In this document: piece by piece, positions 1 through 33,700 of the stretch
Numbering within the stretch: the first letter of the stretch is position 1
Layout of the letters: the number at the start of each line of letters is the position of its first letter
NCBI GenBank assembly: GCA_900320795.1
Contig: ONTQ01000017.1
Coordinates: 1-33,700 of the forward strand
DNA length: 33,700 nucleotides
From: an uncultured Bacteroidales bacterium
GTDB lineage: Bacteria; Bacteroidota; Bacteroidia; Bacteroidales; UBA932
Direction of reading: 5' to 3'
Notes under the pieces: generated by a model
Database searches by the model: none
What the model was told of the DNA's origin: nothing
What the model saw: only the letters and a program-made list of their open reading frames with translations
Translations under genes and position numbers: made by a program

Positions 1-83
1 TCCCCACCAAAAATGCAGACCTGCCGCAAAATCACCCTAAACCTGCCACGCATCTCACCTACACCTGGCACCTATCCATTCTG
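1..83. repeat. Left block of degenerate 22-bp tandem repeat (continues off the window edge)
   Basis: Units start at 18 (GACCTGCCGC...), 40 (AACCTGCCAC...) and, more weakly, 62 (CACCTGGCAC...), spaced exactly 22 bp. The first 30 bases match 2389-2418 with one mismatch, and the 40-58 segment recurs at 2450-2468. The block is therefore a direct-repeat partner of the array on the other side of the transposase operon. It is truncated by the window start, so its full length is unknown. No gene is supported in 84-176. Confidence 0.8.
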
Positions 84-176
84 AACAAACCATACGTGCC
101 CTTTGTCAGAGCGAACCCCACTAGACAAACCGTAATGGCTTGTGTTTGGACGATGGCATCAATGTTATGAACCCGT

Positions 177-1133
177 TCAGCTTTCGGGAACTTCTTGCGG
201 TAAAGCGGGTCTCTTCCTGGAAGGCACCAATGAGCGTACAATTTCTCGTGAAAGTTGCAGGCAGCGGGCCAGTTGCGGAATGGTGGTCCGATAACAGCGA
301 TACAGATAGGGCAGCAATTTTGCTTTCATCTCCGGAGTCAGATCGACAATCGTTTTGCGATACCATTTATCGGCCAGGTTGGCAATGATGGCCAGCATCT
401 CTGTGTCGGTATGGCGAATCCTTCTGTTCAGGGCCAGTTGTTGTACCATCTCAGATTTGTTAACACTGCCAATGGTTTTGAGAAAAAATGCTTGCTCGTG
501 ATTGAAAGCACTCTCCAGGTATTCCCAGTCACAGGCACTGGCCGGCTCAATTCCTCCTTCAATGTTGATGAGCCAAGGAACCGGTCTCAGGTCTTCGTGG
601 GTCCTGAAAGTAGCCCTCATCTCCCTTATGGAAAGGGCCGATACCCTTTTGACAGGGGCCTCGCATCGGCCTTGGACAAACATCCCGCGGTAACTGGACC
701 AACGGTAGTCTTCGATTCTACAGTTGGAATCTTCGGCATTTCGCGGTATGTATGCAAGGACATTGCGCACATACCAATCCGAATCCAGGTACCGGATATC
801 CACCGAGGAGCGGGAGAGGATGCTTTTTTCGGAATACTTCCAACTTAGATATTGGGAATGCCGTTTTTTTATCATCTCGCCGGTTTTCAAAGCGGCCTGC
901 ATATCTGGTGCAAGTATGCAGGTGTGCCCGTGATTGGACATTGCAATTTCCATGATAGTCAGGCCGTTATTCTTCCACGCACTTAAATAGAAGGTCTTTT
1001 CCAAATGGTCGAAGTCTTCTTCGTCCCGGCAAAGAAGAACGGATTCCATTCCTTCCATACTGATATGGAACGGGAAAACTCTTGTCATGGTCCCGTCGGG
1101 AAGACGGCGATCGGGCGTTCTAAGAAAAGCCAT
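177..1133 (-). CDS. REP-associated tyrosine transposase (RAYT/Y1-HUH family) with C-terminal helix-turn-helix-like region
   Basis: Predicted single-strand DNA nicking and joining enzyme of the HUH/Y1 (IS200-like) superfamily, 318 residues. The HUH metal site is H68-G-H70 in SNHGHTCIL. The candidate nucleophile is Y128 in VLAYIPRN, followed by the family signature DYRWSSYRG at about 142-149. Residues 160-318 form a long C-terminal extension ending in a helix-turn-helix-like stretch (about 283-303, TTIPQLARCLQLSREIV). The start at 1133 is preferred because it lies 4 bases after the upstream stop codon; an in-frame extension to 1271 would lie inside the upstream gene. Related 22-bp repeat blocks flank the operon, as is usual for RAYT enzymes and the REP repeats they are thought to mobilise. 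Family assignment is from motifs; activity and the repeat-enzyme link are inferred. The region looks more AT-rich than the core genes. Confidence 0.85.
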   Translation of the reverse strand: MAFLRTPDRRLPDGTMTRVFPFHISMEGMESVLLCRDEEDFDHLEKTFYLSAWKNNGLTIMEIAMSNHGHTCILAPDMQAALKTGEMIKKRHSQYLSWKYSEKSILSRSSVDIRYLDSDWYVRNVLAYIPRNAEDSNCRIEDYRWSSYRGMFVQGRCEAPVKRVSALSIREMRATFRTHEDLRPVPWLINIEGGIEPASACDWEYLESAFNHEQAFFLKTIGSVNKSEMVQQLALNRRIRHTDTEMLAIIANLADKWYRKTIVDLTPEMKAKLLPYLYRCYRTTIPQLARCLQLSREIVRSLVPSRKRPALPQEVPES

Positions 1134-1137
1134 ATTG

Positions 1138-1581
1138 TCAGGATGGCTTTTTGGGGCCGATTGAAATACTTGTGCCCAAAGGGAACATAAAGGCAGAAGG
1201 ATCGCCGAGTGAAACAGGCCGGATGACACGGGAGGGGTCAAACCCGTAGGGCTTTTTAAGATTGTCTGCAAACTTTTCGTAATGAGGAATATAACTGAAC
1301 ATCAAAGTGCTCCATAGCTCTTCGGCATTGTCGTACGGTTGGGCGCATGCAATGATTTCTGCCATCGAAAGATAACGGATGGCCTTGGAGATATGAAGGT
1401 TATGATTTCCCCAGATTTCTTCAATTACGGAGGAAATGGTTTTCCGGAACAATTCATCCATTTCTTTGGCGTGCTTTTTCTTGTCTTTGGGCGGATTTTC
1501 AATCTCATCGGCAAAGGTGAAATCGGTGCTGATGTGCAGTTGGCCGTTCTCGTCCATAAGTACTTCTAAAAACTTTTTCAT
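1138..1581 (-). CDS. Hypothetical protein, middle gene of the RAYT operon
   Basis: A 147-residue protein whose family I do not recognise. It has no signal peptide and no membrane segment. It begins with a hydrophobic beta-hairpin-like stretch (residues 1-22, MKKFLEVLMDENGQLHIS then TDF) that resembles the first 21 residues of the preceding HRDC protein (MQTLLNITLQPDGTPLVT then SDF). A charged linker follows at about 28-45, then a probable helical segment (46-110) and a Gly/Pro-rich tail. The start overlaps the HRDC stop as ATGA (1578-1581) and the stop is 4 bases before the transposase start, so all three genes look co-translated. A role as an accessory DNA-binding or partner protein for the transposase is inferred from context only. 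Confidence 0.7.
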   Translation of the reverse strand: MKKFLEVLMDENGQLHISTDFTFADEIENPPKDKKKHAKEMDELFRKTISSVIEEIWGNHNLHISKAIRYLSMAEIIACAQPYDNAEELWSTLMFSYIPHYEKFADNLKKPYGFDPSRVIRPVSLGDPSAFMFPLGTSISIGPKKPS

Positions 1582-1961
1582 AGGCCCAGTTCTTCTTGCG
1601 TCAAAGATTCTTCCACAATGCGAAGGATGTCTTCTCCATAGCGTTCATAAAGAATATTTCCGAAGCCGCGAATGGCCAGTAATTCTTCGGCCGATAGGGG
1701 AGCGGCATCCGAAATGGTCAGCAGCGTCCGGTTGGTAAGGATGATAAAGGCCGATAGTTTCAGTTCCTTTGCCTTCTCCCGCCGCCATTGGATAAGATTT
1801 TCCTTCAAGGTAGGATGATTGCTCTCGCAATCTTCCAGTCGGACGGGCCCTTTTGCCCATTGTTTCAGTTTTTCCGTTTTTTTGACCTCAATGGAAAAAA
1901 AGTCGCTGGTTACAAGCGGTGTTCCGTCAGGTTGCAGGGTAATGTTTAAAAGTGTTTGCAT
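1578..1961 (-). CDS. Small HRDC-domain protein, first gene of the RAYT operon
   Basis: Residues about 52-118 match the HRDC fold found at the C-terminus of RecQ helicases and RNase D, an auxiliary nucleic-acid-binding domain. The pattern is LKENLIQWRREKAKEL, AFIILTNRTLLTISDAAP, LSAEELLAIRGFGNILYERYG and a final DILRIVEE helix. No helicase or nuclease domain is present, so this is a stand-alone HRDC protein of 127 residues from ATG 1961. Alternative in-frame starts are ATG 1973 and TTG 1985. ATG 1961 is preferred because its N-terminus then aligns with the next gene's N-terminus. It overlaps that gene by ATGA. No convincing TAnnTTTG box was found upstream. The HRDC call is confident; the proposed function (binding single-stranded or hairpin DNA for the transposase) is inferred. 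Confidence 0.8.
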   Translation of the reverse strand: MQTLLNITLQPDGTPLVTSDFFSIEVKKTEKLKQWAKGPVRLEDCESNHPTLKENLIQWRREKAKELKLSAFIILTNRTLLTISDAAPLSAEELLAIRGFGNILYERYGEDILRIVEESLTQEELGL

Positions 1962-1985
1962 AATTCCTGTCATTGTTTTGTGCAA

Positions 1986-2270
1986 AAGACGGAAGAATTA
2001 TCCGTGTAACCAAGGAATAAACGTTTAACTTTAAAAATGGCGTTCAATGGCCACGAGAGGCCGATTTTTCCCGAATACCAAACGGTTGTTTTTTCGTTTT
2101 TTACCATCAAGCAGGCCAAAATGCCCGCCAGACCTTTCTGCAAGGTCTATTATCCGTTTTTTTCTGAGGCTCAAAAATGATTATTCTGTTGTTCTATCAC
2201 TATAAGTCATCCTGGCTTCAGGAAGGAAAGATAAATCCGCTTCCCGCAAGAATATTCTGGCTTACCTAAC
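1986..2270. other. AT-rich intergenic leader upstream of the HRDC-RAYT operon
   Basis: No coding region is supported here. The stretch is AT-rich with several T-runs and one clear hairpin (listed separately at 2130-2163). It should contain the promoter of the minus-strand HRDC-RAYT operon, but no good TAnnTTTG box is visible on that strand. Confidence 0.4.
2130..2163 (+). terminator. Hairpin plus T-run resembling an intrinsic terminator
   Basis: AGACCTT (2130-2136) and AAGGTCT (2142-2148) form a perfect 7-bp stem with a 5-base loop. ATTATCCG and a run of seven Ts follow. The orientation would stop plus-strand transcription, yet no plus-strand gene lies to its left in the window. It may instead shield the operon from read-through or be a structured relic of the nearby repeats. 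Confidence 0.35.
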
Positions 2271-2361
2271 TTTTTGTGCCAGGTCCTATTTGTGTCTGTG
2301 TCAGGTCTGCCGTGCCTTTGCGTCAGGTGTGTGTTTTCTCTCTGACCTGGCACGGCAAAAA
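2271..2361. repeat. Inverted copies of the repeat core (long-loop palindrome)
   Basis: GTGCCAGGTC (2276-2285) is the exact reverse complement of GACCTGGCAC (2344-2353). With a 3-base insertion, the match extends into TTTTTG on the left and CAAAAA on the right. The same left arm, extended to 14 bases (2273-2286), is also perfectly complementary to 2598-2611 inside the tandem array. These inverted copies could form large hairpins in single-stranded DNA, the usual substrate of Y1 transposases. Confidence 0.7.
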
Positions 2362-2388
2362 GCACAGAAGGCCGAAAACCGTTCCCGG

Positions 2389-2679
2389 TCCCCACCAAGA
2401 ATGCAGACCTGCCGCAAAACCACACAAGACCTGCCGCAAAACCGCCCCAAACCTGCCACGCATCTCACTCAGGCCTGCCTCAAAACTACCTTGGACCTGG
2501 CAAAAAGCCGCCCGGACCTGCCTGCCACTCCTGTACCGGGCACAAAACCACCCCAGGTCTGTCCACATCTCACTCAGACCTGTCACAAAACCACGTTGGA
2601 CCTGGCACAAAGTCGCCCCGGACCTGCCACGCATCTCACTCAGACGTGCCCCCCAACCTGCCACAAAACCACCTTTGGA
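2389..2679. repeat. Right block: degenerate 22-bp tandem repeat array, about 12 units
   Basis: Units begin at 2406, 2428, 2450, 2472, 2494, 2515, then with some indels near 2537, 2556, 2577, 2599, 2621 and 2643, and a partial last unit near 2658. The consensus begins GACCTGSCRC and continues AAAACCRC followed by a variable pyrimidine-rich end. Every third or fourth unit has GCATCTCACTCA instead of the AAAACC half (2450, 2556, 2621), so there may be a higher-order repeat. The array starts with the same 30-base lead-in as window positions 1-30. It lies between the HRDC operon and the 3' end of the PlsC-like gene. Long plus-strand open frames through it are artefacts of its composition. Confidence 0.85.
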
Positions 2680-2715
2680 AGCAGAGGCCGGGTGCAGTGG
2701 AAGGGGACAAAAGAA

Positions 2716-3585
2716 TTATTGGCGTTTTTTCTTCGGCCGCAAAAGGGTGGGCTGCAAAAGGGTGAGGCCGTCGTAGAAAGCAGGAAAGGCAAGAAGGGTC
2801 GAGAGAAGAAGCGGCAGGGTCCAGGTCCAAGGGAGGATGAGTCCGAAGATGATGCCCCAGAGAAGGATTGTCGGGGGAAGGAGGAGCAGATGGCAGAGGA
2901 AACGGATGCTGTTGCACCAGGCTTTGTCCCGGACCTTGCGGCACAGAATCTCTGCCGTGCACCAGATCGGAAAACTCAGGAAGGCGGCCAGGGGCCATGC
3001 CAGTAGCATGAGTGGATGGGGTTTTTCCGTTTTCGGCCCTTCCGGCTCCACCATTTCTGCCATGTGAAGTTCGATGAATCCGCGGAGTTCCTGCAACATC
3101 TGCGGTTCGGTCAGACCTTCGTGTTCCCTGATAAAGGCATTGATGTCCAGCGGTGCCCCGTAACGGACTTCGCACGCGCCCCGGTAATGGAAGAAATCCG
3201 TGTAATTGATTCCGGTCGGGACCAGCCAGGTCTGGCGCTTCCGGGCGCTTTTATAGGCAATACTCTCATAGTTCTCGCTGACGTGCTCCAGCCCGTCCCT
3301 TTCCCGGACCATCGGCAGGATGCGCAGAAAGTGAAGAATACGGGCGACTGCGGGCTTGCGAAAAATATCGGCCCTGGCGCCGAATACGGTGGCTTCCTTC
3401 CGTCCGGAGAGGATCACCAGCGCATCCATGAGGGTATTGGTATGATTGGGAGCGAGTAATACGGCTCCGTCCAAAGGAAGGTCTGCGCCCCGGTAGCGTA
3501 GAAAACGGTAACTATTCTCCGTGCACCAATCTACATAGGGCCGGAGAAAAGCATAGAGGCGGTCATGCTCCCAAATCTCAGCCAT
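2716..3585 (-). CDS. PlsC-like lysophospholipid acyltransferase family protein, apparently lacking the EG block
   Basis: Membrane acyltransferase of the PlsC/LPLAT superfamily, which transfers acyl groups to glycerolipids at the inner membrane. The catalytic block is APNHTNTLMDAL, with H48 and D54, in the spacing I recall for Bacteroidota homologues. It is followed by GARADIFRKP and FLRILPMVRERDG. C-terminal residues about 192-282 hold several hydrophobic segments. Between RERDG (residue 98) and LVPTGINYTDF (121) only about 20 residues remain, and the usual PEG (block III, phosphate-binding) motif with its surrounding roughly 50 residues is missing. The frame is intact, so this is a probable in-frame deletion or a degenerate enzyme. 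Its start overlaps the transporter stop by 8 bases, so it is the last gene of a three-gene operon. Confidence 0.75.
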   Translation of the reverse strand: MAEIWEHDRLYAFLRPYVDWCTENSYRFLRYRGADLPLDGAVLLAPNHTNTLMDALVILSGRKEATVFGARADIFRKPAVARILHFLRILPMVRERDGLEHVSENYESIAYKSARKRQTWLVPTGINYTDFFHYRGACEVRYGAPLDINAFIREHEGLTEPQMLQELRGFIELHMAEMVEPEGPKTEKPHPLMLLAWPLAAFLSFPIWCTAEILCRKVRDKAWCNSIRFLCHLLLLPPTILLWGIIFGLILPWTWTLPLLLSTLLAFPAFYDGLTLLQPTLLRPKKKRQ

Positions 3586-4525
3586 TCTTTCTGCTCCTGT
3601 TGAAGATAGTGGCTACGGTAAGGCCGGAAACGATATGCCAGATTCCCCCCCAGGCGGTGATTACCAGCATGCCGCCATGGGGCGGGAAGCCGGCGAAAAG
3701 GCTTGTTCCCAGCATCAGGGCCAGGCCCAGGCCGCTGTTCTGGATTCCGGTCTCGATGGTGAGCGTGCGACGGTCCCGAAAAGGCACTTTTCCCAAGGTG
3801 CCTACGCCGAAGCCAATGCCAAGTGCCAGCAGGTTGTGGATGAGCACGACCAGGAAAATATACTTGACACTGATGAGGAAAGCATTGATGTTGCTGCTGA
3901 ACGAAAGCACCACCATGGCGATGAAAATGAGGATGGAGAGCCATTGGAGGGGCTTTTTTAGCGCTTCGGCCACTTTGGGAAGGTAGTGGCTGGTGAGGAT
4001 GCCCAGCACCAGCGGAATGCCCAGCAGGATGAAGATGGTCTTGAAGACATCCCAGAGCGGAATCACCAGGGTAGGAATGGTCCCGGCTACGCCCGCGCTA
4101 TGAAGATACACGGTTCCCCATGCCCAGAAATTAAAGGGCGTCAGGAACACCGCAAGGGCTGTGGAGATCGCCGTCAGCGAAACGGACAATTCAACATTGG
4201 CCTTGGCCAGGGAGCTCATGAAGTTGGAAATATTACCGCCGGGGCAGGCGGCCACCAGAATCATCCCAAGACCCATCATGGGAGAAATCCATCCCGTGAG
4301 GAGGATGGCCAACAGGCAGGTAAAGGCCGGCAGCAGCACCAACTGGCAGAGCATGCCCAGAAGCACACTCTTGGGCTTTTTGAATACCTCTACAAAGATA
4401 CCGGGCTTGATGCCCAGGGCTACGCCATACATCACGAAGGCGAGGATGATGTTGATGGTGTTCATCCCGCCTGCGTTCAGCTGTACCTGAATGCTGTCTA
4501 TGGTCTGGATTACTTCTTGGGTCAT
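3578..4525 (-). CDS. BASS (bile acid:sodium symporter) family transporter
   Basis: Integral inner-membrane protein of 315 residues with about nine or ten hydrophobic segments, as expected for the SBF/BASS family of sodium-coupled organic-anion carriers. Family hallmarks are the ACPGGNISNFMSSLAKANVELS segment (given here as positions about 86-107) and ETGIQNSGLGLAL near the C-terminal third, both around the sodium-binding crossover. ATG 4525 is chosen because it lies 4 bases after the upstream stop; longer frames to 4627 run into the upstream gene. The substrate cannot be told from sequence; bile acids, pantoate and keto acids are known for various members. It is co-transcribed with the PCMD protein and the acyltransferase. 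Confidence 0.88.
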   Translation of the reverse strand: MTQEVIQTIDSIQVQLNAGGMNTINIILAFVMYGVALGIKPGIFVEVFKKPKSVLLGMLCQLVLLPAFTCLLAILLTGWISPMMGLGMILVAACPGGNISNFMSSLAKANVELSVSLTAISTALAVFLTPFNFWAWGTVYLHSAGVAGTIPTLVIPLWDVFKTIFILLGIPLVLGILTSHYLPKVAEALKKPLQWLSILIFIAMVVLSFSSNINAFLISVKYIFLVVLIHNLLALGIGFGVGTLGKVPFRDRRTLTIETGIQNSGLGLALMLGTSLFAGFPPHGGMLVITAWGGIWHIVSGLTVATIFNRSRKNG

Positions 4526-4529
4526 GGTT

Positions 4530-5273
4530 TCAGTAATTGAATTGCAGTTCGTCAAGGTAAAGGATGCTTTCGCTGCTCCCGGTGAAAAACTCTCCCATGC
4601 GGCTGGAGAGGGCCGATATATAAACATAGGTAGGAGTGGCGTTGCTCCGATAGTCGATTTTCAGTTCAAAGGGAATATATCCCGCGCTGTCTTCTTTCAG
4701 TGTAAGGCAGGCATAACCAATCAGGGCAGGGTCCTGCGTGGCCGGTGTGCTGGGACCGTCGTTGGAAATGAAATGCTGGCGCTGTTTCCAGCCATAAAGG
4801 GCGATTTCAAGCTGTCCCTGGTCCTGTTGCCCCTTCAGGGATGCATGGGCGTCATCGGCAAAATCAATGGTGCCGGGCCGATAATGATAATACCCCGAAA
4901 GGCTTTTGGGCCGACTGTGGAAAGGAGTCCCGTTATACATTTCCGCCCCGGAGAACTTGACCACGCGGACGAATTCCCCGGTGAACAGGTTTCCGGTGAG
5001 GAAAGCCCAGACCAGTTTGCGGCTGACGATTTTGGCGGCCGCTTTTCCGGCTCCGGACACAGCCACGTGTTCATATTCCGGGACGGTGGAATTGATGCGG
5101 AGGATGCTGGTCCCGGGGTTCGTGGTGGCCCATATGCTTTCTTCCTTCTTGGATGAGGGGTACCAGGTACCTCTGACCTTGGACCATTGGTCGAATCCCA
5201 TATTGTCAAGCTGTTCCTGGGCCAGAAGGCTGCAGGACACAAATAGTAGCATGGCAGTGAGGACCTTTCTCAT
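4530..5273 (-). CDS. Secreted PCMD-domain protein (putative carbohydrate metabolism domain)
   Basis: A 247-residue exported protein with a signal peptide (MRKVLTAMLLFVSCSLLAQ, probable cleavage near residue 19). The rest matches the beta-sandwich PCMD family common in Bacteroidota: FDQWSKVRGTWYPSS, NLFTGEFVRVVKFSGAEMYNGTPF, RPKSLSGYYHYRPG and a C-terminal LYLDELQFNY strand. The family is suspected of carbohydrate binding or processing at the cell surface, but its activity is not established. It is first in an operon with a BASS transporter and a PlsC-like protein, and is divergent from the GH20 hexosaminidase across a 63-bp promoter region. Confidence 0.8.
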   Translation of the reverse strand: MRKVLTAMLLFVSCSLLAQEQLDNMGFDQWSKVRGTWYPSSKKEESIWATTNPGTSILRINSTVPEYEHVAVSGAGKAAAKIVSRKLVWAFLTGNLFTGEFVRVVKFSGAEMYNGTPFHSRPKSLSGYYHYRPGTIDFADDAHASLKGQQDQGQLEIALYGWKQRQHFISNDGPSTPATQDPALIGYACLTLKEDSAGYIPFELKIDYRSNATPTYVYISALSSRMGEFFTGSSESILYLDELQFNY

Positions 5274-5292
5274 CGGTAATAAGTATAATATG

Positions 5293-5300
5293 CAAAAATA
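5293..5300 (-). promoter_or_regulatory. -7 promoter box for the PCMD operon
   Basis: On the minus strand this reads TATTTTTG, matching the Bacteroidota consensus TAnnTTTG. It ends 19 nt before the start codon. A TTTG that could serve as -33 lies 22 nt upstream. Confidence 0.6.
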
Positions 5301-5312
5301 CTATTTTTTTTG

Positions 5313-5320
5313 TATATTTG
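5313..5320 (+). promoter_or_regulatory. -7 promoter box for the GH20 hexosaminidase
   Basis: TATATTTG is a perfect TAnnTTTG match and ends 16 nt before ATG 5337. No clear -33 TTTG is seen. Confidence 0.65.
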
Positions 5321-5336
5321 GGCAAAAGGAATCATC

Positions 5337-6962
5337 ATGAAAAGACGCTTTCTTTCTGCTTTATGTGCTCTCGCGCTTTTTTCTTGCCAGGAAAAAACTA
5401 TCGTTACGGGCAGCTGGGACATGTCTCCTGCCCTTCGTACGCTCTCCGAAACGGATGAATCTTTTTTGTTGAACGCCGGCACCACCATTGAGGCCGATGA
5501 GGCCTTGCAGGATGCGGCTGGAGCCCTCTCCACCCTTCTGGAACCGTATGTCGGCCGTGCGCTTCCCCTGAAGGCGGGCCGGCATTCGCTGGTCCTCCGC
5601 CTGGATGAAACGCTGGGTGAAGGCCTGAAGCCGTTCCAGAAAGAAGAGTGTTATTCGCTTGAGGTAACGGCCGATAAGGTGGTATTGACGGCCGTTACCA
5701 CCCTTGGGGCTTTTCATGGCGTCCAGACGTTGGCAAAGGCGCTTCCTGCGTTATGGCAGGCGGGTGCGTGTGCTGCTCTGCCGGGCGGTAAGGTCATGGA
5801 CTATCCGGAGTATCCCTACCGGGCTTTTATGCTGGACTGCGGACGTCATTTCTTTCCGGTCTCTACGGTGAAGAAAGTCATTGATATCCTGGCCCTTCAT
5901 CAACTGAATACGTTTCACTGGCATCTCTCGGAAGATCAGGGATGGCGTCTTGAGATTAAAAAATATCCGCGCTTGACGGAGGTGGGCTCCAGGCGGGCCG
6001 GCAGTCCGGTGCCGGGCCGGGAAGGGCATGACGGCGTTCCCGTCAGCGGTTTCTATACCCAGGAGGAAGCCCGCGAAGTGGTGGCCTACGCCGCCGCCCG
6101 CGGCATAGAGGTGATTCCGGAGATCGACCTTCCCGGCCACATGAAGGCGGCCCTGGCGTCCTATCCCGAGTTGGGCTGCACCGGCGGCCCTTATGAGGTG
6201 GCCTGCGAATACGGCGTCCTGGACGACGTACTCTGCGCCGGCCGGAAAGAGACGCTGCAGTTCGTCTGTGACGTACTCGATGAAGTGATGGACATTTTCC
6301 CTTCCCGCTACATCCATCTGGGCGGAGACGAGTGCCCCAAAGTGCGCTGGGAAGCCTGTCCCCGCTGTCAGGCCCAGATTCGCTTCCTTGGCCTGAAGAG
6401 TCAGGGAAAACGCACCCGGGAAGAGTTGCTGCAGTCCTGGTTCATGGATCAGGTGAGTACCTATGTGGAAGCCCATGGCCGGAGGAGCATTGCCTGGAAC
6501 GACGTGCTGGTGGACTGGGGCAATGATGTCATCGGGGCGCCCTCAAAGAAAACCGTGATGGCCGGATGGATGCGTCCCGTCTCTACGGAAATCGCTGTCC
6601 GGGAGGGCTATGATGCCATTTTCTGCCCGGTAGGGCATCTGTATCTGAGTAGCCGCGAAGGAAATGAGCTTCGGGGCGAGGCCTATCTGCGCCGAGTATT
6701 TGATGCTCCCCTCCCTGCCTTGCAGGCCGATGAAAAGTTCCATATCCTGGGCGTCGAGGCTTGTATCTGGAGCGAGTGGGTAGATCAGGAAGACCTCCTC
6801 CTCTGGGAACTCCTGCCCCGTCTGGCCCTTGTCTCCGATCTCCAGTGGGGCGACCCCGCTGCCCGTGATTTCAAAGCGATGCTGCCGCGCCTGGAACGCA
6901 TGCAACAGTTATATACCGCTCGCGGCTGGAAATGGAACGAGGCCGCCGCTACCCTTCAATGA
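5337..6962 (+). CDS. GH20 beta-N-acetylhexosaminidase, lipoprotein
   Basis: Glycoside hydrolase of family 20, 541 residues, predicted to remove terminal GlcNAc/GalNAc from glycans outside the cytoplasm. It has a lipoprotein signal with lipobox LFSC (C17). A GH20 N-terminal alpha/beta domain spans about 45-155. The catalytic barrel starts at YRAFMLDCGRHFFP (161-174), followed by NTFHWHLSEDQGWRLEIK and PEIDLPGHM. The catalytic Asp-Glu pair is D331-E332 in HLGGDECPKVRW. Substrate-assisted catalysis through the 2-acetamido group is established for this family. ATG 5337 is chosen because the lipobox then sits at the normal distance and the -7 box lies upstream; an earlier TTG at 5310 would overlap the promoter. 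The 3' end overlaps the convergent metallo-hydrolase gene by 14 bp. Confidence 0.93.
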   Translation: MKRRFLSALCALALFSCQEKTIVTGSWDMSPALRTLSETDESFLLNAGTTIEADEALQDAAGALSTLLEPYVGRALPLKAGRHSLVLRLDETLGEGLKPFQKEECYSLEVTADKVVLTAVTTLGAFHGVQTLAKALPALWQAGACAALPGGKVMDYPEYPYRAFMLDCGRHFFPVSTVKKVIDILALHQLNTFHWHLSEDQGWRLEIKKYPRLTEVGSRRAGSPVPGREGHDGVPVSGFYTQEEAREVVAYAAARGIEVIPEIDLPGHMKAALASYPELGCTGGPYEVACEYGVLDDVLCAGRKETLQFVCDVLDEVMDIFPSRYIHLGGDECPKVRWEACPRCQAQIRFLGLKSQGKRTREELLQSWFMDQVSTYVEAHGRRSIAWNDVLVDWGNDVIGAPSKKTVMAGWMRPVSTEIAVREGYDAIFCPVGHLYLSSREGNELRGEAYLRRVFDAPLPALQADEKFHILGVEACIWSEWVDQEDLLLWELLPRLALVSDLQWGDPAARDFKAMLPRLERMQQLYTARGWKWNEAAATLQ

Positions 6963-7854
6963 CCAGACCGTCGTAGGCGGGCTGCACATCAGAACGAATC
7001 CCCAGTTCGCAGCAGCGGGATCGGAGTTCCTCGCAGAAGGCCGGATGGGTAGGGAAGGCATGTGAAAGGTGTGTGAGCCAGGTATGTCTGGCTCCGATTC
7101 TGTCGGCCAGCTGGAGGGCTTCTTCCAGGGAGAAGTGGGAGTGGTGCGGATGGTAGCTCACCGTGTTCAGGGTCACGTGCTCCAGCCCCTGCAGTTTGGA
7201 TAACTCTGTCTCCGGCAGCGTACTCATGTCGGTGATGTAGGCGATATTCCCGAAGCGGAATCCCAGCACCGGCATCTGCCCGTGCAGGCCGCGGATGGGA
7301 ATTACGTTGGGTTGGTCATGCGGTGCTTCCACCACGGCATTGTCCGAGGGTTTCAGGGAGCCGTCGGCCTGGCGGTAGAAATATCCGGTGTCGTGTACCC
7401 ATTCCAGGTCGCCGGTGTTCTGGAGCGAATCCACCCGGAAGGGACGCTCGTCGATCAGGTGCACGTGCCATTCCGGAGCCCCGGGGTACTTATGCTCGGC
7501 AAAGGCGTAGGCATAGTCGTTCCGGAGCGTTTTCAGGACCCTCTCTTCGCAAAAGATTTCGGCCGCCTTGCGGTCGATGTAATTGAATGACCTCACGTCG
7601 TCCAGCCCGCCCGTGTGATCTTTGTGGTTGTGGGTGAGAAGAATGGCATCCAGATGGCAGACATGGTTTGCCAGCATCTGGGAGCGGAAATCAGGCCCGG
7701 CGTCCACGGCAATGGTAAGCCCGTCAAACGCTACCAGGGCCGATGAGCGGAAGCGCTTGTCGTGGCTGTCCACGGACTGGCACACCGCGCACTGGCAGCC
7801 GATAATCGGCACTCCCTGGGAGGTCCCGGTACCAAGAAAAGTCAGTTTTGTCAT
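6949..7854 (-). CDS. MBL-fold metallo-hydrolase, PhnP-like phosphodiesterase family
   Basis: A 301-residue cytoplasmic metallo-beta-lactamase-fold enzyme. The metal site THNHKDH (H75, H77, D79, H80) is intact, with VDAGPDFR (D51) before it and LTHLSH near the C-terminus. The N-terminal GTGTSQGVPIIGCQCAVC carries the C20, C22, C25 triplet typical of the PhnP-like subfamily (cyclic phosphate phosphodiesterases), where cysteines bind a structural zinc. Substrate is unknown; cyclic ribose phosphates or other phosphodiesters are likely by family. It is the last gene of the tamB operon and its start overlaps mtaB as ATGA. It overlaps the convergent hexosaminidase gene by 14 bp at its end. Confidence 0.87.
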   Translation of the reverse strand: MTKLTFLGTGTSQGVPIIGCQCAVCQSVDSHDKRFRSSALVAFDGLTIAVDAGPDFRSQMLANHVCHLDAILLTHNHKDHTGGLDDVRSFNYIDRKAAEIFCEERVLKTLRNDYAYAFAEHKYPGAPEWHVHLIDERPFRVDSLQNTGDLEWVHDTGYFYRQADGSLKPSDNAVVEAPHDQPNVIPIRGLHGQMPVLGFRFGNIAYITDMSTLPETELSKLQGLEHVTLNTVSYHPHHSHFSLEEALQLADRIGARHTWLTHLSHAFPTHPAFCEELRSRCCELGIRSDVQPAYDGLVIEG

Positions 7855-9101
7855 AGCACAATTTCCTCCAGCCGATTTACGGAAGCGGCGTCATAAGGCT
7901 TTTCCACACGGATATAATTCCCCGTGTAACCGCCCATGAGGCCGTTTTTTACGGACGATTCCCAAAGGACGGTCTCGCGGACGCCCTTGTTATCGGCCAT
8001 AAAAGCTGCGTGTAATTCCTCGCACAGCTCTTCCAACCGGGCCACGCGTTCGCTCTTGCGTGCATCCTGCACCTGGTCCTTCCACTCGGCCGCACGGGTA
8101 CCGGGCCGGCGGGAGTAGGGGAATACGTGGATATAGGACGGGCGGATGCGCTCCTTTAGGAAGGTATAGGTTTCCATGAACAGTTCTTCCGTCTCTCCGG
8201 GAAGGCCCGCAATGACGTCGATGCCGAAGAAAACCCTGGGCTCGCCGGGATGCTCCATGACCTGGCGGATATAGTCGATCCGGGAAGCGAAGAGGGCTGT
8301 GTCATATCGCCTGCCGACCCGTTTGAGGAGCGTGTCGCTTCCGCTTTGAAGCGGAATATGGAAGTGCCGCTGGAATTTGGTTCCGGAGGCAATCCAGTCG
8401 ATGATTTCCGGGGTGATGAGATTGGGTTCGATGGAAGAGATCCGGTATCGTTCGATACCATCTACTTCGTTCAGGGCCTTCAGGAGATCCAGAAAACTTT
8501 CCCCGCTGGTTCGGCCGAAGTCTCCGGTGTTCACGCCTGTGAGCACCACTTCCTTCACACCTTCTGCTGCGATGTTCCGGGCCATTTTCACCACTTCACA
8601 GATGGGAATGTTCCGGCTTCGTCCGCGTGCATAGGGGACTGTACAGTATGCGCAGAAATTGTCGCAACCGTCCTGCACTTTCAGAAAACTCCTTGTCCGT
8701 TCCTCTCCTGAACTGTATGCGCCGAAAGTCATATTGGCAGAGGAGGAGATTGCCTCTGAAACCTTCTCCGCTTTCAGGGTTTCTGCGACAAGCTGTTTTT
8801 TCTCATCGGCTCCGAAGACCCGCCAGACGCCTTCCAGGGCCATGAGCTGGTCTTTTCGGAGCTGCGCATAGCAGCCGGTGATCACGATGCGGGCTTCCGG
8901 TGCGGTTTTGTGCGCCCGGCGGATGAGGTTGCGGGACTTCTTTTCTGCTGTTTCCGTGACGGCGCAGGTATTGATGAGATAGACATCGGCCTCCGAAGTC
9001 CAGGGGACGACCTCCCATCCGGCGGCTACGAAGCCCCGCTGATAAGTGGATGTCTCTGCATAGTTCAGCTTGCAGCCGAGGGTATTGAAAGCTATTTTCA
9101 T
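7851..9101 (-). CDS. mtaB: tRNA (N6-threonylcarbamoyladenosine-37) methylthiotransferase MtaB
   Basis: Radical SAM methylthiotransferase of 416 residues that converts t6A37 to ms2t6A in tRNAs reading ANN codons. The N-terminal UPF0004 domain carries three cluster cysteines C10 (LGCKLN), C46 (NTCAVTE) and C77 (GCYAQL). The radical SAM triad is C146, C150, C153 in DGCDNFCAYCTVP. A TRAM-like tail ends the protein. The LGCKLNYAET start and DNFCAYCTVPYARG are closer to MtaB than to MiaB or RimO. The start is chosen from the ATGA overlap with the upstream methyltransferase. Its substrate base is made by TsaD, encoded by the plus-strand gene at 14427, so both t6A-related genes lie in this window on either side of tamB. 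Confidence 0.92.
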   Translation of the reverse strand: MKIAFNTLGCKLNYAETSTYQRGFVAAGWEVVPWTSEADVYLINTCAVTETAEKKSRNLIRRAHKTAPEARIVITGCYAQLRKDQLMALEGVWRVFGADEKKQLVAETLKAEKVSEAISSSANMTFGAYSSGEERTRSFLKVQDGCDNFCAYCTVPYARGRSRNIPICEVVKMARNIAAEGVKEVVLTGVNTGDFGRTSGESFLDLLKALNEVDGIERYRISSIEPNLITPEIIDWIASGTKFQRHFHIPLQSGSDTLLKRVGRRYDTALFASRIDYIRQVMEHPGEPRVFFGIDVIAGLPGETEELFMETYTFLKERIRPSYIHVFPYSRRPGTRAAEWKDQVQDARKSERVARLEELCEELHAAFMADNKGVRETVLWESSVKNGLMGGYTGNYIRVEKPYDAASVNRLEEIVL

Positions 9102-9805
9102 GCGAGCAGGAGGAATACGCACGGACGTTTGCCGATGGTAACCGGCTTCTTCTTCCACTCCGCGATGGTGCGGGTGCGGATGAAGGCGTCCTCGCAGGTG
9201 AGATTGGCGGCCATACACAAGCGGACAGATCCGCTGAGGGTTTGCAGCATGTCCGCGAGCAGGGAATCATTGCGGTAAGGAGTCTCGATGAGAATCTGTG
9301 TCTGGCGGGCGATGGCGGAGCGTTTTTCCAGCGCCTTCAATGCCGCGCGGCGCTCGTCTGTCTTGGCGGGAATGTATCCCACGAAGGCAAAGGACTGCCC
9401 ATTGAGGCCGGAAGCCATCAGGGCCATCATCAGGGAAGACGGCCCCACCAGGGGAATCACCTCGATTCCGTGCCGGTGGCAGAGGGCGACCAGCAGGGCT
9501 CCCGGGTCTGCGACGGCCGGAAGACCCGCTTCTGAAAGCAGGCCCACATTCCGCCCGTTGTCGAAAAGGGTCAGATAGGCCTCCACCTCATCGGGGCGCG
9601 TGTGCTCGTTGAGTTCGTGAAATTCCAAAGCTCCGATATGCCCTTTGAGCCCGGCCGATGAGAGGAATCTCCGTGCGGTACGGACTTCTTCCACGACAAA
9701 GCAGTCCAGGCCGGGGAGGAGGTTGAAGACCGATGCCGGAAGCACGTCGGCCGGATTTCCGTCTCCGAGCGGTGTGGGGATGAGATAGAGTTTTCCGTAG
9801 GTCAT
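9098..9805 (-). CDS. RsmI-like SAM-dependent methyltransferase (tetrapyrrole methylase family)
   Basis: A 235-residue protein of the tetrapyrrole-methylase fold. It shows the LYLIPTPLGD start, ARRFLSSAGL, LLSEAGLPAVADPGALLV (SAM/substrate cleft) and LVGPSSLMMALMASGLNG, which match RsmI, the 16S rRNA C1402 ribose 2'-O-methyltransferase. It is shorter than typical RsmI (about 280 residues) and lacks the usual C-terminal extension. It therefore belongs to the short Bacteroidota branch, whose target is less certain. Start and stop overlap tamB and mtaB as ATGA, so it is tightly co-translated in the operon. Confidence 0.8.
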   Translation of the reverse strand: MTYGKLYLIPTPLGDGNPADVLPASVFNLLPGLDCFVVEEVRTARRFLSSAGLKGHIGALEFHELNEHTRPDEVEAYLTLFDNGRNVGLLSEAGLPAVADPGALLVALCHRHGIEVIPLVGPSSLMMALMASGLNGQSFAFVGYIPAKTDERRAALKALEKRSAIARQTQILIETPYRNDSLLADMLQTLSGSVRLCMAANLTCEDAFIRTRTIAEWKKKPVTIGKRPCVFLLLA

Positions 9806-12800
9806 TTCAGCGTGATTTTTCCGTTTTTGTCCACAGTGTAAATGATGCTGTTTCCGGCTTCCAGCGCTTCCTGCCGGACCAGTTCTTCCAGGGTCTCCCG
9901 TTTAGCAAAGAATGTTTTCAGGAATTGAAGGAAGGAATTGAAGTCCCGCTGGTAGGAGATACCGCCGCCGTGACGCTGGCTGTTGTCCAGGTAGGCGGTA
10001 TAGGAATCGGCCGAATGTGAGAAGAGTTTCAAGCGCAGGGCGCCGCTCCGGGTCAGCTTGATTTCAATGTCGATGTCACCGGCGACTTCGTTGGTGGAAG
10101 TGCCGTCAATCAGCTGTTTGTTGCCCACAGTCCCGTTCACGATGACACGGTTGTTGAACAACTGGGTGCTCAGCGCCACGTCGAAGATATTGCTGCCGGT
10201 CTGGGTGGTCTGGTAGTTCAGGCCCATGTCCAGGGGAATGTCCAGTTTCTGGAAGATGTTGTTGATCTGTCCGGACATGATGCTGGATACGTTGGAGAAG
10301 AGGGCGTCGGTGCCGCCGGTGGTGATTCCGGAATCTTCGGCAGGGAGGAAGTTGCCGGCCAGGAGCAGGTACACGAACTGTTTTTGTACCTTGTCCACCG
10401 TGTTGAGCGCTCCGTCCACCTGGGCCTGCGTGGCGGGATTCAAGTCCGGTATGTCAATGTTGAAATTCACCTCAGGATTGCTCAGGCGCCCGGTAATGTT
10501 GATGCCGCAGTTCACGGTTCGCCGGCTGCTGGCACCCGATTCCGTTGCCACCAGCGTAGCCAGGCTGGCTTTGGTGGTATAGAGGCCGTTTACATCCAGG
10601 TCTGTGTCCCAGACATCTCCGTTGAAGCGGATGGTACTGCCGTCCTGGATGGTGAACTTGCGGTTTACGAGGTTCATGGCCGAGAAGAGGAAACTGCCCT
10701 GGGAAATATTGTAGTCTCCGTTCAGGCTGAAAGTGCCTTGTGCCAGGCGGGTATCAATCTCGATATTGCCTCGTCCCCGGGCATTGAGCGTGGATTCTTC
10801 ATTCACATCCAGGTTGACTTGCATTTCCGGTGTGGCCTGGATGCGGAGCCGGATCCGGAAATCGCTGCTCTCCTCGCTTTGGGCCTGGTTGTTGGCTGCC
10901 ATCATCAGTTCGTAGGGATCGCTTTCCTGCTGGTCGGGTGGCACGGTGAAGGTGAGCATCTCGCGGGAACGGTCACTGCTGCCGGATCCCAGCACGATGT
11001 GCAGGTCTCCTGTCTGGGAAGTAGTGGCATTCACATCCAGCAGCAGCCGGTTCAGGGGGCCGGTGATATCGGCCCGTCCGGTGGCAGTCACCTGGCCGTA
11101 TAGGAGATCGTTCTCGCCTTGAGCCAGGTTGATCACTTTCATGTCTCGAATCTGAACATGCGTATCCAGGGCGTAATCTTTGAATCCGCCGAGCAGGATA
11201 CTTCCGGTCACCGTTCCTTTTCCGTTGAGACCGTCGCTCAGGGAAACCTTCTGGAAATGAAGTCCTTTGTCATCCAGGGAGAGGTCTCCGGACATCTGGT
11301 AGGGAACCCGGGTGTAATCCAGTTCCAGGCGGCCGTCGTCCACACGGAGGCTCCGGCTGGAAAGGTGCATCTCGTCCAGCGTGCCGTCCAGTCCCACTTC
11401 TCCGCTCAGGAATCCGCCGAACTGGCTGAAGAGCGAATTCAGCAGCGGCGCGGCATACCCCATGTTCAGCCGGTCCAGGCGGGCCGAAGCGTGGACGGCG
11501 CGGCTGTCGGGCTGCAGATAACCCTCGGCTTCGATATTACGCTTCCCGCCCAGTAAATTCTCCAGGGACATCAGGAAGCGGCCGCTGTCCTCGTCCCAGG
11601 TGCTGGACATCTGCAACTGTCCCAGGCGGTGTCCGGCTATATACGTGGAGTCGCAGGTGATGGAGGCCAGCAGCCCGATGGAAGGCTCGGTAGGCGAAAT
11701 GAGCATGGCGTGGCCGGTGGCGTGGCCTTCCAGCGAGGGAAGGTCTCCGCTGAGCGTGTTCACGAGACCTACATCAAATCTGTCCATCTGGATGGACAGG
11801 GTATCGGCCCGGGTGGAGGAAAGTCCGCCGTGCACGAGGAGGAGTTCATCGTCGTGACGAGCGGTCAGCCGCTGGATCCGGAGGCCTTCGCTGCTGTAGG
11901 TGATGTCCTCGGAAGAGAGGCCCCATCCGTTTCCTTTGTAGTAGATGTTGGAAGGGAGGGCACGGGCCTCGACGACCAGCCCTCTTTCGTCACGGGAAAG
12001 GTCTCCGGAAAGGTACAGCTGGGCATGGGTCTGCTGTTCCTCGCCATTGTCGAAGGTGTAGCCGACGCCGATCTGGTTGTCATCGGCATAGAGCGTCAGG
12101 CTGTTGTTGAGGATGTTGGCGCCGGACAGGGAGATTTGCTTGCCGGTGACGGTGGCTGTCTGCGACTGGTTGGCATTGTCGAAGGACAACTGGAAGTCTT
12201 TGACAAACTTGTCGTTGAAAGCCAGCCGGCCGGATTTAACCGAAGCGCTGACCATCCCTTCCCGATCCACTTTCAAGTTCAGGGCGGTGTTTTTCTCGAC
12301 ATACAGTCCGGGTATCAGGAAATTGAGCAGTTCCTGGGCCGATTTCACCTTGAGCGCCATTTCGTACCGGTCGCCTTCCCAGGGCTTGGGCTTTTCCTCG
12401 ACAAGGGCGGGAATGTCCCGCTCCAGGACCAGGTACCGGATGTCATTGAGGAAAGAGCCCAGGCCGGCGTCCCCCACAAAAGTCCCTTCCAGAAAATTGG
12501 ATTCCAGGTTGATGCGGTTCATGTTGTCGTTGGCATGGGCTTTTACGATGAGGTCTCCGATATCGTGCCGGCCGGTGACGCTTTCCAGGGAAATGCCGGA
12601 GATGTTGATGTCTCCCAGCAGGTCTCCTTTTTCCGTCCTGAGGAAGTTGGAGAATGCCTGGAAACTGATTTTGGAACGGGACCGGCTGTCCAGGTGAAGG
12701 GCGTGCAGGTCGGCATATCCCAGGGAGGCATAGAATCGGTAAGCCGCATTGCGTGTATCCCTTGAGAGGTTGAACATCCCCTGGAAGAGGAAGTTGAGGT

Positions 12801-14370
12801 TGGGGTCGGCGGCGATGATGCGTCCGTCGAACGCCTTCTCGCTGTACGTGCCCACTGCGGAGATGTTGGAATAATCATAGTCCAGTGCGGTGAGCCGGGC
12901 AATGTTCAACGAATCAATCCGCACCTGCATGTCTCCTCCGCGGGGGAAAGTGGCCACAACGCCGGTTTTCATGGTAAGGGGACCCAGTGACGAGGTCCCG
13001 ATGATGCGTCCGAGGTCCAGACGGTCCGTGTCCACCTTTCCGCCGATGACGATGGGCTCTCCGACGCCGACGGCTCCCTGCAGGCTGATGTCCGCCCTCA
13101 GAGAACCCAAATCCGAGCCGATGTTTCCGAGGATGTCCATTTTGTTCAGAAAACCTTTGACCCGACCCGCAAAGCGGAAGCGCGCTCCTTTGGCGATATC
13201 TCTGAGGTCAAGGTCTGTATCAGGGGACCATGCCTGGACGAATCCGCCCAGTTTTTCCAGGCCGAAGTCCAGCCGGTATACCTGGAAATCCAGCCGGGTA
13301 TCGTCGGTGTCCGGAAGGCCCCACATCCGGCCGCTGAGGGTGGCGTGTACCCCATTGGCCGGATCTTCTATCAGGACGTTCTCCAGTTTGAAGTCGTTCA
13401 CGTACCCCTGCAATTTCCCCTGAATGTTTCCGGAAAAGGTCAGTCCTTCCAGGGCATCGGAGAAATAACGTACGGTGGGAAGGGAAAGATGGGAACCGGG
13501 GCGGATATCACCCTCCAGCCAGATTCTGTCAATGAATTCGCCATAGTCATCGATGGGACCGTCCAGTACCAGTTCGTTGAAGAAGAGGTTGCTTTCTCCG
13601 CAGTGCAGGTTAAGTCCTTCCATGCGGGCGCATTGTTCGCCCACGTCTACCTTGAGGGCCGATGCTTCATCGATCCGGAAGCCGGTGGAGCGTTCCGTAG
13701 CCTCCAGCTTTTCGACTGTTCCGATAATGTGGTTGTCGGCAACGGCCAACTGGGAGACGAGGATTTGCCGGGCAATAACGGAAAAATCGTTCCAGTTGAT
13801 GACGCCCTCGCCAAAGGATTCGCCTTCCTCTTCCATCTCCTGTGCATTGACGGGATTGCACATACGGAACACAAAGTCTTTCACTTCCACATTTTTGGCC
13901 GAAAGAAGGCTGCCCCAGGTGGAAGGCTCGTCGCTGTCGGAGTCCTCCAGGCCCAATACGCGGTAAAGATTCATACGTTCCCCGTCGGGAGACGCTTCGT
14001 CCGGCTCATAACCCAGGTTGAACACGCCACCGCTCAGTTTGAGGCGCCGCACGTGGATTCCTCCGCCGCTGAACAGGCCCCTGAGCGAGAATTTGGCCGT
14101 CAGGTTGTGGGCATAGATGACCGTATCCATGCCTGCGACATAAGGCTGGGGGTCCTTCAGGAGCAGGTCTTCGATCACGAGGGCGTCAAAGGGTCGGATG
14201 GTCAGGAGGGAAATGCTGATATCGGCCGGGAAGCGCTCCTGCAATCTTTCAGTGGCCTTCCGGGCAAGGGCCGTCTGCACCTTCGGGGACTGAGCGGCCA
14301 CAAGGCCGGCCAGAATCAGCAGGAACAGCAGGCCGATGAGCCAGGCCAATATTTTGAGGAAGCGTTTCAT
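9802..14370 (-). CDS. tamB: TamB-like translocation/assembly module protein (AsmA-like, DUF490)
   Basis: A 1522-residue envelope protein with one N-terminal membrane anchor (MKRFLKILAWLIGLLFLLIL, residues 1-20) and a long beta-rich periplasmic body of repeating AsmA-like strands. The C-terminal TamB domain is recognisable (FSLNGDYNISQGSFLFSAMN, IQDGSTIRFNGDVWDTDLDVNG, NCGINITGRLSNPEVNFNID, GLNYQTTQTGSNIFDVALS). The family is linked to outer-membrane protein insertion with TamA and to phospholipid transport between the membranes; which role applies here is not known. It is the first gene of an operon with the RsmI-like protein, mtaB and an MBL hydrolase. Its -7 box lies 7 nt before the ATG. 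Confidence 0.9.
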   Translation of the reverse strand: MKRFLKILAWLIGLLFLLILAGLVAAQSPKVQTALARKATERLQERFPADISISLLTIRPFDALVIEDLLLKDPQPYVAGMDTVIYAHNLTAKFSLRGLFSGGGIHVRRLKLSGGVFNLGYEPDEASPDGERMNLYRVLGLEDSDSDEPSTWGSLLSAKNVEVKDFVFRMCNPVNAQEMEEEGESFGEGVINWNDFSVIARQILVSQLAVADNHIIGTVEKLEATERSTGFRIDEASALKVDVGEQCARMEGLNLHCGESNLFFNELVLDGPIDDYGEFIDRIWLEGDIRPGSHLSLPTVRYFSDALEGLTFSGNIQGKLQGYVNDFKLENVLIEDPANGVHATLSGRMWGLPDTDDTRLDFQVYRLDFGLEKLGGFVQAWSPDTDLDLRDIAKGARFRFAGRVKGFLNKMDILGNIGSDLGSLRADISLQGAVGVGEPIVIGGKVDTDRLDLGRIIGTSSLGPLTMKTGVVATFPRGGDMQVRIDSLNIARLTALDYDYSNISAVGTYSEKAFDGRIIAADPNLNFLFQGMFNLSRDTRNAAYRFYASLGYADLHALHLDSRSRSKISFQAFSNFLRTEKGDLLGDINISGISLESVTGRHDIGDLIVKAHANDNMNRINLESNFLEGTFVGDAGLGSFLNDIRYLVLERDIPALVEEKPKPWEGDRYEMALKVKSAQELLNFLIPGLYVEKNTALNLKVDREGMVSASVKSGRLAFNDKFVKDFQLSFDNANQSQTATVTGKQISLSGANILNNSLTLYADDNQIGVGYTFDNGEEQQTHAQLYLSGDLSRDERGLVVEARALPSNIYYKGNGWGLSSEDITYSSEGLRIQRLTARHDDELLLVHGGLSSTRADTLSIQMDRFDVGLVNTLSGDLPSLEGHATGHAMLISPTEPSIGLLASITCDSTYIAGHRLGQLQMSSTWDEDSGRFLMSLENLLGGKRNIEAEGYLQPDSRAVHASARLDRLNMGYAAPLLNSLFSQFGGFLSGEVGLDGTLDEMHLSSRSLRVDDGRLELDYTRVPYQMSGDLSLDDKGLHFQKVSLSDGLNGKGTVTGSILLGGFKDYALDTHVQIRDMKVINLAQGENDLLYGQVTATGRADITGPLNRLLLDVNATTSQTGDLHIVLGSGSSDRSREMLTFTVPPDQQESDPYELMMAANNQAQSEESSDFRIRLRIQATPEMQVNLDVNEESTLNARGRGNIEIDTRLAQGTFSLNGDYNISQGSFLFSAMNLVNRKFTIQDGSTIRFNGDVWDTDLDVNGLYTTKASLATLVATESGASSRRTVNCGINITGRLSNPEVNFNIDIPDLNPATQAQVDGALNTVDKVQKQFVYLLLAGNFLPAEDSGITTGGTDALFSNVSSIMSGQINNIFQKLDIPLDMGLNYQTTQTGSNIFDVALSTQLFNNRVIVNGTVGNKQLIDGTSTNEVAGDIDIEIKLTRSGALRLKLFSHSADSYTAYLDNSQRHGGGISYQRDFNSFLQFLKTFFAKRETLEELVRQEALEAGNSIIYTVDKNGKITLK

Positions 14371-14382
14371 TAATCTACAAAA

Positions 14383-14400
14383 ATAGCAATTTATTGCTAT
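14383..14400. promoter_or_regulatory. Palindrome between the tamB and tsaD -7 boxes
   Basis: ATAGCAAT-TT-ATTGCTAT forms two perfect 8-bp arms around a TT centre. It overlaps the ends of both -7 boxes. It could be an operator or may simply reflect symmetric promoters. Confidence 0.45.
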
Positions 14401-14405
14401 CTTTG
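14398..14405 (+). promoter_or_regulatory. -7 promoter box for tsaD
   Basis: TATCTTTG matches TAnnTTTG and ends 21 nt before ATG 14427. No clear -33 box is visible. Confidence 0.6.
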
Positions 14406-14426
14406 CAATCGAATTTCACGAAAGAA

Positions 14427-15449
14427 ATGGCAGATATCATCCTTGGCATAGAATCATCGTGTGACGACACTTCCGCCGCCATCATCCGTGACGGCGTCCT
14501 GCTGTCCAATGTAATCGCTTCTCAGCAAGTCCATAAGGACTTTGGCGGCGTTGTACCCGAACTGGCGTCCCGCGCCCATGAACAGAACATCGTCCCTGTG
14601 GTGTCGGAGGCTTTGAAGCGGGCCGGCGTAGCCGCTTCTGAACTGACGGCCATCGCATTTACCCGCGGTCCCGGTCTGCTGGGTTCCCTGCTGGTGGGGA
14701 CCTCCTTCGCCAAGGCGCTCTCACTGTCCCTGGATATCCCCATGGTGATGGTCAATCACCTGCAGGGACATATCCTGGCCAATTTCATCCGTCAGGAAGG
14801 TGTTCCTGTGCGGGAGCCGGCCTTCCCGTACCTGTGCCTGCTCGTTTCCGGCGGAAACTCCCAGATTGTGCGCGTGAACAGTCCGCTGTCTTACGACATC
14901 CTGGGCCAGACCATTGACGATGCCGTGGGGGAGGCCTTCGACAAGTGCTCCAAGATGCTGGGGCTGGGTTATCCCGGCGGCCCGGTTATCGACCGGCTGG
15001 CCAAACAGGGCAATCCGGACCGTTTCCACTTTGCCAAACCCAACATCCCCGGCCTGGACTACAGTTTCAGCGGGGTCAAGACCTCCCTCCTGTATTTTGT
15101 GCGGGATGAGATGGCCAAGGATCCGCAGTTCCTGGAAAACAACAAGGAAGACCTCTGCGCCAGCTTCCAGAAAACCCTCATCGATGTCCTGATGGGGAAA
15201 CTTATCCGTGCCGCCAAGGAGACCCGTATCCGCGAAATTACCATAGGCGGCGGCGTATCGGCCAACAGCGGCCTGCGGGAGCGCATTGTCCGGGAAGGGG
15301 AGAAGCGGCACTGGAATACCTATCTGCCGGAATTCAAGTTCACCACGGACAACGCCGCCATGATTGCGGTGGCGGGCTGGTTCCAGTACAAGGCCGGTGT
15401 CCGCACGCCGCTGGATGTGGCCCCGGTCTCCCGCATGGCCGATTTTTAG
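14427..15449 (+). CDS. tsaD: tRNA N6-adenosine threonylcarbamoyltransferase TsaD
   Basis: Kae1/Qri7/TsaD family enzyme of 340 residues that transfers the threonylcarbamoyl group to A37 of tRNAs reading ANN codons. Visible motifs are ILGIESSCDDTSAAI at the start, the metal-binding HxxxH in NHLQGHILAN, CLLVSGGNSQIV, GEAFDKCSKMLGLGYPGGP, PGLDYSFSGVKTSL, ITIGGGVSANSGLR and the terminal FTTDNAAMIAVAG. Length is normal for the family. ATG 14427 begins the conserved region; an upstream in-frame ATT/TTG extension to 14394 would enter the promoter. It is divergent from tamB across a 56-bp region with a palindrome. Confidence 0.96.
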   Translation: MADIILGIESSCDDTSAAIIRDGVLLSNVIASQQVHKDFGGVVPELASRAHEQNIVPVVSEALKRAGVAASELTAIAFTRGPGLLGSLLVGTSFAKALSLSLDIPMVMVNHLQGHILANFIRQEGVPVREPAFPYLCLLVSGGNSQIVRVNSPLSYDILGQTIDDAVGEAFDKCSKMLGLGYPGGPVIDRLAKQGNPDRFHFAKPNIPGLDYSFSGVKTSLLYFVRDEMAKDPQFLENNKEDLCASFQKTLIDVLMGKLIRAAKETRIREITIGGGVSANSGLRERIVREGEKRHWNTYLPEFKFTTDNAAMIAVAGWFQYKAGVRTPLDVAPVSRMADF

Positions 15450-15464
15450 CCACACGGGCGTCCG

Positions 15465-15496
15465 GTTGCAAATACGCCCGAAAATTCCTATATTTG
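15465..15496 (+). promoter_or_regulatory. Promoter of the ROK gene
   Basis: GTTG (15465-15468), a 20-nt spacer and TATATTTG (15489-15496) match the Bacteroidota promoter pattern. The -33 element lies in the loop of a 7-bp hairpin (CGGGCGT 15455-15461 with ACGCCCG 15474-15480) just after the tsaD stop. The hairpin lacks a T-run. Confidence 0.6.
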
Positions 15497-15526
15497 AAGA
15501 CTGGAACGATATAACCAATTTGCGAT

Positions 15527-16633
15527 ATGGGAAAATACAAAAATGACAAGCGGGTGGTGCTCACCCTGGATGCCGGTGGCAACTCGCTGCGTTTCAACGC
15601 CATGAAGGGAGAGGAGTTCATCCTCGACACCATTACCCTTCCGTCCAACGCCAACAATCTGGATTTGTGTCTGGAAACCATGGTCACCGGTTTCAAGAAC
15701 ATCATCAACCAGCTCGGTGATGTGAAGCCGGAGGCGATCAGTTTTGCCTTCCCCGGTCCGGCAGACTATCCGGCCGGTATCATCGGCGGTTTCCTCCCCA
15801 ATTTCCCGTCCTTCCGCGAGGGTGTGGCCCTGGGTCCCTACCTGAAGGAAGTCTTTGGCATTCCGGTGTTCATCAACAACGACGGAGACCTCTTCGCCTT
15901 TGGCGAGGCCCTCAGCGGTGCCCTGCCGGAAGTGAATGAAAAACTCTCCGCGGCCGGCAGCAGCAAGCGTTTCCACAACCTCATCGGCTATACTTTTGGT
16001 ACCGGTTTTGGCATCGGGTGTGTCATCAACGGGGAACTGAACCGCGGGGACAATTCCTGCGTCGAAACGTACTGCCTGCCCAACCCGCACATAGGCGGTG
16101 TCATCCTGGAGGACAGCGTGGCCATCCGTGCCGTCAAGCGCGTCTATGCGGAACAGTCCGGCGTGCAGGATCCCGCCCTTACGCCCAAGGATATCTATGA
16201 CATTGCCGAGGGCACTCGGGCAGGGGACCAGAAGGCCGCCCTGGCTTCCTTCGAAGAACTGGGCCGTGTGGCCGGCCGGGCCATGGCGACAGCTGCCCAG
16301 CTGATGGATGGGATCATCGTCATCGGCGGCGGCATCTCGGCATCGGCCAAATTCTTCATGCCGTATCTGCTGGAAGAGATGCGCGGAACCATCAAGACCC
16401 TCTCCGGAGACATTCTCCAGCGTGTTCAGATGAAGGTCTATAATCTGGACGACGAGGCCGAATTTGCCGCTTTTGCCAAGGGCGAGGCTCGCGAACTGAA
16501 AATCTACGGCACGGAAAAAACGGTTACCTACGACCCTCAGAAGCGCATCGGCATTACCATCGACAAGATTGGAACGTCCACGGCCATCTCCGTCGGCGCT
16601 TATGATTTCGCACTCGCCGAGCTGGATAAGTAA
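15527..16633 (+). CDS. ROK-family protein (sugar kinase-like)
   Basis: A 368-residue ASKHA-fold protein of the ROK family. It has the phosphate-1 loop LTLDAGGNSLRFN, the catalytic-region INNDGDLFAFGEA, the phosphate-2 region YTFGTGFGIGCVINGEL and the adenosine motif IVIGGGISASAKF. There is no N-terminal winged helix, so it is of the kinase rather than the repressor type. The canonical zinc motif CxCGxxGCxE is replaced by NSCVETYCLPNPHIGG, so it may be zinc-free or bind differently. Probable role is ATP-dependent phosphorylation of a hexose or N-acylhexosamine; the substrate is not determined. It has its own promoter and is followed after 6 bp by the FAD oxidoreductase gene. Confidence 0.85.
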   Translation: MGKYKNDKRVVLTLDAGGNSLRFNAMKGEEFILDTITLPSNANNLDLCLETMVTGFKNIINQLGDVKPEAISFAFPGPADYPAGIIGGFLPNFPSFREGVALGPYLKEVFGIPVFINNDGDLFAFGEALSGALPEVNEKLSAAGSSKRFHNLIGYTFGTGFGIGCVINGELNRGDNSCVETYCLPNPHIGGVILEDSVAIRAVKRVYAEQSGVQDPALTPKDIYDIAEGTRAGDQKAALASFEELGRVAGRAMATAAQLMDGIIVIGGGISASAKFFMPYLLEEMRGTIKTLSGDILQRVQMKVYNLDDEAEFAAFAKGEARELKIYGTEKTVTYDPQKRIGITIDKIGTSTAISVGAYDFALAELDK

Positions 16634-16639
16634 TTTTCT

Positions 16640-18178
16640 ATGAAGGAATTCGAATTAGCCCAAAAAATAGGCAAGGAACTGACGGCCGCCCAACTTACCG
16701 AGGCGGCCGCCAAAGCCTTGGGCGTGCGGCCCGAGAAAGTGGGCCATGTGGAAGTGGTCCGCCGCAGCATCGATGCCCGGCAGGACATCCTGTACCGTTA
16801 CAGGGTGCAGGCCTACCGTGAGAACGAGCCCTTCGAGCCCTACCATGTCGCGCCCTATCGGGATGTGCACGGCGCCCCGCCCGTCCTTGTGGTGGGTGCC
16901 GGCCCGGCCGGTATGTTCGCTGCCCTGAAACTGCTCCAGAAGGGGCTCAGGCCCATTGTCCTGGAGCGGGGAAAGGATGTGGAACGCCGCAAGGTGGATA
17001 TGGCCCGGCTGTCCATGGACGGGGTGCTGGATCCGGATTCCAATTATTGTTATGGAGAGGGCGGAGCGGGCGCCTTCTCGGACGGCAAACTCTACACCCG
17101 CTCGTCCAAACGGGGAGACATCCGGGAGGTGCTGCACCAGCTGGTGGCTTTCGGCGCCCATCCCGACATCCTCATCGACGCCCATCCGCATATCGGCACT
17201 GACCGTCTTCCCGAAATTGTCAAGAACATCCGCAGCTGCATCGAGGCGCACGGCGGGGAATACCACTTCGATTCCCGTGTCACGGACATCGTGAAAAAGG
17301 CCGATGGCAGCTTCGACGTCCGCTGCGGTGAGACGTCCTATTCGGCTTCCAAGGTCATCCTGGCCACCGGTCATTCGGCCCGGGACATTTATGAAATCTT
17401 CCAGGCTAGGGGATGGAGGCTGGAAGCCAAGGGCTTTGCCATGGGGGTCCGGGTGGAGCATCCCCAGTGGCTCATCAACCAAATCCGCTATCACGGCAAG
17501 TATCAGCCGTTTATGCCTACGGCAGAGTATTCCTTCGTCCAGCAGGTGGACGGCAGGGGCGTCTTTTCTTTCTGCATGTGTCCCGGCGGTATCCTTGTGC
17601 CGTCTTCCACGGAAAGGGAAACGGTGGTCCTGAACGGGATGTCCAATGCGGCCCGCAATTCCAAGTGGGCCAATGCCGGGGTGGTGGTGCAGATCGAACC
17701 CGGAGACCAGCCGGCGCAGTATGCGGGTCCCTTCGCCCTCATGGATTATCAGCGGGACGTCGAGCGGGCCATGTACCGCTATGCCCGGGAACACGGCGCC
17801 AAACACCCCTTCACGGCTCCGGCCCAGCGGATGAAAGACTTTTGCAGAGGGCTGGTTTCCAAGGATTTACCAAAGACATCCTACCATCCTGGTACAGTGA
17901 ATGCACCGCTTCATGAACTATTGCCGGATCATGTGGCTTCGCGCCTGCGGAAAGTGTTTCCACAGGTGGAGCGCTCCATGAGGGGATATTATACCAATGA
18001 CGCCCTGCTGCTTGGCGTAGAATCCCGCACTTCTTCTCCCGTCCGCCTGCCCCGGGATGCGGAAACCCTGGAACATGTGGACGTGCCCGGTCTCTATCCC
18101 TGCGGGGAAGGCGCCGGCTATGCCGGAGGCATCGTCTCCAGCGCCATGGATGGCATTAATTGCGCAGCTGCTATTTAA
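16640..18178 (+). CDS. COG2509-type FAD-dependent oxidoreductase
   Basis: A 512-residue flavoprotein. An N-terminal domain (1-75, with VRRSIDARQDILYRYRV) precedes the dinucleotide-binding VLVVGAGPAGMFAALKL (G86, G88, G91) and VLERGKDVERR. Further motifs are NYCYGEGGAGAFSDGKLYTR, VILATGHSARDIYE, GRGVFSFCMCPGG and the C-terminal FAD-contact LYPCGEGAGYAGGI. This architecture is that of the widely conserved uncharacterised FAD-dependent dehydrogenase family COG2509, whose substrate is not known. It follows the ROK gene by 6 bp, suggesting co-transcription. Its 3' end overlaps the convergent PEP-binding protein gene by 8 bp. Confidence 0.88.
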   Translation: MKEFELAQKIGKELTAAQLTEAAAKALGVRPEKVGHVEVVRRSIDARQDILYRYRVQAYRENEPFEPYHVAPYRDVHGAPPVLVVGAGPAGMFAALKLLQKGLRPIVLERGKDVERRKVDMARLSMDGVLDPDSNYCYGEGGAGAFSDGKLYTRSSKRGDIREVLHQLVAFGAHPDILIDAHPHIGTDRLPEIVKNIRSCIEAHGGEYHFDSRVTDIVKKADGSFDVRCGETSYSASKVILATGHSARDIYEIFQARGWRLEAKGFAMGVRVEHPQWLINQIRYHGKYQPFMPTAEYSFVQQVDGRGVFSFCMCPGGILVPSSTERETVVLNGMSNAARNSKWANAGVVVQIEPGDQPAQYAGPFALMDYQRDVERAMYRYAREHGAKHPFTAPAQRMKDFCRGLVSKDLPKTSYHPGTVNAPLHELLPDHVASRLRKVFPQVERSMRGYYTNDALLLGVESRTSSPVRLPRDAETLEHVDVPGLYPCGEGAGYAGGIVSSAMDGINCAAAI

Positions 18179-21077
18179 TCAGCGCCCGGCCGGCGCGTCC
18201 GTCCACACACAGTGTCAGCGGCTCTTCCAGACAGACATGGCGGAGCCAGGTGGTTTCGTAGCAGGCCTCAAGAGCATCCAGGCGGCTCAGATCCATGCTG
18301 TCACCGGGACGCGAGAACGGATCGACGTTCACGTAGCCGGCATTGAAGGAGGTGAGGTTCTGGAAAAAATGGGTGCCCTGTGAAGGATCGACGCGGAAGT
18401 CCGGAAGGGCGCATTCCACCAGCACCCGCACTTCGGAGATGTCGCTCCATGCGACCGGAACACCCAGCGTGGGGATGCTGGAGCCCCACCGGCCGAAGCC
18501 GATGAGCACATACTGCCGGCCTTCTGCCCGCAGACGGGCGTTCAGGGCGCGCAGTTCATCGGCCATCTCCTGCGTTTTCATCTTGTCGAAAGTATCGGCC
18601 TTTAGATAGACAACATCTCGGATGCCATCCTGCCAGCCGGTTCCCAGGGCGCTCTCCGACGTGACAAGGGCTCCGGAGCAGTCGATGTTCCGCCAGTCCA
18701 CGTCGGTTTGCAGGCTGTCGGAAGAAATGGGACGGATCTGGAGTGCATTGAAAGTGCCGGTGGACAGTTCCGCTGCAAACTCCAGTTCTACGCTGCCCTG
18801 CATTTCCCCGGAGCAGATTTCCAGCAGTTTCTGGATAATGGATGCCAGCGGGAACGTGCCATAGCGCAGCACGTGGGCGAAAGTGACCGATTTGGGCCCT
18901 TTGGCGAAGGGGGAATCCACCATCCGCTGGTTCTCATAGTCATAAGTGGAGACCACCTTGCCGAAAGACTGGAATCTGTCGCAGTCGCTGACGGGGATGC
19001 GTTCCAGGTTGACGGCATCATCTACGGAGGTCTTGAATTTTTCCGGCAGAAGGTTGAGGGCGTACATCACTTGCTGCGTGTCCCGCATGCAAAGATCCGG
19101 CGTGGATGTCTGCAGCACATGTTTGGGATAGGCGGGGGAGAAGCGGAGCACCTGTTCTCCGTCCACCACTGCTTTGCCCAGGCCGAATGCCAGTTTCACG
19201 ATTCCGTCTTCGGCCTTTTCATAGCCGATGGGATAGAAATTGACCGAACGCGCCACGCCCGACAGGGTCGGGAAGAAATAGCCCTGGTCCGGGGCACCGC
19301 ACACCTCCTGGAGGATGATGGCCATCTTTTCTTCCGAAATCACATTCGCAGTGGCGGTGATATAGGCGCGGGAAGCGGCGAAATAGACGGAGGCGTAAAC
19401 GCTCTTGATGGCTTTCGCAAGAAGGCGAAGCTGCTGGTCCTCGTTTTCTACGGACGGAATCATGTAAGTGGAATAGACTCCTGCAAACGGCTGATAATAA
19501 GAGTCTTCCAGCTTTGAGGATGATCGGACGGCCAGTGGGGTCCTCACCACCCGGATGAAAGAGCGGAGGGCATCGGTCAGGGGTGCCGGAAGGTTGGAGG
19601 AAACGAATTCCGACAGCAGTTCCGCATCGGATATATCGGCGTTGATGACATACTGGAGGCCGTTTTCCAGAATAAAGCGGTCGAAGTACTCGGTGGCGAT
19701 GACCAGCGTCCGCGGAACCGTGAGCCGGACCCCTTCCCAGGCATTGTAGAGATTGTGCTTGTAAAGGATGTGGTTCAGGAAAGCCAGGCCGCGGGCTTTT
19801 CCGCCCAGCGACCCTTCCCCGAAGCGGGAGAACCAGATGGTGTCGTTGAAACTTTCCGGCTGGAAGCGGGCCACGACCCCCAGGCTTTGCCGGATGCGGT
19901 ATTCGTGAATGCCCTGTACGGCGGCCTGGCGGAACGTCTCCGTGTCGGAGAACGTGACGTTCTTCAGGGCGTTTCCTTCCTGGAAGATGCCCCGGGCCAG
20001 CAGCCAGCGGGAGACATAGTTCTTGCTGCGCAGCTTTTCCAACTGCACTTCGGGCAGGGTGGCGATGATTTCCTCGGCCCCTTGCAGATCCCGCGCGCGG
20101 GCCGTCTCCCGTCCTTTGGCATTGGTAACGACAAAGTCGCCGAAGCCGAATTCCCGGCCGATATAGTCGGAAAGCTCATGCGTCAGCGTCTTGGACCGCT
20201 TCATGAGAAAGCCTGCCCGGAGTCCGTCCGCTACCGCACGCATGCTCTCCTGCGAACTCTGCATCAAGATGGGCATCTTGGGAATATCGCGCCGGATCAT
20301 TTTGCAGAGATCCACGCCGGCATCCAGTTTTTCCAGGGACGGTTTATCGTAACGGTGAAGGACAAAGCCGATATCGGAAATGACGCCCAACAGGTTCTCC
20401 TTGTACTTCTGATACAGGGCGACGGCGTCGTCGTAATTGGTGGCCATCAGGATTTTGGGCCGCGCCCGTTTCCGGAAAATCTGCTGTTCTTCGTTCAGGG
20501 CGTCCCGAACCGCGTCCGTATTCTGCTGCAGCACAAGTTTGTACAGGAGCGGGAGATAGGTGGAATAATAACGGACGGAATCTTCCACCAGAAGAATGCA
20601 CTGGACACCGCCATTCAGGATGTCGGACTGGGCATTCATCCTGTCTTCCAGGAGCTTGATGATGGCAATGATCAGGTCTGTGCTGCCGTTCCAGTTGAAG
20701 ATATGGTCGATGTTGCTGAGGTCGCGGTCTTCCAGCTGGCGGTAAACTTCCTTGGAAAAGGAGGTGAGGAGCACGATGGGGGTCTCAGCGTTGTGGGCCT
20801 TCATGCGGGCGGCAAAGTCAAAAACATCCACCTCGCCCACATTGTACAGCGTAATGACCAGGTCCCAGGCCTCTCCGGAATCGGCTTTTTCCAGCGCCTC
20901 GCGGGTGGAGGAAGCCCTTTCTATCACGGGCGGGCCGCTCAGGTTCAGCTCGGCATACTCGTGGGAGATGCGCATGTCCAGCCGGCCTTCTTCTTCCAGC
21001 GAAAAATTGTCATAATTGTTGCACACCAGCAGAATCCGGCGGATCCGCCTGGCCATTAGCGTTGCACTGTCTGTCAT
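18171..21077 (-). CDS. Two receiver-like domains fused to a PPDK/PEP-synthase ATP-binding domain
   Basis: A 968-residue protein of a conserved but poorly studied Bacteroidota family. Residues about 12-145 form a receiver-like domain without the phospho-acceptor Asp (DLVITLYNVG where the Asp is expected), so it is a probable pseudo-receiver. Residues 158-310 form a second receiver with acidic E165-D166, candidate acceptor D235 (GVISDIGF), S274/S275 and K293. A PPDK_N-type ATP-grasp domain follows: GSLGGKARGLAFL (423-434) and PLAVRSSSKLEDS (515-526) plus QPFAGVYSTY. The phospho-His swivel domain and TIM barrel of PEP synthase are not seen. The C-terminus carries IGFGRWGSSIPTLGVPVAW and SQGTHFFQNLTS. 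Its start overlaps gdhA as ATGA, suggesting a regulatory or energy-sensing role tied to glutamate metabolism (inference). Confidence 0.8.
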   Translation of the reverse strand: MTDSATLMARRIRRILLVCNNYDNFSLEEEGRLDMRISHEYAELNLSGPPVIERASSTREALEKADSGEAWDLVITLYNVGEVDVFDFAARMKAHNAETPIVLLTSFSKEVYRQLEDRDLSNIDHIFNWNGSTDLIIAIIKLLEDRMNAQSDILNGGVQCILLVEDSVRYYSTYLPLLYKLVLQQNTDAVRDALNEEQQIFRKRARPKILMATNYDDAVALYQKYKENLLGVISDIGFVLHRYDKPSLEKLDAGVDLCKMIRRDIPKMPILMQSSQESMRAVADGLRAGFLMKRSKTLTHELSDYIGREFGFGDFVVTNAKGRETARARDLQGAEEIIATLPEVQLEKLRSKNYVSRWLLARGIFQEGNALKNVTFSDTETFRQAAVQGIHEYRIRQSLGVVARFQPESFNDTIWFSRFGEGSLGGKARGLAFLNHILYKHNLYNAWEGVRLTVPRTLVIATEYFDRFILENGLQYVINADISDAELLSEFVSSNLPAPLTDALRSFIRVVRTPLAVRSSSKLEDSYYQPFAGVYSTYMIPSVENEDQQLRLLAKAIKSVYASVYFAASRAYITATANVISEEKMAIILQEVCGAPDQGYFFPTLSGVARSVNFYPIGYEKAEDGIVKLAFGLGKAVVDGEQVLRFSPAYPKHVLQTSTPDLCMRDTQQVMYALNLLPEKFKTSVDDAVNLERIPVSDCDRFQSFGKVVSTYDYENQRMVDSPFAKGPKSVTFAHVLRYGTFPLASIIQKLLEICSGEMQGSVELEFAAELSTGTFNALQIRPISSDSLQTDVDWRNIDCSGALVTSESALGTGWQDGIRDVVYLKADTFDKMKTQEMADELRALNARLRAEGRQYVLIGFGRWGSSIPTLGVPVAWSDISEVRVLVECALPDFRVDPSQGTHFFQNLTSFNAGYVNVDPFSRPGDSMDLSRLDALEACYETTWLRHVCLEEPLTLCVDGRAGRALIK

Positions 21078-22429
21078 ACGAGTCCCTGGTCTGACATGGC
21101 GCCGGCCACTTTGATAAAGCCGGCCAGGTTGGCGCCCTTTACATAATTGACGGTTCCGTCCTCGCCGGTGCCGTATTTCAGGCAGGTGGCGTGGATATCT
21201 TGCATGATGCGATGCAGATACTGGTCCACCTCATCGGATGTCCAGTGCTGCCGCATGGAGTTCTGGCTCATCTCCAGTCCGGAAGTGGCGACGCCGCCGG
21301 CATTGGAGGCCTTACCGGGAGAATACAGGAGCCCGGCGCCCTGGATGATGCGAATGGCCTCCGGCGTGGAAGGCATATTGGCCCCTTCGGCCACGCAACT
21401 GCAGCCGCCGGCCACCAGCTTTTCGGCATCGGCCTTTTCGATCTCGTTCTGGGTGGCACAGGGGAGTGCGATGTCGCAGGGAATGCCCCAGGGACGTTCT
21501 CCGGGCGTGTAGGTGACCCCGGGGAAGCGGGCGGCATATTCCTTGATGCGGCCGCGACGGATGTTCTTGAGTTCGAAGACGAAATCCATCTTTTCTTCCG
21601 TGAGGCCGGCCGGGTCATAGATGAATCCGTCGCTGTCGGAGAGGGTTTGCACCACGGCTCCCAGGCGCATGGCTTTCTGGGCGGCATATTGGGCTACGTT
21701 GCCGGCCCCGGAGATGTTCACCTTCTTTCCCTCGAAACGCTGGCCGCGGGTTTCCAGCATCTGGCTGGCAAAATAGCACAGGCCGTAGCCCGTCGCTTCG
21801 GGACGGAGGAGCGAACCGCCCCAGGAGAGGCCTTTTCCGGTGAGTGTACCGGAAAATTCGTCTTTCAGGCGTTTGTACTGCCCGAACAGATAACCGATTT
21901 CACGGCCTCCTACGCCGATGTCTCCGGCCGGTACGTCCGTATCAGGACCGATATGACGGCAGAGTTCGGTCATGAAGCTCTGGCAGAAACGCATCACTTC
22001 CGTGTCGGACTTGCCGCGCGGGTTGAAGTCGGAGCCGCCCTTGGCACCGCCCATCGGCAGGGTCGTGAGGGCGTTTTTGAAGGTTTGCTCAAAGGCCAGG
22101 AATTTCATGATGGAAAGGTTCACGCTGGGATGGAAGCGCAGGCCGCCCTTGTACGGGCCGATCGCGCTGTTGCATTGTACGCGGAAGCCGCGGTTAATGT
22201 GCACTTCTCCGCGGTCGTCCATCCAGGGCACGCGGAAGATGATGATGCGTTCCGGTTCCACGATGCGTTCCAGGATTTTCTGGTCCATCAGCTGGGGATA
22301 GGCCGTAACATAGGACGCGACGCTTTCCACGACTTCGCGTACGGCTTGATGGAATTCACTCTCTCCGGGGTTCCGGGCGATGACATCACCCATGAAACCC
22401 TCAATGTAATGGCGGGTAAAACTGTCCAT
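21074..22429 (-). CDS. gdhA: NADP-type glutamate dehydrogenase
   Basis: Hexameric glutamate dehydrogenase, 451 residues, which interconverts 2-oxoglutarate plus ammonium and glutamate. It shows the substrate-binding GPYKGGLRFHPSVN (K94), FKNAL (K118), the catalytic lysine K130 in LPMGGAKGGSDFNP, VPAGDIGVGGREIG (D170) and the nucleotide-domain SGAGNVAQYAAQK. Length and the GRGKSD/ LFGQYKRL context match the small hexameric, biosynthetic class; cofactor preference for NADPH is inferred from this. It is the first gene of an operon with the 968-residue PPDK_N protein. The promoter box is 36 nt upstream of the start. Confidence 0.94.
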   Translation of the reverse strand: MDSFTRHYIEGFMGDVIARNPGESEFHQAVREVVESVASYVTAYPQLMDQKILERIVEPERIIIFRVPWMDDRGEVHINRGFRVQCNSAIGPYKGGLRFHPSVNLSIMKFLAFEQTFKNALTTLPMGGAKGGSDFNPRGKSDTEVMRFCQSFMTELCRHIGPDTDVPAGDIGVGGREIGYLFGQYKRLKDEFSGTLTGKGLSWGGSLLRPEATGYGLCYFASQMLETRGQRFEGKKVNISGAGNVAQYAAQKAMRLGAVVQTLSDSDGFIYDPAGLTEEKMDFVFELKNIRRGRIKEYAARFPGVTYTPGERPWGIPCDIALPCATQNEIEKADAEKLVAGGCSCVAEGANMPSTPEAIRIIQGAGLLYSPGKASNAGGVATSGLEMSQNSMRQHWTSDEVDQYLHRIMQDIHATCLKYGTGEDGTVNYVKGANLAGFIKVAGAMSDQGLV

Positions 22430-22459
22430 AAGTTCGTTCTAAAAGGATACACTACTTTC

Positions 22460-22493
22460 TTTGTGCAAAATTATAATTTTTTCCCTAATTTTG
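22460..22493 (+). promoter_or_regulatory. Promoter of the WYL-peptidase-recG operon
   Basis: TTTG (22460-22463), a 22-nt spacer and TAATTTTG (22486-22493) lie just before ATG 22500. Only 6 nt separate the -7 box from the start codon. Confidence 0.6.
22466..22473 (-). promoter_or_regulatory. -7 promoter box for gdhA
   Basis: On the minus strand this reads TAATTTTG, a TAnnTTTG match, 36 nt before the start. It overlaps the 14-bp palindrome AAAATTA-TAATTTT at 22467-22480. Confidence 0.6.
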
Positions 22494-22499
22494 TACATT

Positions 22500-23405
22500 A
22501 TGGTTCCTGAATTGGTGGGCAAATACGTTTTCCTGGTGCAGACTTTCGTGGAAACGGGGGATACGGGACTTTCCTGGCAGGAGGTGGCCTCCCGCTGGGA
22601 AGACCGCTACGGGGAGCCGTACGCCCGCCGCTCTTTCGGAAACCACCGGAGGGCCGTGGAGGAAGTGTTCGGCATCGCCATTACCTGCGACCGGAGCACC
22701 AACCGCTACCGCATCAATGAAAGCGAAAGCGCCGTGGACAAGCGTGAGGCTGTTGCGTACCTCATCAATACCTTCACCGTCAACAGCCTTCTCACCCTTG
22801 GGAAGGAGCGGCTCAGCGGCCGCATTTCGGTAGAAGATGTCCCTTCCGGCCAGAAATACCTCACCGTCATCATGCAGGCCATGCTGGACAATGCCGTCCT
22901 GCACCTGGAATATCGCAAATATCTGAGCTGTGAGGTGGACCGGCGCACGGTGCGTCCCTATGCCCTCCGGGAGTTTGCCAAACGCTGGTACCTGGTGGCT
23001 TTCAGCGAGGAAGCGCAGACCCTTCGCGTATATGCACTGGACCGTATCGCCTCCCTGGAGCGTACGGGGGAGCGGTTCCGCATGCCCGATTCCTTTGATA
23101 TCGGCCGGGAATTTGAAGCCAGTTACGGGATTTACCTTCCGGAAGAAGGGCAGAAGCCCGCGCTGGTGAAACTGCGCGCGACGTTGCGGGAAGCCGCCTA
23201 CCTGCAGGACCTTCCCCTTCATCCCAGCCAGACGCTCCTTTCCCAGGAAGGGGAGCACTGCCTGTTCGCGCTCCGCGTGATTCCCAATCCCAACTTCATC
23301 ATGGAACTGTGCAAGCACGGGGCCGGACTGGAAGTGCTGGAGCCGGAATCGGTCCGCGAAAGCGTGAAACGAGCCTTGAACAAAGCTTTACAACTCTATG
23401 AATAA
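22500..23405 (+). CDS. WYL-domain transcriptional regulator
   Basis: A 301-residue regulator with an N-terminal DNA-binding region (about 1-72, including SWQEVASRWEDRYGEPYARRSFGNHRR given as positions 25-51), a WYL domain (about 128-200) with W163-Y164-L165 in KRWYLVAF and RTVRPYALRE, and a WCX-like C-terminal domain (about 215-301). WYL domains are known to bind ligands such as nucleic acid or nucleotides and often control DNA-damage or defence genes. The start at 22500 leaves only 6 nt after the -7 box. It overlaps the peptidase gene by 8 bp, and recG lies further down the same operon. A role in autoregulation through the nearby palindrome is an inference. Confidence 0.85.
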   Translation: MVPELVGKYVFLVQTFVETGDTGLSWQEVASRWEDRYGEPYARRSFGNHRRAVEEVFGIAITCDRSTNRYRINESESAVDKREAVAYLINTFTVNSLLTLGKERLSGRISVEDVPSGQKYLTVIMQAMLDNAVLHLEYRKYLSCEVDRRTVRPYALREFAKRWYLVAFSEEAQTLRVYALDRIASLERTGERFRMPDSFDIGREFEASYGIYLPEEGQKPALVKLRATLREAAYLQDLPLHPSQTLLSQEGEHCLFALRVIPNPNFIMELCKHGAGLEVLEPESVRESVKRALNKALQLYE

Positions 23406-25608
23406 AAAGTATTTTGCCATGGCGGCCATAGCGCTGGCCCTCATAGCCTGCACCGGAAAAAATGAAATGAAACCACAGGAAGGATACATCGGCCCGTCGG
23501 CCCTCAAGGTGGAAGACGGCCACATGACCCCGGAACTGCTCCTGTCCCTGGGGCGCCTGAGCGATCCCCAGCTCTCTCCGGACGGGAAGACCATCCTCTA
23601 CGGGGTCAGTTATACCGATATCGCCGCCAACCGCAGCGTGCGCAACCTTTTCACCATCCCCGTAGAGGGAGGGGAGCCCACGCAGTTGACGATGGACGGA
23701 AAGAGCCTTTCATCGGCCCGCTGGGCCCTGGACGGCCAGGCCGTTTTCTTCCTCCAGGGCGGTCAGCTCTACAAGGCAGCCTGTAAGGACGGAACGCTGG
23801 GCGCCCGTGTGCAGCTCACGGACATCGAAGGCGGCATTGACGATTATCTGCTCTCTCCGGACCAGAACCAGTTCATTTACGTGAAGGGCGTCCACAGCCA
23901 CGTGGAAGTCCCTGCCGACACGGATCCCGCCCTGGACAAGGCTGAAGCCTATGCCACCGAAGACCTTATGTATCGCCACTGGGACCACTGGCGCACGGAG
24001 ATTGCCCACAGTTTTGTGGCGACGTTGTCGAATGGCATTGTGAAGGAAGGGATGGATATCCTGGGGGCCGATTGCCAGTGGGAGCTTCCCAACGGCCCGT
24101 TCTCCGATATTGCCGACCTTTGCTGGAGCCCCGACGGCCGTTACATCGCATTCGCCTGCAAGCCTCTCACCGGCAAGGAGTATGCTTTCTCCACCAATAC
24201 CTGCATCTTCCTTTATTGCCCGCTTACCGGGGAAATCTCTCAACTTACCTTCGAGGGCGGTTATGACACCCATCCGGTCTGGAGCCCGGACGGCAGCCGT
24301 CTGGCCTGGCTCTCCATGGAGCGTGACGGCTATGAGGCCGACAAGGTGCGCCTGATGCTTGCCGATGTTGTCCGTGAAGCGGAAGGGGAGGGACAGAGCG
24401 CCAACCCCGCCGTGGAGAATATCCGGGAACTGAGCGAAGGCTTCAAATACAACGTGGACGCCCCTGTCTGGGCGGCCGACGGCCAGTCACTCTACTTCTC
24501 AGCCCTGGCGGAGGGCCTTCAGGGAATTTTCAATGTGGTGCCCGGCATGGAACCGGTGCGATTGACGGCCGACAACCTTTGGTTCGACTTCGGCTCCCCG
24601 TTCGGCGTTCTGCAGGATGGAACGCTCCTGACCACCTTCGCTTCCATGGATTTCCCGACGGAACTGGTGGCTGTGACGGACAATGCCATCCATCAGCTCA
24701 CCTTTGAGAATGAGCACCTGCTGGGACAGTTGGACAAGCACGAGACGGAGGCCCGCTGGCTTACGACGGTGGATGGGGAAAAGATGCTCACCTGGGTGCT
24801 CTTCCCGCCCAAGTTCGATGCTTCCAAGACTTATCCTGCCATTGAAATCTGCCTGGGCGGTCCCCAGGGTACCCTTTCCCAGGGATGGAGCTACCGCTGG
24901 AACTACATGCTCATGTGCCATCAGGGCTATGTGGTGGTTCTCCCGAACCGGCGGGGAACCACGGCCTTCGGCCAGCCCTGGTGCGAGGAAATCTCCGGAG
25001 ACTATATCGGCCTCAATATGCAGGATTACCTCACCGCTGCCCGGAACATCAAGGCCGAGCCTTATGTGAGCGGCGTCGCTGCCTGCGGTGCTTCCTATGG
25101 CGGATACAGCGTTTATTATCTGGCCGGTATCCACAAAGATGTGTACGACTGCTTCATTGCCCACGCCGGCATTTTCAACGAAGAGCATATGTACATGACC
25201 ACCGAGGAAATGTGGTTTCCCAACTGGGACAACGGCGGTCTGCACGCGTATGCCTATGAAGCGGGTAAGGTGGGACCTGCCGGTGACGGCGTCACCTTCG
25301 GCGGACTCAAGCAGGGCGGCTCTCCCTGGAGCTCCCTTCCCAAAGCCCGGCGTCATTATGACAATTCCCCGCACAAACTGGTGCAGAACTGGCACACGCC
25401 CATTCTCTGTATCCACGGCGGCTCCGATTTCCGTGTTCCGGTGGACGAGGGCATGGCGGCCTTCAATGCAGCCCAAATGATGGGTGTCCCTTCCAAACTC
25501 ATTGTCTTCCCTGGCGAGAATCACTGGATTCTCAAACCCCAGAACGCATTGTACTGGCACCGTAGCTATTTCGAATGGCTGGATCGCTGGATGAAGGCGG
25601 AAAACTGA
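23398..25608 (+). CDS. S9-family serine peptidase (prolyl oligopeptidase/DPP-like), lipoprotein
   Basis: A 736-residue exported peptidase anchored as a lipoprotein (lipobox LIAC, C18). Residues about 45-460 form a beta-propeller with repeated PD40-type motifs (QLSPDGKTILYGV, LCWSPDGRYIAFA, PVWSPDGSRLAWL). The alpha/beta-hydrolase domain follows. The catalytic triad can be placed: S566 in CGASYGGYS, D677 in GGSDFRVPV and H709 in GENHWI. Family members cleave short peptides, commonly after proline or as aminoacyl-peptidases; exact specificity is unknown. The first 8 bp overlap the WYL gene, and recG starts 10 bp after the stop. Confidence 0.92.
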   Translation: MNKKYFAMAAIALALIACTGKNEMKPQEGYIGPSALKVEDGHMTPELLLSLGRLSDPQLSPDGKTILYGVSYTDIAANRSVRNLFTIPVEGGEPTQLTMDGKSLSSARWALDGQAVFFLQGGQLYKAACKDGTLGARVQLTDIEGGIDDYLLSPDQNQFIYVKGVHSHVEVPADTDPALDKAEAYATEDLMYRHWDHWRTEIAHSFVATLSNGIVKEGMDILGADCQWELPNGPFSDIADLCWSPDGRYIAFACKPLTGKEYAFSTNTCIFLYCPLTGEISQLTFEGGYDTHPVWSPDGSRLAWLSMERDGYEADKVRLMLADVVREAEGEGQSANPAVENIRELSEGFKYNVDAPVWAADGQSLYFSALAEGLQGIFNVVPGMEPVRLTADNLWFDFGSPFGVLQDGTLLTTFASMDFPTELVAVTDNAIHQLTFENEHLLGQLDKHETEARWLTTVDGEKMLTWVLFPPKFDASKTYPAIEICLGGPQGTLSQGWSYRWNYMLMCHQGYVVVLPNRRGTTAFGQPWCEEISGDYIGLNMQDYLTAARNIKAEPYVSGVAACGASYGGYSVYYLAGIHKDVYDCFIAHAGIFNEEHMYMTTEEMWFPNWDNGGLHAYAYEAGKVGPAGDGVTFGGLKQGGSPWSSLPKARRHYDNSPHKLVQNWHTPILCIHGGSDFRVPVDEGMAAFNAAQMMGVPSKLIVFPGENHWILKPQNALYWHRSYFEWLDRWMKAEN

Positions 25609-25618
25609 CTTTGTGCGG

Positions 25619-27748
25619 ATGAATCCGGATACGGCCATACAGTATCTCCCCGGGGTGGGTCCCAAACGGGCTGCGCTCCTTGAATCCGAACTGGGTGTCA
25701 GTACGGTGGGGGATCTGGTGCGCCTGTATCCCTTCCGATACATCGACCGCAGCATCGTCGTCCGTATCGCCGATGTGCATCCGGACCTCGCCCAGGTGCA
25801 GATCCGCGCCATGGTCACAAAGGTGCGCCTGTTGGCCAAAAACGGGGCCGAGGTTCCCCAGGACAACGTCAAGTACAACCTGGTGAGCCGCCTGTCGGCC
25901 ATCGTGGCCGACGACAGCGGAGAGATGGAGGTCGTCTTTTTCAAAGGTGTCAAATGGATGCACGCCCGCCTGCAACCGGGCAGCGTTTTCATTTTCTTCG
26001 GCAAGCCTTCCCTTTTCCAGAACCGGCTCAACATGGTGCATCCGGAGGTGGATGCCCCGGATGCGGCCAATACCGGCGTGCTCACCGGAGTCTATACTTC
26101 CACGGAAAAACTGAAGACCTCCGGCATTACCGGGAAAGTGATGTTGAAGCTCATCGGCACGGCCCTGGAAGGCATTCTTCCAAACCTGCAGGACACCTTG
26201 CCGGGGTACATCCTCAAGGAAAAAGGACTGGTTCCGCTTACCTATGCGCTCCGGCAAATCCATTTTCCCGTGGACCAGCAGGCCTTGGCCAAGGCTACCT
26301 ATCGGCTCAAATTCGAAGAGCTGTTCCTCCTACAGCTGTCGCTGCTCAAGCAGAAATTCGTGCGCAGCCGCAGTGCGGTGGGATTCAATATGGCAGCCGT
26401 GGGGGAAGCCTTCAATACCTGCTACAGGGCCCTCCCCTATGAACTGACGGGTGCCCAGAAGCGGGTGATCCGGGAAATCCGCGAAGATATGCGCAGCGGT
26501 CACCAGATGAACCGCCTCCTGCAGGGAGATGTGGGCTCCGGAAAGACCATGGTGGCCGTGCTCACCGCCCTCATCGCCGTAGGTAACGGTTACCAGGCAT
26601 GCCTGATGGCTCCGACGGAAGTGCTTGCCCAGCAGCACTATGCCAATATTTCCAGGTATTTAAAACCCACTGGTGTGAAAGCGGCCCTTCTTACGGGAAA
26701 CACTGGCGCCGCCGCCCGGCGGGAGATTCATGCCGGGCTGCAGGATGGCAGCATCGGCCTGCTCATCGGCACCCATGCCCTGATCGAGGATACGGTCCAT
26801 TTCCGGGCGCTGGGACTCGCAATCATCGACGAACAGCACCGTTTTGGCGTAGAGCAGCGTGCCCGGCTCTGGAGCAAAGGCTGGCAGGGCATTCCGCCGC
26901 ATGTGCTGGTGATGACGGCCACCCCCATTCCCCGTACCCTGGCCATGACCCTGTACGGAGACCTGGACGTCTCCGTGATTGACGAGATGCCTCCGGGCCG
27001 AAAGCCTGTCCAGACCCTTTGCGTGGGAGAGGGAAAGCGCCACGCCATGCACAATTTCATCCGGGACGAAATTGCCAAGGGCAGGCAGGCCTTCATCGTG
27101 TATCCGCTTATTTTTGAAAGCGAAAAAATGGATTACAAGAACCTGGAGCTGGGCTATGAAGAAATTGTGAAAGCCTTTCCGCTACCGCAGTACAAGGTTG
27201 CTATCGTCCACGGGCAGCAGACCCCCCAGGAGAAGGCCTTTAATATGGATGCCTTCGTGGCCGGCAGGGCCAACATCCTGGTGTCCACCACCGTCATCGA
27301 AGTGGGCGTGGATGTTCCCAATGCTTCCGTGATGGTCATCGAGAGTGCGGAACGCTTCGGTCTGAGCCAGTTGCACCAGCTTCGCGGCCGGGTGGGACGG
27401 GGCGCCGAACGTTCCTACTGCATTCTGATGAAAGGCACCAAGGTGTCCAAGGAAAGCCAGAAGCGCCTGGACCTTCTCTGCGCCACCGAGAACGGTTTTG
27501 AATTGGCCGAGGAAGACATGAAGATGCGCGGCCCCGGAGACCTGGAGGGAACCCAGCAGAGCGGGCTCCCCATCACCCTCAACATCGCTTCCCTGGCCAA
27601 AGACGGTCTCATCCTGAGTGATGCCCGCGGCTATGCGCAGCACATTCTGGACCAGGATCCCGGACTCTCGGAAGAAATAAATGCCCCCCTTGCGGCCGAA
27701 TTGCGGCGGGACAAATACCAGACAAAGGATTATTCACAGATTTCTTGA
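25619..27748 (+). CDS. recG: ATP-dependent DNA helicase RecG
   Basis: Branch-migration helicase of 709 residues that remodels stalled forks and Holliday junctions. The N-terminal wedge/OB region includes YLPGVGPKRAALLE and IDRSIVVRI. Walker A is GDVGSGKT (303-310), the DEAH-box variant is DEQH (404-407) followed by RFGVEQR, and later motifs include MTATPIPRTLAMTLYGDLD, TTVIEVGVDVPNA and QLHQLRGRVGRG. Length is normal for RecG. ATG 25619 is preferred over an upstream GTG at 25613. It sits in an operon after an S9 peptidase and before a lactonase-like lipoprotein, probably a Bacteroidota-type order with no obvious functional link. Confidence 0.96.
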   Translation: MNPDTAIQYLPGVGPKRAALLESELGVSTVGDLVRLYPFRYIDRSIVVRIADVHPDLAQVQIRAMVTKVRLLAKNGAEVPQDNVKYNLVSRLSAIVADDSGEMEVVFFKGVKWMHARLQPGSVFIFFGKPSLFQNRLNMVHPEVDAPDAANTGVLTGVYTSTEKLKTSGITGKVMLKLIGTALEGILPNLQDTLPGYILKEKGLVPLTYALRQIHFPVDQQALAKATYRLKFEELFLLQLSLLKQKFVRSRSAVGFNMAAVGEAFNTCYRALPYELTGAQKRVIREIREDMRSGHQMNRLLQGDVGSGKTMVAVLTALIAVGNGYQACLMAPTEVLAQQHYANISRYLKPTGVKAALLTGNTGAAARREIHAGLQDGSIGLLIGTHALIEDTVHFRALGLAIIDEQHRFGVEQRARLWSKGWQGIPPHVLVMTATPIPRTLAMTLYGDLDVSVIDEMPPGRKPVQTLCVGEGKRHAMHNFIRDEIAKGRQAFIVYPLIFESEKMDYKNLELGYEEIVKAFPLPQYKVAIVHGQQTPQEKAFNMDAFVAGRANILVSTTVIEVGVDVPNASVMVIESAERFGLSQLHQLRGRVGRGAERSYCILMKGTKVSKESQKRLDLLCATENGFELAEEDMKMRGPGDLEGTQQSGLPITLNIASLAKDGLILSDARGYAQHILDQDPGLSEEINAPLAAELRRDKYQTKDYSQIS

Positions 27749-27760
27749 CGAAGTTCAATC

Positions 27761-28828
27761 ATGAAACGACTCCTCACCCTGCTCGCTTTGCTCGGGTCCC
27801 TCTGTGCCTGCGAGAACCACACGACCCTGTTTATCGGAACCTATGCCGATGGTTTCTACGCCTTTGATTTCGACTTGGACAGAGGGGAAATTCTCCCGTC
27901 CGACGGGGAATTCGGTTCCGTCGCAAAGGCGCCCGTTCCCAATCCGTCCTTCCTGGCCGCCAATGGCAGCCGGATTTATGCCGTGAGCGAAATGCCGGAT
28001 GAAAGCGCCGCCGTGACCGCCTGGCATTATACGGGAAATGGATTTGAGAGCCTCGGAAGCCAGCCCACCGGACTTCCTGCCGGGGGTGCGGATCCCTGCT
28101 ATGTCTCCACGGACGGCCGCTTGCTGGCCGTGGCCAATTACAGCGGCGGTTCGCTGGCCGTTTACAAACTGAAGCCGGACGGCGGCATCGCTCCGCTGGA
28201 TTCCCTGATTTTCAGTTCCACGGGCGGTCCGGATTTGAGCCGACAGGACCGTCCCCACGTGCACTGCGCCATTTTTACTCCGGATAACAGATTGCTGTTC
28301 ACGGAGTTCAGCGCCGACGCCATCAGCGCTCTGGACGTTTCACCTTTGGGAGTGGACAATTACCGGAAATTAGCCTCCTTGCCGGCCGATTTCGGCCCCC
28401 GGCACCTTCTTTTGGAAGGGCCCCGTCTCTACTGTATCGGTGAACTCTCCGGCGATATCGCCGTGTACAGTTACCCCGATATGGCCCTCCTTCAAATGGC
28501 CAAGGCCGATGAAGTGAATGCCCGCGGCGCTGCCGACATCCACCTGAGCCCGGACGGAAAGTTCCTTTATGCCAGCCTCCGTCTTCAGAATGACGGTGTG
28601 GCGTTTTTCAAGGTTCTCCCTGACGGCACCTTGGAAAAAACGGGCTATCAGCATACCGGCGGCCATCCCCGGAACTTCACCGTCCTGGAAGACTGGGTTC
28701 TCGTTGCCTGCCGGGATACGGATCAGGTTGAAATCTATTCCCGTGACAAAAAAACCGGCGTCCTGAAGGATACAGGTCGCCGGATAGAAGTCCCGAAACC
28801 GGTGTTTGTCAGCGATTTTTCTCGATAA
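27761..28828 (+). CDS. Lactonase-family beta-propeller lipoprotein (6-phosphogluconolactonase-like)
   Basis: A 355-residue seven-bladed propeller of the lactonase (COG2706) family: TLFIGTYADGFYAFDFD, PNPSFLAANGSRIYAVSE, DPCYVSTDGRLLAVANYSGGSLAVYKL (around 105-131), RPHVHCAIFTPDNRLLFTE and GRHPRNF-like GGHPRNFTVL. A lipoprotein signal is visible (MKRLLTLLALLGSLCAC, likely C17), so it acts at the cell envelope rather than in the cytoplasmic pentose pathway. Substrate is therefore unknown despite the family name. It lies 12 bp after recG and its 3' end overlaps pdxA, on the opposite strand, by 20 bp. Confidence 0.85.
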   Translation: MKRLLTLLALLGSLCACENHTTLFIGTYADGFYAFDFDLDRGEILPSDGEFGSVAKAPVPNPSFLAANGSRIYAVSEMPDESAAVTAWHYTGNGFESLGSQPTGLPAGGADPCYVSTDGRLLAVANYSGGSLAVYKLKPDGGIAPLDSLIFSSTGGPDLSRQDRPHVHCAIFTPDNRLLFTEFSADAISALDVSPLGVDNYRKLASLPADFGPRHLLLEGPRLYCIGELSGDIAVYSYPDMALLQMAKADEVNARGAADIHLSPDGKFLYASLRLQNDGVAFFKVLPDGTLEKTGYQHTGGHPRNFTVLEDWVLVACRDTDQVEIYSRDKKTGVLKDTGRRIEVPKPVFVSDFSR

Positions 28829-29855
28829 GCCGTCCTTCCATCAGGGAATCGTACTGGAGGCGCTTCCGGAAAATGTCAATGGCCGTGTAAATGGCGCTCA
28901 TCATGGAACGGGGGTCTGCCTCGTCCCGGCCGGCCATGTCGTATGCGGTGCCATGGTCCGGCGAAGTGCGAACGACGGGAAGACCGGCGGTATAATTGAC
29001 GCCGTCGGCAAAAGCCAGCGCCTTGAAAGGGGCGAGGCCCTGGTCGTGGTACATGGCCAGCGTGGCATCGAAACGGCTGTAATTTCCCAGGCCGAAGAAT
29101 CCGTCCGGAGAATACGGGCCAAAGGCTTGGATGCCTTCAGCCTGGGCTTCCTGCACGGCGGGCAGGATGATGTTCTGCTCTTCGTGGCCCAGCAGGCCTC
29201 CGTCACCGCAGTGGGGGTTCAGGCCCAGGACGGCAATCTTCGGATCCATGACGCCGAAGTCCCGCTCCAGCGAAGCCTTCATGATGCGCAGTTTTCCCAG
29301 GATGGCGTCCTTGGAAATGCTTCCCGGAACGTCCCTGAGGGGGATGTGTCCGGTGACTACGCCAATCTTAATCTGGTGGCTGACCATAATCATGGTCACG
29401 TCCTCCACGCCGAATTCTTTCTGCAGAAATTCCGTGTGGCCGGTGAAGGAGAAGCCCTCGGCATTCATGGCGCGCTTGTTGATGGGGGCGGTCACCAGAA
29501 CGTCTATCTGTCCTTCCTTGAGGTCTTTAACGGCGGTGTCCAGAGCGACGATGGCGTTTTTGGCGCTTTCCGGCGTGCTCTGGCCGGGCTCTGCGTAGAT
29601 ATTGTCCGGCAGGCAGTTCACCAGGTTCACTTTGCGCTGGCGGGCGTCTGCGGCCGATGAAATGACGTTTATATCCATGGGGCCGATATTGTGGAGGGTC
29701 TTGCGGTAGAATCCCATCAGTTTGGACGACCCGTAAATGACGGGGGTGAAAGAGTCCAGGATGCGCTCGTCGGCGAGCGCCTTGATGATTACTTCGTATC
29801 CGATGCCGTTGCTGTCACCTTGGGTGATTCCTACGACGAGTTTAGGGAGTGCCAT
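28809..29855 (-). CDS. pdxA: 4-hydroxythreonine-4-phosphate dehydrogenase PdxA
   Basis: A 348-residue NAD-dependent enzyme of the DXP-dependent pyridoxal phosphate pathway, oxidising 4-phosphohydroxy-L-threonine. Conserved elements are VGITQGDSNGIGYEVI at the start, APINKRAMNAEGFSFTGHTEFL (about 117-138), LNPHCGDGGLLGHEE, YHDQGLAPFKALAF and RTSPDHGTAYDMAG, which include the metal-binding histidines. ATG 29855 follows the rnhA stop by 7 bp, so both are probably one transcript. Longer frames to 29975 would lie within rnhA. Its 3' end overlaps the lactonase-like gene by 20 bp tail to tail. Confidence 0.95.
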   Translation of the reverse strand: MALPKLVVGITQGDSNGIGYEVIIKALADERILDSFTPVIYGSSKLMGFYRKTLHNIGPMDINVISSAADARQRKVNLVNCLPDNIYAEPGQSTPESAKNAIVALDTAVKDLKEGQIDVLVTAPINKRAMNAEGFSFTGHTEFLQKEFGVEDVTMIMVSHQIKIGVVTGHIPLRDVPGSISKDAILGKLRIMKASLERDFGVMDPKIAVLGLNPHCGDGGLLGHEEQNIILPAVQEAQAEGIQAFGPYSPDGFFGLGNYSRFDATLAMYHDQGLAPFKALAFADGVNYTAGLPVVRTSPDHGTAYDMAGRDEADPRSMMSAIYTAIDIFRKRLQYDSLMEGRLIEKNR

Positions 29856-29862
29856 ATCTGTT

Positions 29863-30345
29863 CTATAGTAAATTCGATTCTTCTTGGTTGAAACCGGTAT
29901 CCTCGGGGAGGCCGACCTGGTGGTAGGCCGCGACGGCGAGGGCGTCGCAACGCTCGTTTTCCGGATGCCCGGCATGGCCTTTTAACCAGTGGAACGCGAC
30001 CCGGTGCCTGTGGAAAACGGCATCGAAACGGAGCCACAGGTCAACGTTTTTCTTGCCCTTGAAGCCCGTCCGCTTCCATTTTTCCAGCCAGCCTTCGTTA
30101 AGGGCCTTCACGACATAGGAGGAGTCGCTCCAGACATGCACCTCGGCGTTTTCCCAGCGGATTTGCTCCAGGCCGATGATGACGGCGAGCAGTTCCATCC
30201 GGTTGTTGGTGGTACGGGCAAAACCACCGGAGAGTTCCTTCTCATAGGATCCGCAGCGGAGAACTATTCCATAGCCCCCCGGGCCGGGATTGCCGCTGGC
30301 TGCGCCGTCTGTGAAAAGGTAGATGGGTGGTTTCTTGTCCGTCAT
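29863..30345 (-). CDS. rnhA: Ribonuclease HI
   Basis: A 160-residue RNase HI that cuts RNA in RNA-DNA hybrids (R-loops, Okazaki primers). The four catalytic acids are present: D13 (LFTDGAASGNPGPGG), E51 (NNRMELLAVI), D74 (VWSDSSYVV) and D134 (ENERCDALA), along with the basic-protrusion-like GWLEKWKRTGFKGKKN and the KGHAGHPENE loop. ATG 30345 is chosen from the conserved start and the -7 box just upstream; longer frames run antisense into gmhA. The -7 box lies only 6 nt before the start codon. It is co-transcribed with pdxA. Confidence 0.95.
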   Translation of the reverse strand: MTDKKPPIYLFTDGAASGNPGPGGYGIVLRCGSYEKELSGGFARTTNNRMELLAVIIGLEQIRWENAEVHVWSDSSYVVKALNEGWLEKWKRTGFKGKKNVDLWLRFDAVFHRHRVAFHWLKGHAGHPENERCDALAVAAYHQVGLPEDTGFNQEESNLL

Positions 30346-30351
30346 AGTATG

Positions 30352-30383
30352 CAAAAGTACGGATTTTATGTTATCTTTGCAAA
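30352..30383 (-). promoter_or_regulatory. rnhA-pdxA promoter
   Basis: On the minus strand TTTG (complement of 30380-30383), a 20-nt spacer and TACTTTTG (30352-30359) form a good Bacteroidota promoter. It overlaps the gmhA promoter on the other strand. Confidence 0.7.
30372..30379 (+). promoter_or_regulatory. -7 promoter box for the gmhA-like gene
   Basis: TATCTTTG matches TAnnTTTG and ends 6 nt before ATG 30386. No clear -33 box is visible. Confidence 0.6.
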
Positions 30384-30385
30384 CT

Positions 30386-30988
30386 ATGGAATGTACGATT
30401 GAACAAGTGAAAGCGCAGGTGGCTGCATCGGCCCGGGTGAAGGAAGCGCTCCTGGCCGACGGGAAGGCCCTCGAAAAAGTAGCGGCTGTCGCCGGCCTTC
30501 TGGTGGACACGTATCGCCGGGGAGGCAAGACGCTCTGGGCCGGAAACGGCGGCTCGGCAGCCGATGCCCAGCATATGGCGGCCGAATTGGTGAACAAGTT
30601 CCGACTGAACCGCAGTGGTCTTCCTGCCATGGCACTTACGGTGGATACTTCCATCCTTACGGCCATCGGCAATGATTACGGCTATGGGGAGGTCTTTTAC
30701 CGCCAGCTTATCGCATGCGGCCGCCCGGGAGATGTCTTCATCGGCCTGTCCACCTCCGGGAACTCGGAAAATCTGGTCCGGGCGCTCGATGCCTGCCGGG
30801 AGAAGGGAATCGTGAGCGTGGCTCTAGTGGGGGCCAATTCCTGCAAGATGGACGCTTATGATCATGTCATCCATATTCCATCCACGGATACGCCGCGTAT
30901 TCAGGAATGCCAGACATTGGCGGGACACATACTTTGCGATTTTGTAGAAAAGAGTCTTTTTGGCCAGGGTGGGGATGTTTCACAATAA
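30386..30988 (+). CDS. gmhA: Phosphoheptose isomerase-like SIS-domain protein (GmhA family)
   Basis: A 200-residue SIS-domain protein. Motifs WAGNGGSAADAQHMAAELVNKF, VFIGLSTSGNSENLVRAL and QTLAGHILCDFVE match GmhA, which converts sedoheptulose 7-phosphate to D-glycero-manno-heptose 7-phosphate for LPS core synthesis. The close paralogue DiaA shares the fold, but the conserved DAQHMAAELVN and GHILCDFVE favour the isomerase. ATG 30386 is preferred because it follows the -7 box; an extension to 30323 would overlap the divergent rnhA. The stop TAA lies within a short AT-only palindrome (30987-31004), followed by a probable terminator. Confidence 0.85.
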   Translation: MECTIEQVKAQVAASARVKEALLADGKALEKVAAVAGLLVDTYRRGGKTLWAGNGGSAADAQHMAAELVNKFRLNRSGLPAMALTVDTSILTAIGNDYGYGEVFYRQLIACGRPGDVFIGLSTSGNSENLVRALDACREKGIVSVALVGANSCKMDAYDHVIHIPSTDTPRIQECQTLAGHILCDFVEKSLFGQGGDVSQ

Positions 30989-31004
30989 ATTATTTTAATA
31001 ATTT

Positions 31005-31036
31005 CCGTAATATCTATGATATTATCGGATTTTTTT
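31005..31036 (+). terminator. Probable terminator after gmhA
   Basis: CCG-TAATATC (31005-31014) pairs with GATATTA-t-CGG (31018-31028) around a TAT loop, with one bulged base. ATTTTTTT follows. The T-run directly abuts the gapA -7 box at 31038. Confidence 0.55.
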
Positions 31037-31037
31037 G

Positions 31038-31045
31038 TAACTTTG
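31038..31045 (+). promoter_or_regulatory. -7 promoter box for gapA
   Basis: TAACTTTG matches TAnnTTTG. It lies 51 nt before the start codon, giving an AT-rich leader, the longest of the promoters identified here. Confidence 0.65.
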
Positions 31046-31096
31046 CGCCGCTTAAAATAACAGATGGAAATTTATCAACATTTATTATAGTTCAAT

Positions 31097-32164
31097 ATGA
31101 ATAGAATTGCAATCAACGGTTTTGGCCGTATCGGTCGTCTGGCATTCCGTCAGATGTTCGAAGCTGATGGTTACGAAGTAGTCGCCATCAATGACCTCAC
31201 TAGTCCCAAAATGCTCGCTCACCTTCTTAAGTACGACACTGCCCAGGGTGGCTTCGCCGGCAAATTCGGAGAAGGAAAGCACACTGTAGATTATAAGGAC
31301 GCTGTTCTCGCAGAAGACGGCAAGACCGTTGTCACTCCCGGCTCCATCATCGTGGACGGCAAGGAGATCACCATCTATGCAAAACCCAACGCTGCTGAAC
31401 TCCCCTGGGGTGAACTGAAAGTTGACGTTGTTCTCGAGTGCACGGGTTTCTACACTTCCAAGGCTAAGGCTTCCGCCCATATCGAGGCCGGCGCCAAGAA
31501 GGTTGTCATTTCCGCCCCTGCCGGAAACGACCTCCCTACGATCGTCTATAACACCAACCACAAGACCCTCACTCCTGCCGATACCGTTATCAGCGCTGCT
31601 TCCTGCACCACCAACTGCCTCGCTCCCATGGCCGACGCTCTGAACAAGTATGCTCCCATCTGCAGCGGTATCATGAGCACCATCCACGCCTATACCGGTG
31701 ACCAGATGATTCTGGACGGCCCTCAGCGCAAGGGTGACCTCCGCCGCAGCCGTGCTGGTGCCTGCAACATCGTTCCCAACTCCACTGGTGCCGCCAAGGC
31801 TATCGGCCTCGTTATTCCCGAACTTAACGGCAAGCTCATCGGCAGCGCCCAGCGTGTTCCTACTCCTACCGGTTCCACTACCATCCTGATTGCTGTGGTA
31901 AAGGGTAAGGATATTACCAAGGAAGGCATCAACGCCGCCATGAAGGCCGCCTCCAACGAGTCCTTCGGCTACACCGAGGACCAGATTGTGAGCTCCGACG
32001 TGATTGGCATGAAGTTCGGTTCGCTGTTCGACGCCACCCAGACCATGGTTTCCAAGATTGACGAGGATACTTATCAGGTTCAGGTTGTTTCCTGGTATGA
32101 CAACGAGAACTCCTACACTTCCCAGATGGTCCGCACCATCAAGTATTTGGCTGAACTGAAATAA
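31097..32164 (+). CDS. gapA: Type I glyceraldehyde-3-phosphate dehydrogenase
   Basis: Glycolytic GAPDH of 355 residues, converting glyceraldehyde 3-phosphate to 1,3-bisphosphoglycerate. It has the NAD-binding [14 protein letters not shown]33 in INDLTS (NAD preference), the catalytic cysteine C170 in [12 protein letters not shown]197 in [11 protein letters not shown] and the terminal [16 protein letters not shown]. It is about 20 residues longer than the usual 330-336, with extra residues around 68-88 ([19 protein letters not shown]). Codon use is visibly more biased than in neighbouring genes, with preferred C-ending and few rare codons, as expected for a highly expressed gene. It has its own promoter and a strong terminator. 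Confidence 0.97.
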
Positions 32165-32189
32165 TATTGTTCCAGGATTTTGCTATAAA

Positions 32190-32223
32190 GGGGCTGACTC
32201 TTTTTGAGTTGGCCCCCTTTTTT
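32190..32223 (+). terminator. Intrinsic terminator after gapA
   Basis: GGGGCTGACTC (32190-32200) and GAGTTGGCCCC (32206-32216) form an 11-bp stem with two G-U pairs and a 5-T loop. C and six Ts follow. The stop codon is 26 nt upstream. Confidence 0.8.
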
Positions 32224-32233
32224 GCTATCTTTG
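32203..32233 (+). promoter_or_regulatory. surE promoter embedded in the gapA terminator
   Basis: TTTG (32203-32206), a 19-nt spacer and TATCTTTG (32226-32233) are a full match to the Bacteroidota promoter pattern. The -33 box lies in the terminator loop. ATG follows 4 nt after the -7 box. Confidence 0.7.
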
Positions 32234-32237
32234 TCCT

Positions 32238-33068
32238 ATGCGAATACTGATTTCCAATGACGACGGTTACAAAGCCGCCGGGCTCCATGTCCTGGCCAGG
32301 GTGATGGCGCAGTTCGGGGAGGTTACTGTCGTGGCCCCCAAGTATCACCAGAGTGCAATGTCTGCTGCGGTTTCTCTGGGCGTCAGGCAGTTGGCCTACA
32401 AAGACTTGCCGGAGGAGGGGCCGGGGACGTGGTCCTATCTGGATGCAACGCCGGCTTCCTGTGTAAAATTCGGCCTGCAGTTCAAGTATGAAGCCCGTAA
32501 TCCGGACTTGGTAGTGGGGGGCATCAACCACGGCAGCAATGCATCTACCGGCTGCAATTATAGCGCCACTATCGGCGTTGTGGAAGAGGGGGCCATCAAC
32601 GGCATCAAGGCCATCGGCGTCTCCATCGACACCCACCGGGCCGATGCCGACCTATCGGCCGTGGAAGCCTTGCTCCCTTCCATTATCCGTCATTTGCTGG
32701 ACCATTGGCCGGACCGCAGGGGAATCTATTACAATATCAATTTTCCCAACCTTCCGCAGGAGGAGATCAAGGGGGTACGTTTTGCCCGCCAGGGAAGGGG
32801 ATACTGGGTGAAGGAATTCGAAGACTGGAACGAAGAACGCCTCTCGGAACTGGGCCTCACGGACGTCTTCCTCTGGCAGCAGCACCGCGTGGACCTGGAA
32901 GAAGGGGAGCGCTCCTATTTCATGAAAGGGGAATTCGTAAATGAAGATACGGATCCGGACATGGCTGACCATCTGCTCATGAAGCAGGGCTGGATCACCA
33001 TCGTCCCCTGCCAGGCCGACCCTACCGACTATCCTGAGCTGGAACGCTTGAAAAGCCTGTCATTCTGA
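32238..33068 (+). CDS. surE: 5'/3'-nucleotidase SurE
   Basis: Metal-dependent survival-protein nucleotidase of 276 residues acting on nucleoside monophosphates. The N-terminal metal site ILISNDDG (N7, D8, D9) is intact, followed by VVAPKYHQSAMSAAVSL, ATPASCVKFGL and the GGINHGSNASTGCNYSATIGVVEEGA signature (positions about 94-119). Length is slightly above the usual 250. The last residues (LKSLSF) and stop codon fall in a short repeat-like sequence shared with the intergenic space before lpxB. The start is only 4 nt after the -7 box. Confidence 0.94.
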   Translation: MRILISNDDGYKAAGLHVLARVMAQFGEVTVVAPKYHQSAMSAAVSLGVRQLAYKDLPEEGPGTWSYLDATPASCVKFGLQFKYEARNPDLVVGGINHGSNASTGCNYSATIGVVEEGAINGIKAIGVSIDTHRADADLSAVEALLPSIIRHLLDHWPDRRGIYYNINFPNLPQEEIKGVRFARQGRGYWVKEFEDWNEERLSELGLTDVFLWQQHRVDLEEGERSYFMKGEFVNEDTDPDMADHLLMKQGWITIVPCQADPTDYPELERLKSLSF

Positions 33069-33084
33069 GCGAAGTGAAGAATCT
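33056..33084. repeat. Short repeat-like element at the surE-lpxB junction
   Basis: The string CATTCTGAGCGAAGTGAAG and the following AATCT strongly resemble a small interspersed repeat that I recall from many unrelated bacterial genomes. Here it supplies the surE stop codon and ends right at the lpxB ATG. No second copy exists in the window, so repeat status rests on recall. Confidence 0.4.
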
Positions 33085-33700
33085 ATGAAATATTACATCA
33101 TCGCCGGCGAGGCTTCCGGCGACCTGCACGGAAGCAATCTGATGAAGGGCCTGTATGCGCAGGACCCCGGGGCCGATGTGCGCTTCTGGGGCGGGGAACT
33201 GATGAATGCGGTTTTCCGGGCCCGTCAAAGGGGAACGGGCCTGGTGAAAGATTACCGGGACGGGGCCGTCATGGGCTATCTGGAAGTACTGCTGAAAGGT
33301 TTTTCGCTCCTGAAAAAAGTCCGCTTCTGCAAAGAAGACATTGCTGCCTGGAAGCCGGATGTGGTCATTCTTATCGACTATCCCGGTTTCAATTTCAAAA
33401 TCGCTGAATTCGCCCACGGCGCCGGTTACAAGGTATTTTATTACATAGCGCCCAAGGTGTGGGCTTCCCGCGAAGGGCGCATCCGCAAGCTGAAGGCTTT
33501 TGTGGACCGGCTGTATATCGTTTTCCCCTTTGAGATCCCTTATTTCGAGTCCCGGGAGGTGCCGTTCACCTATGTTGGCAATCCGCTGGTGGACGCCATC
33601 GACGGCAGTCCTGCCCTCCAGGAGTCCAGGACCGCTTTCTTGCAGCGCACCGGCCTTCCCGACGCGCCGTACATTGCGCTTCTGGCCGGGTCGCGGAATA
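33085..33700 (+). CDS. lpxB: Lipid-A-disaccharide synthase LpxB, N-terminal part (runs off the window)
   Basis: Read directly from the sequence: ATG 33085 opens MKYYIIAGEASGDLHGSNL, the LpxB hallmark, followed by MGYLEVLLKGFSLLKK, PDVVILIDYPGFNFKIAEFA, YYIAPKVWASREGRIRKLK, IVFPFEIPYF, YVGNPLVDAI and the beginning of IALLAGSRN. LpxB is a GT19 glycosyltransferase joining UDP-2,3-diacylglucosamine and lipid X into the lipid A disaccharide at the inner membrane. About 205 residues are visible out of the usual 370-390. It lies 16 bp after surE and probably shares its transcript. Together with gmhA it adds an LPS theme to this end of the window. Confidence 0.95.
   Translation, partial: MKYYIIAGEASGDLHGSNLMKGLYAQDPGADVRFWGGELMNAVFRARQRGTGLVKDYRDGAVMGYLEVLLKGFSLLKKVRFCKEDIAAWKPDVVILIDYPGFNFKIAEFAHGAGYKVFYYIAPKVWASREGRIRKLKAFVDRLYIVFPFEIPYFESREVPFTYVGNPLVDAIDGSPALQESRTAFLQRTGLPDAPYIALLAGSRN

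Follow-up and report, generated by a model that had tools for sequence, protein, structure and literature searches.

A candidate REPtron-type locus in uncultured Bacteroidales, with small partner genes upstream of a RAYT and an iteron-type palindromic repeat around the operon

Here we analyzed a 33,700-base stretch of DNA from an uncultured Bacteroidales bacterium (the window), which is an entire contig from base 1 and carries a three-gene operon near its left end. The operon encodes a small HRDC protein, a protein referred to here as X, and a RAYT-type transposase, and on either side of it lie ~22-nt iterons (core CAGGT) arranged about a palindrome of 87-90 bp. We consider this probably a REPtron-type locus, in which a domesticated RAYT and one or two co-expressed small partners work on an iteron-type repeat of their own. 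Across related loci, the element that recurs is a module-bearing partner plus a RAYT rather than a fixed trio of genes. What argues more strongly for a system that handles repeats is the repeat, a feature absent from the initial annotation of this DNA.

A coupled operon on the minus strand

The three genes are arranged as follows, in order of transcription.

1578..1961, minus strand: HRDC partner protein, 127 aa from ATG, with an N-terminal module (~25 aa) and an HRDC domain
1138..1581, minus strand: partner protein X, 147 aa
177..1133, minus strand: RAYT-type HUH/Y1 transposase, 318 aa, with H68, H70, and Y128

HRDC, X, and RAYT form a coupled operon on the minus strand, as the initial annotation had proposed. 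The stop of the HRDC gene and the start of X overlap by four bases (ATGA, 1578-1581), and four bases (1134-1137) separate X from the RAYT gene. An alternative TTG start at 1985 is possible for the HRDC gene, and the mechanical open reading frame of the RAYT extends back to 1271. Against Pfam, the HRDC protein matches the HRDC domain at E 5.4e-17, with 62 bits against a curated cut-off of 23.8. The genome to which the window belongs holds nine RAYT-like matches, one of them with an internal TGA (L005), together with one HRDC match and one X match, both inside the window.

The RAYT-type transposase

The assignment of the third gene to the HUH/Y1 transposases was borne out, with H68, H70, and Y128 all invariant in 58 aligned RAYT sequences (window included). 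The Tyr motif reads LAYIPRNA. Sequence families gave little further guidance: the window RAYT matched 0 Pfam families at E<=1, and NCBIfam and Pfam together supplied no family name for it. Y1_Tnp was matched weakly by six of the nine members of alignment A3 (best E 2.9e-4), with no match for the window protein itself. When a RAYT profile was searched against PDB sequences, the two matches were weak and had no relation to RAYTs (E 0.26 and 0.81). The AlphaFold model of the RAYT has a mean pLDDT of 92.3. Its top match in the PDB is 4er8 (E 1.9e-3), a complex of the REP-associated tyrosine transposase of E. coli with a REP hairpin, and the matches that follow are mainly IS608/ISDra2-type transposases. 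None of the PDB matches fell below E 0.001, and the same list includes Thg1-type enzymes at scattered ranks. Based on the rank of 4er8, the many IS608/ISDra2 transposases, and the motifs, the RAYT is predicted to have a Y1-type fold.

The closest other RAYT in the window genome is 37% identical, and there is no near-identical copy in that genome. At L003:1043-1493 (G000:C158), a 52-nt tandem repeat that contains GGTCCA...TGGACC lies, in 8.7 copies, ahead of another RAYT paralogue of the same genome, and it is perhaps the repeat that belongs to that paralogue.

Recurrence of partner and RAYT

Public genomes were scanned with the RAYT alignment, and the best 80 of 144 relatives were kept. A small partner gene lies upstream of the RAYT at 62 of these 80 loci. 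The partner is HRDC alone at 9 loci, X alone at 31, HRDC plus X at 3, and at 19 a third type, Y, which is X-related, has ~117 aa, and did not figure in the initial annotation; at the remaining 18 there is no recognized partner. These counts include the X of L081, which has no assigned start codon, and the Y of L110, which is a shortened frame. Within the window's RAYT clade, 34 of 37 loci have a partner, with none recognized at three. The gap between partner and RAYT is within 30 nt in 56 of the 61 cases measured, most commonly 2 nt (26 cases), with extremes of -119 and 140. The distant RAYTs of L031, L041, and L043 are also preceded by HRDC-type partners (profile E 2e-24 to 5e-18).

By label, 78 of the 80 relatives are Bacteroidales, Bacteroidia, or Prevotellaceae, one is Fibrobacter, and one is Lachnospiraceae; many come from ruminants. 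The locus with the Fibrobacter label (L073) is 95% identical to L074, and that with the Lachnospiraceae label (L113) is 83% identical to L125, L074 and L125 both being Bacteroidales. L073 and L113 are likely mis-binned contigs.

In searches that began from the partners, X was found in eight of a set of 101 genomes, one of the eight being that of the window. The eight fall in one genus out of 41, and the seven other copies are 38-55% identical to the window X. An HRDC gene upstream of X was sought within 1.5 kb in those seven genomes and none was found; a scan of genome contigs with X alone found no relative. The HRDC protein had matches in 174 of 400 genomes of the genus. Among the best 30 of these loci, five are RecQ-sized frames and 25 (window included) are small proteins, 15 of which belong to a gene run that includes a RAYT, either next to it or with X in between. 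The other 10 of the 25 have no adjacent RAYT, one being an HRDC-X pair, and a re-check of five such loci (L023, L024, L036, L039, and L047) again found no RAYT. Loci of the two genome searches overlap (for example, L010/L071 and L012/L058), and their counts were not pooled.

The initial proposal of a conserved HRDC-X-RAYT operon therefore needs amending. The operon recurs in many species, but HRDC is not obligatory, and the full trio is confined to 3 of the 80 loci plus the window. Small genes without a RAYT neighbor, named at that time as evidence against the proposal, do occur for HRDC at the 10 loci above, and to that extent they count against it. For X, the arrangement exceeds chance, as a RAYT is the next gene in 8 of 8 genomes.

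The expected recurrence across Bacteroidota did not hold. In 139 genomes of the order, representing 127 genera, the RAYT subfamily was found at E<=1e-30 in two, both of the window's genus and the second weak (E 6.3e-36); none of the 126 other genera had it. Among 129 sampled genomes of the family, the HRDC matches outside the genus are frames of at least 548 aa, except for two short frames, G552:C30 (159 aa) and G504:C98 (84 aa, one stop). Since the RAYT subfamily is found in two of the 139 genomes of the order and the HRDC matches outside the genus are mostly RecQ-sized, the partner-RAYT system seems to have arisen within a single large genus.

Partner families and their exchange

In alignments, a similar N-terminal module is present in short HRDC, long HRDC, X, and Y partners, with a consensus of roughly M-K-x-hydrophobic-L-E-V-x-x-D-x-x-G-x-hydrophobic. 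Profile comparison relates X to Y with a probability of 98.0% over 74 columns, and X to the long HRDC partners with 97.1% over 65 columns, the X-like part being residues 1-65. Y and the long HRDC partners are related at 91.6%, X and the short HRDC partner at 83.9% over 25 columns, and the short HRDC partner and Y at just 19%. From these comparisons we infer, as the simplest history, a mosaic in which the long form would combine the module, middle helices, and HRDC, X and Y would be without HRDC, and the window HRDC protein would be without the middle.

The model of X (mean pLDDT 85.0, with residues 126-147 under 50) starts with a beta hairpin, continues with three long helices, and has no fold match in the PDB. 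X matches no named family in Pfam or NCBIfam, with one sub-threshold match to MRPL52 (E 0.0062). A MAFFT alignment had been suggestive of X as a degenerate HRDC, and this idea was rejected: profile comparison supports the N-terminal 25 or 65 residues only, X has no Pfam HRDC match, and its model is without a PDB match.

Partner labels cluster on the RAYT tree, with 20 changes required, where shuffled labels require 42.8 on average and were as low in 0 of 200 shuffles. Within the window's clade, HRDC, X, and HRDC plus X alternate. This is a quick tree in which 24 of 78 inner branches are poorly supported; the window's clade of 37 has a support of 92. On this tree, the partner type has switched repeatedly.

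The repeat unit at the operon

The window holds one repeat unit upstream of the operon, spanning about 2280-2660, and part of a second at the contig edge.

2280..2328: three CAGGT iterons at 22-nt spacing (2280, 2302, 2324), one unit arm, on the operon's upstream side
2324..2411: palindromic core of the upstream unit, 88 bp, with one of four 5-mers changed (CCGGT for CAGGT)
2407..2660: inverted ACCTG iterons, the other arm (2407, 2429, 2451, 2495, 2516, 2578, 2600, 2622, 2656)
1..23: tail of a second core copy, ended by the contig edge (compare 2389-2411)
19..67: three ACCTG iterons of the second unit (19, 41, 63), beyond the RAYT gene 3' end

The exact core pattern is missing at 2324..2411 because one 5-mer is changed. 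The contig starts inside the apparent core of the second unit, and the assembly probably broke within the repeat.

Similar units are common around the relatives of this operon. Tandem repeats with a period of 21-23 adjoin many operons, often on both sides, and loci of the window's clade commonly have [CG]AGGT, or its reverse, in chains spaced at ~22 nt, against a control of 2 chains in 635 kb of mononucleotide-shuffled sequence. Between head-on arms, the core reads CAGGT-N-ACCTG-N-CAGGT-N-ACCTG. Although lengths from about 72 to 114 bp would have fitted the core pattern, all of its 80 unique strand-wise matches are 87 to 90 bp long, with 0 matches in shuffles; genome G028 by itself has cores of 88, 89, and 90 bp. 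A relaxed definition of the unit, which gave 4/81 hits on shuffled flanking sequence along with numerous weak ones beyond the clade, was replaced by a strict one. By the strict definition, units are present at 29 of the 37 loci of the window's clade, with none at the other eight, at 1 of 44 other loci, and in 2 of 405 dinucleotide shuffles. Many loci have units on both sides of the operon (for example, L055, L057, L058, L073, L074, and L078). The flanking units are palindromic themselves, so as terminal inverted repeats they would pair in either orientation.

Six cores of relatives, folded as DNA, did better than shuffles (z -2.84 to -5.09), and the predicted fold is one long hairpin in four of the six, with L055 and L163 folding otherwise. 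The window core is imperfect and its folding signal is weak (2300-2440, 141 nt; z -2.06). The cores run for 87-90 bp between CAGGT and ACCTG, and reading of the sequence found no 20-40 bp hairpin with a GT[AG]G foot.

In front of CAGGT, the most frequent triplet is TCG at 12 of the 16 loci in the window's subclade (L053 tied). At 13 of the 21 remaining clade loci it is GCG (L063 tied; no data from four), and the preference is never reversed between the two groups. The window's own bases in this position are mixed, mainly TGC, TGG, and CGG, and not TCG.

Dispersal of the unit and its genomic context

Counts of the unit across the 400 genomes of the genus rest on iteron and core patterns that had been derived in part from some of these very genomes. 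Of the 400, 52 contain the triple iteron pattern, and the reversed control gave 13 hits in 9 genomes. The core pattern is present in 83 genomes, with single matches on one strand about as common as control hits. At least two cores on both strands are found in 28 of the 400 genomes, with up to 17 and 18 cores, and in 0 with the reversed-pattern control. The RAYT subfamily (E<=1e-95) is present in 20 of these 28 unit-rich genomes versus 94 of the 372 others (Fisher p 1.2e-6). This association supports the view that the palindromic repeats around the operon behave like the RAYT's own. Eight of the 28 have no RAYT at E<=1e-95, and four of these (G044, G246, G304, and G434) are 97-99% complete, so another RAYT or a past loss must be invoked for them. 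Core families in G044 and G246 look related yet differ.

Used as a DNA query, the solo unit of L159 gave dispersed matches, mostly 71-81% identical, and 10 of the 20 genomes searched had any. The window assembly is 85% complete. There, the array pattern at <=1 mismatch occurs in the window only, and the triple iteron match is the window's own. The core pattern has one match per strand, both outside the window, a single candidate that slightly favors dispersal in the window's own genome.

Empty sites were sought for two solo units. For L159, a search of 20 genomes found one orthologous site, with the unit in both species. For L160 (G188:C20), comparison with G434 C54/C55 found a rearranged site and no clean empty one. 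The flanks of the L160 unit are thus rearranged in a close relative, G434, and units may be rearrangement hot spots.

Five species (L050, L051, L058, L061, and L079) share the genes that border the operon. At L050 it is inverted relative to the other four, with breakpoints between operon and neighbors, at repeats, as if recombination between palindromic units had flipped the operon block.

Function of the locus and alternative explanations

In the REPtron-type mechanism that we favor, a unit exposed as single strand, as on the lagging strand, would fold into a hairpin. The partners would bind and hold the iterons or the hairpin through HRDC or through the helices of X or Y. The N-terminal module that they have in common would attach them to the RAYT or to one another, giving a physical complex. 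The RAYT, as an HUH/Y1 single-strand endonuclease/transferase, would then cleave beside the hairpin with Y128 and transfer units to new sites, a mobility that may continue at present. The initial annotation had likewise suggested a multi-protein machine for handling repeat DNA. The recurrence of the operon, the DNA-binding type of the HRDC domain, and the palindromic repeats all agree with that suggestion; the fixed trio of proteins does not survive. A more specific version, which we put forward tentatively as a real possibility, is a multi-subunit RAYT with exchangeable adaptors on one docking module, serving a new class of iteron-plus-palindrome repeat that replaces the REP hairpin. In this version as a whole, each adaptor would add a different DNA-handling part, namely HRDC or the helices of X or Y.

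The partners could instead regulate the RAYT, as repressor, antagonist, or translational leader, with no part in DNA processing; coupling would then set the amount of RAYT, and the iterons would serve as operator sites for HRDC or X. Tight coupling and the upstream position of the partners would suit such a role, and ~22-nt iterons beside an operon do resemble repeated binding sites, but operators would not need to be dispersed away from the operon as the units are, nor would they need a palindromic core of narrow length range. We consider regulation unlikely on these grounds. The units that flank the operon on both sides at many loci also recall the ends of an autonomous insertion sequence, with the operon as its transposition genes and the whole element mobile. 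This appears improbable, as the near-identical copies typical of IS200/IS605 elements were not found in the window's own genome, where the next RAYT is the 37% identical one, and other genomes carry 1-5 members of the subfamily. The operon also keeps its chromosomal site in five species, inverted in one.

It could also be argued that HRDC and X serve some other repair function and merely adjoin the RAYT as a by-product of a shared ancestral locus. The small HRDC proteins without a RAYT beside them (10 of 25) are in keeping with this, but partners have been swapped repeatedly upstream of the RAYT, they recur with distant RAYTs, and they are present at 34 of the 37 loci of the window's clade. 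We give this explanation very little credence. The REPtron-type locus, with partners and RAYT acting on their own repeat, remains the reading that we prefer.

Relation to known systems

The locus resembles the RAYT/TnpA_REP proteins and REPtrons (PMC6006769, PMC8266576) in its 4er8-like predicted fold, its invariant HUH and Tyr residues, a gene flanked by its own repeat, and palindromic repeats that are dispersed. Unlike the REPtrons described there, it has partner genes in the operon, and in place of a 20-40-bp GTAG-type hairpin its repeat has a core of 87-90 bp between arms of 22-nt iterons. The classification of TnpA_Y1 proteins in PMC6006769 gives motifs for subclasses 2.2 to 2.8 and 3 from which LAYIPRNA differs. 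Its subclass 2.6 is similar in setting, being from Bacteroidetes and having "atypical secondary structures" at its flanks, copies of which are found at other places in the genome. Subclass 2.6 is listed there with 179, which we read as a length, and YIH[QN]NP; the proteins described here have about 310 aa and LAYIPRNA. Neither HRDC nor RecQ is mentioned in the main text of PMC6006769, and the words "partner" and "cofactor" are absent from PMC8266576.

The nearest known arrangement is that of the TIRtrons (TIRYT), described in PMC3733652 as long inverted repeats, with no relation to GTAG REPs, on the two sides of a RAYT-like gene. Those repeats are moderately abundant in some genomes, and some are self-complementary or occur in dimers or clusters. 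In both systems a RAYT-like gene lies between non-GTAG repeats. The locus described here adds partner genes, which go unmentioned in the description of TIRtrons in PMC3733652, and its repeats are iteron arrays on either side of a palindromic core. A small HRDC gene also accompanies the diversity-generating retroelements of Treponema denticola, where, according to PMC4891356, an HRDC accessory gene overlaps the reverse transcriptase gene. The likeness is one of arrangement: in each case a small HRDC gene overlaps within an element that changes DNA, but its partner is a reverse transcriptase there, and here the HRDC gene itself overlaps X.

Our searches of openly accessible papers yielded no RAYT partner or accessory protein, HRDC included. 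To our knowledge, no RAYT with dedicated partners has been known before. The function of RAYTs and the persistence of RAYT/REP systems are unsettled, and RAYTs have been treated as lone proteins. An exchangeable partner combined with a large iteron-type repeat makes partner dependence, repeat recognition, and the coevolution of enzyme and repeat directly testable. More speculatively, other RAYTs may use host HRDC-domain proteins such as RecQ.
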